Shown here piece by piece: positions 1 to 64,000 of a stretch of DNA of 64,000 nt. Each line of letters opens with the position of its first letter. The stretch's first letter is position 1. The translations under genes were made by a program, and so were the position numbers. This DNA is from Pseudomonas sp. Seg1 (GTDB taxonomy: Bacteria > Pseudomonadota > Gammaproteobacteria > Pseudomonadales > Pseudomonadaceae). The notes below the pieces were generated by a model. The model was given only the letters and a program-made list of their open reading frames with translations. It did no database searches and was not told the origin of the DNA. The stretch lies in the NCBI RefSeq assembly GCF_018326005.1, contig NZ_AP021903.1, positions 6,445,501 through 6,509,500 of the forward strand, written 5' to 3'.

Positions 1-766
1 GGGTGATGTGAATGCGGAATTTGCCGCTGCGGTCGCGCACCTGCTCGCCGAGCACCAGGTCCTCGCCGAGCACGCTGTTGTCGCGACCCAAACGATTGCG
101 CTGCTCTTCGAGAATTTCCACGCGACGCTCGATGCACTGCTCGATGACCAGGTCTTCGTGCTTGAAGTAGTAACGCAGCACGGCTTCGATCAACGCCGCC
201 GAGTGCGCCCGCAAGCTGAGCAGGCCGAGGTACGGCAGCAGGCGTTTCCAGTTGAGCTCCTTGGCCTTGCGGATCTCGTCGCCGCCCAGGCCGATCAGTG
301 CGAACAGCTGCGACGAGAACGGGTCGATCGCACCGCTCTGGAAGCTCGCGCGATAGCGGTATTTGCGCCAGATCGGCAGCATCAGCCGTTGCAGACGATG
401 GTGGAACAGGTCGAGGAAGTTGCGCGTCGGGTTGCCGTCTTCGCTGTCGCCCAACGCCTGTTCGCCGTAGAACGCCGGCAACGGCGAACCCGAGCCGACC
501 AGGCCGATCAGGTTGAATCGCATGCGCGCGCGCATCTGCCCGTGCTCTTCGAAAAACTCCACGCGATCGACATCGCTGCGCGGAAAGCCCAGGCTCGGGT
601 TGGCCTGGAACTCAACCTGATCGTACAGATCGTCTTCGCTCAGGTGCGGGTGTGCCTCGCGCAGCCGGTCGATCACCAGCAGCACGGCCTGAAACAGCGA
701 GTACTCGCGTATTACCTTCGTCAGCCCGCTTAAAGCAGGGGCTGCAGGCCCATACGTGGTGTCCAT
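1..766 (-). CDS. tssG: T6SS baseplate protein TssG (partial, C-terminus off window)
   Basis: TssG (ImpH/VasB family) is a T6SS baseplate wedge subunit that works with TssF, TssE and TssK in the cytoplasm beneath the membrane complex. The translation reads MDTTYGPAAPALSGL..., then the family-typical Y-S-L-F-Q-A-V-L-L segment and F-N-L-I-G-L-V-G-S-G-S-P-L-P near residue 90, and remains open to the window edge (255 codons). The ATG at 766 is chosen because GGAGAGG lies about 7 nt upstream. The gene begins inside the end of tssF, overlapping it by 37 nt in another frame, so the two are probably translationally coupled. The end is cut by the window. Confidence 0.9.
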   Translation of the reverse strand, partial: MDTTYGPAAPALSGLTKVIREYSLFQAVLLVIDRLREAHPHLSEDDLYDQVEFQANPSLGFPRSDVDRVEFFEEHGQMRARMRFNLIGLVGSGSPLPAFYGEQALGDSEDGNPTRNFLDLFHHRLQRLMLPIWRKYRYRASFQSGAIDPFSSQLFALIGLGGDEIRKAKELNWKRLLPYLGLLSLRAHSAALIEAVLRYYFKHEDLVIEQCIERRVEILEEQRNRLGRDNSVLGEDLVLGEQVRDRSGKFRIHIT

Positions 767-2517
767 TGGTACACCTCTCCCTGTGTGCTTTTTACGCGCA
801 ACTCGTGAAACGAATTGAGACTGGCGTAAAGCGCGAAAAACTCGTTAAGAACCGAGGCGAAAACGAACAGGTCGCCTTCGCCGATGTACCCTTCCGGGTC
901 GATGGTCAGTTCGGTGCGCAAACCGCGCACCGGCAGGCCACGGTGCAGCCGATCGACGTGGTGATGCTTGATGTGCTTGAGGCCGCCGAGCAGGCGTTTG
1001 CTGACCTTCTCCGCGTGCTGGTCGTAGTAACGCGGCAAGTCGTAGGTTTCGAGAATCACCTTCAACGCATTGACGTCGGCCAGCGACAGATAGTTAAGCG
1101 ACATGTTGCTGATCAGCTTCCACAGGAAGTCACGGTTCAGCGGCGGTGCAAAACTCGAAGTGGCCGGGGTGATGTTGCGGAAACTCAAGAACTCCGGGGT
1201 CTCTTCGCAGGCCATGCAGATGTCGCCGAGCTTGAGCTTGCGCGGCAGGTTCTGGTTGGTGCACATCAGCTCGATCGACAGGGTTTCGTGGGCCTCGGTG
1301 TGGCGAATGCCGAAGCTCAGGTAAGTGTCGAGGCCATCGTGCAGCAGCGACGAACGCTGGCGGATGCTGTAATGCGGACGGCTGTTGGGCACGTCGAAAC
1401 TCGGGTCGTGCTCGAACGACTCGAACGGCACGTACTCCTGATAACCGAGGCCGCCGGGCTTCCAGCCAGTCACGGTTTCCACCGAGAACACACCGCAGTT
1501 TTCCAGATCGTATTCCGCCGGCAGCAACAGATATTCGTCCTGCTTGCCGTCGAGGCGGATCGGCAGTGCGTCGTGCGCGAACAGGTTGGCAATCGGCGTG
1601 CAGAACAGCTTCACGTTATCCAGGGTCGGACGCATGCGCATGATCCCGCTCTTGCGGATATCAAAACGCAATTCCAGGCCGCGCATCTGCTTGAGGGTGT
1701 CTTCCGGCAGCGCCTTGAGGATGTCCAGACCGTTGACGTCGACGAACAGGAATTTGTCCTGGAAGGCGAAGTATTCCTGCAGGTAGCGATAGCCACGGAA
1801 GGTGTTCAGCGGATACGGGATCAATGCTTCTTCTTCGGCAAAGCCCACCGGTTTGACCCGGTCACCAGGAATCTTGAACGCCATCGGCTTGCCGGCCACG
1901 CCATCGATGGGCTTGCCAGCGCCGTCGAGCGGGATCAGTTCGATGCCTTCAAGGTTGCGCAGCAGGCTCAAGTAGAGCATCTGGCTGATGTAACGCTCAC
2001 CGGCAAAGTGCAGGCGCAGTTTGCTCAGTTCCAGCTCACCGAGGTGGCCGTCGGCGCTCATTTCCAGACGCAGGCTGAGCAGCGAGCCGTCGCCCTTCAC
2101 CGAGTAGTTCAGCGCAGCCAGATCCAGCGGCAGCACTTCAGTCGGGTAGCAGGTGCGGAAACGGCAGCGCACATCTTCGATCGGCTTGCTTTCAATTGGC
2201 GTATCGCGCTCGACCAACAGCGCCGGGCCCGAGCGCTTCAGCGGATCGAACTGCAAAATGCTGAACGCCGGCAACGGGCGCATGTAGTTCGGCCACAACA
2301 GTTGCATCAGCGAATGGCTGAGTTCCGGCAGCTCGTCATCGAGCTTCTGACGCAGCCGCCCGGTCAGGAACGCAAAGCCTTCGAGCAACCGTTCCACGTC
2401 CGGATCCCGCCCGGCCTGCCCCAGATACGGGGCCAGCGCCGGACTACGCTCGGCGAAACGGCGACCGAGTTGGCGCAGAGCGGTGAGTTCGCTTTGGTAG
2501 TAGTGGTTAAAGGACAC
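730..2517 (-). CDS. tssF: T6SS baseplate protein TssF
   Basis: TssF (ImpG/VasA family), 595 residues, is the large baseplate wedge component that associates with TssG in the T6SS. The N-terminus (MSFNHYYQSELTALRQLG) and the P-x-L-A-P-Y-L stretch followed by D-P-D-V-E-R-L-L-E-G-F-A-F-L are family hallmarks, and the length is as usual. Start is GTG at 2517 with AGGT about 6 nt upstream. It sits directly downstream of the block of small membrane proteins and upstream of tssG. In other T6SS loci tssE and tssF are normally adjacent, so the intervening 3.6 kb is unusual. No defects were seen in the reading frame. Confidence 0.95.
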   Translation of the reverse strand: MSFNHYYQSELTALRQLGRRFAERSPALAPYLGQAGRDPDVERLLEGFAFLTGRLRQKLDDELPELSHSLMQLLWPNYMRPLPAFSILQFDPLKRSGPALLVERDTPIESKPIEDVRCRFRTCYPTEVLPLDLAALNYSVKGDGSLLSLRLEMSADGHLGELELSKLRLHFAGERYISQMLYLSLLRNLEGIELIPLDGAGKPIDGVAGKPMAFKIPGDRVKPVGFAEEEALIPYPLNTFRGYRYLQEYFAFQDKFLFVDVNGLDILKALPEDTLKQMRGLELRFDIRKSGIMRMRPTLDNVKLFCTPIANLFAHDALPIRLDGKQDEYLLLPAEYDLENCGVFSVETVTGWKPGGLGYQEYVPFESFEHDPSFDVPNSRPHYSIRQRSSLLHDGLDTYLSFGIRHTEAHETLSIELMCTNQNLPRKLKLGDICMACEETPEFLSFRNITPATSSFAPPLNRDFLWKLISNMSLNYLSLADVNALKVILETYDLPRYYDQHAEKVSKRLLGGLKHIKHHHVDRLHRGLPVRGLRTELTIDPEGYIGEGDLFVFASVLNEFFALYASLNSFHELRVKSTQGEVYQWTPRMGLQPLL

Positions 2518-2544
2518 GGGTTACCTGCCTGGTAGTAGAACTCA

Positions 2545-2970
2545 TCAAAAAAATATCCTGTAGAGCGCAACCGTCACGCCGGCACAGAAGTAACCGGCGA
2601 TCAGGAGGTAAGGCACCAGCATGATCCAGCTGTAGGCCATGAAAGCGTCATCGAACGGGCCGGCGATCAGGCTGCACAGGCCATAAAGCATCCATGGCAC
2701 GGCGTAAAACGGGATGAACTTGACTGGCGCCCACCACACCATCCGTAACGCTTGTTGCTCATTACGGCTCTTCGCCGTCCGTGATACCCACAGGGCGAAC
2801 AACAGCAGCCCGGGCATGCCGAACCACAACAGATATACCCAGTGGGTCTCGGACGATTCGATTGTCGAGGAGTCGCCAATCCACAGGCCATAGGATGAAA
2901 ACGCCAGCATCAACAGCAATGGCGCCCACAAGGCCGCCATGAAGAAATTCAGTTGCGCGCGACTAAGCAT
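2545..2970 (-). CDS. Small polytopic membrane protein in T6SS operon
   Basis: Not recognised as a named family. It has 141 residues with about four hydrophobic segments (roughly residues 8-30, 45-62, 85-105 and 115-138), so it is predicted to be an inner-membrane protein with no obvious catalytic motif. The ATG overlaps the stop region of the upstream gene by 8 nt, and the stop lies 27 nt before tssF, so it is very likely co-transcribed and coupled. It is the last gene of the membrane-protein block between tssE and tssF. A role in T6SS immunity or assembly is inferred from position only. Confidence 0.75.
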   Translation of the reverse strand: MLSRAQLNFFMAALWAPLLLMLAFSSYGLWIGDSSTIESSETHWVYLLWFGMPGLLLFALWVSRTAKSRNEQQALRMVWWAPVKFIPFYAVPWMLYGLCSLIAGPFDDAFMAYSWIMLVPYLLIAGYFCAGVTVALYRIFF

Positions 2971-3409
2971 GGTCGGCCCCCGAAGCAGTCACGCTGGCCG
3001 CTGCTTGCCCGAGTGCCGGGCTCTTGCCAGCCATGGGTTTGCGCGTGTACCAGCGGTCCAGCCCGGTGCAGAGAAGAATCGCCGCCAAGGTGAAGGTCCC
3101 TTGACCGACGCCATACAGCAGCGCCCGCAGCGGGTGATCCGGCAGCATCCACAACAGCACCAGCGTCACCCAGATCGCCCACAACACCAGCTTCACGCGC
3201 AGGACCAGAATCATCGCCAGCAGCCAGTTGAACACCAGAAAAAACTCGTAGAGGAATTTGCTGGTCAGGCGAATGTTCACGCCACGCGAGGTCAAACTGC
3301 CGTAGGTGGAGATGTACCAGTCGGCCGCGAAGTTGTTGAGCAACGTGTAACCCACACAGAAAACTGTGTGGATCAACAGGCAGCAGATCAGTCGGGCCGG
3401 CAGGTTCAT
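2963..3409 (-). CDS. Four-TM membrane protein, paralogue of the N-terminal half of the 4740-5522 product
   Basis: This is a 148-residue protein starting MNLPARLICCLL, with about four hydrophobic segments. It shares L-T-S-R-G-V near residue 38 and a L-P-x-x-P-x-R-x-L-x-Y motif near residue 95 with the first 130 residues of the 260-residue protein encoded at 4740-5522, with the same order of membrane segments; I read them as paralogues. The ATG at 3409 overlaps the upstream stop as ATGA, which decides this start over in-frame codons further upstream. The function is unknown. The position inside a T6SS operon suggests an immunity-like or accessory membrane role, which is inference. Confidence 0.75.
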   Translation of the reverse strand: MNLPARLICCLLIHTVFCVGYTLLNNFAADWYISTYGSLTSRGVNIRLTSKFLYEFFLVFNWLLAMILVLRVKLVLWAIWVTLVLLWMLPDHPLRALLYGVGQGTFTLAAILLCTGLDRWYTRKPMAGKSPALGQAAASVTASGADHA

Positions 3410-3627
3410 GCGACAGGCAACGATGAGTAGTAACCGCCGGCAATTTCGATGGCGACCAACGCCACCAGCACCGAGAACGTCAAGGCGCGATGCAGCCATG
3501 ACTGACGCAGGCGCTTGCTGATCGCCGTGACAAGTAGCAGAAAACTCAGGATCGCGATGCTGCCGAACAGATCGCTGTCGATCATGAAGATCAGGTACGA
3601 GCGCATCTCATCCGATACGTCGATCAT
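3406..3627 (-). CDS. 73-residue membrane protein in T6SS operon
   Basis: Small protein (MIDVSDEMRSYLIF...) with two hydrophobic stretches, about residues 14-33 and 43-62, separated by a basic loop (S-K-R-L-R-Q). The start is the ATG at 3627, which overlaps the lipoprotein stop as ATGA; the gene itself ends in an ATGA overlap with the next. Its C-terminal third (W-L-H-R-A-L followed by a hydrophobic helix) resembles a 33-residue remnant encoded at 5515-5616 in front of the paralogous gene at 4740-5522. That suggests an ancestral two-gene module, small protein plus four-TM protein, that was duplicated. Family unknown to me. Confidence 0.7.
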   Translation of the reverse strand: MIDVSDEMRSYLIFMIDSDLFGSIAILSFLLLVTAISKRLRQSWLHRALTFSVLVALVAIEIAGGYYSSLPVA

Positions 3628-4019
3628 GGGCAAAACACTCCTTCCTTGAGAGTCCAGCTGCGCTGCAGTCCATCGCGCTCGCGTTTGATGTCGAGCAAGG
3701 CCTGGCGCATTTCATCGGCACTGACCAGGCGCGTGCGTTGCGGCCCTTTCACCGTGAGCGAATAGCGGCAGCTGACCTGCCCATCGACGTCTTCGCCGTA
3801 GGACCGGTAACTGGCCACGCTGACTCGCTCGCCCGGCGCAACCACACGCGGTTCCAATGGCGGCAGCCAGTTGGTCGCGTGCTGCGCTTGTACTTCAAGC
3901 GGTACACCACAGGTGTTGACCAGGTAAATATCATTCATATAAACCAACTGCGTCGTGCAGCCCGCCAACAACAGGGCGGCCACCGCCGACAGCGATTTCC
4001 TGCAGGTGCCAAATTTCAC
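3624..4019 (-). CDS. Putative lipoprotein in T6SS operon
   Basis: A 131-residue product with a signal peptide and lipobox (A-A-L-L-L-A-G-C-T, Cys about residue 21), so probably a periplasm-facing lipoprotein. The mature part is soluble and contains two further cysteines (N-T-C-G and Q-V-S-C-R) and a C-terminal cysteine, which could form disulfides. The start is GTG at 4019, overlapping the previous stop as GTGA. It is not TssJ by any motif I can see, because TssJ genes usually sit beside tssK or tssL. It could be a periplasmic immunity lipoprotein; position and topology are the only support. Confidence 0.75.
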   Translation of the reverse strand: MKFGTCRKSLSAVAALLLAGCTTQLVYMNDIYLVNTCGVPLEVQAQHATNWLPPLEPRVVAPGERVSVASYRSYGEDVDGQVSCRYSLTVKGPQRTRLVSADEMRQALLDIKRERDGLQRSWTLKEGVFCP

Positions 4020-4402
4020 TGAGCGCGCCCTCCCTTGCTGGCGGTGATCGGCACATACGAGTCGATGAAGAGGTATTCACCGTCGGAAGCACTGACACGG
4101 TTCATCGTCAACGGCTTGCCATCGTGAGTGGCGAAGCGCACCCAGCCTGCTTTGACGAGACTGCCGCCCTCTGAGCGCACCTCGATGAAGTAGTCCGGCG
4201 GCATCGACCGGGTAATTTCGATGAAGTCGCCACCATCCTCAGCACCCCGCCACACCGCGTCGGGGTAACCGGGCAATACCGGCTTTTTCGAGTGACTCCA
4301 GCTCAATTTGATCGCGACCATCACGACGGCGATGATGGCCAATGCTCCGATAAGGCTCAGCAGGTGATTGAGCCATTTCCACACACGCGGCCAAGGCATC
4401 AT
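4016..4402 (-). CDS. Single-TM anchored periplasmic-domain protein in T6SS operon
   Basis: This 128-residue protein starts MMPWPRVWKWLN at an ATG overlapping the upstream stop (ATGA). There is one N-terminal hydrophobic segment at about residues 14-36 with basic residues on both sides, followed by a soluble domain containing Y-F-I-E-V-R-S-E-G-G-S-L near residue 75. That stretch loosely resembles the F-F-R-V-Y-x-x-D-G-x-L-L motif of the proteins encoded at 4740-5522 and 5682-6125, so a distant common origin is possible. No enzyme motif was recognised. Predicted to be anchored in the inner membrane and to face the periplasm. Confidence 0.7.
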   Translation of the reverse strand: MMPWPRVWKWLNHLLSLIGALAIIAVVMVAIKLSWSHSKKPVLPGYPDAVWRGAEDGGDFIEITRSMPPDYFIEVRSEGGSLVKAGWVRFATHDGKPLTMNRVSASDGEYLFIDSYVPITASKGGRAQ

Positions 4403-4749
4403 GGCGTGCACCATGTGCGCACATCACGCTTGTCGAAGCCTGCGCACTGGTTGTTTTTGGCGATCAGGCGGTAGGCGTTTTCAGGGCTGTAGGCAAAGTG
4501 GTAGTAATTCACCCGGTCCTCACCGTAGAGCCAGTACGACGAGGAGCCTTGATTGATTTCGTAAGGTTCGAAGGCCCAGATCGACGACTCTTGCGGGATG
4601 AAGTTGCTCCGTTCCATCAGCAACATCATCGCGTTGGAAAAAACCGGCGTCGCGAAGAGCGCCAGCGCCGACAGCAGCGCCGTCAGCCCGTAAAAAAGAG
4701 GCTGCCTGGCGAGGACGAGCAACGTGTTCAATGGCGTGATCAGGCGCAT
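4399..4749 (-). CDS. Single-TM protein with C-terminal periplasmic domain in T6SS operon
   Basis: This 116-residue protein starts MRLITPLNTLL, with a hydrophobic segment at about residues 15-35 and a soluble C-terminal part ending C-A-G-F-D-K-R-D-V-R-T-W-C-T-P. An upstream GTG at 4761 in frame is possible, but the ATG at 4749 is preferred. It overlaps the end of the preceding gene and ends in ATGA with the next. The ending, Trp-Cys near the C-terminus, recalls the W-x-V-P-x-C ending of the two neighbouring proteins. Function unknown; a member of the island by position and topology. Confidence 0.65.
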   Translation of the reverse strand: MRLITPLNTLLVLARQPLFYGLTALLSALALFATPVFSNAMMLLMERSNFIPQESSIWAFEPYEINQGSSSYWLYGEDRVNYYHFAYSPENAYRLIAKNNQCAGFDKRDVRTWCTP

Positions 4750-5522
4750 TCCGGCACCCACCAGTCTTCATAACCTTGCGTACCGGGATACAGCACTGTC
4801 GAGCCGCTGAACTCCGCAGGCCCACCGAAAATTTCAGTGACCCGAAAATTCCATTCGGACGATTCGAGCAGCGCGCCGTCAGCGGTGTAGACGCGGAAAA
4901 AGTATTCGCTGGCGAACAATTCGAACACTCGCCCGATCAATCCCAGCCTGTGATAGCCGGGCGCGTAAGTGACGAGATAGCACTCGCCCGAATCGTTCAA
5001 GTGTCGGGTGATGGGCTCTGCCGTTACGCCACCGAAAATCTTCAACCCCAGCAAAACGGTACATATGCATACACCGATCAGCGCGGTAATCAGCAGCAGT
5101 CGCGATGTCGCTCGACGCGGATGAATCGTCAGCGGTCGCCCGCCCGCCGGCCGGCGCCAGCGGCTGTACACCGAGTTCAGGGCGTTGCTCAGCAGGAGCG
5201 CGCCAACCGTCAAACCACCCGTGAGCGCGCAATACGCCAAACCCCGGATGGGATACTGCGGCAGCAGGTAAAACAGGATCGCCAGCATCATGAAAACCAC
5301 CAGACCGAACTGAATGGCCTGGCGCTGGATGAAGACCAGAATCAGATTAAGAGAAACGAAAAAATAGAAAATCAGGTACATCGCCATGCCGATGGCAACG
5401 CCACGCGAGGTCAGCCCGCCGACCAGCTGTTTGTAGGCCGGCACGGCATAGCCATTCAGGACGATATAAATCACGCACGCCAGCGCATGCACGGCCAGAC
5501 CGATGACTCGACGGCTATTCAT
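4740..5522 (-). CDS. Composite membrane protein: four-TM half plus anchored periplasmic half
   Basis: This 260-residue protein reads as two fused modules. Residues about 1-135 resemble the four-TM protein encoded at 2963-3409 (shared L-T-S-R-G-V and L-P-x-x-P-x-R). Residues about 145-260, beginning with another membrane segment, resemble the protein at 5682-6125: F-F-R-V-Y-x-x-D-G-x-L-L-x-S-S-E-W, then Y-P-G-T-Q-G-Y-E-D-W-W-V-P-E-C-A versus Y-P-T-V-S-G-Y-E-G-W-N-V-P-A-C-G. It is either a fusion of two immunity-like proteins or the ancestral form from which the shorter ones split. The ATG at 5522 overlaps the remnant ORF stop. No named family recognised. Confidence 0.75.
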   Translation of the reverse strand: MNSRRVIGLAVHALACVIYIVLNGYAVPAYKQLVGGLTSRGVAIGMAMYLIFYFFVSLNLILVFIQRQAIQFGLVVFMMLAILFYLLPQYPIRGLAYCALTGGLTVGALLLSNALNSVYSRWRRPAGGRPLTIHPRRATSRLLLITALIGVCICTVLLGLKIFGGVTAEPITRHLNDSGECYLVTYAPGYHRLGLIGRVFELFASEYFFRVYTADGALLESSEWNFRVTEIFGGPAEFSGSTVLYPGTQGYEDWWVPECA

Positions 5523-5616
5523 GCGCGATCCCGGCCATGGCTTTTTCAGCGCCCTCCGCGAGCGCCACGCAGGCGAGCGTACCCATCACCATGAGGAAGC
5601 GCTGTAGCCAGATCAT
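5515..5616 (-). pseudogene. 33-residue remnant related to the C-terminus of the 3406-3627 product
   Basis: The ATG at 5616 opens a 33-codon frame whose product starts M-I-W-L-Q-R-F-L-M-V and ends 8 nt inside the following gene. Its W-L-Q-R-F-L-x-x-x-x-x-L-A-C-V-A-L-A resembles the W-L-H-R-A-L-x-x-x-x-x-V-A-L-V-A end of the 73-residue protein at 3406-3627, and each lies directly in front of a four-TM paralogue. I read it as the degraded end of a duplicated copy; it could also be a functional short coupling peptide. Similarity is short and judged by eye. Confidence 0.4.
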
Positions 5617-5681
5617 TTCGACACAGTCCGCGCGAACGAATGGGGACGTAATGGGCGAGTCATCTCATCAATTTTCCAGAA

Positions 5682-6125
5682 TCACAACTTGGGATGACGA
5701 CTGTTCATTTCTTGACCACACGCTGGAACATTCCAGCCCTCGTAACCTGACACTGTCGGGTAGACCGCTCGGGTACCCAGCCAATACGAGCGCTCATCCG
5801 TGGTGAACTCGTTCTGCCAGAGCAACCATTCCGACGACTTCAACAACGTGCCGTCTTTGGCGTAAACCCGGAAAAAAGCTTCGCTGGTGAACATCTTCGC
5901 AATGCTTCCCGCGACGCCCAGCGCCGAATACTGCGGAATGCAGGAGCGGATGAAACAGGTTCCGGCTTCGTTCCAGTCTGTGGAGTACTCTTGAGCCAGG
6001 CGTGCCGCCGTCGTTTTCACGTAACAGGCAGCAGCGATCAGCGCAGCGCCAGCCAAGGCGACAAATAGCAAAGTGCTACGCCCCAACATTGCCAACGTTC
6101 CCCGGTGAACGGCGCTCCCTCGCAT
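5682..6125 (-). CDS. Single-TM protein with periplasmic domain, first gene of the T6SS island
   Basis: This 147-residue product has a hydrophobic segment at about residues 17-35 (L-L-F-V-A-L-A-G-A-A-L-I-A-A-A) and then a soluble domain with two cysteines (T-C-F-I-R-S-C) and the motif F-F-R-V-Y-A-K-D-G-T-L-L-K-S-S-E-W. That domain is clearly paralogous to the C-terminal half of the 260-residue protein at 4740-5522. The start at 6125 lies 4 nt after the tssE stop; an internal ATG at 6089 preceded by GGGGAA is an alternative. Probably a periplasm-facing inner-membrane protein. Its role is unknown; an immunity role is a guess from context. Confidence 0.75.
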   Translation of the reverse strand: MRGSAVHRGTLAMLGRSTLLFVALAGAALIAAACYVKTTAARLAQEYSTDWNEAGTCFIRSCIPQYSALGVAGSIAKMFTSEAFFRVYAKDGTLLKSSEWLLWQNEFTTDERSYWLGTRAVYPTVSGYEGWNVPACGQEMNSRHPKL

Positions 6126-6129
6126 GGTC

Positions 6130-6537
6130 CTAATTCACCTTCACTTGCCCGCTGCCATCCAGGCGCGCGGAAAAACTGACCTGACGCTTGAAACCTTCAA
6201 CTTCCAGCAGGCCTTCGATACTGAAGGACAGGCGAAGCTGATCGTGATCACGCGGCAGGGAAATGACACGCACGTTGCTCAGGCGCGGCTCGTAGGCTTC
6301 GATGAAGTTTTCGATGGCCAGACGGGCCTGACTCAGGGAGTCGTGCAGGCTCAGACGCATGTCATTGAGATCGGGCAACCCGTAGTCGGACAGCGTTTGC
6401 ACGCTGCCCGCCCGGGTGCTGAGCATTTTGGCCAGATGGGCAGCCACCGACGCCATGGCAGAAACCTCAAGGCTCTTGCCATTGCGTAGTTCCGCGTCGC
6501 CATTAAGGCGTTCGAAAAGGCTGCCGTATCCGTCCAT
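6130..6537 (-). CDS. tssE: T6SS baseplate protein TssE (gp25-like)
   Basis: TssE is the gp25/lysozyme-like baseplate subunit that initiates sheath polymerisation. The 135-residue product begins MDGYGSLFERLNGD and contains L-S-D-Y-G-L-P-D-L-N-D near residue 52 and the core Y-E-P-R-L-S-N-V-R-V near residue 84, where the E-P-R-L triad is the conserved signature of gp25-family proteins. Length is typical. It follows tssC by 9 nt, so co-transcription is expected. No hcp gene separates tssC from tssE as it does in some Pseudomonas T6SS clusters. Confidence 0.95.
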   Translation of the reverse strand: MDGYGSLFERLNGDAELRNGKSLEVSAMASVAAHLAKMLSTRAGSVQTLSDYGLPDLNDMRLSLHDSLSQARLAIENFIEAYEPRLSNVRVISLPRDHDQLRLSFSIEGLLEVEGFKRQVSFSARLDGSGQVKVN

Positions 6538-6546
6538 GAGTCGCTC

Positions 6547-8022
6547 TTACTCTTTGTCCAGCTTGCCAACCAGCGACAGGGTGAAATCGGCACCCATGTA
6601 CTTGAAGTGCGGACGCACGTTCAAGCTCACGCGGTACCAGCCCGGCTCGCCTTCAACGTCGCTGACGATGATTTGCGCAGCGCGCAGCGGACGACGGCCA
6701 CGGACTTCGGCGCTCGGGTTTTCCTGGTCAGCCACGTACTGGCGGATCCACTTGTTGAGTTCCAGCTCGAGGTCGGTACGTTCTTTCCACGAACCGAGTT
6801 GCTCGCGCTGCAGCACTTTCAAGTAGTGAGCCAGGCGGTTGACGATCATCATGTACGGCAGTTGGGTACCGAGCTTGTAGTTCAGCTCTGCCGCCTTGCC
6901 TTCTGCGCTGATGCCGAAGAACTTCGGCTTCTGCACCGAGCTTGCGGAGAAGAACGCCGCGTTGTCGGAGCCTTTACGCATGGTCAGGGAAATGAAGCCT
7001 TCCTCGGCCAGTTCGTATTCACGACGGTCGGAAACCAATACTTCGGTAGGAATCTTGGTTTCGATTTCGCCCATGCTTTCGAAGTGGTGCAGAGGCAGGT
7101 CTTCAACCGCGCCACCGCTCTGTGGGCCGATGATGTTCGGGCACCAGCGGAATTTGGCGAAGCTGTCAGTCAGCTTGGTGCCGAATGCGTAAGCGGTGTT
7201 GCCCCACAGGTAGTGCTCGTGGCTGTTGGCAACGGTTTCCTTGTACACGAACGATTTGACCGGGTTTTCTTCCGGGTCGTACGGGTTACGCAGCAGGAAA
7301 CGCGGCACGGTCAGGCCAACGTAGCGGGAGTCTTCCGAGGTACGGAAGCTCTGCCATTTGGCGAATTGCGGGCCTTCGAAGTGGTCTTTCAGATCTTTCA
7401 GATCCGGCAGGCCGGTGAAGCTTTCCAGACCGAAGAATTTCGGACCGGCAGCGGCGATGAACGGCGCGTGGGACATGCAGGCTACGCTGGACACGTACTG
7501 CATCAGTTTCACGTCCGGCGAGCTTGGGGACATGTAGTAGTTGGCGATGATCGCGCCAACCGGCTGACCACCGAACTGGCCGTATTCAGCGGTGTAGATG
7601 TGCTTGTACAGGCCCGACTGCATGACTTCCGGCGAATCTTCGAAATCGTCCAGCAGGTCTTCTTTCGAGACGTTGAGGATTTCGATCTTGATGTTTTCGC
7701 GGAAGTTGGTGCGATCGACCAGCAACTGCAGACCACGCCACGACGATTCCAGCGCCTGGAAGTCCGGGTGGTGCAGAATTTCGTCCATCTGACGGCTGAG
7801 CTTGGCATCGATCTCGGCGATCATGCGGTCAACCATGGCCTTCTTGACCGGCTCACCGTTGTTCTGCGGCTTGAGCAGTTCTTCGATGAACGCCGACACA
7901 CCGCGCTTGGCGATGTCGTAGGCTTCGTCGTCCGGAGTCAGACGGGTTTCGGCGATGATGCTGTCGAGAATGCTGTACTCGCCGTTGCCGGCGCTCTTCT
8001 CTTGTGCTGCGCTAGTGCTCAT
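6547..8022 (-). CDS. tssC: T6SS contractile sheath large subunit TssC
   Basis: TssC (VipB/ImpC), 491 residues, forms with TssB the cytoplasmic contractile sheath that drives the Hcp/VgrG spike. Visible signatures include the early Q-M-D-E-I-L-H-H-P-x-F-Q-A-L-E-S-S-W-R-G-L segment (about residues 75-95) and R-F-L-L-R-x-P-Y next to N-P-V-K-S-F near residues 235-250, with W-G-N-T-A-Y-A near residue 270. The C-terminal end A-D-F-T-L-S-L-V-G-K-L-D-K-E is the usual TssC end. Length matches the family, and an AGGAA-type RBS precedes the ATG. Next to tssB as in all T6SS loci. Confidence 0.97.
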   Translation of the reverse strand: MSTSAAQEKSAGNGEYSILDSIIAETRLTPDDEAYDIAKRGVSAFIEELLKPQNNGEPVKKAMVDRMIAEIDAKLSRQMDEILHHPDFQALESSWRGLQLLVDRTNFRENIKIEILNVSKEDLLDDFEDSPEVMQSGLYKHIYTAEYGQFGGQPVGAIIANYYMSPSSPDVKLMQYVSSVACMSHAPFIAAAGPKFFGLESFTGLPDLKDLKDHFEGPQFAKWQSFRTSEDSRYVGLTVPRFLLRNPYDPEENPVKSFVYKETVANSHEHYLWGNTAYAFGTKLTDSFAKFRWCPNIIGPQSGGAVEDLPLHHFESMGEIETKIPTEVLVSDRREYELAEEGFISLTMRKGSDNAAFFSASSVQKPKFFGISAEGKAAELNYKLGTQLPYMMIVNRLAHYLKVLQREQLGSWKERTDLELELNKWIRQYVADQENPSAEVRGRRPLRAAQIIVSDVEGEPGWYRVSLNVRPHFKYMGADFTLSLVGKLDKE

Positions 8023-8047
8023 TGTGTTGGCTTCCTTGGCTGGAGTC

Positions 8048-8551
8048 TCAGGCGTCCGGGGCTGCGGCGTTCAGGCCCAGCTCACCGAGTACGCGACCGC
8101 GGGATTCGTCGTCGGCGAGCACGCCTTCGATGGCTTTACGGAACGCAGGAGCGTTACCCAGCGGGCCTTTGAGGGCCACCAGCGCATCGCGCAGTTCCAT
8201 CAGTTTTTTCAGCTCAGGCACTTGCTCGACCAGGCTGGCCGGGTTGAAGTCCTTCATCGAATTGACGCGCAGTTGCACAGCCAGCTCGTCGGCCTCGCCA
8301 TCTTCCTGCAGACGGTTCGGCACGCTCAGCGTCAGACCCAGTTCTTGCTTGGCCAACACTTCGTCGAAGGTCATCTTGTCGATGCTGATCGGCTTGCGAT
8401 CTTCGATTTTGCGATCGTCCTTGCGGTGGGTGTAGTCACCGATTGCCAGCAGCTTCAGCGGCAGTTCAATCTCTTCCTGAGCACCGCCGGTGGCGGGTTT
8501 GAAGGTGACGTTGATGCGTTCCTTGGGGGCTACCGAGCCTTCTTTGGCCAT
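8048..8551 (-). CDS. tssB: T6SS contractile sheath small subunit TssB
   Basis: TssB (VipA/ImpB), 167 residues, pairs with TssC to build the T6SS sheath and presents the site recognised by ClpV for recycling. The product begins MAKEGSVAPKERINV and shows the hallmark L-P-L-K-L-L-A-I-G-D-Y-T near residue 32 and the downstream S-M-K-D-F-N-P-A-S-L region near residue 92. The ATG at 8551 is preferred over upstream in-frame starts because AAGGAG lies about 9 nt before it and homologues start there. It sits 25 nt upstream of tssC, in the same operon as tssA. Confidence 0.96.
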   Translation of the reverse strand: MAKEGSVAPKERINVTFKPATGGAQEEIELPLKLLAIGDYTHRKDDRKIEDRKPISIDKMTFDEVLAKQELGLTLSVPNRLQEDGEADELAVQLRVNSMKDFNPASLVEQVPELKKLMELRDALVALKGPLGNAPAFRKAIEGVLADDESRGRVLGELGLNAAAPDA

Positions 8552-8583
8552 GGCTTTTCTCCTTGCGGTTGTGGCCCTGGGGC

Positions 8584-10146
8584 CTATTCGAGTACCACTT
8601 CGAGATCGAGGTGGCACAGCCTGCGATAAATCTCTTCCTTGCGTTCACGCACTGCATGGTTCTGCGGCAACAACTCGCAGCAACTGTGCAGCAGGTGCAG
8701 CACTTCCAATGCAAGATCGGGCTCCCAGGCGTGCAGGCCTGAGTCCTGTAATGTCTGATCGAGGGTTTCGAGCTGGTTCTTGGCCAGTTCGTACTTCTTG
8801 GCCATGAAGCACAGCCGGGCGAGGGCGAACTGCCAGAAGAAGCGTTCGCGGCCGCCATGGGCCGACTGCAAGCCTTGCTTGAGCGTCTGCACGGCTGGCT
8901 TCAAGCCTTCCTTGCGCAGCAGCGGGAGGACGTCTTCGAGAGCCTTTTCCCAGGCCGGCTGGGTTTCGACGTTTTCGCTTTCGACCTTGCGCGGCGCACT
9001 GGCGCTTTGCAGATGCGGCATGACATTGGCGGCGATCCACGCCCGGGTGACCGGGTCGGCAAAAGGCACGCCGTCATGGAAGCGCAACTCGACGATGCCG
9101 GGCAGGCGCTGAACCAAAAGCGCGAAGTGGATTTCCACTTCGCGCATGGCCAACTCGGCGTTGAGGTTCTGGAGACATTCCCAGACCATTCGCTGGCCAT
9201 CGAACCAGAACGGCGCCTTCGCCAGGCTCGCCTCCAGTTCCACCAGCAAGTCCGCGTACTTACCCTGATCGAAACGATCCTGATATTGCTTGAGCTTGTC
9301 GACCGGCAAGCCGCGCAACACGGTGATCTGTTCGGCGTTGCGCTCGGGGACGGCGTCGATGGTCATCCACAGCAGAGTTCGATTCAGGCGCAGGGCACGC
9401 AGGTCGGTGGCTTTCTGCTTGAGCCACCAGGCGCACAACGGCCGGGCGCTGTCCTGTTGGGCACGCAGGGCTTTGTGTGCATCTCTTTCGTTGTCGATCG
9501 GTGCGCCGGGCGCGAGCAACTGGCTGGCGGCCTGCTTGACCTGCGCCACCGCCGCGCCCACGACGCCGGGGGCCGGCTGATTGTCGGCCGCGCGCTGGAT
9601 CATGGTTTTCAGACGACGGGAGATCGGCAGCAACAGCGGCGAGTCGTCGCCCAAGTGTTCGGCGCACGCGGCTTCGAGGCCGGACAGGTGCTCGGAGAGC
9701 TGCCGGAACATCGGCAACTGCTCTTTGATTGCAATGTTTTCGGTGATCACCTGCTCAAGACGCGGCACCAGCCAGCCAATCGCGGCGGCACGGGTGCGGG
9801 GTTTGAGCGGGTGAACGTCGGCCCAGTTGTTTTCCGACAGATGGTGCAGCAAACCGAGACCGGCCAGCAGTCCGGGGAAGGATTCACGCTGGTACAGCGA
9901 CCAGGTCAGCCAGGCACCGACACGCAGATCCTTGGATTGGGTACGCAGGAGATTTTCGCTGTTTTCGCGAATTTTCAGCCAGTCGATCTGCCCGCTTTCG
10001 TGCATCGAAGAGGCTTTGGCCAGCTCGCTTTCCAGCGCCTCGAATTCGCTCGAAAAACGAACGTCTTCGCCCGCGAAATTCTCTTTGGAAACAGAGACTT
10101 TTGCGAGTTCGAGGTAATGGGCGGAAAGTTTGCTTGAGTAGGACAT
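8584..10146 (-). CDS. tssA: T6SS protein TssA (ImpA/VasJ type)
   Basis: TssA caps or primes the T6SS sheath and baseplate. This 520-residue product has an ImpA N-terminal domain (about residues 20-140, with G-A-W-L-T-W-S-L-Y-x-R-E and W-A-D-V-H-P-L-K-P-R-T-R-A-A-A-I-x-W) and a long VasJ-like C-terminal region (about 250-520) containing P-F-W-F-D-G-Q and ending in a helical-repeat stretch rich in Leu and Glu. The length fits the long class of TssA. It is the first gene of the minus-strand cluster in this window; a 717-nt intergenic region separates it from the divergent vgrG, so the promoter probably lies there. Confidence 0.93.
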   Translation of the reverse strand: MSYSSKLSAHYLELAKVSVSKENFAGEDVRFSSEFEALESELAKASSMHESGQIDWLKIRENSENLLRTQSKDLRVGAWLTWSLYQRESFPGLLAGLGLLHHLSENNWADVHPLKPRTRAAAIGWLVPRLEQVITENIAIKEQLPMFRQLSEHLSGLEAACAEHLGDDSPLLLPISRRLKTMIQRAADNQPAPGVVGAAVAQVKQAASQLLAPGAPIDNERDAHKALRAQQDSARPLCAWWLKQKATDLRALRLNRTLLWMTIDAVPERNAEQITVLRGLPVDKLKQYQDRFDQGKYADLLVELEASLAKAPFWFDGQRMVWECLQNLNAELAMREVEIHFALLVQRLPGIVELRFHDGVPFADPVTRAWIAANVMPHLQSASAPRKVESENVETQPAWEKALEDVLPLLRKEGLKPAVQTLKQGLQSAHGGRERFFWQFALARLCFMAKKYELAKNQLETLDQTLQDSGLHAWEPDLALEVLHLLHSCCELLPQNHAVRERKEEIYRRLCHLDLEVVLE

Positions 10147-10863
10147 CCATGGCCTTTATTTAGGATTACGGTCATGCGCCTATTGGAGTTGCCGCGGCGC
10201 TGGACAGTATCGAAGAGCAGTGACGTAACTCATCCAATTGAGTGTGTGCTCTTTCAAGTGGGCGCATCGTAATCACTATGATGGCCACTAGCAAGCATCT
10301 GATCAAACAACAAGACGAAGTGTTCATTGGCGTCTGTAAGAGATCACCCTATATTCGACAGGGGAATCCCTGATAGCGATTTATATTGCGCACATTTGTC
10401 TTCCTCCCTCACAACCCTTGAGCCAGAGCGGCCCGATCAAGCCTGACCGCATCGCCCCGAACGCGGGTCTCTTTATGCGGCGCCAAGCATGACAACTCTC
10501 GAAAAAAATAGAAGTAGGACTCTTCCGAAAATTCTTGCACTTCTATTAACCATTCACCGGCGACAACGCCCAACAAAAAAAGTGCCATCAATTTGATGGC
10601 ATTTCATTTTTCTGAAAGTTTCACCGAACCGGCAATACTGCACATCAGTGCCAACTCAATAATTATCGAAGTGCCCTCCTACAGTCTTCTCCTTCAAATT
10701 TATCCCGCACTTTCACACCCGGAATGCTCTGACAAATGTCAGAGATACTTCTTACATCAATTTATTTCCCGCGTTGCTAGCGTGCCTTGGCAAATTCTAT
10801 TCGCGTGGCGATCAAGGATGATCGGACACCGCGCATCGACTCACTTTGCTTAAGGACAAGCGT
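10147..10863. promoter_or_regulatory. Divergent intergenic region between tssA and vgrG
   Basis: This 717-nt stretch is more AT-rich than the genes on either side and has no convincing coding sequence; the two short frames in it (about 60 and 86 codons) lack recognisable features. It should hold the promoters of the tssA operon (minus) and the vgrG module (plus). A perfect palindrome lies inside at 10583-10601. I could not find a convincing sigma-54 site by eye in either orientation. Confidence 0.5.
10583..10601. other. Perfect palindrome TGCCATCA-ATT-TGATGGCA
   Basis: An 8-bp inverted repeat with a 3-nt centre, preceded by a run of seven A and followed by a T-rich stretch. It could be a bidirectional intrinsic terminator or an operator. 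A terminator is odd here because genes on both sides point away from it, unless it stops an unannotated transcript. Confidence 0.5.
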
Positions 10864-13800
10864 ATGTTCAGCACGGGCAGTTGCGCGCCTTTTATCCTGC
10901 AAATTCCCGGAGTTCGCCACGACTTTGAAGTGCTCGCGTTCGATGGCGAGGAAGCCATCAGTTGCCGATACGCCATCCGGGTCGAACTGGTCAGCGAACG
11001 TGCTGATATCGATCTGGAAGGCCTGCTCAGTCAGCCGGCGTTTCTGCAATTCGGGTTCAACAAAGAAGGCATCCACGGGCGCATTGAAGATGTGAAGGTG
11101 AGTGAATTCGGGAGACGCTTGACCCGCTATGAGCTGACGCTGGTGCCGGCGTTGCATTATTTGCAGTTCAGTCAGGATCAGCGGATTTTCCAGAATCTGA
11201 CTGTGCCGCAGATCATTGCTCAGGTTCTCCAACCCCACGGCATATTGGCCGATGCGTATATTTTTCACGTCTCCACCAGCCCGAAGCGTGAATACTGCAC
11301 GCAGTATGGCGAAAGTGATTTCGCGTTTATCCAGCGTCTTTGTGCCGAGGATGGAATTGCCTAGCACCACCAACACTCGTCAGACGGCCATTCGCTGGTC
11401 TTCACCGATGACCAGGTGTTCCTGCCAAAACTGGGTGCTACCGCGTATCAGCAAGACACGGGGATGGTCGCGGAGCATACGGTCATCAGCCGTTTCAGCG
11501 TCCGCAACAGCACCCGAACCAGCACGGCGATTCGCCGCGGCTATGACCTCAAACGCCCAAATCTTCTGCTGCAAAGCCGATTCACCGCTGAGTTCATCCC
11601 GGCGTTGGAGGACTACCGCTACCCGTCGCTGCTGGAAAACGAAAAGCACGGTAAACAGCTTGCCCGACAGGCACTGGAGCGACACCGCACCGACTATGAA
11701 TTGGCCGAGGGTAAAAGCGACCAGCCGACGCTACGCTGCGGCCATTTGTTCCAACTTGCCGAGCATCCCCGCAAGCAGTGCAATGTCCTGTGGCTGCTGG
11801 CCAGTGTGATGCACACCGGCAGGCAACCCCAAGTGCTGGAAGAATCAACCACCAGCGACTTCAAACCCGATGACGACTTCATCCAGGGTTATCGCAATAG
11901 TTTCTGCGCCATTCCCGCCGAGGTAGTTTTCCGCCCGCCTCTGCCCCCGCGTCGTCCACCACTGGTTGCCCAGACCGCGCGCATCACCGGGCCTGAGGGC
12001 GAGGACATCTACTGTGATGAGTTCGGTCGGGTGAAGATCGAACTTCCGTGGGATCGCGCCGAATTCAACAGTGAGCGCAGCAGTTGCTGGGTGAGGGTTT
12101 CCTCAAGCTGGGCCGGCGATCACTTCGGTGCGGTGACAATTCCGCGCATTGGCATGGAAGTCGTGGTGACCTTTCTGGAAGGTGATCCAGACAAACCGCT
12201 GATCACCGGTTGCGTAACCAACAAAGCCAACTTGCCGCCCTACACGTTGCCCGACCACAAAACCAGAACAGTGCTACGCAGCCATAGCTCGCCCGACACC
12301 GGCGGCTATAACGAACTGTCGATCGAGGATCGCGCCGGGCAGGAACTGATCTACCTGCGCGCGCAACGCGACATGGCGCAGAAAATCGGCAACAGCCTTC
12401 AACTGGAAGTGGGCAATGAACGTCGCGAAACCATCAATGGCAGCAGTTACACCCAGACTGGAAAGTCTTTCGATATCGAGGCCGGTCAGCAAGTGCATCT
12501 GAAGGCCGGCGCCAGTGTGGCGCTGGATGCCGGCGCCAGCATCACGCTGAAAGCCGGCGGCCATCACCTCGTGATCGATGCTGGCGGCATTTTCAGTAGC
12601 AAGGAAATCGAAACGGGCCGCAAGCCACACGACAGTGAGGCGCGCAATCTGCTGCTACCAGGCCTGGATCAAGCGTTTCCCGTTGCGCCAGCGGTCAACG
12701 CACGTGCAGAGGAAGAACTTGAGGAAGAGGAGGAAGAAGTCGACCTGGAGGATGAGACACCTGGGGGAATAACTTTGCGTATCGGCGTGTTTTTCGATGG
12801 CACTGGGAATAACAAGGCCAACAGCGAGACAGTCGCCGCGTGCTACGCCGCAGATGCCAATCTTGCGGAAGCGGCTGCAGAGATCCAGCAGCACTGCGCC
12901 ACCTACGGTTACGACGGAAACGGGAGTTCGCCGGACAACAGTTATGGAAATGATGTGAGCAATATTGTGCGGCTGTATGAGCTGTATACGGATCATTCCT
13001 TCGAAACACTGCCGGAGAAAACGAGAAATGCCTCTTTGCGCGTGTACATCGAAGGTATTGGCACAACAGCTGACGCAGGTGACTCACTTTACGCACAAGC
13101 GACAGGCCGAGGTGAGACTGGCGTATCAGCTCGTGTGGAGCAGAGCCCTGAAAAAATTATCGGTCAAGTGCGCTCACTGATCGATAAGAATCCCAATCTA
13201 CTTATAGAAAAGATCGAGTTCGATATTTTCGGCTTCAGTCGTGGTGCCGCCGCGGCTCGACACTTTGCAAATGAGGTTCTCAAAGGCGAGCGCAGTATTC
13301 TCGCAGATGCGTTTCCAGCAGGTTCTCCGGCACTCTCCAGCACCTTTGACTGGCGCCCGCAATCGAGCATCAGTATCAATTTCATTGGTCTGTTTGACAC
13401 CGTTGCAGCAATCGCCAACCCATGGCTGTTCGATTTTACCGGCGCTAACAGCAGAAACTCCGGACTCGATCTAAAGCTGCCTGATGGTTGCGCCAACAAA
13501 GTAGTCCATCTGGTTGCGCGCGATGAATATCGCGAGAACTTTGCACTCAACAGCCTGGGCGACATCGATCTGTTTTTGCCCGGCGCTCAATCGGATCTGG
13601 GCGGCGGCTACTTGCCCAGAGCCAAGGAAAAACTTCTGCTGAGCAACCCGATCACCAGCACTATCAGCCGAGACAAGGACGCGACCCGCAGTGCAGCCTA
13701 TGTTGCTGCCGAGAAAGAAGCATTTGCCTAGTATGCAAAAGGCGTCATCGAAGAGGACATCCCGGGCAGTCAATTGCGCGTGGCATTTTGGGAAAGAGCC

Positions 13801-14211
13801 GTGACTCAATCAGCACAAAAGGGCAGATTCAGTCCGGATCCCCAAAAGCGGGTTTACGGGGCGGCCAGCATTGAGCGGCCAGTACATGGCGAGCTGTCAC
13901 TGGTGTATCTGCGCATCATGCGTGAGCTTGCGGTCAGAGCAAATGTGCCGTTCAAGGTCATCCCAGATACGCCGAATCTGAAACTGCCCGAAGAGTTGGT
14001 CCCCATTCACAGGAAGCTCCAGTCCTACGCCTTGGGCGAGTCTCCCGTCGAAGGCCTGACTATCAAAGAAAGGGCATTGTTACGTAGCCGCTATATACAT
14101 CTCTCTGCTCACTGGAATGCGGCCAAGGGCTTGAACAGCAGCGACTTGAATATTGTTTTCATCAACCGACCAACCAAGAACAACCAACGAGTGGTGCACC
14201 CCCATGAATGA
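10864..14211 (+). pseudogene. vgrG: VgrG fused to a DUF2235 (Tle1-like) lipase domain, interrupted by two in-frame amber codons
   Basis: Read through, the frame encodes 1115 residues. It starts at ATG 10864 (AAGGA 6 nt upstream) with the VgrG gp27-like base and gp5-like OB fold (Y-C-D-E-F-G-R-V-K-I near codon 385; W-V-R-V-S-S-S-W-A-G after it). An acidic linker (E-E-E-L-E-E-E-E-E-E) leads into a DUF2235 hydrolase with F-F-D-G-T-G-N-N and the nucleophile motif G-F-S-R-G (Ser about codon 792). TAG stops lie at 11362-11364 (codon 167, where VgrGs have an aromatic residue before H-H; TGG to TAG likely) and 13729-13731 (codon 956). The coding frame continues unbroken on both sides of each. The catalytic His expected in P-G-x-H-S-D-x-G-G-G-Y is Gln. 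Likely a decayed antibacterial phospholipase spike. Confidence 0.85.
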
Positions 14212-14875
14212 CTTCACTCGACCTATCAGGAAAACAATGTACTTCCTTCTAGGCATATTATTGGCCGGCTGCGGACTAGACGTCTCCCAAGCTGCGGACA
14301 AGCGTCCATGGTTCCTTGGCTTTGGAGCACCGGACTACATGGAAATCTGGATTGAAACCGCCGATGTGGTGGATATTCGAGAGCGAGTATTCCGACGTGC
14401 CGGAGCCGGTATTGCTTCGGTAAGAGCTCCCGCTGATAACAAAGGCACGCCCGCAGGGTGGCCAGAAAACCCCGGAAGTGGCGCAGGGCGGGATATCACC
14501 GGCGCCGACCTGCCCCGCTTGATCTATGTACGATGGCAATCCCTGGCCGAACCTCAAACCTATGAGGCTTACATCACCATTTCCGAATCGGCTCGGGAAA
14601 TCATGCGTAAGCCGGAAAAAGCTTTCTGCAGGGCTGATGGCAAATGGATCACGGACTACCGCGATGACATCGGTATTGGCTTGGCCCCCGGCGGTATTGC
14701 AAAGGTCTGGCTAGGGGGCGCTTGCCTCAAGTCTGTCGAGATTACTCGGGTCGAAGGGAGTGCAATGAAGGAAGGCCCGTATCAAGGAAAAAACGAGGGG
14801 CGGTACGCACTGTCTCTATCACCTGAATCTAAAGCCTACATCGAAAAATTCGGCATTCCCTTCGGGAGCTGGTAA
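14204..14875 (+). CDS. DUF2931-type lipoprotein, probable immunity protein
   Basis: A 223-residue protein with a signal peptide and lipobox (L-L-A-G-C, Cys about residue 23), so a periplasmic lipoprotein. Its W-x-x-x-F-G-A-P-x-Y-M-E-I-W-I-E-T near residue 40 and the central L-P-R-L-I-Y-V-R-W-Q-S-L-A-E-P-Q-T-Y stretch match the DUF2931 family as I remember it. Genes of this family often follow T6SS DUF2235 lipase genes, which makes an immunity role likely; that is inference. The ATG at 14204 overlaps the last codons of the vgrG-lipase frame. The reading frame is intact although the effector gene upstream is broken. Confidence 0.75.
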   Translation: MNDFTRPIRKTMYFLLGILLAGCGLDVSQAADKRPWFLGFGAPDYMEIWIETADVVDIRERVFRRAGAGIASVRAPADNKGTPAGWPENPGSGAGRDITGADLPRLIYVRWQSLAEPQTYEAYITISESAREIMRKPEKAFCRADGKWITDYRDDIGIGLAPGGIAKVWLGGACLKSVEITRVEGSAMKEGPYQGKNEGRYALSLSPESKAYIEKFGIPFGSW

Positions 14876-14888
14876 GGAGCATTACCTC

Positions 14889-15964
14889 ATGGAATTGAAA
14901 CCGCTGTTGTTCGCAGCGCTGATGTGGCTTCCCGTTACCCACGCATCCGCAGACAACCCGCCACTGGACGGCCATTACTACCTGACGGGCGCAATGGAAA
15001 TGGGCGCCGAGTTGCTGTTGCGTAAGGACGGCACCTTTTCTGCTGGTATCGCCTACGGATCGGCTGGCGGTGTCGCCAAGGGAAACTGGTATGTCGAGGA
15101 AAACACTCTCATGCTGGAGCAAGAGCCTGCTGCCCAACCAGCAAAGAAGCTTTCCTAAATCTTTCACGCGAGAGAACGCTGATCGAACTAAAGGAATATG
15201 CCGAAAAAGAAAAAAATGAGTTGGCTAAAGAGAGCTACGTTTTAGAGCTACGGTACGATCACCAACCTCCGCCGCCGCCCCTGAAGCCCGTGATGGTCAG
15301 TCTCGAGTTCAATACAGGCCCACCGGGTCAATTGCTCTTGAACTCGAATCAACAAACAGACCTCTGGTTTCCTTACGATTACCAGAGAACGCTGAAAAAA
15401 ATTGGCTTTGGCACAGATCATAATCGTGGAACCTATCAATGGTTCGATGTCGCGGGGGATAGCCGAGCCTTCAACATTGGCTGGAAGAAACGAAAAAACC
15501 AGCCCTTAACGTTCGAACAACCAATCGAATTTGATCTGGCGACCACCAGCCGTTATTTGGCTCCAGTAGAGCGAGAACGAGTTGACCATAACTATTGGTT
15601 GACGTTTTATCACTTCGATCCGGTCTCACCACCCGCGATCCATCCAGTGGAAGTTCATTGGCAACTCGAAGACGGTTCGACGTTGAAGGAGGTTTGGACA
15701 GACTCGCAGCGAAACACGCTGACACTGCCGTTCTCCCCAAATAAAGCATTGGCAAAAATCGGCTTACATACACAAAATTCTCCTGATGAAATCGAGTGGT
15801 TCACCGTCATGCCGGGAACTCGATGGGCGACGCTGGACTGGCAAGCCTATCCTGACCCTGCCAACGGCGATCTTTCTGTGTTGTTCAAAGATCTGCAACT
15901 GGCGATCAAGCCAAACTGCCTGGCCGTAGACTTTGGCAACGGCAAAGCCTGCTTCCGCAAATAA
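14889..15964 (+). pseudogene. Secreted protein gene split by a frameshift
   Basis: The first part (ATG 14889) encodes a signal peptide (about 20 residues, ending T-H-A-S-A) and about 70 mature residues, stopping at 15158. From around 15140 the frame one base back is open and coding-like to 15964 (S-K-E-A-F-L-N-L-S-R... continuing into the Pro-rich Q-P-P-P-P-P-L-K-P). A single-base deletion (or +2 insertion) between about 15060 and 15158 explains this; joined, the product would be about 358 residues. I do not recognise the family. Position after the DUF2931 gene suggests a second periplasmic immunity or accessory protein of the same effector module. Programmed frameshifting is less likely, as no slippery run is visible. 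Confidence 0.7.
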
Positions 15965-15980
15965 CCTGACATACATCCAC

Positions 15981-16023
15981 AAAAAATGGGCACTCGACCG
16001 CAATCGACGTGCCCATTTCTTCT
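15981..16023. terminator. Bidirectional intrinsic terminator
   Basis: An ATGGGCAC / GTGCCCAT inverted repeat separated by 15 nt, with six A before and T-rich sequence after. It lies between the convergent secreted-protein pseudogene and the HU gene and can serve both. Confidence 0.7.
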
Positions 16024-16059
16024 TACGGTGCTCCCCTTTACTCAGGGAGTTCGCCGCAA

Positions 16060-16335
16060 TTAAGGATTAACGCTGTCTTTCAACGATTTGCCTGGCTTGA
16101 ACGCAACGGTGTTGCTGGCCTTGATTTTCACCGGTTCACCGGTTTGCGGGTTTTTGCCGGTGCGGGCGCCGCGGTGGCGTTGCAGGAAGGTGCCGAAGCC
16201 TACTAGCGTCACGCTGTCCTTGCGGTGCAGAGCGCCGGTAATTTCTTCGAGGACGGCGTTGAGTACGCGGTTGGCCTGTTCTTTGGTCAGATCTGCTTTT
16301 TCAGCGATTGCAGCGGCGAGTTCTGGTTTACGCAT
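16060..16335 (-). CDS. hupA: Nucleoid-associated protein HU
   Basis: HU-family DNA-bending protein, 91 residues, typical length. It shows the N-terminal M-R-K-P-E-L-A-A-A-I-A-E-K-A helix and the arm region G-F-G-T-F-L-Q-R-H-R-x-A-R-x-G-x-N-P-Q-T-G-E near residues 46-66, where Pro is the DNA-intercalating residue. The symbol follows Pseudomonas practice for the HU gene beside the rubredoxin reductase; hupB is an alternative name, so the paralogue assignment is less sure than the family. It is monocistronic, ending at the terminator shared with the convergent gene. Confidence 0.93.
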   Translation of the reverse strand: MRKPELAAAIAEKADLTKEQANRVLNAVLEEITGALHRKDSVTLVGFGTFLQRHRGARTGKNPQTGEPVKIKASNTVAFKPGKSLKDSVNP

Positions 16336-16525
16336 TAGTGAAGCCCCTTTGACGGTTTTTTGTTGTTATGTCCGTGCTGTTCTCGTTGGAACAGCGCCCA
16401 AGGCGCCGCAGGCTCTACTCTGCGGCAGACGGGAGTGAGAATGGCACGCGGATACCGGCGGCGCCAGTCTCCCCGCGACCTTTGTGGGGGCAAAAGCGGG
16501 GTGATTCCGACAGAACGACCAGTAT

Positions 16526-17674
16526 TTACGCCAGCAGGGGCGGAAGCTGTTTGTTCAGTGCGAGTTTTTCCATCACCGCCGCGCCAGTCAGCGCATAACC
16601 GAGCAACTGACCGTCGGCGCTGTGGCACAGGGCCTTGATGTCGGCGCCCTGCCCTTCAACGGTCCAGACGCCTTCGCTGCCGCGTGGTGGCGGCGAAACC
16701 ACCAGTGGGCACACCGGGGTTTTCACGGTGATCGGCATTGGGCCGTAGCTCACCGCCGTCGGGTTTCCGGTGAGGGTTTGTGCAAGCGCTCGCGCACAGC
16801 TCATGAGGGGCATGACGTACAAAAGATTCAGCCCGTCGACCTCGGCGCAATCGCCCAAGGCATAGATATTGGCGTGGGAAGTCTTCAGGTGCCGATCGAC
16901 CACGACACCGCGATTGACCTGCACGCCGGCAGCCGCCGCCAGATCGATGCGTGGGCGCAGGCCGATCGCCGAGACCACCACGTCGCACGGGATGACCTGG
17001 CCGTCGGACAGGTGCGCTTCCAGACCATCGGCGACTTTCTGCAGACGGGTCAGTACCGGGCCGAGGTGAAATTTGGCGCCCAGGCTTTCCAGCCCGGCCT
17101 GCACCGCTGCCGCCGCAGCAGGATGCAGCAACATCGGCATGACCTGCTCGCACGGTGCAACCAGTTGCACCTCGTAGCCGCCGAGGATCAGGTCGTTGGC
17201 GAATTCGCAGCCGATAAGGCCGGCACCGAGCAACAGCACCCGACGCTTGCCGGCCGCCGCTGCGCGGAAACGTGCGTAGTCTTCGAGATCATTGATCGGG
17301 AACACCAGATCCGCGCCATCGCCTTCAATCGGCACGCGCACGGTTTCCGCGCCCCAGGCGAGGATCAGGTCGCGGTAGTACACCGCTTCTTCGCCGATCC
17401 ACAGCCGCTTGTGGCCGGCGTCGATGCCGCTGATGCGCGTGTGGGTGCGCACTTCGGCTTTCAATTGCTCGGCCATGGCGCCCGGTTCGGCCATGCTCAG
17501 GCCATCGGCGTCCTTGTTCTTGCCGAAACCGGTGGAGAGCATCGGCTTGGAGTAAGAGCGGCCGTCATCGGCGGTAATCAGCAGCAACGGGGTTTCGCTA
17601 TCGAGTTTGCGAAACTCCCGGGCCAGGTTGTAGCCCGCAAGCCCGGTGCCGACGATTACGACAGGTGCGTTCAT
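16526..17674 (-). CDS. alkT: Rubredoxin-NAD(+) reductase
   Basis: FAD-dependent pyridine-nucleotide oxidoreductase of 382 residues that passes electrons from NADH to rubredoxin. An N-terminal FAD Rossmann motif ([10 protein letters not shown]) and a second nucleotide-binding motif ([13 protein letters not shown]) near residue 150 are visible, with the family [12 protein letters not shown] motif near residue 277. The rubredoxin gene lies immediately upstream on the same strand with a 20-nt gap, supporting the partner assignment. The protein acts in the cytosol; it may serve alkane oxidation or oxidative-stress electron transfer. Confidence 0.92.
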
Positions 17675-17694
17675 GCCTTACTCCTTGGTTTTTC

Positions 17695-17862
17695 TCAGTT
17701 GATTTCGATCATTTCGAAGTCCATCTTGCCGACGCCGCAGTCCGGGCACAGCCAGTCTTCCGGCACGTCCTGCCACAGGGTGCCCGGTGCGATGCCGTCA
17801 TCCGGCCAGCCATCGGCTTCGTTGTAGATCAGGCCGCAGACCACACATTGCCACTTCTTCAT
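17695..17862 (-). CDS. rubA: Rubredoxin
   Basis: A 55-residue iron-sulfur protein beginning [18 protein letters not shown], with the two Cys-x-x-Cys-Gly ligand motifs (C-V-V-C-G near residue 6 and C-P-D-C-G near residue 39) that bind one iron. The spacing and the E-D-W-L-C-P-D-C segment are exactly those of rubredoxins. The ATG at 17862 gives the standard length. The gene precedes its reductase and probably shares a promoter with it. It acts as a small cytosolic electron carrier. Confidence 0.95.
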
Positions 17863-18064
17863 TCAGGTACTTCCTCAGGGTTCAGGCTGTTTTGCCGGCG
17901 CGGACGGTCGATGGGTGCTGCGCTGCCGTCCGGCTCAGCGCGTTTTGTACTGATCGAGCCGGGCAGATGCAAGCCTGTTCGGCGCAACGGCGACCCGGAT
18001 CAATCAATATCGCCGCCCGCCATGGTAAGCTCGCCGCCTCATTTGCGGCCAATAATGACTCATT

Positions 18065-18625
18065 GTGCAACAGACTAATCCTTGCCCGGCCCCGCTCTGG
18101 CTGACTCAAAGCCAACTGTCCCCGCTCCCCGATTCGTCGACCCTCGACTGGCTGTTCGACGAAGGTTCGCTGACCCGCCGATTGACCCGTCTGTCCAACG
18201 ATGGCTTCAGCGTCACGCCATTGTTCGAAGGCTGGGACACCTTGCGCGCGGACGAATGTGCCGCACTGGACCTGGCCGAAGGCAGCGAAGGCTGGGTGCG
18301 CGAGGTGTATTTGCGTGGCCATGGCGAGGCCTGGGTGTTTGCCCGCAGCGTGGCCTCGCGCGCAGCCCTGCAGGGTGACGGCTTGCACATGGACGAATTG
18401 GGCAGCCGCTCGTTGGGCGAATTGCTGTTTTGCGATCACGCCTTTCAGCGCCGCGCCATCGAAGTCTGCCACTACCCGGAACATTGGCTGCCGCCAGTCT
18501 CCCGCGCCCCTGAATTGTGGGGTCGGCGCTCGCGTTTCGATCGTGGCGCGCTGAGCGTGCTGGTTGCCGAAATCTTCCTGCCGAGCCTGTGGAGCGCCGT
18601 CCGCGTCCATCCGGAGAACTGCTGA
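18065..18625 (+). CDS. ubiC: Chorismate pyruvate-lyase UbiC
   Basis: Chorismate lyase converts chorismate to 4-hydroxybenzoate and pyruvate, the first step of ubiquinone ring synthesis. The 186-residue protein shows [12 protein letters not shown] near residue 29, R-E-V-Y-L-R near residue 80, and W-V-F-A-R-S-V near residue 90, all family signatures, with a W-G-R-R-S-R-F segment near the C-terminus. The start is GTG at 18065. The stop overlaps the ubiA ATG (TGATG), so the two are translationally coupled and act in sequence. Confidence 0.94.
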
Positions 18626-19515
18626 TGTATCAGAGCCTGCTCAAGTCCCTGAATCGCTTGAACCCGCGTGCCTGGGATTTCATTCAGTTGACGCGCATGG
18701 ACAAGCCGATCGGCATTTACCTGCTGTTGTGGCCGACGCTGTGGGCCTTGTGGATAGCTGGCAAAGGCTCACCGTCGCTGGCCAACGTGGTGATTTTCGT
18801 CCTCGGCGTGGTGCTGACCCGCGCCGGTGGTTGCGTGATCAATGACTGGGCTGATCGCAAGGTCGACGGCCACGTCAAACGCACCGCGCAGCGACCACTG
18901 GCCAGCGGCAAGATCAGCTCGAAAGAAGCCCTGGTGTTCTTCGCGCTGCTGATGGGCGTGAGTTTCCTGCTGGTGTTGTGCACCAATGCGCCGACCATCT
19001 GGCTGTCGCTGGGTGGGCTGGCATTGGCCTTCACTTATCCGTTCATGAAGCGCTACACCTATTATCCGCAGGTGGTGCTGGGCGCGGCGTTTTCATGGGG
19101 CATGCCGATGGCGTTCACTGCCGAGACGGGCGAGTTGCCGGCGGCGGCGTGGCTGCTGTGGATCGCCAATCTGCTGTGGACGGTGGGTTACGACACCTAT
19201 TACGCGATGACGGACCGCGATGACGATTTGAAGATTGGCGTGAAGTCGACGGCGATTCTGTTCGGCGAGGCGGACCGGGTAATCATCCTGAGCTTGCAGG
19301 CGTTGTCGCTGGGCTGCCTGCTGCTGGCGGGGTCGAAATTTGAGCTGGGCGTCTGGTTCCATCTCGGCTTGCTGGTGGCTGCCGGGTGTTATGCGTGGGA
19401 GTTCTGGTACACCCGCAGCAAGGACCGGATGCGCTGCTTCCAGGCGTTTTTGCACAACCATTGGGCCGGGCTGGCGATTTTTGTCGGGATCGTGCTGGAT
19501 TACGCGTTGCGCTAG
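18625..19515 (+). CDS. ubiA: 4-hydroxybenzoate polyprenyltransferase UbiA
   Basis: Membrane prenyltransferase of 296 residues that attaches the polyprenyl tail to 4-hydroxybenzoate. Both Asp-rich substrate motifs are present: N-D-W-A-D-R-K-V-D (about residues 73-81) and [12 protein letters not shown] (about residues 191-202), with seven to nine hydrophobic helices. The ATG at 18625 is fixed by the overlap with the ubiC stop. The ubiC product is its direct substrate, so the operon channels chorismate into ubiquinone. A repeat element follows the stop. Confidence 0.95.
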
Positions 19516-19527
19516 GCGCAAATCAAT

Positions 19528-19619
19528 GTAGGAGTGAGCCTGCTCGCGATAGCGGTGTATCAGCTAACGAAAATGCGACTGATAAACCGCTATCGCGAGC
19601 AGGCTCACTCCCACAGGGA
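19528..19619. repeat. REPIN-type inverted repeat, family A
   Basis: Two inverted copies of GAGTGAGCCTGCTCGCGATAGC separated by about 40 nt. The same family occurs at 44079-44170 and 45216-45305. This is the form of the short REP doublets mobilised by RAYT transposases in P. fluorescens relatives. It lies between convergent ubiA and the small secreted protein gene and may also work as a terminator. Confidence 0.85.
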
Positions 19620-19627
19620 GATTGCGG

Positions 19628-20014
19628 TTATTTTTGTGATTCGTGAACGACGTGCCACACGTCTTTCATGCCATCGCCCTTCATTTCTCCAGGCTTCTCA
19701 TCCTTCATGAAGGTGTACAGCGGCTTGCCATCGTAGGCGTACTGCATCATGCCGTCATCGCGCTTGATGACCGTCCATTTGCCTTCTGCCTTGGCACCCG
19801 CCGGCGCCATCATCGGTGGCCAGTTCTTGGCGCAATCACCATTGCACATCGACTTGCCGCCAGCGTCCTTGTCGAACGTATAAACGGTCATGCCTTTGTG
19901 ATCAACCATCATGCCGTCCTTCATCATGGCCGGCTCGGCAGCCAGCGCAAATCCAGGCAGAGTCAGGGCAGCAGCCATCAACAGGGCTTTGAAAGAAACA
20001 GTCATTTGAGTCAT
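19628..20014 (-). CDS. Secreted COG4315-type repeat protein
   Basis: This 128-residue protein has a signal peptide (cleavage after about A-L-A at residue 25). The mature part carries two copies of the pattern G-x-x-x-Y-T-F-x-x-D (about residues 42-50, M-T-V-Y-T-F-D-K-D; and about residues 99-107, K-P-L-Y-T-F-M-K-D) and a C-N-G-D-C-A-K-N-W-P-P motif, as in the small predicted lipoprotein-like family COG4315. No lipobox is visible, so it is likely a soluble periplasmic protein. The two cysteines and many Met residues suggest metal or haem association, which is unproven. Start at 20014 with GAAGG upstream. Confidence 0.8.
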   Translation of the reverse strand: MTQMTVSFKALLMAAALTLPGFALAAEPAMMKDGMMVDHKGMTVYTFDKDAGGKSMCNGDCAKNWPPMMAPAGAKAEGKWTVIKRDDGMMQYAYDGKPLYTFMKDEKPGEMKGDGMKDVWHVVHESQK

Positions 20015-20094
20015 GGAAACCTTCTTTTGTGGTTGTCAGGATTCGGACTTAGAGCTTAGTTCAGGATCCGTACAATCGCCGCCGGACTAAAATA

Positions 20095-20112
20095 CTGTCA
20101 CACGACTGCAAT
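20095..20112 (+). promoter_or_regulatory. Pho box upstream of phoB
   Basis: CTGTCAC-ACGA-CTGCAAT, two 7-mers 11 bp apart, close to the PhoB-binding direct repeat CTGTCAT-N4-CTGTCAT. It ends 53 nt before the phoB ATG, consistent with autoregulation of phoBR. Confidence 0.75.
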
Positions 20113-20165
20113 AATTCCGTTATCTAATGCGGCGCAAGACAGTTAAATGACAAGAGGATTAAGGC

Positions 20166-20855
20166 ATGGTTGGCAGGAGCATTCTGATCGTCGACGACGA
20201 AGCGCCCATTCGCGAAATGATCGCCGTTGCGTTGGAAATGGCCGGCTATGACTGTCTCGAGGCGGAGAACTCGCAGCAGGCGCACGCCATCATCGTCGAC
20301 CGCAAACCGGACCTGATCCTGCTCGACTGGATGCTGCCCGGCACCTCCGGCATCGAGTTGGCCCGTCGTCTGAAACGTGATGAGCTGACCGGGGACATCC
20401 CGATCATCATGCTCACCGCCAAGGGCGAAGAGGACAACAAGATTCAGGGTCTGGAAGTCGGCGCCGACGACTACATCACCAAACCGTTTTCCCCCCGCGA
20501 ACTGGTGGCACGCCTCAAGGCCGTGCTGCGCCGCGCCGGCCCGACCGATGGCGAAGCGCCAATCGAAGTCGGCGGCTTGTTGCTCGACCCGATCAGCCAC
20601 CGCGTGACCATCGACGGCAAACCGGCCGAGATGGGCCCGACCGAATACCGTCTGCTGCAATTCTTCATGACCCACCAGGAACGCGCCTACACCCGTGGCC
20701 AGTTGCTGGATCAGGTCTGGGGCGGCAACGTCTATGTTGAAGAGCGCACCGTCGACGTGCACATCCGGCGTCTGCGCAAGGCCCTCGGCGACGCCTACGA
20801 AAATCTGGTACAAACCGTGCGCGGCACTGGCTACCGGTTTTCCACCAAGGCCTGA
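20166..20855 (+). CDS. phoB: Phosphate regulon response regulator PhoB
   Basis: OmpR-class response regulator, 229 residues. The receiver domain contains the D-D-E acidic pocket near residue 10 and the phospho-acceptor Asp54 (I-L-L-D-W-M-L-P-G). The C-terminal winged helix ends with the R-x-L-R-K-A-L and T-V-R-G-x-G-Y-R-F motif. Phosphorylated by PhoR under phosphate starvation, it activates Pho-box promoters, three of which are visible in this window (upstream of phoB, pstC and pstS). The start follows an AAGAGG-like RBS. phoR follows 38 nt downstream. Confidence 0.97.
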
Positions 20856-20893
20856 ACCGACCGCCAGACTCGCTGACAAGGACCGTATTTCCC

Positions 20894-22216
20894 GTGAATC
20901 AAAACTGGCATGGCACCCTGATTCGCCACATGCTGTTGCTGGTCACCGTTTGCCTGGTGATCGGCCTGATCAGCGGCTACTACGGCTGGAGCCTCGCGGC
21001 GGGTCTGGGGATTTACCTGGCCTGGACGCTCAAGCAATTGCTGCGTCTGCACGAATGGCTGCGCCTGCATCAACCCGATGAAGCACCGCCCGACGGCTAT
21101 GGCCTGTGGGGCGAAGTGTTCGACAGCATCTATCACCTGCAACGCCGCGACCAACGGGTGCGCGGGCGCCTGCAAGCGGTGATCGACCGGGTTCAGGAAT
21201 CCACCGCAGCGCTGAAAGACGCGGTGATCATGCTCGACAGCGACGGCAATCTGGAATGGTGGAACCGCGCCGCCGAAACCCTGCTCGGCCTCAAGACCCC
21301 ACAAGACAGCGGCCAACCGGTGACCAACCTGGTACGGCATCCGCGCTTCAAGGAATACTTCGAGCAGGAAAGCTACGCCGAACCGCTGGAAATCCCCTCG
21401 CCGACCAATGATCGCGTGCGTATTCAGCTGTACCTGACCCGCTACGGCAACAACGAACACTTGATGTTGGTGCGCGACGTCACGCGCATCCATCAGCTGG
21501 AACAAATGCGCAAAGACTTCATCGCCAACGTCTCCCACGAACTGCGCACGCCGTTGACGGTGATCTGCGGTTATCTGGAAACCCTGCTCGACAACGTCGA
21601 AGAAGTGAACCCGCGCTGGAGCCGTGCCTTGCAGCAGATGCAGCAACAGGGCGGGCGCATGCAAACGCTGCTCAACGACTTGCTGCTGCTGGCGAAACTG
21701 GAAGCCACTGATTACCCGTCGGACAACCAACCCGTGCAGGTCGATACGCTGCTGCAATCGATCAAGAGCGATGCGCAGCAATTGTCCGGTTCGAAAAACC
21801 AGCGCATCACCCTCGAAGCCGACGCCAGCCTGCTGCTCAAGGGCAGCGAGGCGGAACTGCGCAGCGCGTTTTCCAATCTGGTATTCAACGCGGTGAAGTA
21901 CACCCCGGCCGAGGGCAACATCCGCATTCGCTGGTGGGGCGACGATCAGGGCGCGCACTTGAGCGTGCAGGATTCCGGCATCGGCATCGACAGCAAACAC
22001 CTGCCGCGCCTGACCGAACGCTTCTACCGCGTCGACTCCAGCCGCAACTCCAACACCGGCGGCACCGGCCTCGGCCTGGCCATCGTCAAACACGTGCTGC
22101 TGCGCCACCGCGCACGCATGGAGATCAGTAGCGTGCCCGGTCATGGCAGCACGTTTACCTGCCATTTCGCCCCGGCTCAAGTCGCTCAAGCGCGGGCGAT
22201 CAGCGCCGCCGAGTAA
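20894..22216 (+). CDS. phoR: Phosphate regulon sensor kinase PhoR
   Basis: Inner-membrane histidine kinase of 440 residues. Two N-terminal hydrophobic segments (about residues 12-30 and 33-47) with almost no periplasmic loop are followed by a PAS-like domain (about 95-200), the HisKA dimerisation helix with His215 (N-V-S-H-E-L-R-T-P-L), and a HATPase domain with N-A-V-K-Y-T and G-T-G-L-G-L-A-I-V-K. The lack of a periplasmic sensor fits PhoR, which senses phosphate through PstSCAB and PhoU. The start is GTG at 20894. Co-transcribed with phoB. Confidence 0.96.
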   Translation: MNQNWHGTLIRHMLLLVTVCLVIGLISGYYGWSLAAGLGIYLAWTLKQLLRLHEWLRLHQPDEAPPDGYGLWGEVFDSIYHLQRRDQRVRGRLQAVIDRVQESTAALKDAVIMLDSDGNLEWWNRAAETLLGLKTPQDSGQPVTNLVRHPRFKEYFEQESYAEPLEIPSPTNDRVRIQLYLTRYGNNEHLMLVRDVTRIHQLEQMRKDFIANVSHELRTPLTVICGYLETLLDNVEEVNPRWSRALQQMQQQGGRMQTLLNDLLLLAKLEATDYPSDNQPVQVDTLLQSIKSDAQQLSGSKNQRITLEADASLLLKGSEAELRSAFSNLVFNAVKYTPAEGNIRIRWWGDDQGAHLSVQDSGIGIDSKHLPRLTERFYRVDSSRNSNTGGTGLGLAIVKHVLLRHRARMEISSVPGHGSTFTCHFAPAQVAQARAISAAE

Positions 22217-22338
22217 GACCGACCGGCACTCACCACTAGGCAATCGCCATGTCAGCCGCTACATTGGCTGACTTGTGCCTGCCTTTCAGGCGCGGCTTTT
22301 ACCTCTCTTGAATCACACGGAATCCGCAAAACTCCATC

Positions 22339-23679
22339 ATGGACCCTTCCCCTGGCTTGTCCCTCGCAACAATATTCGCCGATTTCGGCATGATCCTTTT
22401 TGCTCTGATCCTGGTTTTGCTCAACGGCTTCTTCGTTGCGGCAGAGTTCGCCATGGTCAAACTGCGCTCGACCCGGGTCGAGGCCATCGCTGATCAGAAC
22501 GGCTGGCGCGGACACATTCTGCGCACCGTACACAGTCAGCTCGATGCGTACCTCTCGGCGTGCCAGCTCGGTATCACCCTCGCCTCCCTCGGCCTCGGTT
22601 GGGTCGGTGAGCCGGCCTTCGCGCACATTCTCGAACCGCTGCTGAGCGCGGTCGGCGTGCAATCGCCGGAGATCGTCAAAGGCGTGTCGTTCTTCACCGC
22701 GTTCTTCATCATTTCGTACCTGCACATCGTCGTCGGCGAATTGGCCCCCAAGTCGTGGGCGATCCGTAAACCCGAGCTGCTGTCGCTGTGGACGGCGGTG
22801 CCGCTGTACCTGTTCTACTGGGCGATGTACCCGGCGATCTACCTGCTTAACGCCAGCGCCAACGCCATTTTGCGTATCGCCGGCCAAGGTGAACCCGGCC
22901 CGCACCACGAACACCATTACAGCCGCGAAGAACTGAAACTGATCCTGCACTCCAGCCGTGGTCAGGATCCGAGCGACCAAGGCATGCGCGTACTGGCCTC
23001 GGCGGTGGAAATGGGCGAACTGGAAGTGGTCGACTGGGCCAACTCCCGCGAAGACCTGATCACCCTGGAATTCAACGCGCCGCTGAAAGAAATCCTGGCG
23101 ATGTTCCGTCGCCACAAGTTCAGCCGTTACCCGGTGTACGACAGCGAGCGCCAGGAGTTCGTCGGCCTGCTGCACATCAAGGATCTGCTGCTGGAACTGG
23201 CGGCGCTGGATCACATCCCCGAGTCGTTCAACCTGGCCGAGCTGACCCGTCCGCTGGAGCGCGTGTCGCGGCACATGCCGCTGTCGCAGTTGCTGGAGCA
23301 GTTCCGCAAGGGCGGCTCGCACTTCGCCGTGGTCGAGGAGGCTGACGGCAACATCATCGGCTACCTGACCATGGAAGACGTGTTGGAAGTGCTGGTCGGT
23401 GATATCCAGGACGAACACCGCAAGGCTGAGCGCGGGATCCTCGCCTATCAGCCGGGCAAGCTGCTGGTGCGCGGCGATACGCCGTTGTTCAAGGTTGAGC
23501 GTCTGCTGGGTATCGACCTTGACCACATCGAAGCAGAAACCCTTGCCGGGCTGGTCTACGAGACCCTGAAACGGGTGCCGGAAGAGGAAGAAGTGCTGGA
23601 AGTCGAAGGCCTGCGAATCATCATCAAGAAGATGAAGGGGCCGAAGATTGTGTTGGCGAAGGTGTTGATGCTGGATTGA
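22339..23679 (+). CDS. CorC/HlyC family membrane protein (DUF21, CBS pair, CorC domain)
   Basis: This 446-residue protein has a DUF21 transmembrane domain (about residues 10-190, four hydrophobic helices, with F-F-V-A-A-E-F-A-M-V-K near residue 31), two CBS domains (about 205-340; the second has G-N-I-I-G-Y-L-T-M-E-D-V-L-E), and a C-terminal CorC_HlyC domain (about 350-435). These proteins are implicated in magnesium or cobalt efflux; the old name is hemolysin-like. The order matches the family fully. It sits downstream of phoR in the same orientation, but a 122-nt gap suggests its own promoter. Confidence 0.9.
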   Translation: MDPSPGLSLATIFADFGMILFALILVLLNGFFVAAEFAMVKLRSTRVEAIADQNGWRGHILRTVHSQLDAYLSACQLGITLASLGLGWVGEPAFAHILEPLLSAVGVQSPEIVKGVSFFTAFFIISYLHIVVGELAPKSWAIRKPELLSLWTAVPLYLFYWAMYPAIYLLNASANAILRIAGQGEPGPHHEHHYSREELKLILHSSRGQDPSDQGMRVLASAVEMGELEVVDWANSREDLITLEFNAPLKEILAMFRRHKFSRYPVYDSERQEFVGLLHIKDLLLELAALDHIPESFNLAELTRPLERVSRHMPLSQLLEQFRKGGSHFAVVEEADGNIIGYLTMEDVLEVLVGDIQDEHRKAERGILAYQPGKLLVRGDTPLFKVERLLGIDLDHIEAETLAGLVYETLKRVPEEEEVLEVEGLRIIIKKMKGPKIVLAKVLMLD

Positions 23680-23702
23680 TGGGTGTTCTGGGGGCGGTTT
23701 CT

Positions 23703-23833
23703 GTTGTGAGGGGATTTATCCCCGATGGGCTGCGAAGCGGCCCTGAATCTGCATTCGTAGCATTTGACACAACGCATTCAATGGTTTTGGGACGGCTGCG
23801 CCCTCCATCGGGGATAAATCCCCTCGCCACAAA
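23703..23833. repeat. Intergenic inverted repeat, family B
   Basis: Arms GAGGGGATTTATCCCCGATGG and its complement about 130 nt apart end to end, between two convergent genes. The same family is at 36415-36525 and 42124-42260. Confidence 0.8.
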
Positions 23834-23861
23834 AGCCATCCACATCTGATCCCTCGTGTGT

Positions 23862-24764
23862 TTATTGTTTGCCCAACGCAAAGTTGGGCAACGCCCCTAC
23901 CGGCTGGTTGAACTGATAGGGAATCGAGACCAGCCCCGCGCCGCTGTTGCGCTGTATTACAAAGTGCAGATGCGGGCCGCTGCTGTTGCCGGTGTTGCCT
24001 GACAGCGCCAACGGACTGCCCACCGTCACCCTTTGCCCTTCGCGCACGCTCACCGAGCCCTGCTTGAGATGCAGGTACACGCCCATCGTGCCGTCATCGT
24101 GCAGTACCCGAACGAAATTGCCCGACGCATCGTTGCCGCGCCCGCTCTGTGAATTCTCGGTTTTCACCACTACCCCTGCCCGTGCCGCAATAATCGGCGT
24201 GCCGACCGGCATGGCGATGTCCATTGCGTACTTGTTTTTCGGCCCGTAGTGGCTGTATTGGCCGTTGGCGCCCTGGCTCAGACGGAACGGCCCACCGCGC
24301 CAGGGCAGCGGATAGCGATAACCCTGTGCGGTTCCGGCAGGGTCGCCGAGGGAGTAGTGAAATTGCGGCGTATACACCAGCGGCTGCTTACCGGAAACCG
24401 CTGTCAGCAATGCCAGGCGCGTATTACTGCGCGCCGGCAGTACCCGGCGGATGGTTTGCGCCGGTGCGCCACGCACGTTGCTCATTCCGGTAAACGCCAG
24501 TGCTACCTCTACGGGCGCATACAGGTCGTTGCGCACAAACACCACGTCGGCGCCCTTCTGCTTCTTGATGTCGAGGTACACCTGCCGCTCGAGGCGTTCG
24601 ACCATGCGGTCCTGAAACACGAACACCTGCGAGCCTTTGCTCGGACGGTCGCTGTACGAGACCACGCCGTTGGCATCGGTGGATTTGTAAATGGTCATGG
24701 CCACAGCCGAGGTGGAGGCCATGAAAAGACCACAGAAAAACAGCAGGCGCGCGAGCATGGGCAA
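23862..24764 (-). CDS. Secreted M23 metallopeptidase with N-terminal DUF4124-like segment
   Basis: A 300-residue periplasmic protein with a signal peptide (about 22 residues), a short DUF4124-like segment (I-Y-K-S-T-D-A-N-G-V-V-S-Y-S-D-R-P near residue 25) and a C-terminal LytM/M23 domain. The zinc and catalytic motifs are present: H-Y-G-P-K-N-K-Y-A-M-D with its Asp, Y-L-H-L, and S-G-P-H-L-H-F. It should cleave peptidoglycan cross-bridges or act as an amidase activator. The conserved His and Asp suggest it is active. Transcribed away from the CheY-type regulator region. Confidence 0.9.
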   Translation of the reverse strand: MPMLARLLFFCGLFMASTSAVAMTIYKSTDANGVVSYSDRPSKGSQVFVFQDRMVERLERQVYLDIKKQKGADVVFVRNDLYAPVEVALAFTGMSNVRGAPAQTIRRVLPARSNTRLALLTAVSGKQPLVYTPQFHYSLGDPAGTAQGYRYPLPWRGGPFRLSQGANGQYSHYGPKNKYAMDIAMPVGTPIIAARAGVVVKTENSQSGRGNDASGNFVRVLHDDGTMGVYLHLKQGSVSVREGQRVTVGSPLALSGNTGNSSGPHLHFVIQRNSGAGLVSIPYQFNQPVGALPNFALGKQ

Positions 24765-24839
24765 GAGTCTGTCGAAGTAAGGCCTGGAAGAGAGCCTAGC
24801 AGCTGAGACAGACCAAGCTAGTCGACAGATGTTTCAAAT

Positions 24840-24950
24840 GATCGTCCCCACGCTCTGCGTGGGGATGCAGCCCGGGACGCTCTGCGTCCCATGCGAGAGG
24901 ACGCGGAGCGTCCGGTTGAGGCATTCCCACGCAGAGCGTGGGAACGATCA
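24840..24950. repeat. Intergenic inverted repeat, family D
   Basis: Nested inverted repeats built from CCCACGCTCTGCGTGGG, the related GGACGCTCTGCGTCC, and their complements, bounded by GATCG and CGATC. The same structure recurs at 33210-33321. Confidence 0.8.
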
Positions 24951-24963
24951 GCGTAAAACTGTG

Positions 24964-25920
24964 TTACGCGCCCGGAACGAAGTGCTTCTGCGCCGTACCG
25001 CGGGCGATCAGACGAGAGATGTAATCGAGTTTCTGCGCGTCCTGATCGACGAAGCGGAACGTCAGTTGCAGCCAGTCGCTGTCGGCTTTCTGCTCGTGGG
25101 CGACGATGGCGTGCAGATAGCCATTGAGGCGGGCGATTTCGGCGTTGTCGCCCTGCTCCAGATCGAGCACAGCGCTGTCGAGGATCTGCGGCAGGGTGTC
25201 GGTGCGTTTCACCACCAACAGCGCTTCCTTGATGCTCAGGGCCTTGATCACGCACTGCTGGTTGCCGCTTGGCAGGCGCAACTGGCCCTGACCACGACCA
25301 CCGGCCGGCGCTTTCGACGCGGCAGGTGCCTGCACTGGCGGGCTGTTGAGCAGGCCACGGGACGGCGCAGCGGCGGGTGCCGGCGCAGCAGCGGCAGGCT
25401 TGGCGAACGGATTGACCGCAGCGGCCGCCGGAGCGCCACCGACCACGGCAGGCTTGCCGCCCGTCAACGCACTGAGCGAATCATTGCCGAACGCCGAGTT
25501 CATCTTGGTCGGTGCGCTGTTCATCAGGGTGTCGAGCTTGCCGACCTTGTTCAGCGCCTGCTTGACCTTGGTCAGCAGTTGCTCGTTGGTGAACGGCTTG
25601 CTGACGTAGCCGGACACGCCGGCCTGAATCGCCTGCACGACGTTTTCCTTGTCGCCACGGCTGGTGACCATGACAAACGGCATGGTCTTGAGATTGTCTT
25701 GCTCGCGGCACCAGGTCAGCAGTTCGAGGCCAGACATTTCCGGCATTTCCCAGTCGCACAGGACCAGGTCGAAGGCTTCTCTGGCCAGCATCGCTTGAGC
25801 TTTTTTACCGTTGACGGCGTCCTCGGTGCGGATCCCGGGGAAGTAGTTACGCAGGCACTTTTTTACCAGGTCACGAATGAACGAAGCGTCGTCCACGACC
25901 AACACACTGATCTTGCTCAT
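24964..25920 (-). CDS. CheY-like response regulator with Ala/Pro-rich linker and C-terminal domain
   Basis: 318 residues. The receiver domain at about residues 1-125 has the acidic pocket D10-D11 and phospho-acceptor Asp56 (V-L-C-D-W-E-M-P). An Ala/Pro-rich linker (about 155-215) follows, then a C-terminal domain (about 220-318) that I remember as PilZ-like in Pseudomonas homologues, although the classical R-x-x-x-R c-di-GMP motif is not evident. An output through protein contacts is likely since no DNA-binding domain is seen. It sits beside the phoU-pst genes as in other Pseudomonas, but no link to phosphate control is shown. Confidence 0.8.
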   Translation of the reverse strand: MSKISVLVVDDASFIRDLVKKCLRNYFPGIRTEDAVNGKKAQAMLAREAFDLVLCDWEMPEMSGLELLTWCREQDNLKTMPFVMVTSRGDKENVVQAIQAGVSGYVSKPFTNEQLLTKVKQALNKVGKLDTLMNSAPTKMNSAFGNDSLSALTGGKPAVVGGAPAAAAVNPFAKPAAAAPAPAAAPSRGLLNSPPVQAPAASKAPAGGRGQGQLRLPSGNQQCVIKALSIKEALLVVKRTDTLPQILDSAVLDLEQGDNAEIARLNGYLHAIVAHEQKADSDWLQLTFRFVDQDAQKLDYISRLIARGTAQKHFVPGA

Positions 25921-26052
25921 CCAACACCCCTATAAAAATCCCGGCAAGCATACCGCTTTTACTGATGGCACATTGCCAACAATCTTCAGTCACGCCGGGA
26001 CTTTTCGTTCGCGGGTGCTGCTTTTGAATTCGATTCTCTTACTCAAGCGCCA

Positions 26053-26090
26053 TAAACAAAAACGCCCAGCCAAAAGGCCGGGCGCTTTTC
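26053..26090 (-). terminator. Intrinsic terminator downstream of phoU
   Basis: A GC-rich stem (CGCCCAGCC / GGCCGGGCG, 4-nt loop) followed on the minus strand by a T-rich run. It ends the pstBA-phoU transcript and may also work in the other direction. Confidence 0.75.
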
Positions 26091-26100
26091 TCAGGCAATC

Positions 26101-26862
26101 TTACTTATCGTCAGCATCGCCCGGAACATTAGCGGTTTCGCCGCTTGTGCCTTCAACTTCTTCTTTCATGCGCTTGAGGCCCATGTGGCGCACGTCGGTG
26201 CCGCGCACCAGGTAGATGACCAATTCGGAGATGTTGCGCGCGTGATCGCCGATCCGCTCCAGCGAACGCAGCACCCAGATGATGCTCAAGACCCGCGAGA
26301 TAGAGCGCGGGTCTTCCATCATGTAGGTCGCCAGTTCACGCAGGGCGGTCTTGTATTCGCGGTCGATGATCTTGTCGTACTGCGCCACCGAAAGCGCCAG
26401 ATCGGCGTCAAAACGGGCAAACGCGTCCAGCGCATCACGGACCATGTTGCGCACCTGGTCGCCGATGTGGCGAACCTCGACGTAACCGCGTGGCGCTTCA
26501 CCTTCTTCGCACAGCTGAATCGCACGACGGGCGATCTTGGTCGCTTCGTCGCCGATGCGTTCAAGGTCGATCACCGACTTGGAGATGCTGATGATCAGAC
26601 GCAGGTCAGACGCCGCCGGCTGACGACGAGCGAGAATGCGCAGGCATTCTTCGTCGATGTTGCGTTCCATCTGGTTGATCTGGTCATCGATCTCGCGCAC
26701 CTGCTGAGCCAGACCGGAATCGGCCTCGATCAGCGCGGTCACCGCGTCATTGACCTGCTTCTCGACCAGCCCGCCCATGGCCAGGAGGTGGCTGCGCACT
26801 TCCTCAAGCTCGGCGTTGAACTGCGCGGAGATGTGGTGGGTAAGGCCTTCTTTACTAATCAT
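26101..26862 (-). CDS. phoU: Phosphate transport regulator PhoU
   Basis: PhoU, 253 residues, is a helical-bundle protein that links the Pst transporter to PhoR and keeps the regulon off when phosphate is plentiful. Both PhoU repeats are visible, each with the metal-binding E/D-x-x-x-D signature: D-L-E-R-I-G-D-E-A near residue 98 and S-L-E-R-I-G-D-H-A near residue 204. The C-terminus carries an acidic extension (about residues 230-253) beyond the core fold. It is downstream of pstB with a 71-nt gap, the usual order. Confidence 0.96.
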   Translation of the reverse strand: MISKEGLTHHISAQFNAELEEVRSHLLAMGGLVEKQVNDAVTALIEADSGLAQQVREIDDQINQMERNIDEECLRILARRQPAASDLRLIISISKSVIDLERIGDEATKIARRAIQLCEEGEAPRGYVEVRHIGDQVRNMVRDALDAFARFDADLALSVAQYDKIIDREYKTALRELATYMMEDPRSISRVLSIIWVLRSLERIGDHARNISELVIYLVRGTDVRHMGLKRMKEEVEGTSGETANVPGDADDK

Positions 26863-26933
26863 GTTGGCGTCCTTGGAGCGTCCGGTAAGGTGCGGTGGGC
26901 CGCAGCGTCAATACTGTGAGTAACCCGCAACTG

Positions 26934-27767
26934 TCAGCCATAACGACCGGTGATGTAGTCTTCGGTCTGCTTCTTCGCCGGATTGGTGAACAGGGTATCG
27001 GTGTCGCCGAATTCCACCAGTTTGCCCATGTACATGAACGCCGTGTAGTCGGACACCCGCGCGGCCTGTTGCATGTTGTGGGTCACGATGACGATGGTGA
27101 ACTTAGATTTCAGCTCGTAGATCAGCTCTTCGACTTTCAGCGTCGAGATCGGGTCGAGAGCCGAGCACGGTTCGTCGAGCAGCAGCACTTCCGGCTCCAC
27201 CGCGATGGTACGTGCGATCACCAGACGTTGCTGCTGACCACCGGACAGGCCGAGTGCCGAGTCGTGCAGACGGTCTTTGACTTCGTCCCACAGCGCCGCG
27301 CCTTTGAGTGCCCACTCAACGGCTTCGTCGAGGATGCGTTTCTTGTTGATGCCTTGGATACGCAGGCCGTACACCACGTTTTCGTAGATGGTTTTCGGGA
27401 ACGGGTTGGGCTTCTGGAACACCATGCCGACGCGACGGCGCAACTCGGCGACGTCTTCGCCCTTGCGGTAGATGTTGTTGCCGTAGAGGTTGATCGCGCC
27501 TTCAACACGGCAGCCGTCAACCAGATCGTTCATGCGGTTGAAGGTGCGCAGCAAGGTCGACTTACCGCAGCCGGACGGGCCGATGAACGCGGTCACGCGC
27601 TGTTTCGGAATGTTCATGCTGACGTCGAACAGCGCTTGTTTCTCGCCGTAGTAAAGACTCAGGCCGGGTACTTCGATGGCCACGGTTTCCTGCGCCAGGT
27701 TCAGGCTTTGCTTGTCGCGGCCCAGGGCAGACATGTTGATGCCGTGGGTATGTGTTTCGTGCTGCAT
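26934..27767 (-). CDS. pstB: Phosphate ABC transporter ATPase PstB
   Basis: ATP-binding subunit of 277 residues. It has the Walker A motif G-P-S-G-C-G-K-S-T near residue 62, the Q-loop at M-V-F-Q-K-P-N-P-F, the ABC signature L-S-G-G-Q-Q-Q-R, and Walker B L-L-L-D-E-P. The phosphate-type length and the terminal Y-I-T-G-R-Y-G are those of PstB. It works with PstA and PstC to import phosphate delivered by PstS. A repeat element lies between pstA and pstB. Confidence 0.97.
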
Positions 27768-27852
27768 GGGAGGCTCCCTGTGCTAACAAATTCGGTTCGT
27801 TGAACCACTGGCCAAACCAGCGGGTAACGCAAATTCAGTTTTTGTCGCGATC

Positions 27853-27943
27853 CCTGTGGGAGCTGGCTTGCCAGCGATGGCATCACCGCGGTGTAACTGA
27901 AACACCGCGTCGCTTGCATCGCTGGCAAGCCAGCTCCCACAGG
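27853..27943. repeat. Intergenic inverted repeat, family C (between pstA and pstB)
   Basis: Arms CCTGTGGGAGCTGGCTTGCC and complement about 90 nt apart. The same family lies at 39351-39442. Sitting within an operon, its transcript hairpin could affect relative expression of pstA and pstB. Confidence 0.8.
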
Positions 27944-27950
27944 ATTGGTT

Positions 27951-29621
27951 TTAACTGTCTAGTGCTTTGTATTTTTCGCGCAGGTGGTTACGGATATACA
28001 CCGCCGAAAGGTTCAGCGTGGCGATCACCAGCACCAGCAACAGCGCCGTGGCGTAAACCAGCGGACGTGCCGCTTCGACGTTCGGGCTCTGGAAGCCAAC
28101 GTCATAAATGTGGAAGCCCAGGTGCATGATTTTCTGATCCAGGTGCAGGTACGGGTAGTTGCCATCCACCGGCAGCGACGGCGCCAGTTTCACCACACCC
28201 ACCAGCATCAGCGGCGCCACTTCACCGGCGGCACGGGCCACCGCGAGGATCATGCCGGTCATCATCGCCGGGCTGGCCATCGGGATAACGATCTTCCACA
28301 AAGTTTCAGCCTTGGTCGCGCCGAGGGCTAACGAGCCTTCACGCACGGTGCGCGGGATTCGTGCCAGACCTTCTTCGGTCGCCACGATCACCACCGGCAC
28401 CGCCAGCAACGCCAACGTCAGCGACGCCCAAAGCAGACCCGGCGTACCGAAGGTCGGTGCCGGCAGCGCTTCAGGGAAGAACAAACGGTCGACCGAACCA
28501 CCGAGTACGTAAACGAAGAAGCCCAGACCGAACACGCCGTAAACGATCGCCGGCACACCAGCGAGGTTGTTCACCGCAATGCGGATGATCCGCGTCAGGG
28601 TGTTCTGCTTGGCGTATTCACGCAGGTACACCGCCGCCAGCACGCCGAACGGCGTCACGATCATCGCCATGATCAGGGTCATCATCACGGTGCCGAAGAT
28701 CGCCGGGAAGATCCCGCCTTCGGTGTTCGCTTCACGCGGGTCGTCCGAGAGGAATTCCCAGATCTTGCTGAAGTAGAAGCCAACCTTGGTGAAGGTGCTC
28801 ATCGCGTTCGGCTGGTAGGCGTGAACCACTTTGCCCAGACCGATTTCGATCTCTTTGCCGTTGGCGTCGCGAGCGGTCAAGGCATCGCGGTTGAACTGCG
28901 CATGCAGATCGGCCAGACGCGCTTCGATATCTTGATAACGCGCGTTCAGCTCGGCGCGCTCGGATTCCATGTCCGCTTGTGCGGTGGCGTCGAGTTTGCC
29001 TTCGAGTTCCAGTTTGCGACCGTGCAGACGGATGCGCTCCAGACCTGCGTTGATCGCGCCGATGTCAGTCTTTTCCAGCGACTTGAGCTGTGCAGCGAGG
29101 CCGTTCACACGGTTGATCCGCGCCTGCAGCTCAGGCCATGCAGCCTCGCCCTCGGCGATGACTTTGCCGTCCTGTTTGACGTTGACCAGGTAGCCGTAGA
29201 AATTGCCCCACTCGCGACGTTCGATCGCCATCAACTCTGGCGGCGTGGTCTGGTTGGTCAGCCACTCGCCGACGATCCAGGTGAAGTCGTTGCCGTTCAA
29301 GTCACGGTTGCCGACCTTGATCAGCTCGCGGGTCATGAATTCCGGGCCCTGATCCGGCACTGGCAAACCAGCGCTCTTCAGTCGGGCACGCGGGACTTCT
29401 TCCTTCTGTACCACTTCACCGACGACCAGGTGCTGGGCCTGGCCCGGCACGTCGTAACTGGCGTGGATCAGATCCGCCGGCCAGAAGTGACCGAGACCGC
29501 GCACGGCAATCACGGCCAGCAGGCCAATGGTCATGATGACCGCGATGGACACCGCGCCACCGCTGATCCAGACGCCCGGGGCGCCGCTCTTGAACCATCC
29601 TTTCAGGGAGTTCTGTTTCAC
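27951..29621 (-). CDS. pstA: Phosphate ABC transporter permease PstA
   Basis: A 556-residue inner-membrane permease, much longer than the roughly 300 residues of the E. coli protein. It has one N-terminal membrane segment (about residues 22-42), a large hydrophilic domain (about 45-300) and a C-terminal transmembrane domain with the E-A-x-x-x-x-x-P type coupling loop (E-G-S-L-A-L-G-A-T-K near residue 430). The extended N-terminal region is common to Pseudomonas Pst permeases; its role is not known to me. It starts 16 nt after the pstC stop. Confidence 0.94.
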   Translation of the reverse strand: MKQNSLKGWFKSGAPGVWISGGAVSIAVIMTIGLLAVIAVRGLGHFWPADLIHASYDVPGQAQHLVVGEVVQKEEVPRARLKSAGLPVPDQGPEFMTRELIKVGNRDLNGNDFTWIVGEWLTNQTTPPELMAIERREWGNFYGYLVNVKQDGKVIAEGEAAWPELQARINRVNGLAAQLKSLEKTDIGAINAGLERIRLHGRKLELEGKLDATAQADMESERAELNARYQDIEARLADLHAQFNRDALTARDANGKEIEIGLGKVVHAYQPNAMSTFTKVGFYFSKIWEFLSDDPREANTEGGIFPAIFGTVMMTLIMAMIVTPFGVLAAVYLREYAKQNTLTRIIRIAVNNLAGVPAIVYGVFGLGFFVYVLGGSVDRLFFPEALPAPTFGTPGLLWASLTLALLAVPVVIVATEEGLARIPRTVREGSLALGATKAETLWKIVIPMASPAMMTGMILAVARAAGEVAPLMLVGVVKLAPSLPVDGNYPYLHLDQKIMHLGFHIYDVGFQSPNVEAARPLVYATALLLVLVIATLNLSAVYIRNHLREKYKALDS

Positions 29622-29637
29622 AGACTTCTACCTTTGC

Positions 29638-31920
29638 TTAAAGCGACGAGTATTTCTTGCGCAGACGCTGACGAATCAGTTCTGCCAGGGTGTTCATGAC
29701 GAAGGTGAACAGCAGCAGCACCAGCGCCGAGAGGAACAGCACGCGGTAGTGGCTGCCGCCGACTTCCGACTCCGGCATTTCCACCGCGACGTTGGCGGCC
29801 AGGGTGCGCAGACCTTCGAACAGGTTCATTTCCATGACCGGGGTGTTGCCGGTGGCCATCAACACGATCATGGTTTCGCCGACCGCACGGCCCATGCCGA
29901 TCATCAATGCCGAGAAGATGCCCGGGCTGGCGGTCAGGATGACCACGCGGGTCATGGTCTGCCATGGCGTGGCGCCGAGAGCCAGCGAGCCGAGGGTCAG
30001 GCCACGCGGCACACTGAACACGGCATCTTCGGCAATCGAATAGATGTTCGGGATCACCGCGAAGCCCATGGCCAGACCGACTACCAGAGCGTTGCGCTGG
30101 TCGTAGGTGATGCCCAGGTCGTGGGAGATCCACATGCGCATATCACCGCCGAAGAACCAGTTCTCCATGAACGGACTCATGTACAGCGACAGCCAGCCCA
30201 CAAACAGGATCACCGGGATCAGCAGCGCACTTTCCCAACCGTCCGGGACTTTCAGGCGGATCGACTCAGGCAGGCGACTGAAGGTGAAACCGGCAACCAG
30301 GATGCCGATCGGCAGCAGCATCAACAGGCTGAAGATGCCCGGCAAGTGCCCTTCGACATAAGGTGCGAGGAACAGGCCAGCGAAGAAACCGAGGATCACC
30401 GTCGGCATCGCTTCCATCAGTTCGATCACCGGTTTGACCTTGCGGCGCATGCCCGGAGCCATGAAGTACGCGGTGTAAATCGCGGCGGCAACGGCCAGCG
30501 GTGCAGCCAGCAGCATCGCGTAGAACGCGGCTTTCAGGGTGCCGAAGGTCAGCGGCGACAGGCTCAGTTTCGGTTCGAAATCGGTGTTGGCGGCGGTCGA
30601 TTGCCAGACGTATTTAGGCTCGTCGTAGTTTTCGTACCAGACCTTGCTCCACAACGCGCTCCACGAAACTTCCGGGTGTGGGTTGTCGAGCAGCAGCGGT
30701 TGCAGCTTGCCGCCGGCTTCGACGATCACCCGGTTGGCGCGTGGCGACAGACCGAACAGGCCTTGGCCTTCCACTACCTGATCAACCAGCAAAGTGCGGT
30801 GCGCGGTGCTGTGGAACACGCCGAGCTTGCCGCTGGCATCGAGGGCGAGGAAGCCTTTGCGGCGTTCTTCAGCAGTGATTTCAACGATTGGCGTCGTGCC
30901 CATCTGGAAGGTGCGGATCTGCTTCAGACGCAACTCGCCATCGGTATCGCGGGCCATGAACCACTGGGCCAGACCACCCTTGGAGTCACCGACGATCAGC
31001 GAGATACCACCAACCAGTTGCGTGGTCGCGGTGACTTCGGCGTCAGCGTTTTCCAGCAGTTTGTAGCGGCCGTTGAGGCTCTTGTCGCGCAGGCTGAACA
31101 CGTCGGCCTGGGCACGCCCGTTGACCACGTACAGCCATTGCTGGCGCGGGTCGACGAAGATGTTTTTTACCGGTTCAGTCATCTGCGGCAGATCGATGCG
31201 CTTCTGCTCGTTGGTGACTTCGCCGGTCATCATGTTTTCTTCGCTGGTCAGCGATAGAACGTTGAGTTGCGAACCGGTCGAACCCACCAGCATCAGCGTT
31301 GTGTCGGTCGCGTTGAGGCTGACGTGCTCCAGCGCACCGCCGGCTTCGTTCAGCGCGATCGGCGTCTCGCCGTACGGGTATTCGATGGCCGGGGTGATGG
31401 TTTTCTTGCCGTCGGGGTAGCTGACTTTATAGGTGTGACGGAACACCAGCGCCTGGCCGTTGGACAGACCGACAGCTACCAGCGGATGACCTGGCTGGTC
31501 TTCGCCGATGGAGGTTACGGTAGTGCCGGCCGGAACCGGCAGATCGACGCGCTTCAATTCAGCGCCATTGTCGATGTCGAAGAACAGTGCCTGACCCTTG
31601 TCGGAAACGCGCATCGCCACCTGATTCTGCTCTTCGAGCGAAATCATCAGCGGCTTGCCGGCGTCCTGCATCCACGCGGGAGTAATGGCATCTTTCGCAG
31701 TCAGGTCGGCACCTTTGAACAGCGGCGCAACCACGTAGGCGAGGAAGAAGAAGATCAGGGTGATGGCTGCCAGCACCGCGAGACCGCCAACGAGGACGTA
31801 CCAGCGGGTGAAGCGATCCTTGAGCGCGCGAATGCGGCGCTTGCGTTGCAGCTCAGGCGTATTGAAATCAATGCGCTTGGGAGGATTAGTAGTCATGTGG
31901 GAATTGGCCAGATCATTCAT
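29638..31920 (-). CDS. pstC: Phosphate ABC transporter permease PstC
   Basis: 760-residue permease with an N-terminal membrane helix (about residues 38-64), a hydrophilic domain of some 370 residues, and a C-terminal permease domain of about six helices from about residue 440. A coupling-loop motif (L-A-L-G-A-T-P-W-Q-T) near residue 650 identifies the Pst/binding-protein permease class. The Pho box ends only about 22 nt upstream of the ATG at 31920, so if transcription starts near that codon an internal ATG at 31896 (MTTNPPKR) may be the real start. pstC has its own Pho-regulated promoter separate from pstS. Confidence 0.93.
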   Translation of the reverse strand: MNDLANSHMTTNPPKRIDFNTPELQRKRRIRALKDRFTRWYVLVGGLAVLAAITLIFFFLAYVVAPLFKGADLTAKDAITPAWMQDAGKPLMISLEEQNQVAMRVSDKGQALFFDIDNGAELKRVDLPVPAGTTVTSIGEDQPGHPLVAVGLSNGQALVFRHTYKVSYPDGKKTITPAIEYPYGETPIALNEAGGALEHVSLNATDTTLMLVGSTGSQLNVLSLTSEENMMTGEVTNEQKRIDLPQMTEPVKNIFVDPRQQWLYVVNGRAQADVFSLRDKSLNGRYKLLENADAEVTATTQLVGGISLIVGDSKGGLAQWFMARDTDGELRLKQIRTFQMGTTPIVEITAEERRKGFLALDASGKLGVFHSTAHRTLLVDQVVEGQGLFGLSPRANRVIVEAGGKLQPLLLDNPHPEVSWSALWSKVWYENYDEPKYVWQSTAANTDFEPKLSLSPLTFGTLKAAFYAMLLAAPLAVAAAIYTAYFMAPGMRRKVKPVIELMEAMPTVILGFFAGLFLAPYVEGHLPGIFSLLMLLPIGILVAGFTFSRLPESIRLKVPDGWESALLIPVILFVGWLSLYMSPFMENWFFGGDMRMWISHDLGITYDQRNALVVGLAMGFAVIPNIYSIAEDAVFSVPRGLTLGSLALGATPWQTMTRVVILTASPGIFSALMIGMGRAVGETMIVLMATGNTPVMEMNLFEGLRTLAANVAVEMPESEVGGSHYRVLFLSALVLLLFTFVMNTLAELIRQRLRKKYSSL

Positions 31921-31942
31921 GCGCTCACCCTAGCGATCCTGT

Positions 31943-31960
31943 ATGACAGAAAGATGACAG
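31943..31960 (-). promoter_or_regulatory. Pho box upstream of pstC
   Basis: CTGTCAT-CTTT-CTGTCAT on the minus strand, a perfect direct repeat with 11-bp period. A weaker third unit (GCGTCAC) lies 11 bp further upstream. Confidence 0.9.
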
Positions 31961-32023
31961 TGCAGTGACGCAGCAAATCCACCGCCAGCAAGACTGGCAG
32001 AGGATCGAAAATTTGAGGTGTGG

Positions 32024-32088
32024 AAAAGGCCGGCCTGCAAGCAGATCCGGCCTTTTTCCTTGAGTCCGGCGGGGTTCACCCCGGACTC
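32024..32088 (-). terminator. Two adjacent hairpins downstream of pstS
   Basis: Stem GAGTCCGG/CCGGACTC (32062-32088), then stem AAAAGGCCGG/CCGGCCTTTTT (about 32024-32057), which has T-runs on both sides. They lie directly after the pstS stop and should end or attenuate the abundant pstS transcript before pstC. Confidence 0.75.
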
Positions 32089-32094
32089 AATTTG

Positions 32095-33096
32095 TTACTT
32101 CTTTGCGACTTCAGCGCCGCCTTCTTGCAGACCCAGGTCAGCCAGTGCTTTTGCAGCAACCTTGGCTGGCAGCGGGATGTAGCCGTCTTTCACTACAACT
32201 TCCTGGCCCTGTTTGGACAGAACCAGTTTCACGAACTCAGCTTCCAGCGGAGCCAGAGGCTTGTTCGGGGCTTTGTTCACGTACACGTAGAGGAAACGCG
32301 ACAGTGGGTACTTGCCGTTCAGGGCGTTCTCTTCGGTGTCTTCGATGAAGTCAGTGCTGCCTTTCTTCGACAGAGCAACAGTCTTCACGCTGGCGGTTTT
32401 GTAGCCGATGCCCGAGTAACCGATGCCGTTCAGCGAGGAGCTGATCGACTGCACGACCGAAGCCGAGCCTGGTTGTTCGTTGACGTTTGGCTTGTAGTCG
32501 CCTTTGCACAGGGCTTCTTCTTTGAAGTAGCCGTAGGTGCCGGATACCGAGTTACGGCCGAACAGTTGCACTGGCTTGTTGGCCAGGTCGCCGGTCACGC
32601 CCAGGTCGCCCCAGGTTTTCACGTCGGCTTTGGCGCCGCACAGACGAGTGGACGAGAAGATCGCATCAACCTGTTCCATGGTCAGGTGCTGGATCGGGTT
32701 GTCTTTGTGTACGAACACCGCCAGGGCGTCCACGGCAACCGGAATAGCGGTTGGCTTGTAGCCGTATTTCTGTTCGAAGGCCGCCAGTTCGGTGTCCTTC
32801 ATCTTGCGGCTCATCGGGCCCAGGTTGGAGGTGCCTTCAGTCAGCGCAGGTGGCGCAGTGGCGGAGCCAGCGGCCTGAATCTGGATGTTTACGTTCGGGT
32901 ATTCTTTTTTGTAGTTCTCAGCCCAGAGGGTCATGAGGTTGGCCAGAGTATCGGAGCCGACGCTGGACAGGTTGCCCGACACACCAGTGGTCTTGGTGTA
33001 GCTCGGGATAGCAGGGTCAACAGCGGCGAACGCGTTGGCAGTCGCAACGCCAGCAGCGACAAAAGTCATTGCCGCCATCAAACGCTTCAGTTTCAT
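32095..33096 (-). CDS. pstS: Phosphate ABC transporter substrate-binding protein PstS
   Basis: Periplasmic phosphate-binding protein, 333 residues, with a signal peptide cleaved after about A-N-A-F-A (residue 25). Phosphate-binding loops are visible as [10 protein letters not shown] near residue 46, and [10 protein letters not shown] near residue 180. A Pho box lies upstream. It heads the pst region on the minus strand and feeds PstCAB. This is the Pseudomonas-type PstS, similar in size to the E. coli protein. Confidence 0.95.
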
Positions 33097-33163
33097 GCCT
33101 TACTCCTAGCAGATAGGGTGTGTTAAGTCGGGGCCAAGTATCAGCAGGCCGTGTGAACACTCT

Positions 33164-33181
33164 ATGGCTGAAATATGACAA
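33164..33181 (-). promoter_or_regulatory. Probable Pho box upstream of pstS
   Basis: TTGTCAT-ATTT-CAGCCAT on the minus strand, 6/7 and 5/7 matches to CTGTCAT with the correct 11-bp spacing, about 70 nt upstream of the pstS ATG. Confidence 0.65.
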
Positions 33182-33209
33182 TTGGATGAAAGGCCAGCAT
33201 GTCGCGACA

Positions 33210-33321
33210 GATCGTTCCCACGCTCTGCGTGGGAACGCCGCCATGGACGCTCTGCGTCTGCATTGAGAGGTGACGCGGAGCGTCGCGGGATGCATTCCCA
33301 CGCGGAGCATGGGAACGATCA
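33210..33321. repeat. Intergenic inverted repeat, family D (second copy)
   Basis: The same nested CCCACGCTCTGCGTGGG architecture as at 24840-24950, bounded by GATCG and CGATC. It lies between the pstS promoter and the end of the MFS gene. Confidence 0.8.
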
Positions 33322-33343
33322 GACAGCTACAAATAGCTCGGAA

Positions 33344-34642
33344 TCAGCGACCCTTCTTCCAGAGCCACGCACCCACCAGAATCCCCACCGTGCACAGCAC
33401 CGCCACATAGTAGGCCGGGCCCATCGCGCTTTCTTTCAGCAACAGGCTGACCACCATTGGCGTCAGGCCGCCGAAGATCGCGTAGGCAACGTTATAAGAG
33501 AAGGACAAACCGCTGAAGCGCACCACCGGCGGGAACGCTTTAACCATCACATACGGCACCGCACCGATGGTGCCGACCAGGAAACCGGTCAACGCGTACA
33601 GCGGGAACAGCCAGGTCGGGTGAGCGGCGAGGCTGTGATAGAAGGTCCAGGAGCTGATCAGCAAGCCAAGGCAACCGAATACGAACACGCGTCCGGCGCC
33701 AAAGCGATCCGCCAACGCACCGGAGATGATGCAGCCGATGCTCAAAAAGACGATCGCCAGACTGTTCGATTGCAACGACTCTGTCGGCGTGAAGTGGTAG
33801 ACCGTTTGCAGCACGGTCGGGGTCATCAATATGACTACGACGATGCCAGCGGACAGCAACCAGGTCAGCAGCATCGAGATCGCAATCGCACCGCGATGGT
33901 CGCGCAGCACTGCGCGCAACGGCACTTCTTCAGCCAGCGCCTTGCGTTGTTGCAGTTCGGCGAACACCGGGGTTTCGTGCAGCCAGCGGCGCAGGTAGAC
34001 CGAGAACAGGCCAAATACACCACCGAGCAGGAACGGGATCCGCCAGGCGTAATCGGAAACCTCGGCAGGCGTATAGATGCTGTTGATCGCGGTGGCGACC
34101 AGCGAGCCGAGCAGAATACCGGCGGTCAGGCCGCTGGTAAGGGTGCCGCAGGCATAACCCATATGTTTCTGCGGCACGTGTTCGGAAACGAAGACCCACG
34201 CCCCCGGCACTTCACCGCCAATCGCCGCGCCCTGAATCACGCGCATCAACAGCAGAAGAATCGGCGCCCACAGGCCGATCTGCGCATACGTTGGCAGCAG
34301 CCCCATGATCAAGGTCGGCACGGCCATCATGAAAATGCTCAGGGTGAACATCTTCTTGCGACCCAGCAGATCGCCGAAGTGCGCCATGACGATACCGCCC
34401 AGCGGCCGTGCGAGGTAACCGGCGGCGAAGATGCCGAAGGTCTGCATCAGGCGCAGCCACTCGGGCATGTCGGCCGGAAAGAACAGCTTGCCGACCACGG
34501 TGGCGAAGAACACGAAGATGATGAAATCGTAGAATTCCAGCGCACCGCCGAGGGCGGACAGCGACAGAGTCTTGTAGTCGTTGCGAGTCAATGGTCGTGC
34601 GGGTTGCTCGGGCTGCGCGAGGCTCGAAGGCGCTGTGGTCAT
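33344..34642 (-). CDS. MFS transporter, metabolite:H+ symporter type
   Basis: 432-residue transporter with twelve predicted helices. It contains G-G-A-L-E-F-Y-D-F-I-I-F near residue 35 and the loop 2-3 motif G-D-L-L-G-R-K-K-M near residue 92, both typical of the metabolite:H+ symporter (MHS) branch that carries dicarboxylates, betaines or proline. ATG 34642 is chosen over an upstream in-frame start because homologues begin M-T-T. The substrate is not predictable. An MFS gene in this position next to pstS is conserved in Pseudomonas as I recall. Confidence 0.88.
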   Translation of the reverse strand: MTTAPSSLAQPEQPARPLTRNDYKTLSLSALGGALEFYDFIIFVFFATVVGKLFFPADMPEWLRLMQTFGIFAAGYLARPLGGIVMAHFGDLLGRKKMFTLSIFMMAVPTLIMGLLPTYAQIGLWAPILLLLMRVIQGAAIGGEVPGAWVFVSEHVPQKHMGYACGTLTSGLTAGILLGSLVATAINSIYTPAEVSDYAWRIPFLLGGVFGLFSVYLRRWLHETPVFAELQQRKALAEEVPLRAVLRDHRGAIAISMLLTWLLSAGIVVVILMTPTVLQTVYHFTPTESLQSNSLAIVFLSIGCIISGALADRFGAGRVFVFGCLGLLISSWTFYHSLAAHPTWLFPLYALTGFLVGTIGAVPYVMVKAFPPVVRFSGLSFSYNVAYAIFGGLTPMVVSLLLKESAMGPAYYVAVLCTVGILVGAWLWKKGR

Positions 34643-35019
34643 GGCAAGGGCTTCTCTTATAGTCGGATCTACCGCCACAACAACGCTGGCTGTGACTTGG
34701 GCAGGTTCGGCACCATAGCAAATTGTTCGAAAAAGCACATAGAGGCGCGTATTTGACGGTCGAAATGAGAACCGGATGGTCGTCGTGGAGTCTACCGACC
34801 GATATACTCGCAACCTTGCTCCGGTTTGTAGGGGGTTGCTGTGCGAAAACGTCGTTGGCCCGGCCTTGGCTCGGGATTAGCCGGTTTCGCAGAGTTTCTC
34901 CTTAGGCGCCTGATGGAAAACGTGACGAACGTAGAATGTTCGGTGCTGAATCGTTTTTCCCGAAGACGGCTACCACCAGCAATACCAACGAAGAGTCACG
35001 GGTCAGAGGCACCCCCGGC
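34643..35019. other. Intergenic region between MFS gene and thioesterase gene
   Basis: 377 nt between divergently transcribed genes. Short open frames occur on the plus strand but none has a recognisable product. It should contain promoters for both neighbours; I see no clear operator or hairpin. Confidence 0.5.
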
Positions 35020-35424
35020 ATGATAGAGCTCGAACAAGAAGATCCGATCCCGCAAGGCGACCTGGCCCTGCAAATCACTGCACTCCCACGCGAAACCAAC
35101 GGCTTTGGCGATATTTTCGGCGGCTGGCTGGTAGCGCAGATGGATTTGGCCGGCACCGCAATGGCCAGCCGCGTGGCCGGCGGTCGCGTCGCCACGGTTG
35201 CCATCGACCGCATGGCGTTCCTCGTGCCTGTGGCGGTCGGTGCGCAATTGTCCTTTTACACCCAGACCCTGGAAATCGGTCGCAGCTCGATCCAGATGAT
35301 GGTCGAAGTGTGGAGCGACGATCCGCTGTCCAGCGAGTGGCGTAAAGTCACCGAGGCGGTGTTTGTCTTCGTCGCCATCGACGGCAGCGGCCGCACTCGC
35401 TCGGTGCCGCCACGCGCACGTTAA
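35020..35424 (+). CDS. Acyl-CoA thioesterase, hotdog fold (YciA-like)
   Basis: 134-residue hotdog-fold protein. It shows N-G-F-G-D-I-F-G-G-W-L-V-A-Q-M-D near residue 27 (the conserved N-x-x-G-x-I-F-G-G motif of acyl-CoA thioesterases, with the catalytic Asp) and a V-A-T-V-A-I-D-R-M-A-F segment near residue 60. It hydrolyses acyl-CoA thioesters in the cytosol. The ATG at 35020 is preferred over an in-frame upstream one because family members start near it. The downstream mutarotase-like gene starts 58 nt later, so they may be co-transcribed. Confidence 0.88.
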   Translation: MIELEQEDPIPQGDLALQITALPRETNGFGDIFGGWLVAQMDLAGTAMASRVAGGRVATVAIDRMAFLVPVAVGAQLSFYTQTLEIGRSSIQMMVEVWSDDPLSSEWRKVTEAVFVFVAIDGSGRTRSVPPRAR

Positions 35425-35482
35425 ACATCGCGGCCGATTTGCGGTCGATAGTCGTCCCAAGTGTCTGATCGAGAGCTGTCCC

Positions 35483-36382
35483 ATGAACACGCCCAACGTT
35501 GAAGCCGTGAAACTGGATGAACTGAACTGCTGGCGCATTCGCCACGGTCAGGCCGAAGTGCTGGTGGCCCAGCAAGGCGCGCACATCCTCAGTTATCAGA
35601 TCGACGGCCAGCCGCCGATTATCTGGCTCAATGACAAGGCGGTGTTCAAGGCGGGCAAAAGCATCCGCGCCGGCGTGCCGGTGTGCTGGCCGTGGTTCGG
35701 CGTCTTCGAGCGTAATCCGCAGAGCGTGAAAGCGATGCGCGTCAGCGAAGAACCGGCGCAGGCTCACGGTTTTGTCCGGGCGATGGATTGGGAGCTGGGC
35801 GGCATCGAAGCCGAAGACCATGGCGTCAAGGTTGAATTCAAGCTGCCTTATCCGGAGGGCGGCTTCCCGGGCTGGCCGCATCAGGTCGATCTGACGCTGA
35901 CCCTGCACTTGAATGACCAGTTGCACATCAGCCTGACCAGCCATAACCGTGGCGCCGAAGACGTCAGCATCAGTCAGGCGCTGCACACGTATTTCGCCGT
36001 CAGCGATGTACGCAATGTGCAGGTCGAAGGCGTGGATGGTCTGGATTACATCGAGACCCTGGACAACTGGAACACCCACGCGCAGACAGGCGACCTGCAG
36101 TTTGCCGGCGAAACCGACCGTATCTACCTGAATGCTCCGCCGCGACTGAGCATTGTCGATCCGGCCTGGGAGCGGCGTATCGTGCTGACGGCCACCGGCT
36201 CGCGCACGGCGGTGATCTGGAATCCGTGGATCGATCGCGCGGCAGCATTCAGCGACATGGATAACGATGGCTGGCAGCGCATGCTGTGCATCGAGACGGC
36301 GAACGTGATGGATGATGTGGTGAATCTGGCATCGGGTGCGAGCCATACGATGGGTGTCAGCATCGGCAGCAAACCGCTCTGA
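35483..36382 (+). CDS. D-hexose-6-phosphate mutarotase-like protein
   Basis: 299-residue aldose-1-epimerase-superfamily protein of the YeaD/hexose-6-phosphate mutarotase group. Signatures are A-G-V-P-V-C-W-P-W-F-G near residue 66, A-H-G-F-V-R near residue 94 with the catalytic His, and L-H-T-Y-F-A-V-S-D near residue 170. It interconverts anomers of glucose-6-phosphate or related sugars in the cytosol. Family length is about 290-300, so this is full length. A family-B repeat follows the stop. Confidence 0.88.
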   Translation: MNTPNVEAVKLDELNCWRIRHGQAEVLVAQQGAHILSYQIDGQPPIIWLNDKAVFKAGKSIRAGVPVCWPWFGVFERNPQSVKAMRVSEEPAQAHGFVRAMDWELGGIEAEDHGVKVEFKLPYPEGGFPGWPHQVDLTLTLHLNDQLHISLTSHNRGAEDVSISQALHTYFAVSDVRNVQVEGVDGLDYIETLDNWNTHAQTGDLQFAGETDRIYLNAPPRLSIVDPAWERRIVLTATGSRTAVIWNPWIDRAAAFSDMDNDGWQRMLCIETANVMDDVVNLASGASHTMGVSIGSKPL

Positions 36383-36414
36383 CCAACCCCGCAGTACCAA
36401 TGTTGGAGTGAGCC

Positions 36415-36525
36415 TTTGTGGTGAGGGGATTTATCCCCGATGGCCTGCGGAGCAGGCCCCTGTTCTTGATTCAAAAGCGGGGTCGCTTCGCAACCCATCG
36501 GGGATAAATCCCCTCGCCACAGGGG
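36415..36525. repeat. Intergenic inverted repeat, family B
   Basis: Arms TGAGGGGATTTATCCCCGATGG and complement, between convergent genes; same family as at 23703 and 42124. Confidence 0.8.
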
Positions 36526-36553
36526 CTGGCACACAGTTGTTTCGTGGTGACTG

Positions 36554-37090
36554 TTAAAGATCCGACTCTTGCACCACCCGCACCTTGTCGGCCTCCAGCG
36601 CATACGCCGCATCAGCCAGATCATTGCTGACTTTCTCGACTTTCAGCGTGCCGGTGACCCACAGCGGCGTGTAAATATCGTCCAGTTTCAAACCCTTCGG
36701 ATAACGCACCAGCACCAGTTGATTCGGTGGCGGTGGCGGCACGTGGATGCAGGCGCCCGGGTACGGCACGAGGAAGAACAGCGTGCTGCGGCCCTTGGCA
36801 TCGGACTCCAGCGGCACCGGGTAACCACCGATGCGAATATGCTTGTCATTCATCGACGCCACGGTTTTGGTCGAATACATCACCGCCGGCAGACCTTTGG
36901 CCTGCTTCATCCCGCCCTTCTCGGTGAAGGTGCCGGTGGCTTCCGGGGAGTTGTGGTCGATTTCAGGCATGGCCTCGAGGGCCTTTTGGTCCGACTTGGG
37001 CATCAGTTCCAGCCAGTCGGTTTCCGGCAGTTCGCCGGCGTGGGCCAAACCGCTGCCCAGAAAAAGGAGAGTCAACAGAAGACGGCGCAT
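36554..37090 (-). CDS. DUF3299 secreted protein
   Basis: A 178-residue protein with a signal peptide (MRRLLLTLLFLGSGLAHA) and a DUF3299 domain: Y-P-V-P-L-E-S near residue 93, F-F-L-V-P-Y-P-G-A-C-I-H-V-P-P-P-P-P-N-Q near residue 106, and P-L-W-V-T-G-T-L near residue 142. The C-I-H-V-P-P motif is the family signature. Function is unknown; probably periplasmic. It is transcribed from the minus strand after the small membrane protein gene, with a hairpin between them. Confidence 0.88.
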   Translation of the reverse strand: MRRLLLTLLFLGSGLAHAGELPETDWLELMPKSDQKALEAMPEIDHNSPEATGTFTEKGGMKQAKGLPAVMYSTKTVASMNDKHIRIGGYPVPLESDAKGRSTLFFLVPYPGACIHVPPPPPNQLVLVRYPKGLKLDDIYTPLWVTGTLKVEKVSNDLADAAYALEADKVRVVQESDL

Positions 37091-37138
37091 GAAGGTGCTC
37101 GGTATGGAAAGAAAGGAACAGTGAATCGCCGAGCATTC

Positions 37139-37172
37139 TAGCCCTCCCTGCCGCGTAGGCAGAGAGGGCTTT
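37139..37172. terminator. Hairpin downstream of the GlsB/YeaQ-type gene
   Basis: AGCCCTC/GAGGGCT stem around an inner CTGCC/GGCAG pair. The T-tract is better on the plus strand, so its efficiency as a minus-strand terminator is uncertain. Confidence 0.5.
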
Positions 37173-37183
37173 GTCGCTTTGGA

Positions 37184-37429
37184 TCAGTTCTTTTTGATCA
37201 GGCCGTAGATCACCAGCAACACGATCGCGCCGACCAGTGCGCCGATGAAGCCTGCACCCTCGCCCGCGTGATAGATGCCCAGAGCCTGGCCGCCGTAGGT
37301 GGCCGCCAGCGAACCGCCGATACCGAGCAGGATGGTCATGATCCAGCCCATGCTGTCATCGCCCGGTTTCAGGAACCGAGCCAGCAGGCCGACGATCAAG
37401 CCGATAAAGATGGTTCCGATAATTCCCAT
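37184..37429 (-). CDS. GlsB/YeaQ/YmgE family small membrane protein
   Basis: 81-residue integral membrane protein with three hydrophobic helices and the family motifs G-L-I-V-G-L-L-A-R near residue 9 and G-I-G-G-S-L near residue 36. Members are stress-induced transglycosylase-associated proteins of unknown biochemical role. The ATG at 37429 is preceded by GAGGGA. It lies alone between purK and the DUF3299 gene on the minus strand. Confidence 0.9.
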   Translation of the reverse strand: MGIIGTIFIGLIVGLLARFLKPGDDSMGWIMTILLGIGGSLAATYGGQALGIYHAGEGAGFIGALVGAIVLLVIYGLIKKN

Positions 37430-37540
37430 GGCATTTCCCTCTGATTTGGTAGATATGCGAAAGACTAGCCAGTGTTTCGCATCCTGCCATGAGAGAACGG
37501 CGGCCCCTGAATGGTTCCGCCGCTGCCACATGAAACTGTT

Positions 37541-38623
37541 TTACTCGGCGATCAGCGCTTCGACCTTGACGATCTGCGCCTGAAGGGTGGCCATGTCGGC
37601 GCAGCGCAGGTTGGCGTGACCGACCTTGCGCCCGGCCTTGAAGGCCTTGCCGTAGTGATGCAAATGGCAGTCTTCGATGGCGATGACTTTCTCCACCGGC
37701 GGAACCACGCCGATGAAGTTGAGCATCGCGCTCTCGCCGACCTTGGCCGTCGAACCCAGCGGCAGACCGGCAACGGCGCGCAGATGGTTTTCGAACTGGC
37801 TGCACTCGGCGCCTTCGGTGGTCCAGTGCCCGGAGTTGTGCACGCGCGGGGCGATTTCGTTGGCCTTGAGGCCACCATCGACTTCAAAGAACTCGAACGC
37901 CATCACGCCGACGTAATCCAGCTGTTTGAGCACACGGCTGGAGTAGTCTTCAGCCAACGCCTGCAACGGGTGATCGGTACTGGCGACCGACAGCTTGAGG
38001 ATGCCGCTGTCGTGGGTGTTGTGCACCAGCGGATAAAACTTCGTTTCACCATCACGGGCACGCACGGCGATCAGCGAGACTTCACCGGTGAACGGCACGA
38101 AGCCTTCCAGCAGGCAGGCAACGCTGCCCAGCTCGGCGAAGGTACCAACCACATCTTCTGGCTTGCGCAGGACTTTCTGGCCCTTGCCGTCGTAACCCAA
38201 AGTGCGGGTTTTCAGCACGGCCGGCAGGCCGATCGAAGCGACGGCCGCATCCAGATCGGCTTGCGACTGAATGTCGGCGAAGGCCGGAGTCGGGATGCCC
38301 AGATCCTTGAACATGCTCTTTTCGAACCAGCGGTCGCGAGCAATGCGCAGAGCTTCGGCGCTCGGATAAACCGGGACGAATTGCGAGAGGAACGCGACAG
38401 TTTCCGCCGGGACGCTTTCGAACTCGAAGGTCACCAGATCGACTTCATCGGCCAATTGGCGCAGATGATCCTGATCGCCGTAGTCGGCCCGCAGGTGTTC
38501 GCCCAATGCGGCCGCACAGGCGTCCGGCGCAGGGTCGAGAAAAGCGAAGTTCATGCCCAGCGGAGTGCCCGCCAGGGCCAACATGCGGCCCAACTGGCCG
38601 CCACCGATTACACCGATCTTCAT
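37541..38623 (-). CDS. purK: 5-(carboxyamino)imidazole ribonucleotide synthase PurK
   Basis: PurK, 360 residues, uses ATP and bicarbonate to form N5-CAIR from AIR in purine synthesis. The N-terminal G-V-I-G-G-G-Q-L-G-R-M nucleotide-binding motif, the ATP-grasp region with K-T-R-T-L-G-Y-D-G-K-G-Q near residue 140, and the late N-E-I-A-P-R-V-H-N-S-G-H-W-T motif near residue 258 are all present. The ATG at 38623 lies 10 nt after the purE stop. PurE converts its product onward, so the pair work as an operon. Confidence 0.97.
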   Translation of the reverse strand: MKIGVIGGGQLGRMLALAGTPLGMNFAFLDPAPDACAAALGEHLRADYGDQDHLRQLADEVDLVTFEFESVPAETVAFLSQFVPVYPSAEALRIARDRWFEKSMFKDLGIPTPAFADIQSQADLDAAVASIGLPAVLKTRTLGYDGKGQKVLRKPEDVVGTFAELGSVACLLEGFVPFTGEVSLIAVRARDGETKFYPLVHNTHDSGILKLSVASTDHPLQALAEDYSSRVLKQLDYVGVMAFEFFEVDGGLKANEIAPRVHNSGHWTTEGAECSQFENHLRAVAGLPLGSTAKVGESAMLNFIGVVPPVEKVIAIEDCHLHHYGKAFKAGRKVGHANLRCADMATLQAQIVKVEALIAE

Positions 38624-38633
38624 CTCAACAACC

Positions 38634-39125
38634 TCAGGCAATACGTGGGTCTGGATTGTCCAGGACGCTGTCTGTCTGCTCGGCACGGAAGGTTTTCAGT
38701 ACCGCGTGGAACTGTGGATGCTTGGCGCCGAGGATGCTTGCCGAGAGCAGCGCGGCGTTGATCGCGCCGGCCTTGCCGATGGCCAGGGTGGCGACCGGAA
38801 TGCCGGCTGGCATCTGCACGATCGACAGCAGCGAATCGACGCCCGACAGCATCGACGACTGCACCGGAACGCCCAGCACCGGCAGGTGGGTCTTGGCCGC
38901 ACACATGCCTGGCAAATGGGCCGCGCCACCAGCACCGGCGATAATCACCTCGATGCCGCGGCCTTCAGCCTCTTCGGCGTACTGGAACAGCAGATCCGGG
39001 GTGCGGTGGGCAGAAACCACCTTGACCTCGTACGGGATGCCGAGCTTTTCCAGCATATCGGCGGTGTGGCTAAGGGTGGACCAATCGGACTTGGAGCCCA
39101 TGATCACGCCAACCAGTGCACTCAT
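38634..39125 (-). CDS. purE: N5-CAIR mutase PurE
   Basis: PurE, 163 residues, rearranges N5-CAIR to CAIR. Hallmarks: [10 protein letters not shown] near residue 6, V-S-A-H-R-T-P near residue 38 (catalytic His in the class I signature), and [11 protein letters not shown] near residue 65. First gene of the purEK operon. Family-typical size and no anomalies. Confidence 0.97.
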
Positions 39126-39350
39126 CGTCGCGCCTCTTCTCTCTGGGCGCCCGCAGGCGCGTCAAAAACAACAAGCCACGCAGGATTGCGTGGCTTGATT
39201 GTACGAAAAATGGCCGGACGTACCGGCCGAAGGCCGCGCAGTATACCGCAATGAAAGCAATAAACAGCCCCCATCGCGACCATCTGTCATCTGCCGCAAA
39301 AGCCCGGTTTTATTGACTTGCAGGTCAGCGCCAAGACATCACTTTGATCG

Positions 39351-39442
39351 CTGTGGGAGCTGGCTTGCCAGCGATGGCGTCAGACCAGTAAACAGAGAGG
39401 GTGACTGACACACCGCATCGCTGGCAAGCCAGCTCCCACAGG
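39351..39442. repeat. Intergenic inverted repeat, family C
   Basis: Arms CTGTGGGAGCTGGCTTGCC and complement; same family as at 27853-27943. It lies in the roughly 330-nt gap between purE and the 3' end of the LysR gene, which otherwise contains only the purE promoter region. Confidence 0.8.
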
Positions 39443-39456
39443 ATTAGTTGCCGGGT

Positions 39457-40365
39457 TCAAGATCCGTGCGCAGCTCCGCCTTCGAGCTTGCGCCACAACA
39501 GGCGCACATTGGCCTTGCGCACCAGCGCGCAGCGGTACAAGCGAATCTCCAGCGGCACATGCCATTGCGGGCCGCCGCAGACGACGAGTTCACCCCGTGC
39601 CAGTTCGGCACGCACGCTCAACTGCGGCACCCAAGCGATGCCGAGGCCTTCCAGCGCCATGCTCTTCAGGCTGTCAGCCATCGCCGTTTCATAGATCGTG
39701 GTGAAACGCAGCTGACGCTGGCGCAGCAAACCGTTCACCGAACGCCCGAGAAAGGCGCCTGCGCTATACGCCAGCAACGGCACGCTGGCCTCGCCTTCCA
39801 GATCGAACAGCGGCTTGCCGTCGGCATCCGCCGCGCACACCGGGAGCATTTCGGTCTGGCCCAAGTGCAGCGACGGGAAGATTTCCGGGTCCATCTGCAT
39901 GGCCGCGTCCGGGTCGTAGAACGCCAACATCAGATCGCAACCGCCCTCACGCAAGGCATGCACAGCGTCACCGACGTTGGTCGCGACGAGTCGCGTGGCG
40001 ATGTTCAAACCTTCATTGCGCAGTTGCGCGATCCAGCGCGGGAAAAAGCCCAGCGCCAGCGAGTGCGCCGCAGCGACCTGCATCACCTCGCCCTGCCCGC
40101 CTTCCAGATGATGCAGATGGCGCAGCACTTCGCCGAGCTGTTCGACCACGGTGCGCGCGGTTACCAGAAACAACTGCCCTGCAGCCGTCAGTTCGACCGG
40201 CGTACGCGAGCGATTGACCAATGTCAGCCCCAACGCCGCTTCCAGGCTGCGAATCCGTCGACTGAACGCCGGTTGCGTCACGAAGCGCCGTTCGGCTGCC
40301 TGCGAGAAGCTGCGGGTGGCGGCCAGAGCACTGAAGTCCTCGAGCCATTTGCTTTCCAGATTCAT
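39457..40365 (-). CDS. LysR-family transcriptional regulator, divergent from aspA
   Basis: 302-residue LTTR with an N-terminal helix-turn-helix (about residues 1-60: F-S-A-L-A-A-T-R-S-F-S-Q-A-A-E-R-R-F-V-T-Q-P-A-F-S-R-R) and a C-terminal inducer-binding domain. ATG 40365 has GGGAGG 6 nt upstream. It is transcribed divergently from aspA, the classic arrangement for a regulator of the adjacent gene, so it may respond to aspartate or asparagine; this is inference. Confidence 0.9.
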   Translation of the reverse strand: MNLESKWLEDFSALAATRSFSQAAERRFVTQPAFSRRIRSLEAALGLTLVNRSRTPVELTAAGQLFLVTARTVVEQLGEVLRHLHHLEGGQGEVMQVAAAHSLALGFFPRWIAQLRNEGLNIATRLVATNVGDAVHALREGGCDLMLAFYDPDAAMQMDPEIFPSLHLGQTEMLPVCAADADGKPLFDLEGEASVPLLAYSAGAFLGRSVNGLLRQRQLRFTTIYETAMADSLKSMALEGLGIAWVPQLSVRAELARGELVVCGGPQWHVPLEIRLYRCALVRKANVRLLWRKLEGGAAHGS

Positions 40366-40545
40366 CACGTCCTCCCGGACACGCACCAAAACAGGTCACA
40401 CGTCTGCCGCGCACGCGGCGTCACACGGGCATTATGCCGAATGCGCATAGGGCAGTGCTTAACAGCATTGGCCCAAAAATTCCCACAAGCCTAGCATTCG
40501 CAGCGTTCCGGCACAGACCGGGTCCATATCGAGATGATTTCTATC

Positions 40546-41970
<1,425 letters not shown>

Positions 41971-42032
41971 GCCGACGCGTTACTTGTTGCACCGCTCACC
42001 AGGTCGAGGGACTAGACACCTCTCACCTTTTG

Positions 42033-42067
42033 AGGGCTTGGGGATATTTCCCCAGGCCCTTTTTTTT
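42033..42067 (+). terminator. Intrinsic terminator of aspA
   Basis: AGGGCTTGGGGA/TCCCCAGGCCCT stem with a 4-nt loop, followed by eight or more T. Confidence 0.92.
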
Positions 42068-42123
42068 AACTTTCTGATCCTGAGACCCGTATGTCTGGGG
42101 ATTGCTTCATGTGGAAACAGGCC

Positions 42124-42260
42124 CTTGTGGCGAGGGGATTCATCCCCGATCGACTGCGAAGCAGTCGCAAAACCCTGCCACGCGATGTTCCTGATACAGC
42201 GTGATTACAGGTTTTGGGGCCGCTACGCGGCCCATCGGGGATAAATCCCCTCGCCACAGG
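42124..42260. repeat. Intergenic inverted repeat, family B
   Basis: Arms GTGGCGAGGGGATTCATCCCC and complement (nearly identical to those at 23703 and 36415). It lies in the 607-nt gap between aspA and the symporter gene. Confidence 0.8.
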
Positions 42261-42578
42261 GTTTGAGTCAACAGAGAAGCGGCTCCCGCACAAACCCGAC
42301 GCCGGTAACGTCGGGTGTTTCAAAGCTTCGTTTCGTCGCTTGCACCACTACCGTGCAGACGGGCGCGCCACTGATCGGTATAGTGCCGCCCCTCTTCGCG
42401 TGAGCGGTCGTCGGTAACGAGGCCATAACCCATGCGAAACCCGAACTAATAACAAACCCGCGAAATGGATCCGGGACGAAACCCTCGCCTCGCCTGTCGT
42501 GCCGCGCGCAGACCGGTGTAACGCGATGTTTCTGAACATCCAGCATTTGCTTACACAAAAAACAGCGAGGAAAAATCC
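42261..42578 (+). promoter_or_regulatory. Upstream region of the alanine/glycine symporter gene
   Basis: About 320 nt without a convincing gene. It includes a CCCGACG/CGTCGGG hairpin at about 42296-42315 and must contain the promoter of the downstream gene. No operator was identified. Confidence 0.5.
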
Positions 42579-44024
42579 ATGCTCGAAGTCATTAACGACT
42601 TCCTCTCAGGGAAAGTACTGATCGTGCTCATTGTCGGGCTCGGTAGCTACTTCACGATTCGCTCGCGTTTCGTACAACTGCGCCACTTCTTCCACATGTT
42701 CGCGGTGTTCCGCGACAGTTTGAAAGGCAGCGCCGGGCAACTCAGCTCGTTCCAGGCCCTGATGCTCAGCCTCGCCGGCCGTGTCGGTGCAGGCAACATC
42801 GCCGGTGTCGGCATCGCCGTGACCCTCGGCGGGCCAGGTGCGGTGTTCTGGATGTGGGTGACCGCACTGGTCGGCATGTCCAGCAGCTTCTTCGAATGCA
42901 CCCTGGCCCAAGTCTACAAGCGCGCCGATGGTGACGGTCTGTATCGTGGCGGCCCGGCTTACTACATCCAGCACGGCCTGAAACTGAAAGGCATGGCGGT
43001 GGTGTTCTCGATTCTGCTGCTGGTCACATACGGCTTCGCCTTCATTGGCCTGCAGTCCTACACCGTGACCCACTCGTTGCAGAACGCCTTTGCCTTTAAC
43101 CCTCAACACACCGGGATCGTCCTGGCGGTGTTGCTGGCCATCACCTTCATCGGCGGCATCAAGCGCATCGCTTCGGTGTCCGACCTGCTGGTACCGATCA
43201 AGACCCTGGCCTACATCGGCGTGACTCTGTACGTGATCGGCACCCAGATCGAACACGTGCCAGCCATGCTGGAAACCATCTTCAAGAGCGCCTTCGGCCT
43301 CGACCCGGCCTTTGGCGGCCTGCTCGGCAGCGCCATCGTCATGGGCGTGAAGCGTGGCGTGTTCGCCAACGAAGCGGGCCTGGGCAGTGCGCCGAACGTC
43401 GCCGCCGTGGCCGCCGTGAAGCACCCGGGCGCCCAAGGCGTGGTTCAGGCTTTCAGCGTGTTCCTCGACACCTTCGTGATCTGCACCTGCACCGCGCTGC
43501 TGATCCTGTTGTCGGGCTTCTACACCCCGGGCTTTGAAGGTGACGGCATCGTCCTGACCCAGAACTCGCTGGCCGCCGTGGTCGGTGACTGGGGTCGCAT
43601 GTTCGTCAGCGTCGCGCTGTCGCTGTTTGTCTTCACCTGCATCCTCTACAACTACTACCTGGGCGAGAACAGCTTGCAGTTCCTCACCCGCAACCGCGCC
43701 GCGCTGATGGTTTTCCGCGGCCTGGTGCTGGCGCTGGTGGTATGGGGTTCGATGCAGGACCTTTCGACCGTGTTCGCCTTCGCCGACATCACCATGACCT
43801 GTCTGGCCTTCGTCAACCTGGTGGCCCTGGCCATGCTGTTCAAGGTTGGCATGCGCGTGATGCGCGACTACGACGAGCAGCGCCGTGCCGGCGTCAAACA
43901 GCCCGTGTTCGACTCCAGCAAATTTACCGATCTGGATCTGGACCTGAAGGCTTGGCCGACCAACCCGTCGTCCGCCACTCAAACCGATGCTCAGCCGCAA
44001 GGCGTGCCTGCAGCGCAACGCTGA
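42579..44024 (+). CDS. Alanine/glycine:cation symporter (AGCS family)
   Basis: 481-residue sodium- or proton-coupled amino-acid symporter with about eleven hydrophobic segments. The AGCS signatures are visible: S-S-F-Q-A-L-M-L-S-L-A-G-R-V-G-A-G-N-I-A-G near residues 56-76 and N-E-A-G-L-G-S-A-P near residue 263. Such transporters import alanine, glycine or, in some cases, asparagine. It sits between aspA and ansA, both plus strand, which suggests an amino-acid catabolic group. Confidence 0.93.
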   Translation: MLEVINDFLSGKVLIVLIVGLGSYFTIRSRFVQLRHFFHMFAVFRDSLKGSAGQLSSFQALMLSLAGRVGAGNIAGVGIAVTLGGPGAVFWMWVTALVGMSSSFFECTLAQVYKRADGDGLYRGGPAYYIQHGLKLKGMAVVFSILLLVTYGFAFIGLQSYTVTHSLQNAFAFNPQHTGIVLAVLLAITFIGGIKRIASVSDLLVPIKTLAYIGVTLYVIGTQIEHVPAMLETIFKSAFGLDPAFGGLLGSAIVMGVKRGVFANEAGLGSAPNVAAVAAVKHPGAQGVVQAFSVFLDTFVICTCTALLILLSGFYTPGFEGDGIVLTQNSLAAVVGDWGRMFVSVALSLFVFTCILYNYYLGENSLQFLTRNRAALMVFRGLVLALVVWGSMQDLSTVFAFADITMTCLAFVNLVALAMLFKVGMRVMRDYDEQRRAGVKQPVFDSSKFTDLDLDLKAWPTNPSSATQTDAQPQGVPAAQR

Positions 44025-44078
44025 CAGGTGAATGACGGGCGCATCCCCTGCGCCCGTCAGTTATTGTGATGCAATAAC

Positions 44079-44170
44079 TTGCAGGAGTGAGCCTGCTCGC
44101 GATAGCTGTCTTTCAGCCAACATCAATGTTGAATGATGAACTGCTATCGCGAGCAGGCTCACTCCTGCAA
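44079..44170. repeat. REPIN-type inverted repeat, family A, upstream of ansA
   Basis: Two inverted GAGTGAGCCTGCTCGCGATAGC arms. It ends 26 nt before the ansA ATG, so its hairpin would form close to the ribosome-binding site if the transcript begins upstream. Confidence 0.85.
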
Positions 44171-44195
44171 TGTCATCTCTTGTGGAGACCTTCAG

Positions 44196-45200
44196 ATGAT
44201 TGCCAATTCCTACCCCGCCGCCCAGCACGTCATGGTGCTCTACACCGGTGGCACCATCGGCATGCAGGCCAGCGCCAACGGTCTGGCCCCTGCATCCGGT
44301 TTCGAAGCGCGGATGCGCGACTACCTGCACAGTCAGCCTGAACTCGTCGTACCGCAGTGGCGCTTCCGTGAGATGTCGCCGCTGATCGACAGCGCCAACA
44401 TGACACCGGCCTACTGGCAGCAACTGCGTGAAGCAGTGGTCGACGCTGTGGATGTGCAAGGCTGCGACAGCGTGCTGATCCTGCACGGCACCGACACCCT
44501 GGCCTACAGCGCGGCGGCGATGAGCTTCCAGTTGCTCGGCCTGCAGGCTCGCGTGTGCTTCACCGGCTCGATGTTGCCGGCCGGCGTGACCGACAGCGAT
44601 GCCTGGGAAAACCTCAGTGGTGCGCTGGTTGCGCTGGGCCAAGGCCTGGCACCGGGTGTACATCTGTACTTCCACGGCGAACTGCTGCCACCGACCCGTT
44701 GCGCGAAAGTACGCAGCTTCGGCCGTCATCCGTTCAAGCGTCTGGAGCGTCAGGGCGGCGGCGTGAAAGCCACGTCGATTCCTGCAGCGTTGAACTACAA
44801 CCAGCCGAAGCAACAGGCGAATGTCGCGGTGCTGCCGCTGTTCCCCGGTATCAGCGCCGGAATAGTCGACGGCCTGCTCGACGGTGGCATTCAGGGACTG
44901 GTGCTGGAGTGCTACGGCAGCGGCACCGGACCGAGCGACAATCCCGAGTTCCTCGCCAGCCTCGGCCGCGCGCGGGATAACGGCGTGGTCGTGGTCGCGG
45001 TCACGCAGTGCCATGAAGGCGGTGTCGAGCTGGACGTTTACGAGGCCGGCAGCCGCTTGCGTGGCGTTGGCGTGTTGTCCGGTGGCGGCATGACCCGCGA
45101 GGCGGCGTTCGGCAAGTTGAATGGGCTGCTCGGTGCCGGCCTTGAAACTCAAGAAGTCCGCCGACTGATTGAGCTCGACCTCTGCGGCGAACTGATCTGA
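44196..45200 (+). CDS. ansA: L-asparaginase (type I)
   Basis: 334-residue cytosolic asparaginase that hydrolyses asparagine to aspartate and ammonia. The two catalytic Thr motifs are present: Y-T-G-G-T-I-G near residue 16 and H-G-T-D-T-L near residue 99. No signal peptide is apparent, which fits type I. ATG 44196 is preceded by GGAGA. Its product feeds AspA. REPIN elements flank the gene on both sides. Confidence 0.93.
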   Translation: MIANSYPAAQHVMVLYTGGTIGMQASANGLAPASGFEARMRDYLHSQPELVVPQWRFREMSPLIDSANMTPAYWQQLREAVVDAVDVQGCDSVLILHGTDTLAYSAAAMSFQLLGLQARVCFTGSMLPAGVTDSDAWENLSGALVALGQGLAPGVHLYFHGELLPPTRCAKVRSFGRHPFKRLERQGGGVKATSIPAALNYNQPKQQANVAVLPLFPGISAGIVDGLLDGGIQGLVLECYGSGTGPSDNPEFLASLGRARDNGVVVVAVTQCHEGGVELDVYEAGSRLRGVGVLSGGGMTREAAFGKLNGLLGAGLETQEVRRLIELDLCGELI

Positions 45201-45215
45201 CACACCGCACGACTC

Positions 45216-45305
45216 TGTAGGAGTGAGCCTGCTCGCGATAGCAATCTTTCATTCAACATTGATGTTGGCTGCCAGACCGTAATCGCAAGCAGGCTCACTC
45301 CTACA
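45216..45305. repeat. REPIN-type inverted repeat, family A, downstream of ansA
   Basis: Inverted arms TAGGAGTGAGCCTGCTCGCG and a degenerate complement (AATCGCAAGCAGGCTCACTCC). Third copy of the family in the window. Confidence 0.85.
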
Positions 45306-45366
45306 AAGGAGTTTCACCCGGCATGCAACTTGCTGCGTTCCAGCCATCATCAGGCTGGAAGATCTT

Positions 45367-46359
45367 ATGCTCCACTCCCACCTCACCACCCTCAACGCCG
45401 TCTCACTGGTCCTCAACACCTTCAAGGCGGAAGGCTTGTCGAGCGATGCCTTGCTGGCCGGCAGCGGCATCAGTGCAGCGGATCTGGCCCGGGCCGACAC
45501 GCGCATCACCACCAATCAGGAGATGCAGGTTTGCGCCAACGCGGTCGCGCTCAAGCGCGATATCGGTCTGGAACTGGGCCGGCGCATGCACGTTTCCTGC
45601 TACGGCATCCTCGGTTACGCCTTGCTCACCTGTGCCACCTTCGGTGACGCTTTGCGCCTGGCGATCCGTTATCCGGCGCTGCTGGGAACACTTTTCGAAC
45701 TGAGCCTGGAAGACGACGGCGAACGTGTCTGGTTTGTCGCTGCCGACTATCGCGAGAGCCCAGCGATGGCGGTGTTCAATGCCGAGTTCTGTCTGGTTTC
45801 ACTCAAAGTCATTTGCGATGACTTGCTCGGTCACCCGCTGCCATTGCTGGCCACACGGTTTGAACACGCGGCCCCGGACTATCGCGCCAGCTACGCCGAA
45901 CACTTCGCCAGCCCGCTGCACTTTGCCGCCAAGGACAATGCCTTCGCCTTGGACCGGCACTGGCTCGACCAACCGCTGCCGCTGGCCGACAGCATCACCC
46001 ATCAAGCGATGGCCGAACGTTGCCGCAAACAGAATCTGGAGTTCACCGGGCGTCAGGCCTGGCTGGGGCGGATTCGTCAATTGCTCAGCGCGCAGTTGAA
46101 CGCCGCGCCGGGGCTGGAAGGTCTGGCCCAGCAGATGAAGTGCTCGCCGCGTACCTTGCGCCGGCATCTCAAGGACATGGGCAGCAGCTATCAGGAATTG
46201 CTCGATGAACTGCGCTTCGAGCGCGCCAAGCAGATGCTGTGTGAGGAGCAACTGCCGATCTACCGCATCGCCGAGACACTGGGCTTCAGCGAGACCGCAA
46301 GTTTCCGCCATGCCTTTGTGCGCTGGAGTGGCGTGGCGCCCAGTCAGTTCCGCCCTTGA
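45367..46359 (+). CDS. AraC-family transcriptional regulator
   Basis: 330 residues. The N-terminal half (about 20-205) is the arabinose-binding-like domain of AraC regulators of the OruR/ArgR-like group; the C-terminal HTH (about 230-328) holds L-A-Q-Q-M-K-C-S-P-R-T-L-R-R-H-L near residue 253 and I-A-E-T-L-G-F-S-E-T-A-S-F-R-H-A-F near residue 300, the two helix-turn-helix motifs. The target is unknown; neighbours include ansA and the ankyrin-repeat gene. Confidence 0.9.
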   Translation: MLHSHLTTLNAVSLVLNTFKAEGLSSDALLAGSGISAADLARADTRITTNQEMQVCANAVALKRDIGLELGRRMHVSCYGILGYALLTCATFGDALRLAIRYPALLGTLFELSLEDDGERVWFVAADYRESPAMAVFNAEFCLVSLKVICDDLLGHPLPLLATRFEHAAPDYRASYAEHFASPLHFAAKDNAFALDRHWLDQPLPLADSITHQAMAERCRKQNLEFTGRQAWLGRIRQLLSAQLNAAPGLEGLAQQMKCSPRTLRRHLKDMGSSYQELLDELRFERAKQMLCEEQLPIYRIAETLGFSETASFRHAFVRWSGVAPSQFRP

Positions 46360-46431
46360 GATAAATCAGGCGCAGCGCCAAAGACTGCACTACATTACGC
46401 GGCCTGATTCTGTCGCCGGTGTTTTTGCTCG

Positions 46432-48321
46432 ATGGCCCTTTTTCGTTACTGCGCACAACGTGTCGTTCTCGCTGCTCTGATCAACCTGCCCATGGCCGCC
46501 CATGCCATCGAGCTGAACTGGTGGGGGCTGCCACCCAAAGCGGTGGTCGATAAGCCCGAGTACGCCCGCACCATCATCCCGATGCCCACCGCTGCTGAAA
46601 CACCGACGCCATCGGTGGGGTTGCTCAGCGGCTTTCGCGGTCTGTTTTACCTGAACGTCTATCGCGATCAGGACTACCGCGAACGCACGCAAAAACTCGG
46701 GCCGATTCCGCTGCTCACCGCCGAGGAGTTTCACAGCTGCATTACCGAGTTCCAGTACTTGAATCTGGGCTCGTCGGCCAGTCGTACCGACATCGCACCC
46801 GGCATTGTGGTCGATACGCTGGCGTTCGACTGCGTCAAAAGCAGCGGCTGGGAAACCAAGCGTTATCTGCTGATCGATTCGCGCGCACCCGGTACACCGT
46901 TGCTGGCGCTGGGGCGGATTCGCAACGATCACCTGCTGTCGTTCCAGCCATTGCAGGACACTCCGGCAGCAGTGCTCGACACCTGGCTAAAAGGCGTCGA
47001 AGGCGCCCGGGGCGCCCGGGGCGCCATGCGCTACCAAGTACCCGACGCCCCGCTGAGCATTGAAGTCGACCCCAAACCTTACCTGGCCGGCGACGGCGCG
47101 CTAGAGCTGTGGGAACTGCACCGACAACTGAGCCAGGCCAGTGACAAAGGCCCGGGGCTGAAGAAAGTCGATGAGCTGTTTTTGAATCAGGACTTTCGGC
47201 GGATCGGTGCCGATCAGCCGGAATTCATCGGCCAGCTCAATGACATTGCCTACTGGAAAAGCCAACTGGCGCCGGACGAGGGTTCACGGCAATGGCTGCT
47301 GGAAGTCGTACGCCGCGCGCCACAACGCATTCCGGTGTATCTCAACCTCGCGGATCAGGCCTGGCAGTACTATGAAAAGGCACCGACCTACACCACCCAA
47401 TACGCATTGGCGCAGGAGTATTACCGGATCTACTGCGGGCTGCGTCTGCAACGGAATCTGAGTGTTCCCGAGCGTGTTTTGCAAAATCTCGGCCTCACCC
47501 AGGCCGACCCGCAAGCCTGCCAGGCGCAATGGCCCTTGATCGAGGCCGTCGACAATCAGGACGAGCCGCGCGTGCGGCAGTTGCTCGACAGCGGCCTGCA
47601 AGCCAAAACCCTCGGCGAGGACGGCCGCAGTGCCTTGTTGCATGCACTGGATGCGCCGAACTTCGCCATCGCCCGCCTGCTGCTCGAACGCGGCGCCGAA
47701 ACCCACGGCATCAACGGCAGCGAGCCGCTGGTGATGCAGGCACTGAACAAGGACCTCAAGGCTGACAAGGATCCGCAGCAAGCCCAGCGCACGCAGTTCC
47801 TGCTCAACGCCGGTGCCGCCATCGACGAGCCCGATGCGCGCGGCAAGACCCTGCTGATGCAGCGAGCATCGGCCAAGGATGAAGAGGTGTTCAACTGGCT
47901 GTTCAAGCACCCGCAAAACCTGGATTTGCGGGAAAGCGAGGAACAGCGAACCGCGCTGTACGAAGCGATTTACCGCAACAACTATCCGGCGGCAAAACGT
48001 CTTGTTGACGCCGGGGCGCAGTTGAATTTTCTCTATCCTTCCGGACGTTGCTACAAGGGTGACCGCCTGGATTCGGTGCTCTATCTGCTGGCAAGCCAGG
48101 CCCCGAGAAGCAACATCGACAAAGAACTCGACCATCAGCAGATGCTCGGGCTGTTCACGCTGATGCTGGAAAAAGGCGCCGATCCGACGCTGGGAAATGA
48201 TTGCAGCGGGGATGCCTACAGCAAATTGCGCAAGGTGCTAGAGCAACGCGAGCGACCGGATTGGCTGGCGGCGCTTGACCGTCATCAAGCCACGACGGAT
48301 AAAAACGCAAGCCGTCCCTGA
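46432..48321 (+). CDS. Secreted ankyrin-repeat protein
   Basis: 629-residue protein with an N-terminal signal peptide (cleavage after about M-A-A-H-A, residue 24). The first 300 residues are unfamiliar; the C-terminal half (about 365-610) contains four or more ankyrin-type repeats, for example G-R-S-A-L-L-H-A-L-D-A-P-N-F-A-I-A-R-L-L-L-E-R-G-A-E and G-K-T-L-L-M-Q. Ankyrin repeats usually mediate protein contacts; the partner is unknown. A 9-nt tandem repeat at 47002-47025 encodes Gly-Ala-Arg-Gly-Ala-Arg-Gly-Ala. No neighbour points to its role. Confidence 0.82.
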   Translation: MALFRYCAQRVVLAALINLPMAAHAIELNWWGLPPKAVVDKPEYARTIIPMPTAAETPTPSVGLLSGFRGLFYLNVYRDQDYRERTQKLGPIPLLTAEEFHSCITEFQYLNLGSSASRTDIAPGIVVDTLAFDCVKSSGWETKRYLLIDSRAPGTPLLALGRIRNDHLLSFQPLQDTPAAVLDTWLKGVEGARGARGAMRYQVPDAPLSIEVDPKPYLAGDGALELWELHRQLSQASDKGPGLKKVDELFLNQDFRRIGADQPEFIGQLNDIAYWKSQLAPDEGSRQWLLEVVRRAPQRIPVYLNLADQAWQYYEKAPTYTTQYALAQEYYRIYCGLRLQRNLSVPERVLQNLGLTQADPQACQAQWPLIEAVDNQDEPRVRQLLDSGLQAKTLGEDGRSALLHALDAPNFAIARLLLERGAETHGINGSEPLVMQALNKDLKADKDPQQAQRTQFLLNAGAAIDEPDARGKTLLMQRASAKDEEVFNWLFKHPQNLDLRESEEQRTALYEAIYRNNYPAAKRLVDAGAQLNFLYPSGRCYKGDRLDSVLYLLASQAPRSNIDKELDHQQMLGLFTLMLEKGADPTLGNDCSGDAYSKLRKVLEQRERPDWLAALDRHQATTDKNASRP

Positions 48322-48329
48322 ATGTATAT

Positions 48330-48350
48330 GGCGCCCCGTAAAGGGGCGCT
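48330..48350 (+). terminator. Hairpin after the ankyrin-repeat gene
   Basis: GCGCCCC/GGGGCGC with a 5-nt loop, 10 nt after the stop; the T-tract is weak. Confidence 0.5.
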
Positions 48351-48485
48351 TCGGCCTTTGACGGGGCGATTTGCGGTCAGACTTTTTGGCCAGATCGATC
48401 CCCTTTTGGCCTTTCCTGCCGTTCTCCGAATCGCATTGCACCGCAACACTGGGCGCAACCGAATCAGCCCTGCGGAGAACAACAA

Positions 48486-49517
48486 ATGCTGACGATCTAC
48501 TCGGACGATCATCACCTGCACCATGGCCGCTGCGAATTGATCGACGGCCAGCTCAAGCCGTGTTTCGAGATGCCGTCGCGCGCCGACCATGTACTGCAAC
48601 GTGTGCAGAACCAGCACCTGGGGCCGGTCGAGGCACCGAAGGATTTTGGCCTTGAACCGATCGCGCGCATCCACAGCCGCGACTACCTCGACTTTTTCAA
48701 AGGTGCATGGGCGCGCTGGACCGAATTCAACACCGACGGCGATCTGCTGCCCTACACCTGGCCGGCGCGCACCTTGCGCGCGATCAAACCGACCAGCCTG
48801 CATGGTCAGCTGGGTTACTACAGCTTCGACGGCGGCGCGCCGATCACCGCCGGCACCTGGCAAGCGGCGTACAGCGCAGCGCAGGTCGCACTGACCGCGC
48901 AAGCGGCCATTCAACATGGCGCACGCAGTGCCTTTGCATTGTGTCGGCCACCGGGACACCACGCGGCCAGCGATTTGATGGGTGGTTATTGCTACCTCAA
49001 CAACGCTGCCATTGCTGCGCAGGCGTTTCTCGATCAGGGCCACCAAAAGGTTGCGATCCTCGACGTCGACTATCACCACGGCAACGGCACGCAGTCGATT
49101 TTCTATGAGCGCAGCGACGTGTTGTTCACCTCGATCCACGGTCACCCGGAAGCGGAGTTTCCGTTCTTTCTCGGCTATGACGATGAGCGCGGCGAAGGGG
49201 CCGGTGAGGGTTTCAATTTCAACTATCCGTTGCCGGCCGGATCGGGCTGGGATGTCTGGAGCGCGGCGCTGGACCAGGCCTGCAACGAGATCGACCGCTA
49301 CGGCGCCGACATCATTGTCGTGTCGCTCGGTGTCGATACATTCAAGGACGATCCGATCTCGCAATTCAAACTCGACAGCCCGGACTACCTGGCGATGGGC
49401 AAACGCATTGCCGCCCTGGGCAAACCCACGCTGTTCGTCATGGAAGGCGGTTATGCCGTGGAGGAAATCGGCATTAACGCCGTGAACGTACTGGAAGGTT
49501 TTGAAAGCGCTCAGTAA
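48486..49517 (+). CDS. Histone-deacetylase-family amidohydrolase (acetylpolyamine type)
   Basis: 343-residue zinc-dependent deacetylase of the acetylpolyamine amidohydrolase/HDAC superfamily. Visible motifs: R-P-P-G-H-H-A near residue 156 with the catalytic His pair, L-D-V-D-Y-H-H-G-N-G near residue 195 (zinc ligands Asp and His), and S-L-G-V-D-T-F near residue 280. Likely cytosolic deacetylation of acetylated polyamines. The paralogue (AphA or AphB type) cannot be assigned from the sequence alone. Confidence 0.9.
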   Translation: MLTIYSDDHHLHHGRCELIDGQLKPCFEMPSRADHVLQRVQNQHLGPVEAPKDFGLEPIARIHSRDYLDFFKGAWARWTEFNTDGDLLPYTWPARTLRAIKPTSLHGQLGYYSFDGGAPITAGTWQAAYSAAQVALTAQAAIQHGARSAFALCRPPGHHAASDLMGGYCYLNNAAIAAQAFLDQGHQKVAILDVDYHHGNGTQSIFYERSDVLFTSIHGHPEAEFPFFLGYDDERGEGAGEGFNFNYPLPAGSGWDVWSAALDQACNEIDRYGADIIVVSLGVDTFKDDPISQFKLDSPDYLAMGKRIAALGKPTLFVMEGGYAVEEIGINAVNVLEGFESAQ

Positions 49518-49532
49518 GCAAACCCTCGCCAG

Positions 49533-49558
49533 AGACCCGCATTCGCGGGTCTTTTTTT
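49533..49558 (+). terminator. Intrinsic terminator of the deacetylase gene
   Basis: AGACCCGC/GCGGGTCT stem, 4-nt loop, then seven T. Confidence 0.93.
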
Positions 49559-49660
49559 GCCTGCAATCTGTATGTACCGCACACCGGCGGCCCGCGACTT
49601 TTACCTTGCCCTGACCCGGCGCCATTTGGCGCGCCGCCCTTGTCAGAGCAGGAATTACCC

Positions 49661-52600
49661 ATGCCCGAAATCTCCTTGCCCAGCGCCGTTGATGTGCTGA
49701 CGCAACTGGTGACCGGTCCGTCGCTGCGGGAAGTCGCCACCCAGGCTTTGCGCCCAGAGCTCAAGACCTTGTATCCGAACCTGAATATCGATCCGCAATT
49801 GGCGATGGTCGTGACCCCGACCTGGATCGTCAAAGACGACCGCGTCGTCAGCGGCGGCGATCAGGTCGAGTCCCTGACCGACGTGCTGGTGCGGCTCGGC
49901 CTGTCCGGTACCACCGTCACGTATCTGGACGATGAACACTTTCTGACCCTGCACCCCGGCAGCGAGTCCGCGTTCCAGTTGCCCGTGGAAGTCGACGCCC
50001 TCGCCAGCTTGCTCAACGAACTCGCGCCGCTGCTGTTCGTGGCGTACCGGGAACAACAGGTTGATTACTGGAACCGACATACCTCTCCCGCACACCCGCG
50101 CTGGTATCAACTGTCGGATGCTTTGCGCAACCTGTGGAATGTCGACGCGAGTCTGGGCTGGGACGCGGATCAGCAAGCCATGGCTCACGCCGTGTTCCGT
50201 CACCCCGACAAGCACCAGCGGCTGTCCGGCGACAAGTACAAGACCCGCGCCTGCCTGATCGACCTGGATCAGGGTGACGGTGAAAAGCGCACCCATGTAC
50301 ACGTTCTCGATACCGCCGTGCTGGTCGGTACCCATGAAAAGCGCACGCTGATCGTGACCCATTCGCTGGTGAATGGTTTCCGCCGTTTCGATTCGATGGA
50401 GGCGCTGGGTGATGCCCTGCCGCGTCGCTATCGTGAGAACACCGCCGCCGGTGACCTGCACTGGCGGTTGTTTGAGCCCGACGGCAACTTCTTCGATCAT
50501 CAGGCTTGCACGCTGATCGCTCTGGAGGCCGATGCCCTTGGCGAGATCAACTTCTTCGCAGGCTCGACCCTCAATAACCTCTTTCCCCATAACGGCACGG
50601 CCGGCGATCACTCAGAGCCGGCGCCACGCCTCAAACCTCACGTCGACCGTCTGCAACCGATGCTGCCGTCCTGGCTCGACAACGCCAATGCGGCCGATCA
50701 GACCAGCTTCAGCCGACACCTGCTGGACCTGACCGTGGTGCAGCACCAGAACGCCGGCAAATCGTTTCAGAGTGAAGTGGCCAGCCTCGACACTTTTACC
50801 CGCGAAGCGCTGACCCGGCAGATCCGCAAGGATCATCCCAAGGCCGGCGAGGTAAAAATCGATGAGATCGAGATCAGCATCACCAGCCTGGATGTCTGGG
50901 GCACGTTTGTCGTGCCGTTCAACAGCGAGAACCAGACGTTCTCGTTGAGCGAACTGACGCTGCAAAACCTCGAAGGGATGCCGCTGGGCAACAAAACCGT
51001 GCGTTACAGGGACGGCAGCGCCTTGCCGGACTGGCTCACCGTGGCCTATGTGGAAAAACTGGTCACCACCGTCAACATCGGCAAAACCTATCCGGCGTAC
51101 CTGCAGAAGCTCCTGGTCGACGATAGCGTCCAGGCATCGGCCCTGCAGAAGTTATATGTCCGTCAGTTGCCGATCGAACTGCCGATGCTGGCGCTGCAGC
51201 ACAAGATTCGTGGCGAGGCCGGCATTGACGAGCAAGGTTACCGCTACCTGTTGGCCGCCCTCGGTGACAGCGCCGAGGACCGTGTAGTCGACGGGCAGGA
51301 AATCATCATCAGCCCCCTGGCGTTCAATGCCCACCACATCAGCTCAAGGGCCGACACCGTGGTCAACATGTTTGTCATCGGCCCGCGTCAGACCGACAAG
51401 GGTCCTTATCTGCTTTATCGACCCCTGTTCGAAAAACCGTTGATCCAGTACCCCAGTCGCACCAATCTGCTCTATGCGATCAAGCACTCGCGACTGCTGC
51501 GCGAGTCGGTGCTCGCCTGGTTGCCGGATGATGTTCGTTTCAACTACAGCCAGTACGTGTTCCCGGCCAAGATGCCGTCGGTGTGGGTCATTCCTCAAGC
51601 AGTGGTCAATCCCGTCACTGCCGTCGACATGCTCGGTGTCGCCCAGTTGCACACCCGCGCGATCACCGACGATGTCCTGCAGACGCTGCACAAAGCCAAC
51701 GTCGAGGCCATCCTCACTCAGGCCGACCGCCAGACGGTCTCCAACGCCGAAGCACGCTGGGCCTCGGTAAAACACGGCGGCTGGATGCTGTTCAACGCCG
51801 CCCTGCCGTTCCTCGGGCGGGGCATCAGTACCGCCGCCTGGATCTGGCAGATCCTCGACGATTTGCAGGAAGTCAGCGATGGCGCAAATCAGCCGACCGG
51901 CAAGATCGCCTGGACCGCGCTCGCCGATATCCTGCTGGCGCTCGGCATGGTGCTGGCCCACCGCGCTGCCGTCGGCAAGGCGCCCCGGCGCGAAATCATC
52001 AGCGCGGCGGAAACGGCAGAACGGTTGCTGCCAACAGTTGTTCCCGAAGTCGTCAAACCGGTGCGGCTGCCAGACGTTACAACCCTCGAACTGCCGGTCG
52101 GCCATGACACATCGCTCAATGCGAGCGTTGCATTGGCGCGTTCAGGCCCCAGTCTTGAGTCACTGCTCGACAGCCTGAAAACCACAAAGCCCAAAGACCT
52201 CGGCACTGCAACCACCGAAGGCCTGCATCGGCACCTCTTTGCTCACCAGAAAAAATGGTACGCCCCCGTCGGCAAACGCTGGTTCGAGGTGCAACTTAAC
52301 GACAACGGCGATGTGCAAATCATCGATTCGCATCAAGTGCCCACACGTACTGGGCCTTTGCTGACCGTTACCGCCGGCGGGCGATGGGTCATCGATCTGC
52401 GGTTGCGTCTGCGCGGCGGCGCGCTGCGCAGTCGTATCGCGCAAGCACGCCTGGAAAAACAACAGAAGCTGGCTCAGTTGAAGAGTGACATCAGCGCGTT
52501 CGATCTGACGATGCAACCCAAGCAGGACACACTGGCCGATTTCCATACAGCCTTGCTTGAGGCACTGCCGGAAAAAGTAGAGGAGACCCGCAAGCAGTAC

Positions 52601-54256
52601 CTCGACACCCTTGAATCGCAACTCAGCGAGTACACGGCCCACATCGACCAGCTCAAGGCACTGAACCTGGCGGAGCCGGTACCCAACTACCGCACGGCGA
52701 TGATCGACCGGCTGACCATGCAAATGTTTTTGTGCCACTCCTGGTTTATCGAACGCAATCTCGATTACAGCACTACCCTGACGGCGACGACGGACCTGTT
52801 CGATCACAACGCGACGGCGCAAGCAGACCATGTCGCGGCCTTCGAAAAATTGAACGAGCTGACCGGCAAGTTCATTGCGAAGCTGGAGTTTGCCCACACG
52901 CGCTTCGATGAACTGAAACTGCTTGGCAAAGAAGGTGTCGAGACCCAACGCCGTTACCAGGCCAAGCTCCCCGCTTATGAAATCAACGACCTGAAAATGC
53001 TCGAGATCAGCCTGGCGCAGAGACTCTGTCTCAAGGCGGGTCCGCCAGAAAGCGCGGCTGACGCCAGAATTGCCCTGGAAGACGTGATTGAAGATGCCGC
53101 ACTCAACATCCAGAGTTCGATGGACCTGAGCACTGATGAAAACCTGGACAACCTCGCCGAACGAATAGAAGCCACGAGCAATCTGGCCGAACAATTTACC
53201 GCCATCGACCAGCGCTTTGTCGACCTGCTCGTCGAGTACCCCGAACACTTTCAGCCCGAGCGGATGGCGCAAGTGCGCAAGCAGATCAATGCATTCAGCG
53301 AAGCCACGGTGAACAGGCTGGGCAACCTGTTGCGCGACCAACTCCTGCTGGGGCCGAAGCCCGGCCCCTCACGCCCCAGGACAAACTTCGGCAAAAAAAT
53401 CATCAAGACCCGCTACAAAGGCACGCTTGTCGGTGAAGTCCGAAAAAGCGCCGATGGCCAGGACACTGACCTGGTGGACGTGCGAGCGAAAGTATCGGGC
53501 AGACTCATCGCCACGTTTCATGAAAAAACGCCCGGGGAGTGGGTCGAGCGAGTTACACCGAAGACATCGCCAACCCCGTCCAGGCCGAATCTGAAAAACA
53601 GTCTTGCCGTGGGACAAACCTTGATCGACGACCTGCCCGCGTTCCACAAGCGAACCGATGGCCATATCAAACGCGCCAAACGCATACCGGCCGAAGCTGA
53701 ATCGCTCTACCAAGTGCATGCCGTGACTCTGCGCAGCGCCAGAGAGGCCATCGATCAGGCCTTGATCGCCAGCAACGAGACCGCAGATCGTGTGGCGTCC
53801 ACGCTGGTGGACGCGCTCGACAGCGCAGCGGCAGCGCTCGATAAAAAGGGCCGAAAAACCCGGATTACCTTGATCAAACAGCAGCCGCCGACGGCCGCCC
53901 ATGTTCAATGGCTGAACAATGTCGGTGAAGTGAAAATCAGCAAAACCGTTTCTCGCCGCCGCCTCAAAGGCCCTAAAGACTTTCTCGATGAATATGAAAT
54001 CAGCGACGCCAGAACCGGCGCAGCGTTGTGGTACGCGCACATTCACTATGACAACGCCACCGCCCCGGCCACCGCGTCGACGGCTCGCCATATGAAAACC
54101 CTGGAGCAGCGGCGCCTTGGCGGTGCCTACGACATGCGCAACCTGAGCAATCAGGAACTCATCAAAATTCACCGCAGCGCGATGACGCCTAAATTGGCCG
54201 AAGAGCTGTTTTTCCCTCCTGCCAAGCCTGCTGCAACCGCGTCAGTGCTGCCCTGA
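49661..54256 (+). CDS. DUF6543-type large toxin-like protein
   Basis: 1531 residues. I recognise the DUF6543 (dermonecrotic-toxin-N-terminal-like) region at about 550-700, with P-Y-L-L-Y-R-P-L-F-E-K-P-L-I-Q-Y near residue 585, and the W-Y-A-P-V-G-K-R-W-F-E-V module at about 865-930 ending W-V-I-D-L-R-L-R-L-R-G-G. A long helical region (about 935-1010, rich in Lys, Glu, Gln, Leu) may be a coiled coil. A hydrophobic patch (L-A-D-I-L-L-A-L-G-M-V-L) near 760 could insert into membranes. There is no signal peptide and no adjacent immunity gene. ATG 49661 is chosen for an AGGA 8 nt upstream. Family members are common, mostly uncharacterised, in Pseudomonas; toxin activity is not shown. Confidence 0.75.
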   Translation: MPEISLPSAVDVLTQLVTGPSLREVATQALRPELKTLYPNLNIDPQLAMVVTPTWIVKDDRVVSGGDQVESLTDVLVRLGLSGTTVTYLDDEHFLTLHPGSESAFQLPVEVDALASLLNELAPLLFVAYREQQVDYWNRHTSPAHPRWYQLSDALRNLWNVDASLGWDADQQAMAHAVFRHPDKHQRLSGDKYKTRACLIDLDQGDGEKRTHVHVLDTAVLVGTHEKRTLIVTHSLVNGFRRFDSMEALGDALPRRYRENTAAGDLHWRLFEPDGNFFDHQACTLIALEADALGEINFFAGSTLNNLFPHNGTAGDHSEPAPRLKPHVDRLQPMLPSWLDNANAADQTSFSRHLLDLTVVQHQNAGKSFQSEVASLDTFTREALTRQIRKDHPKAGEVKIDEIEISITSLDVWGTFVVPFNSENQTFSLSELTLQNLEGMPLGNKTVRYRDGSALPDWLTVAYVEKLVTTVNIGKTYPAYLQKLLVDDSVQASALQKLYVRQLPIELPMLALQHKIRGEAGIDEQGYRYLLAALGDSAEDRVVDGQEIIISPLAFNAHHISSRADTVVNMFVIGPRQTDKGPYLLYRPLFEKPLIQYPSRTNLLYAIKHSRLLRESVLAWLPDDVRFNYSQYVFPAKMPSVWVIPQAVVNPVTAVDMLGVAQLHTRAITDDVLQTLHKANVEAILTQADRQTVSNAEARWASVKHGGWMLFNAALPFLGRGISTAAWIWQILDDLQEVSDGANQPTGKIAWTALADILLALGMVLAHRAAVGKAPRREIISAAETAERLLPTVVPEVVKPVRLPDVTTLELPVGHDTSLNASVALARSGPSLESLLDSLKTTKPKDLGTATTEGLHRHLFAHQKKWYAPVGKRWFEVQLNDNGDVQIIDSHQVPTRTGPLLTVTAGGRWVIDLRLRLRGGALRSRIAQARLEKQQKLAQLKSDISAFDLTMQPKQDTLADFHTALLEALPEKVEETRKQYLDTLESQLSEYTAHIDQLKALNLAEPVPNYRTAMIDRLTMQMFLCHSWFIERNLDYSTTLTATTDLFDHNATAQADHVAAFEKLNELTGKFIAKLEFAHTRFDELKLLGKEGVETQRRYQAKLPAYEINDLKMLEISLAQRLCLKAGPPESAADARIALEDVIEDAALNIQSSMDLSTDENLDNLAERIEATSNLAEQFTAIDQRFVDLLVEYPEHFQPERMAQVRKQINAFSEATVNRLGNLLRDQLLLGPKPGPSRPRTNFGKKIIKTRYKGTLVGEVRKSADGQDTDLVDVRAKVSGRLIATFHEKTPGEWVERVTPKTSPTPSRPNLKNSLAVGQTLIDDLPAFHKRTDGHIKRAKRIPAEAESLYQVHAVTLRSAREAIDQALIASNETADRVASTLVDALDSAAAALDKKGRKTRITLIKQQPPTAAHVQWLNNVGEVKISKTVSRRRLKGPKDFLDEYEISDARTGAALWYAHIHYDNATAPATASTARHMKTLEQRRLGGAYDMRNLSNQELIKIHRSAMTPKLAEELFFPPAKPAATASVLP

Positions 54257-55766
54257 TTGCAGGTTCGGGCACAGCGGCAAAGCCCAGGACCAGACCGGCG
54301 CGCTGATCGGAAGCGGTCGATGAATCGGGCAGCCAGTAATGGCTCAAACCGTTGATTTCCACATCCACGCGGGCAGCCTGTTCAATCAGTTGCTGCTCGC
54401 GGGCGATGCTCTCTACCGGCACGGTCAGGTGCAGTCCGGCAGACACTGCGGGCAATTTACCCACGCCGGCAATGCCCGTCGGCCAGCCGTCGAGCAACGC
54501 ATTGCGACGGCTGAGCGCAGCGCGGCGCATGCGCCGGATATGCCGCTGGAAATGCCCGGCGGCCATGAACTCGGCCATCACCGCTTGGGTGCTCACCTCG
54601 GAATGCCGGACGTCCACCGCCCGGCGTTGCGAGAACGCGTCCACCAGCCCCGGTGGCAGCACCAGATAACCAAGGCGCAACGCCGGGAAGGCGACTTTGC
54701 CGAAGGTGCCGACATACAACACCCGTCCCTGGCGATCGAGTGCCGCCAAAGGTGCCAAGGGCGCACCGGTATAGCGGTACTCGCCATCGTAATCGTCCTC
54801 GACGATCCAGCCTTGGGTCCGTTCGGCCCAGGCGAGCAATTCCAGACGTCGCGCCAGACTCATCACCACCCCTGTCGGGTATTGATGGGAGGGCGTCACG
54901 TACGCCACGCGACAATCACTGGCCGCCGATAACGCCGCGCAATCGATGCCTTCTTCATCCACGGCGATACCGCGCAAGCGGCCCCCTGCCACAGCGAAGG
55001 CATGACCCGCCGCGCGGTAACCGGGATTTTCGATGCCAACGCCGTCACCCGGCGCCACCAGCAGCTGTGCACAAAGGCTGATGCCCTGTTGCGCGCCACT
55101 GGTGATCACAATTTGTTCAGCCGTGCACTGCAAACCGCGTGAGCTGCGCAAATAAGCCGCAATCAAGCTGCGCAAGCGCGCATCACCGGCAGGATCGCCG
55201 TAGCACAGTTGCTGAAGATCCGGTTTGCGCCAGAAAGCCGCGTTGAGCTTGGCCCAGACGTCGAACGGGAACAGATCAAAGGCCGGGACGCCCACTCGAA
55301 ATGCGCGTGGCGGGCCACTCGGAGGACGAGCCAAATGGTTGTTCTGGACCCGACTCATTGCGTCGCTGTGGATAACTTTGCTGGATGGATCAACAGGTAA
55401 ATCCAGCCAATTTGTGGATAAGGCTGTGGGTAAGCCTGTTGAAAACCCTGTGGATACTTTTGTGGATAGTTTTTTATCCAAAGACGCGGTCTGGGGTAAT
55501 TGAGCGACGTAGGTGCCATCCCCGACTTTGCCCTCGATAAAGCCTTCGGCATACAGCTGATCGTAGGCCCGCACCACGCTGTTGCGGGAAATACCCAAGG
55601 CCAGCGCCAGATCGCGACTGGCCGGCAATCGTGTACCGCTGGCCAGACGGCCGTCGAGCACACGCAAGCGCAACGCCTGGTAGAGCTGACGAGTCAGGCC
55701 CTGACGGCGGTCGAGCTCGATTCCGGCCGGATTGAAGGGCATGGACAACGTGGTGGCATCAGGCAT
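54189..55766 (-). CDS. MocR-type (GntR/aminotransferase) transcriptional regulator
   Basis: 525-residue PdxR-like regulator: an N-terminal GntR winged helix (about residues 10-80; L-P-A-S-R-D-L-A-L-A-L-G-I-S-R-N-S-V near residue 47) and a C-terminal fold-type I aminotransferase domain (about 155-510) that binds PLP (the S-D-x-R-V-A-Y-V-T-P-S-H-Q-Y-P region near residue 290). The linker (about 90-133) has Ser-Thr repeats. The end overlaps the 3' end of the toxin-like gene convergently. Transcribed divergently from the PaiB/GNAT/GNAT operon, which it may regulate. Confidence 0.93.
   Translation of the reverse strand: MPDATTLSMPFNPAGIELDRRQGLTRQLYQALRLRVLDGRLASGTRLPASRDLALALGISRNSVVRAYDQLYAEGFIEGKVGDGTYVAQLPQTASLDKKLSTKVSTGFSTGLPTALSTNWLDLPVDPSSKVIHSDAMSRVQNNHLARPPSGPPRAFRVGVPAFDLFPFDVWAKLNAAFWRKPDLQQLCYGDPAGDARLRSLIAAYLRSSRGLQCTAEQIVITSGAQQGISLCAQLLVAPGDGVGIENPGYRAAGHAFAVAGGRLRGIAVDEEGIDCAALSAASDCRVAYVTPSHQYPTGVVMSLARRLELLAWAERTQGWIVEDDYDGEYRYTGAPLAPLAALDRQGRVLYVGTFGKVAFPALRLGYLVLPPGLVDAFSQRRAVDVRHSEVSTQAVMAEFMAAGHFQRHIRRMRRAALSRRNALLDGWPTGIAGVGKLPAVSAGLHLTVPVESIAREQQLIEQAARVDVEINGLSHYWLPDSSTASDQRAGLVLGFAAVPEPAIRAALTRLQQAWQEGKTALRPI
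55367..55469. repeat. Cluster of five DnaA-box-like 9-mers in the MocR linker
   Basis: TGTGGATAA (complement of TTATCCACA) occurs exactly at 55367-55375 and 55413-55421, with variants TGTGGGTAA (55425), TGTGGATAC (55449) and TGTGGATAG (55461). The last four lie on a 12-nt period and encode a four-residue Ser-Thr repeat; the first is in another codon register. Confidence 0.75.
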
Positions 55767-55858
55767 GGCAATGGACCTATGAAATTGGTCATCAATGGCT
55801 CTTACAACAGACCAATAGCCTGCCTACGATGCAGGCATTCGCCAAGGGAAATATCTCC

Positions 55859-56482
55859 ATGTATACGCCGCGCGCCTTTGCCATCGACGAGTTGTCGCAA
55901 CTCCACGAACTGATCCTCGCCACCCGCCTCGCCATTCTCGTGACCCACGGCGAAAACGGTCTGCAGGCCAGTCATGTCCCCGTGCTGCTGCATTGCGAGC
56001 AAGGCGAAAATGGCACGCTGTACGGGCATCTGGCCAAGGCCAATCCGCAGTGGAAAGACCTGCGCGACGGCGCCGAAGCCATGCTGATTTTTGCCGGTCC
56101 CGACGCCTACGTCAGCCCGGGCTTTTATCCGAGCAAGGCCGAACACGGCAGAGTCGTGCCGACCTGGAACTACATCGCTGTGCACGCCTACGGCCATGCC
56201 GAAACCTTCAGCGATGGCGGGCGACTGCTCGACATCGTCAGCACCCTCACCGACCGCCACGAAGCGGGCCGCGCGCAGCCATGGAAAGTCGACGACGCCC
56301 CCGCCGACTACATCGACGGGATGCTCAAGGCCATCGTCGGTTTCGCCATTCCCATCGACCGGCTGGAGGGCAAGCGCAAGCTCAGCCAGAACCGCAGCGC
56401 CGAAGACATTGCCGGCGTGCGCGAAGGTCTGGCCGCCAGCCCCGACATCAACGACCAAACCCTTGCCCAATTGATGCGTTAA
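55859..56482 (+). CDS. PaiB-like FMN-binding negative regulator
   Basis: 207-residue protein of the PaiB/FMN-binding split-barrel family. It starts M-Y-T-P-R-A-F-A-I-D-E and shows P-V-L-L-H near residue 40, G-H-L-A-K-A-N-P-Q near residue 56, the F-x-G-P-D-A-Y-V-S-P-x-x-Y segment near residue 78 with P-T-W-N-Y near residue 102. In Bacillus PaiB represses; here function may be regulatory or redox. ATG 55859 has AAGGGA upstream. It heads a three-gene operon with two acetyltransferases. Confidence 0.88.
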   Translation: MYTPRAFAIDELSQLHELILATRLAILVTHGENGLQASHVPVLLHCEQGENGTLYGHLAKANPQWKDLRDGAEAMLIFAGPDAYVSPGFYPSKAEHGRVVPTWNYIAVHAYGHAETFSDGGRLLDIVSTLTDRHEAGRAQPWKVDDAPADYIDGMLKAIVGFAIPIDRLEGKRKLSQNRSAEDIAGVREGLAASPDINDQTLAQLMR

Positions 56483-56492
56483 GGAAAACCCC

Positions 56493-56939
56493 ATGAGTCA
56501 GATCGAGATCCGTCAGGTCAGCGCCGACGACCACACCGCCTGGCTGCCGCTGTGGCAGGCCTACCTGCGCTTTTACAACACCGAATTGCCGGACGCCGTA
56601 ACGCACAGCACCTGGCAGCGTTTCCTCGACCCGAGCGAGCCGACTCACGCGGCGCTCGCCTGGGCTGACGGCAAAGCGCTGGGCATGGTGCATTACATCT
56701 ACCATCGCTCGAACTGGAGCATCGAAAACTCCTGCTACCTGCAAGACCTGCTGGTCGCAGAGCACACCCGCGGCACGGGTGTCGGTCGCCAACTGATCGA
56801 ACACGTCTACGCCACCGCTAAAGCCGACGGTTGCTGCAAAGTCCATTGGCTGACCCACGAAAGCAACGCCACGGCGATCCAGCTCTACGAGCGCATCGCC
56901 GAGCGCCCGGGCCTCATCCAGTTTCGCAAAGCCCTTTAA
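56493..56939 (+). CDS. GNAT acetyltransferase
   Basis: 148-residue GCN5-related N-acetyltransferase. The acetyl-CoA-binding motif A is visible as L-L-V-A-E-H-T-R-G-T-G-V-G-R-Q-L near residue 86. Substrate unknown, likely a small amine or amino-acid derivative. It follows the PaiB-like gene by 10 nt with AAGGA as RBS, so the two are co-translated. PaiA of Bacillus, encoded beside PaiB, is also a GNAT, which supports the pairing. Confidence 0.9.
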   Translation: MSQIEIRQVSADDHTAWLPLWQAYLRFYNTELPDAVTHSTWQRFLDPSEPTHAALAWADGKALGMVHYIYHRSNWSIENSCYLQDLLVAEHTRGTGVGRQLIEHVYATAKADGCCKVHWLTHESNATAIQLYERIAERPGLIQFRKAL

Positions 56940-56951
56940 GGAGAGACGCGC

Positions 56952-57623
56952 ATGACTGCTTCACTTGCTGACTGGAAAGGCGTTCCTGCCCCCACGACCA
57001 AGCTGCTCGAAGGACGCTTCATCCGCCTGGAAAGACTCGACCCGGCGCGCCACGCCGACGAGTTGTTCAACGCGCTGCAAGGTCCCGGCGCCGATCCGAA
57101 ACTCTGGGATTATTTGCCCTACGGCCCGTTCCCCGAGCGCGGTGTGTTCAATGACTGGCTGAACAATCACGCAGCCAGCAGCGACCCGTATTTCTTCAGC
57201 GTCATCGACCGCGCCAGCGGCCAGGTGCAAGGCATCCTCAGCCTGATGTCGATTGTTCCGGCTCAGGGCCGCATCGAAATCGGCCACGTCACCTTCGGCG
57301 CACCGATGCAGCGTTCGCCGAAGAGCACCGAGGCGGTTTACCTGCTGGGCAAATACGCCTTCGAGCTGGGCTATCGTCGCCTCGAATGGAAGTGCAACAA
57401 CGGCAACGCCCGCTCCAAATACGCGGCCGAGCGTTTGGGTTTCAGTTTTGAAGGCGTGTTCCGCCAGCACATGGTGGTCAAGGGGCAGAACCGCGATACG
57501 GCGTGGTATTCGATTCTGGATGGTGAGTGGCCGGCGATTGCGGCGGGGTTTGAGCAATGGTTGAGTGATGAAAACCAGACACCGACCGGGCAGGTGAAAG
57601 GCTTGGTCGAGTGCCGTTCTTAA
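56952..57623 (+). CDS. RimJ/RimL-type GNAT acetyltransferase
   Basis: 223-residue acetyltransferase of the RimJ/RimL type. The typical early R-L-E-R-L-D-P-A-R-H-A segment (about residue 30) and the R-L-E-W-K-C-N-N-G-N-A-R-S-K-Y-A-A-E-R-L-G-F-S segment near residue 150 are present. Third gene of the operon, 12 nt after the previous stop. It may acetylate an amino group on a protein or small molecule. Confidence 0.9.
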   Translation: MTASLADWKGVPAPTTKLLEGRFIRLERLDPARHADELFNALQGPGADPKLWDYLPYGPFPERGVFNDWLNNHAASSDPYFFSVIDRASGQVQGILSLMSIVPAQGRIEIGHVTFGAPMQRSPKSTEAVYLLGKYAFELGYRRLEWKCNNGNARSKYAAERLGFSFEGVFRQHMVVKGQNRDTAWYSILDGEWPAIAAGFEQWLSDENQTPTGQVKGLVECRS

Positions 57624-57635
57624 CCTTTTAAAAGC

Positions 57636-57715
57636 AAAAAATCGCAGCCTGCGGCAGGCCCTACATTTGCCTTGTGCAGGAGCTGCCGCAGGCTCGGGCC
57701 GCGTTCGGACGATGT
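57636..57715. repeat. Short inverted repeat, family E
   Basis: GCAGCCTGCGGCAGG and complement (CTGCCGCAGGCT) between convergent genes. Seen once here; the pattern is common between Pseudomonas genes. Confidence 0.6.
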
Positions 57716-57723
57716 TTTGATCT

Positions 57724-58002
57724 TTAACTGATATCTCGCCGAATCCGCACAACGCCCATCTTCATCCCAAACGGACGAAACACGGCGTTCAGCGACTTCA
57801 GTGTCTGATTACCTTCACCGTGTTCGATGTGCACCAAGGTACGCACCGAGATTTTGCACATTTTCGCGAACTGGGTTTGATGCAACCCCGTCACTTCTAC
57901 ACGTAAGCGGCGAACGGCTTCGCCGATCTCAAGCGTTCCCTGTGCCAGCGCTTCCCGTATGTTTTCAATAAGCACAGTGCGTTCGGCAACGGTCAGGCTC
58001 AT
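57724..58002 (-). CDS. hipB: HipB-like Xre-family antitoxin
   Basis: 92-residue helix-turn-helix protein: Q-T-Q-F-A-K-M-C-K-I-S-V-R-T-L-V-H-I-E-H-G-E-G-N near residues 42-65 is the Xre HTH. It is the partner antitoxin of the preceding hipA gene and probably represses the operon. The ATG at 58002 overlaps the hipA stop as ATGA. The gene lies downstream of hipA, the reverse of the E. coli order. The three palindromes upstream of hipA are the likely binding sites. Confidence 0.8.
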   Translation of the reverse strand: MSLTVAERTVLIENIREALAQGTLEIGEAVRRLRVEVTGLHQTQFAKMCKISVRTLVHIEHGEGNQTLKSLNAVFRPFGMKMGVVRIRRDIS

Positions 58003-59351
58003 TTCAGATCCCACTCTTTCAATCGCTGCTCCAGATTCTTCAATGCGATGCCTGGGTGATTCATGGTTCGGTCCGGCAGGCCGCTCTCGGTCAAAATATC
58101 GGGAAGGGCCGCAAGGCGTCGTGCATCCTGACGAAGGCGCTCGAATGAATCCGGCGCATCGGCCAAAGCAGCCAAGGGATCATCCGGGTCTGCAATATCA
58201 GCCAATGCACGACAAACGCCTCGCCAATCGACATCACCCGCTCTTTCCAACGCTTTCGGCCACTTAGTCGTACGGGTAACGCCTTCATCGTCCATGACCA
58301 TCGGCGCCAAGTCATAAATGGGCGCAAGTCGAAACGAACTTGCCCCACGAATAATCGCGGTATTGCGGCCATGGTTATCCGAGTTACCGAGAATTTTGTT
58401 GATCAGATCCCGACGCAAGTAGTCCGCCACCAGATCAGGAATCTGATCCGCTTGCCCTGCCTCACGCCATAGGCCGGCAAGCATGCGAATCACGTCCAAA
58501 TGGTCCATCGCGCTGCCTGGCGTTGTCACGTTAGCCAGCGAATAAATAGATTCGACCGCGTAACGCTCAACACCTTGAGCCGTTACCCGACGATCAAAAC
58601 GCTGCATCCACAAGCTGGGTTTCGTCGCCTCTTCCAGTGCCAGCCCTTGTGATGCGACCGTTTCAATGCCTAATGTCTGCAAGGCCCTGTAGTAGTGGAA
58701 CTCACTTCGCAAGATGTCCTGATCGGTCCGGTTGCCTTTGTTACGGGCAAATTTCACAAACCAGTGCTGACTGACCTCTGAATCCTCAAGGACTGCATCG
58801 GGGAACAGGAGACCGGCCTTGTTCTCTGCCAACAAAAGCTTCGGTGCTTCCCCCCCCGCCCCCGTCGCGCCGCCAATGGCTGCACCCAGTTCATAGGCGT
58901 ACTCGAGAAACCGGTTGTCACGCAGGATCACGTCCTGACGCTGAAACCCAATGGGCTCTCGCTCATCCACAGATTCGGCAGACTCCTTTATCCGCATGTT
59001 GCCGATCGGTGCCGCTGTACTTCGACCCAACAGATAAAGATCGGCGCTGATGCCTGCGGGTTTTTCTTGCCCCACACGAGCAAGAAGAAAACGTTTCGCC
59101 GCACCGGCAGGAGCGATGTCATGGATGAAGGCTGGCACAGCGGATCTCCGGCTATCCCATTCCAATGGGAACCGTACACTCACAGCTTTTGAGAACGGCG
59201 AACCGAGGGCATCTAAGTTATCGACGAGATAAGTGGTTTGATACCCGAAATCGCAGCGACTTTCGAAACCCTTTTCGGGGTTAGTGAAGCTCAGAACCAT
59301 CGCGTCATGCCATTGCCCAACCGCGAATATCTGTAATGTCAGGTTGTACAT
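57999..59351 (-). CDS. hipA: HipA-family serine/threonine kinase toxin
   Basis: 450-residue HipA kinase. The catalytic and metal-binding motifs G-N-S-D-N-H-G-R-N-T near residue 345 and A-P-I-Y-D-L-A-P-M near residue 367 are intact, so activity is expected. HipA kinases phosphorylate glutamyl-tRNA synthetase or related targets and slow growth. The start is ATG 59351, with AGGTG about 8 nt upstream. Earlier in-frame ATGs at 59402 and 59420 lack an RBS and would lie inside the palindrome cluster. Confidence 0.88.
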   Translation of the reverse strand: MYNLTLQIFAVGQWHDAMVLSFTNPEKGFESRCDFGYQTTYLVDNLDALGSPFSKAVSVRFPLEWDSRRSAVPAFIHDIAPAGAAKRFLLARVGQEKPAGISADLYLLGRSTAAPIGNMRIKESAESVDEREPIGFQRQDVILRDNRFLEYAYELGAAIGGATGAGGEAPKLLLAENKAGLLFPDAVLEDSEVSQHWFVKFARNKGNRTDQDILRSEFHYYRALQTLGIETVASQGLALEEATKPSLWMQRFDRRVTAQGVERYAVESIYSLANVTTPGSAMDHLDVIRMLAGLWREAGQADQIPDLVADYLRRDLINKILGNSDNHGRNTAIIRGASSFRLAPIYDLAPMVMDDEGVTRTTKWPKALERAGDVDWRGVCRALADIADPDDPLAALADAPDSFERLRQDARRLAALPDILTESGLPDRTMNHPGIALKNLEQRLKEWDLK

Positions 59352-59363
59352 GAGCTTTTCACC

Positions 59364-59460
59364 TGCATTTAAATGCATTTTTGCGAAGAATCTTTCAGCC
59401 ATAAATGCAATATAGTGCATATTTTGTCGAAGCTTATAAGCTCATCTGCAACAAAATGCA
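59364..59460 (-). promoter_or_regulatory. Triple TGCA-N6-TGCA operator array upstream of hipA
   Basis: Three 14-bp palindromes: TGCATTTAAATGCA (59364-59377), TGCAATATAGTGCA (59406-59419) and TGCAACAAAATGCA (59447-59460). Starts are 42 and 41 bp apart, close to four helical turns. Probable HipB/HipA operators. Confidence 0.8.
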
Positions 59461-59557
59461 GATACGCCATGACCTATGCCAATTAAATCAAGCAGCAATA
59501 ACGTATTTCCCAACCAGTGCGCTGGTAGCACATGCGCATGTGCCGCCAGCGCGTTGA

Positions 59558-59923
59558 TCACTCCGTGGGCACTAACCTGTCCAGCACCCGATTGACCGCC
59601 AACTCTGCCAGCATCACCACCTGAGCGATGCCTTGCAGGGTTTTGCGGTGGGTACCTTCAACCTGCGCGATATGGTTGTTGATGATGACGGTGGCCGAGC
59701 CGAGGGTTTCACTGGCATCTGCCAGCAGGGACTCGTTGTCGGCCTCGAGACTTGCCATGTACAGCGTGTTGGGTTTGTAAGGCGCGGCCATGATGTCGGC
59801 CGCCGATGTGCCGAGATAGTGGTCGAGGGCGCGCTCGGCGGCTTCGTGGAATTTCTTTGAGTCGGGCGATTCGTAGGGGGATGTCGGGTCGGTGACCGGC
59901 GGGTTTGGCGTTGGTTTGAACAT
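59558..59923 (-). CDS. DUF6124 family protein
   Basis: 121-residue protein of the Pseudomonas DUF6124 type: M-F-K-P-T-P-N-P-P-V-T-D-P start, then P-D-S-K-K-F-H-E-A-A-E-R-A-L-D-H-Y-L, S-L-E-A-D-N-E-S-L-L-A-D-A near residue 60, and L-A-E-L-A-V-N-R-V-L-D near the end. The predicted structure is helical. Function unknown. The ATG at 59923 is preceded by AGAGG. Its mRNA has a complex 5' leader with alternative hairpins that include the ribosome-binding site. Confidence 0.88.
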   Translation of the reverse strand: MFKPTPNPPVTDPTSPYESPDSKKFHEAAERALDHYLGTSAADIMAAPYKPNTLYMASLEADNESLLADASETLGSATVIINNHIAQVEGTHRKTLQGIAQVVMLAELAVNRVLDRLVPTE

Positions 59924-60117
59924 GGTGACTAACCTCTGTGAGGCCGCCATCTTTTCACCGCTAAGCGAAAGGGTGGCGGCTGTGCGCAAGTTAGCGGACC
60001 GGTAGTCACCAAAAACCCGGTGCACCCGAAGGTGCCATGCGCACAGCCACCATCAAGTGCAGGCGAATGCCTGACTGGATAGATATGTGCAACCGTAGTG
60101 ACTAGCCGGGCCGCTAA
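59924..60117 (-). promoter_or_regulatory. Structured 5' leader of the DUF6124 gene
   Basis: Four inverted-repeat pairs. GGTGACTAACC (59924-59934) with GGTAGTCACC (60001-60010) would bury the RBS; nested inside it, GCCGCCA (59943-59949) pairs with TGGCGGC (59974-59980). GGCTGTGCGCA (59978-59988) pairs with TGCGCACAGCC (60038-60048). TTAGCGGACCGGTAGTCAC (59991-60009) pairs with 60098-60117. The pairings compete, so only some can exist at once. Confidence 0.7.
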
Positions 60118-60326
60118 GCCCGATCACTGGAAATCAGTGATGCAAACCAAGTTACGCAGCCAGCCAAAGGCGCACAAGCCGGCGGATTCTGGTGCATGCG
60201 TAGGCAGCGGCGCAAGGATTTGTAGGTCGCAAGACGTAAAGCCAACAGGCTTTAAACAAGAGCGACGACAGAGGTTTACTGCACCAGAATAATTGGCGAT
60301 TTATCTGTCGTATCAGCCCTCTTCTC
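60118..60326. other. Intergenic region between the methyltransferase and DUF6124 genes
   Basis: About 210 nt with one 64-codon frame on the plus strand that has no recognisable product. It should contain the DUF6124 promoter and lies at the end of the homocysteine methyltransferase gene. Confidence 0.4.
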
Positions 60327-61226
60327 TTAACCGAGTTTCTGCGCCAACACCGCAATGTGCTCCGGGCCGATCCCGCAGCAACCACCCAAATGACTGGCAC
60401 CACGCTGCTGCCAGTCGAGCGCCCAATGCAGATAACCCGGCGGATCGAGATCTTCGCGCAACGGGTCTAGTCCATCATTGGCCGTCGCTTCTTTCGGCTG
60501 TGGCGGGAACGCATTGGCATACGCGCCGATGTGAATCTTCACCCCCAGTCGTTCGAAGGTTTCGCGCGCCGCATCAATCGCCGCGCCGATCACTTCCGGC
60601 TGACTGCAATTGAACAACAGCGCCTCGACGCCCAACTCGGCGGCCACCGCAGCCGCTTCGGCCACCGGCTCGCCGGAGCGCAAGCGCGGCACTTCGTCGG
60701 TATCTTCGTCCTTCAAGGTAAACGACAGCCAGAACGGTTTACCGTCCTGCGGCAGCCCGGCGTGAATGGCGCGCGCCTCGACGATCGAGCTCTGGGTCTC
60801 CGCCAGCCACAGGTCCACGTGTGGTGCCAGGCCCTTGACCAACGGGTTGAGCAATTCGGTCACCCGGGACGCCTCGAACAGATCCGGGCGATAAGAGCCG
60901 AACAACGGCGGCAAGGAACCGGCCACCCGCACGGCTTTGCCCGACGCCTGCACCGCACGCCGTGCCAGTTCACCGGCCAGTGCCGCCAGCGCCTGACCTT
61001 CAGCGGCGAAACGTTCTTCGCCGATGTGGAACGGCACCACCGCGTAACTGTTGCTGGTGATCACATTGGCACCGCTGTCGATGTAGGCGGCGTGTACCGC
61101 TTCCACCGCTTGCGGCGCTTCGCTCAACGCCAGGGCTGACCACTCTGGCTGCCGGAATGGCGCACCGGCGCGTTGCAACTCACGGCCCATGCCGCCATCG
61201 AGAATAATCGTGCTTGCTGCGCCCAT
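60327..61226 (-). CDS. Homocysteine S-methyltransferase
   Basis: About 299 residues, BHMT/MmuM-type zinc methyltransferase. The N-terminal D-G-G-M-G-R-E-L motif is followed near residue 220 by L-F-N-C-S-Q-P-E and near the C-terminus by L-G-G-C-C-G-I-G: these give the three Cys zinc ligands of the family. It converts homocysteine to methionine using S-methylmethionine or a similar donor. ATG 61226 is preferred; two earlier in-frame ATGs exist. Divergent from an amino-acid ABC transporter. Confidence 0.88.
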   Translation of the reverse strand: MGAASTIILDGGMGRELQRAGAPFRQPEWSALALSEAPQAVEAVHAAYIDSGANVITSNSYAVVPFHIGEERFAAEGQALAALAGELARRAVQASGKAVRVAGSLPPLFGSYRPDLFEASRVTELLNPLVKGLAPHVDLWLAETQSSIVEARAIHAGLPQDGKPFWLSFTLKDEDTDEVPRLRSGEPVAEAAAVAAELGVEALLFNCSQPEVIGAAIDAARETFERLGVKIHIGAYANAFPPQPKEATANDGLDPLREDLDPPGYLHWALDWQQRGASHLGGCCGIGPEHIAVLAQKLG

Positions 61227-61338
61227 ATGCTTTTCACTCATATGCTTATGAAAATAACTCACTACCAGAGTCGTTCTTATAACTATTTAATACGCACCAT
61301 TCGGTTAATAACAACCTCTTTTTTTCCAGGGATCGACT

Positions 61339-62160
61339 GTGAAATTTCAACCACTACTGGCCCTGGGCCTGACGATTCTGGCTGCCTCCACCCAAGCCTT
61401 CGGCGGCACCACACTGGATCGTGTCGAGCAGAAAAAAGAGCTGGTCGGCGTACTGATGGAAAGCTATCCGCCCTTCTCGTTTCTCAACGAGCAAAACCAG
61501 CTCGACGGCTTCGATGTTGAAGTCGCTAAAGCCGTGGCGGACAAACTGGGCGTGAAACTGCGGCTGGAAACGCCGTCGTGGGACGTCATTGCCGCCGGCC
61601 GCTGGAGCGGGCGCTACGACATCTGCATCTGCTCGATGACCCCGAGCAAGGCCCGCGCCGAAGTGTTCGACTTCCCGGTCGAGTACTACGCCTCGCCCGC
61701 AGTGATCGTGGTCAACGCCAAAGACGATCGTATCCACGGCGCCAAGGATCTGAGCGGCAAGAAAGTCGGCCTCACCAGTGCCTCCAGCTACGAAAGTTAT
61801 CTGAACAAGAATCTGGTCATCGAAGGCGCTGAAGACACGCAGTTGCAGTACCCGTTCGAAGATGTGCAGATCGCCCCGTATGACACCGACAACGTCGCCT
61901 TCCAGGACTTGGGCCTGGGTGCCGGCGTGCGTCTGGATGCGATCCTCACCAACCTCGTCACTGCGCAGCCACGCCTGAATCAAGACAAACGCTTCAAACT
62001 CGCCGGCGATGCGCTGTACTCGGAGCCGAATTCGGTCGCCATCGAAAAGGGTGACGCGCAATGGGATGCCAAAGTCCGTGAGGTCTTTGCCCAACTCAAA
62101 CAGGACGGCACCCTGAGCAAGCTCTCGCAAAAATGGATCGGCGCCGATATCAGTCAATGA
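61339..62160 (+). CDS. Polar amino-acid ABC transporter substrate-binding protein
   Basis: 273-residue periplasmic binding protein with a signal peptide cleaved about residue 22 (after T-Q-A-F-G). Family 3 features: E-S-Y-P-P-F-S-F-L near residue 41, L-D-G-F-D-V-E-V-A-K-A-V-A near residue 55, and the R-Y-D-I-C-I-C-S-M-T-P hinge near residue 93. The stop overlaps the permease ATG (ATGA). It is probably specific for a polar amino acid such as methionine or S-methylmethionine given the divergent methyltransferase; this is an inference. Confidence 0.9.
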   Translation: MKFQPLLALGLTILAASTQAFGGTTLDRVEQKKELVGVLMESYPPFSFLNEQNQLDGFDVEVAKAVADKLGVKLRLETPSWDVIAAGRWSGRYDICICSMTPSKARAEVFDFPVEYYASPAVIVVNAKDDRIHGAKDLSGKKVGLTSASSYESYLNKNLVIEGAEDTQLQYPFEDVQIAPYDTDNVAFQDLGLGAGVRLDAILTNLVTAQPRLNQDKRFKLAGDALYSEPNSVAIEKGDAQWDAKVREVFAQLKQDGTLSKLSQKWIGADISQ

Positions 62161-62993
62161 CTTCTTTCCCGACACCTCCAAAGCCACCGCAACCGGTGGC
62201 TGAATCACGCCTGCGACGGTTCTTCGGGTTCCGTACACGGTTGTACCTGACGTGGGCGGCGCTGTTCTGTCTGTTCGCCGGATTCTTCCTGAGCTTCGAC
62301 CTGAAGTTCTCGATCATCCTCGACAAGCTGCCCAATCTTGTCGGTCTCAAGCTTGCACCCAATGGCTTTCTGCAAGGCGCGGCGCTGACGCTGTTTCTGT
62401 GCGTGTGCTCGATTGTCGCTTCGTCATTGCTGGGCTTCGTCACGGCGCTGGCGCGACTGTCGAAAAGCGCGGTGGCGTTCGGCATCGCCAGTTTCTACGC
62501 CTCGTTCTTTCGCGGCACGCCGCTGCTGATTCAGATCCTGCTGATCTACCTCGGCTTGCCGCAATTGGGCATCGTGCCCGGCGCTATCGTTGCCGGGATC
62601 ATCGCCTTGTCGTTGAACTACGGCGCCTATCTCAGCGAGATTTTCCGCGCCGGCATCCTCGGTGTTCCCTATGGCCAACGCGAAGCGTCACTGGCTCTGG
62701 GCATGCGCGACTCCGTAATTCTCTGGCGCATCACGCTGCCCCAGGCGATGCGCACGATCATCCCGCCCACGACCAATCAGTTCATTTCGATGCTCAAGGA
62801 CTCGTCGCTGATTTCGGTGATGGGCGTTTGGGAAGTGATGTTTCTGGCGCAGTCGTATGGCCGTTCAAGCTATCGCTACATCGAGATGCTGACGACGGCG
62901 GCGATCATTTACTGGCTGATGTCGATCGGTCTTGAGCTGATTCAGGCGCGCATGGAACGGCATTACGGCAAGGCTTACGTGCGCCGTTCCTAA
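62157..62993 (+). CDS. Amino-acid ABC transporter permease (HisM/QM type)
   Basis: 278-residue inner-membrane permease with about five hydrophobic helices after an N-terminal Pro-rich 30-residue tail. The His/Glu/Gln/Arg/opine permease motif F-F-R-G-T-P-L-L-I-Q near residue 120 and the EAA loop E-A-S-L-A-L-G-M-R-D near residue 178 are clear. Translationally coupled to the binding protein. No ATPase gene is found in the remaining part of the window, so the ATPase must be elsewhere. Confidence 0.92.
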   Translation: MTSFPTPPKPPQPVAESRLRRFFGFRTRLYLTWAALFCLFAGFFLSFDLKFSIILDKLPNLVGLKLAPNGFLQGAALTLFLCVCSIVASSLLGFVTALARLSKSAVAFGIASFYASFFRGTPLLIQILLIYLGLPQLGIVPGAIVAGIIALSLNYGAYLSEIFRAGILGVPYGQREASLALGMRDSVILWRITLPQAMRTIIPPTTNQFISMLKDSSLISVMGVWEVMFLAQSYGRSSYRYIEMLTTAAIIYWLMSIGLELIQARMERHYGKAYVRRS

Positions 62994-63044
62994 GGTGAAC
63001 GGCAACGTAACAGACATCATTCTGTAAAAACCCATCGCTATACA

Positions 63045-63074
63045 GGACGGCCCGTCTCTAACAAAAGGCCGTCC
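63045..63074 (+). other. Hairpin immediately upstream of the autotransporter start
   Basis: GGACGGCC/GGCCGTCC 8-bp stem with a 14-nt loop, ending 4 nt before the ATG. It may be the permease terminator (no T-run) or limit initiation of the autotransporter. Confidence 0.5.
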
Positions 63075-63078
63075 TCTC

Positions 63079-64000
63079 ATGCCCTTCCCGCCGCAGCGTC
63101 TGTCGCTCGCAATCGCTCTGTTGATTTCCGCCACCGCCGCCCACGGTAAAACCGTACAGATCGACACCGCCACCACCGCCGCACAAACCCTCGGTGGCAG
63201 CGACACGTTGACGATTTCGGCGCCGGGCAGTATCACCAACAGCGGCAAGACCGTGAGCCTTAAAGACAAAACCAGCGGTGCCGGCGTGGTAATCGATAAC
63301 GCCGGCAAAATCATCTCCACGGGCGGTCGGGCCATCGACAGCAGTGGCGACCTGACCCAGGCGCGCAATTACACAATCTACAACCGCAGCGGCGGGCAGA
63401 TTCTTGGCGCCAACGACGCCCTGCGCATCGACAGCAACTTCGTCAGCGGCAGCCTGTTGATCGACAACAGCGGCATCATTCGCTCAACCACCGGCCAAGG
63501 GCTGGATCTGGATGCACTGCGCAGCGACGGGGTGAAAACCACCATCATCAACCGCACGGGCGGACTGATTCGCGGCGACGCCAGCGACGGCATGAAGACC
63601 GGCGCCAACGCGACGATTACCAACTACGGCGAGATCTCTACGGGTGACTCGCACAATGCCGACGAGAAATTCGACGGCATCGACATAGACTCCGCGAGCG
63701 GCGTCAGCGTTACCAACTACGGGGTGATTTCCGGCGGCCGCCACGGCATCACCACCGACCTCGGTGCAACGCTGGTCAACTACGGGCAGATCACCGGGCG
63801 CAACGGCTCCGGCTTCGGTTCCGATGGCGACGGTACGGTGATCAACCACGGCACCATTACCGGCGCGTATTCCGGCTTGCAAGCCAACGGTGACGGCGAT
63901 GGCGTAGACATCGACAAGATCGCCCACATCGAAAACTACGGCACCATTCAAGGCGTCGGCGCCGGCGGCGTCGACAAAGGTGGTTTCGCCAATGGCAGTG
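63079..64000 (+). CDS. Autotransporter-type protein, N-terminal part (cut by window)
   Basis: The frame is open from ATG 63079 to the window edge (307 codons). A signal peptide (M-P-F-P-P-Q-R-L-S-L-A-I-A-L-L-I, cleavage about residue 23) is followed by many degenerate repeats of the form I-x-N-x-G-x-I, as in the beta-helical passenger of type V autotransporters (for example V-T-N-Y-G-V-I-S-G-G and L-V-N-Y-G-Q-I-T-G). The C-terminal barrel should lie beyond the window. Specific function not predictable. Confidence 0.85.
   Translation, partial: MPFPPQRLSLAIALLISATAAHGKTVQIDTATTAAQTLGGSDTLTISAPGSITNSGKTVSLKDKTSGAGVVIDNAGKIISTGGRAIDSSGDLTQARNYTIYNRSGGQILGANDALRIDSNFVSGSLLIDNSGIIRSTTGQGLDLDALRSDGVKTTIINRTGGLIRGDASDGMKTGANATITNYGEISTGDSHNADEKFDGIDIDSASGVSVTNYGVISGGRHGITTDLGATLVNYGQITGRNGSGFGSDGDGTVINHGTITGAYSGLQANGDGDGVDIDKIAHIENYGTIQGVGAGGVDKGGFANGS

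Follow-up and report, generated by a model that had tools for sequence, protein, structure and literature searches.

We propose that the 3.6-kb island flanked by tssE and tssF in the type VI secretion system (T6SS) cluster of Pseudomonas sp. Seg1 is very probably an array of orphan immunity genes, which sits at a site of T6SS effector turnover and shields the strain against its kin; the proposal is built on sequence comparison. Within the window (the whole 64,000-nucleotide stretch of DNA that was analysed), the tssE-tssF gap (2545-6125) holds eight small intact open frames and one scar, all on the same strand as the flanking genes:

tssE, 6130-6537, minus strand: upstream border of the site (TIGR03357, E 8e-38)
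X1B, 5682-6125, minus strand: single-TM, module B, family I7_B; predicted immunity to the DUF6402-B effector subfamily
scar, 5523-5681, minus strand: separates X1B from X2AB
X2AB, 4740-5522, minus strand: fusion of module A and module B; predicted bivalent immunity protein
X3, 4399-4761, minus strand: single-TM, family I12; predicted immunity to effector E18
X4, 4016-4414, minus strand: single-TM, family I8; predicted immunity to a Tae4-type amidase
X5L, 3624-4019, minus strand: lipoprotein, family I6; predicted immunity to PAAR-fused HExxH effectors (E13)
X6, 3406-3633, minus strand: small protein with two hydrophobic segments
X7A, 2963-3409, minus strand: stand-alone module A, multi-TM, family I9; predicted immunity to effector E14
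X8, 2545-2970, minus strand: multi-TM, family I4; predicted immunity to effector E29
tssF, 730-2517, minus strand: downstream border of the site (TIGR03359, E 4e-183)

The first-pass annotation had counted seven intact genes and a remnant; the remnant stands as the scar, and the count becomes eight. Its statement that every product has a membrane segment or a lipobox was borne out by a simple hydropathy scan, which finds at least one hydrophobic segment in all eight products; X5L carries the lipobox LLLAGC besides its hydrophobic segment. None of the eight genes has a Pfam or NCBIfam match above the curated cut-off, in agreement with the earlier remark that they lack T6SS structural motifs. 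Both motifs that had been quoted as shared, one by X1B and X2AB and the other by X2AB and X7A, are present in the named pairs. The sharing exceeds chance and the homology of the paralogues is detectable: with X2AB as query against the whole 6.6 Mb genome (E up to 10), the only two other matches lie in the island, one to the C-terminal module B (E 1.4e-18, 36% identity) and one to the N-terminal module A (E 1.1e-15, 33% identity).

X2AB joins, in one frame, a complete multi-TM module A to a module B that is likewise complete and has a TM of its own, and is predicted to fuse two antidotes into one gene. The A-B arrangement occupies a single open frame in five genomes (the window genome, G011 (=L114), L113, G074 (=L115) and L116), with dN/dS for X2AB of 0.25 against G011 and 0.24 against L115. 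A-I15 and X8-I15 immunity fusions are also present at the tssE-tssF site. The two A copies of the window are only 32% alike and the two B copies 34%, each being nearer to copies in other genomes; the eight genes fall into seven families and are a mixture of several types of immunity gene that are unrelated to one another, rather than tandem duplicates.

We surveyed 149 genomes of the genus, which yielded 79 tssE-tssF junctions, and scored a gap of more than 300 bp as an insert. The generalisation that tssE usually lies next to tssF fits 34 junctions with a gap of at most 300 bp and fails for the other 45, where the variable cargo that the first-pass annotation had suggested looking for was found. 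PAAR is present in 41 of the 45 insert-bearing junctions, and 35 combine an effector gene with a small gene behind it that is of membrane or lipoprotein type and belongs to one of the window's families or a similar one. The inserts show 38 different layouts, and each effector family has its own first-position partner (mutual information 1.71 versus a shuffle maximum of 1.00). The tssE-tssF junction is a hypervariable effector-immunity site in the genus. At the window's own junction, no PAAR or effector gene was found. That the junction is a PAAR/effector turnover site, with the effector missing from it in this strain, goes beyond the earlier annotation.

Because of the effector partners present in the junctions of relatives, the window genes match antidotes to six effector families, the predicted specificities being DUF6402-B, E14, E18, the Tae4 amidase, the PAAR-HExxH protein (E13) and E29. 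Seven of the eight genes belong to families that are found first after an effector in relatives. The X3 family (I12) takes this position after E18 in 4/4 junctions, the X5L family (I6) after E13 in 6/6, the X4 family (I8) after the Tae4 gene (PF14113, E 5e-22) in the single such junction, and the X7A family (I9) after E14 in 5/5 and also in L120. On a Vibrio plasmid, the order of E14 and then A is repeated with a distant A-like ORF. The X8 family (I4) is found after E29 in G047 and after what remains of E29 in G139. It often provides the last gene before tssF: of 42 junctions with an immunity-type gene, 17 have a member of this family as the final one. Of 14 junctions with DUF6402, 4 have module B in first position behind the effector, and these four effectors, together with those of L116 and L118 (P. 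chlororaphis EA105), form a subfamily of their own (DUF6402-B). X1B is 77% identical in its domain to the copy in G019, and a PAAR gene follows the X1B homologue in G019, G047 and G083. The homology of the scar region with G019 stops about 20 bp short of the PAAR start, and over 56 bp the scar matches the 5' portion of an X3-type gene of G105 at 86% identity. The exception is X6, which is never first after an effector among the junctions compared; near-full copies occur in G108, L117 and L118, and also in the non-core arrays L078 and L080.

The first-pass annotation had offered two readings of the island, an immunity-like array and a specialised membrane accessory of this T6SS subtype. Such an accessory would be a part or regulator of the trans-envelope complex or of baseplate docking, and the common strand, tight spacing, several overlaps between neighbours and hydrophobic segments throughout would suit it. 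However, two results contradict it. Nine genomes, counting the window's own, have a TssF with at least 99% identity to that of the window, and they all differ in layout; in G058 and G129 (TssF 94% and 91% identical), the junction is only 22 bp long. In addition, the A, X3, X6 and I3 families occur in arrays of G007 and G096, where the T6SS is of another lineage and no match to the window's TssE or TssF lineage was found. Conservation across all clusters of the subtype is not what the survey returned, given its 34 short gaps and 38 layouts among 45. We therefore regard a structural role as extremely unlikely. The immunity-array reading is supported because the same families sit directly downstream of PAAR-linked effectors in relatives, with family-specific pairing.

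The genes would not be orphans if their cognate effectors were encoded elsewhere in the same genome, which contains seven PAAR matches, a second VgrG within the window's T6SS cluster, followed by an unassigned 744-residue gene, and a second TssF elsewhere. The search of the genome covered five of the six effector families: DUF6402, Tae4, E14, E18 and E13. Yet DUF6402, Tae4, E14 and E18, four of the six predicted specificities, have no match anywhere in the genome, and the E13 search matched a PAAR part only; as judged by these searches, cognate effectors are absent for most specificities, and we consider it very unlikely that they are present elsewhere. An improbable alternative, if somewhat less so, is that the island consists of decaying leftovers, that is, immunity genes stranded by effector loss and devoid of present function. 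The scar, the broken X1B and truncated X6 of G011, a PAAR fragment in L117 and effector remnants in G139 all speak of decay, but the eight window genes are intact, dN/dS ranges from 0.11 to 0.46 across 28 comparisons of island genes, and the A-B fusion remains open in all five genomes, including the most distant one compared (78% identity).

An effector-less stack of antidote-like genes suggests a site where weapons are lost and shields kept. The sequences themselves show where the site lies, how effectors and partners pair, that most cognate effectors are missing and that the genes are under selection; for the orphan array we infer an order of events, neutralisation of effectors and protection against competitors. 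Relatives carry in the gap a PAAR tip gene and one effector together with the immunity gene that fits it, and immunity genes against further effectors often come after these. Incoming PAAR-effector-immunity modules would displace the resident effector while older immunity genes stay, and in the window lineage PAAR and effector would have gone, leaving eight immunity-type genes. Each island product, located at the inner membrane or in the periplasm, would counter a single effector family injected by a neighbour.

Among the effectors, the DUF6402-B model appears weakly similar to colicin M, whose catalytic motif is Asp-x-Tyr-Asp followed by His-Arg. The D-x-Y-D residues are conserved in DUF6402 (37, 37 and 36 of 37 rows), and the motif occurs in 14 of 16 junction effector segments of both subfamilies, scored without residue-by-residue alignment to colicin M; no His-Arg pair was seen just after it in DUF6402. 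The DUF6402-B effector would probably mount a colicin M-like attack on a cell-wall precursor, and module B would be the membrane-anchored periplasmic domain that meets it. A comparable pair is the T6SS colicin M homologue DUF3289, which has a colicin M-like structure and is toxic in the periplasm, and its immunity protein DUF943, for which a TM anchor is predicted and most of the protein is placed in the periplasm (PMC11148199), a topology resembling that of module B and I3. DUF3289 belongs to a different Pfam family and comes from a dataset of PAAR/VgrG/Hcp-type fused effectors, whereas DUF6402 is a separate gene after PAAR; that report does not use the term DUF6402 (PMC11148199), and the likeness of DUF6402 to colicin M is weak here.

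Orphan immunity arrays are already known from Vibrio cholerae and other bacteria; what sets the present array apart is its place within the baseplate operon, an effector that is missing, and the fused two-domain immunity genes. The acquired interbacterial defence arrays of Bacteroidales contain orphan immunity genes able to protect against T6SS effectors and are carried on recombinase-bearing mobile elements. The window array likewise consists of orphan immunity genes but is unlike these mobile arrays, with no recombinase family among the Pfam matches of the eight genes. In V. cholerae, heterogeneous immunity genes form a stack within a T6SS cluster, and every one of them has its counterpart in the cognate immunity gene of some related strain; paralogues are not mutually closest, and effectors have been displaced while old immunity genes were retained (Kirchberger et al. 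2017, PMC5361080). The stacking of unlike types, the matches to relatives' cognate genes and the distant paralogues recur in the window, for which a like displacement with retention is proposed. However, the V. cholerae array is found in the 3' region of its cluster, behind an effector-immunity module that is resident there (PMC5361080), whereas the window array lies between tssE and tssF with no effector or PAAR there, and the module of its relatives begins with PAAR, unlike that of V. cholerae. Fused immunity genes occur at the tssE-tssF site and are not described for V. cholerae in the part of that paper available to us (PMC5361080). For Serratia Rhs1, similarly, the genes downstream of an effector module include orphan immunity genes, of which one was shown to protect against another strain's T6SS-delivered toxin; there, unlike at the window's junction, the effector, an Rhs protein with an exchangeable C-terminal NADase domain, is still present (PMC10539506). 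In the putative T6SS/CDI immunity islet of Salmonella Typhi, too, most genes are orphan immunity genes without their effectors in the genome, but the islet has 14 genes and includes CDI immunity (PMC7400221), while the window array lies inside the baseplate gene operon. In T6SS-2 of Pseudomonas chlororaphis 30-84, perhaps of the same type as the window T6SS, a PAAR gene lies inside the cluster and effectors lie near vgrG and hcp genes; the available text on it describes no immunity array or variable tssE-tssF junction (PMC9022076).

Our most specific reading, which we hold tentatively and place somewhat short of an even chance, is that the gap is a dedicated turnover slot in which past weapons are kept as a stack of antidotes, some of them fused, that the strain is defence-only there, and that X2AB neutralises both E14 and the colicin M-like DUF6402-B. 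If this is true, one polypeptide neutralises two unrelated effector families. Across genomes whose core genes are almost the same, the site offers a series for comparison (a module accompanied by just its cognate antidote, a module with orphans, a PAAR remnant with orphans, orphans alone, and an empty junction), and effector displacement and immunity retention are therefore traceable and testable. It also predicts partners for several families without a Pfam match and for DUF6402, supplies natural fused immunity genes, and warns that membrane genes within a T6SS operon should not be assumed to be parts of the machine.

The island (2545-6125, minus strand) is best explained as an orphan immunity array at a site of T6SS effector turnover. 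It lies within a T6SS cluster of a 6.6 Mb single-contig genome, and the gene order is as follows.

Gene order of the T6SS cluster around the island
Window, minus strand: tssA, tssB, tssC (by reading), tssE, the 3.6 kb island, tssF
Just beyond the window edge, by Pfam: TssK, TssL, TssM, VgrG
Just beyond the window edge: a ClpB-type ATPase by Pfam, ClpV by reading
Just beyond the window edge, by reading alone: Fha, TssJ, PppA, TagF

Since the rest of the cluster is present just outside the window, the T6SS machine looks complete. Behind an intact VgrG gene of the same cluster (L122 48-5360) lie a gene of 744 residues and two small ones, these three without a Pfam family; this is perhaps an active effector-immunity module. 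Within the window, a VgrG gene that carries a fused Tle1-like phospholipase domain (PF09994; 10846-13731, plus strand) is interrupted in its baseplate-hub domain by an in-frame stop codon ending at 11364, and a DUF2931 gene lies 3' of it (14153-14875). DUF2931 is presumably an immunity family for Tle1-like phospholipase-type effectors; beside the missing PAAR-effector module, the interrupted gene and the kept DUF2931 suggest a second lost weapon whose shield was retained.

The island holds eight small intact genes (X1B, X2AB, X3, X4, X5L, X6, X7A and X8, 5' to 3') and a scar at 5523-5681; none of the eight has a family match above cut-off. X1B, X3 and X4 carry one hydrophobic segment behind a positive N-terminus, X5L a lipobox, and X2AB, X7A and X8 several hydrophobic segments, and each product would thus be anchored in, or face, the inner membrane or periplasm. 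In X2AB (4740-5522), module A (multi-TM, LTSRGV) is fused to module B (TM plus FFRVYxxDGxLLxSSEW). The sharing of modules among island products, noticed in the first-pass annotation, proved to be real paralogy: in a whole-genome search with X2AB at E up to 10, the only other matches, both from the island, were to module B in X1B (E 1.4e-18) and to module A in X7A (E 1.1e-15). Neither pair is the product of recent duplication: the two A copies are 32% alike and the two B copies 34%, whereas their closest counterparts in other genomes reach 94-95% identity for A and 81% and 94% for B.

In a sample of 149 genomes from the genus, 79 have a TssE match (E 1e-40 or better). Their 80 TssE genes have a same-strand TssF neighbor in 79 cases, with gaps from 4 bp to 3.8 kb; the gap is 22 bp in two genomes whose TssF is 94% and 91% identical to that of the window, and 45 gaps exceed 300 bp. 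All 44 other large junctions were fetched, and all 45 were mapped with profiles built from gene clusters found in them. The first-pass annotation had proposed a survey for variable cargo, and the cargo is indeed variable, with 38 layouts in 45 large gaps, one of them without a recognized gene; the nine genomes whose TssF identity is 99% or higher, the window included, have nine layouts. A PAAR gene is present in 41 of the 45 and an effector gene (over 40% of the profile covered) in 35, the effector being missing from ten. Pfam searches with representatives identified PAAR (E 3e-18), DUF6402 (E 1e-66) and Tae4 (E 5e-22), gave a below-threshold alpha/beta-hydrolase match for effector family E22, and found no family for the E14 and E18 representatives; E13 is a PAAR fusion in which an HExxH motif was seen by eye. 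Inside two junctions, those of G008 (L032 2756-2830; 77% identity) and G078 (L068 about 2258-2335; 69%), a fragment matching the first 26 residues of TssF stands immediately 5' of an X8-type gene, as though module insertion at the 5' end of tssF had duplicated its beginning.

The first small gene 3' of the effector is effector-specific (n=35 junctions).

First gene after the effector
E13: X5L family, 6/6 junctions
E14: module A, 5/5
E18: X3 family, 4/4
E22: immunity-type family I21, 3/3
DUF6402: immunity-type family I3 (10) or module B (4)
E29: X8; Tae4: X4; E47: immunity-type family I15 (one case each)

Mutual information at this position is 1.71, against a mean of 0.64 and a maximum of 1.00 in shuffles that ignore shared ancestry. 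That objection is countered by the recurrence of the E13, E14, E18 and DUF6402 pairs, each from TssF identities of 98-99% down to 76-81%. The second-position gene has no association with the effector (n=29; 4,306 of 20,000 shuffles equally high). DUF6402 effectors fall into two subfamilies, one before I3 and one before B (16/16), 22-31% alike between and 39-96% within subfamilies. Remnants of E29 and E47 lie directly 5' of X8 and I15 in one genome (G139). A Vibrio aerogenes plasmid encodes an annotated PAAR protein, then an E14 homolog (42% identity), then an unannotated ORF of 122 residues, which overlaps the end of the E14 homolog, scoring 17.4 bits with the A profile, a score reached by 0 of 2,000 shuffles (best non-A island protein, 8.3).

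By these pairings, the B-paired DUF6402 subfamily would be covered by X1B together with the B half of X2AB, E14 by X7A together with the A half, E18 by X3, Tae4 by X4, E13 by X5L and E29 by X8; X6 has no partner by them. The window junction contains no PAAR and no effector. Genome searches for five of the six cognate effector families (E13, E14, E18, Tae4 and DUF6402), which gave matches in control genomes, found E14, E18, Tae4 and DUF6402 absent from the window genome, and for E13 the PAAR part alone matched. Genomes G011 and G108, which also lack PAAR at the junction, gave the same outcome; the remaining junction without PAAR, the fourth, is that of G071, which at 476 bp is almost empty. The PAAR gene comes after the X1B homolog in G019, G047 and G083, and window-G019 homology ends about 20 bp before the G019 PAAR start, where the window has a scar, part of it X3-like. 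P. chlororaphis EA105 has PAAR-DUF6402 (B-paired), then A, A, X3, X4, X5L, X6 and X8; Pseudomonas sp. GM80 shares the A-to-X8 tail, its PAAR cut after about 23 residues.

That the island genes are mere debris is countered by dN/dS values of 0.11-0.46 in 28 comparisons across all eight genes (chosen relatives, identity above 50%), which keep two X1B comparisons with dS near saturation and leave out two X3 comparisons with saturated dS. Gene loss does occur, as X1B is broken and X6 truncated in G011. A single open frame joins A to B in five genomes (window, G011, G074, L113 and L116), A to I15 in G108, and X8 to I15 in G078; therefore, taking assembly frames as they stand, three or more separate fusions of immunity domains have occurred at this junction. 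The relatives of X2AB that have a named source all come from Pseudomonas (8/8 loci).

Two genomes (G007, G096) in which neither TssE nor TssF of this lineage was matched at the limits used each have a T6SS of another lineage. In both there is an array of immunity-type genes (X6, X3, A, I3, A).

Array loci beside an HU-like gene that matches window 16063-16335
L078 9169-11947
L080 8908-11683

The second flanking gene is ubiA by reading, and these flanks match window 16.06-19.5 kb, the address of this T6SS cluster; a single A copy occupies the same chromosomal address in G015 (L079 9561-9932). Judging from these loci, the A, X3, X6 and I3 families may be carried independently of this T6SS machine.

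The site, the pairing, the absence of most cognate effectors and the selection are established at the level of sequence. An island product would bind, or shield against, an incoming effector. The array most likely grew by displacement, a model proposed for V. cholerae (PMC5361080); here PAAR would be the conserved 5' anchor. A tssE-tssF junction of this type was not found described in the available parts of PMC5363822, PMC7970981, PMC5361080, PMC9022076, PMC10539506, PMC11148199 and PMC7400221, which does not prove its absence. The orphan immunity array is already known as a kind; what sets this variant apart is its place between two baseplate genes, a module that in relatives is headed by PAAR, the lost effector and the natural fusions of immunity proteins.
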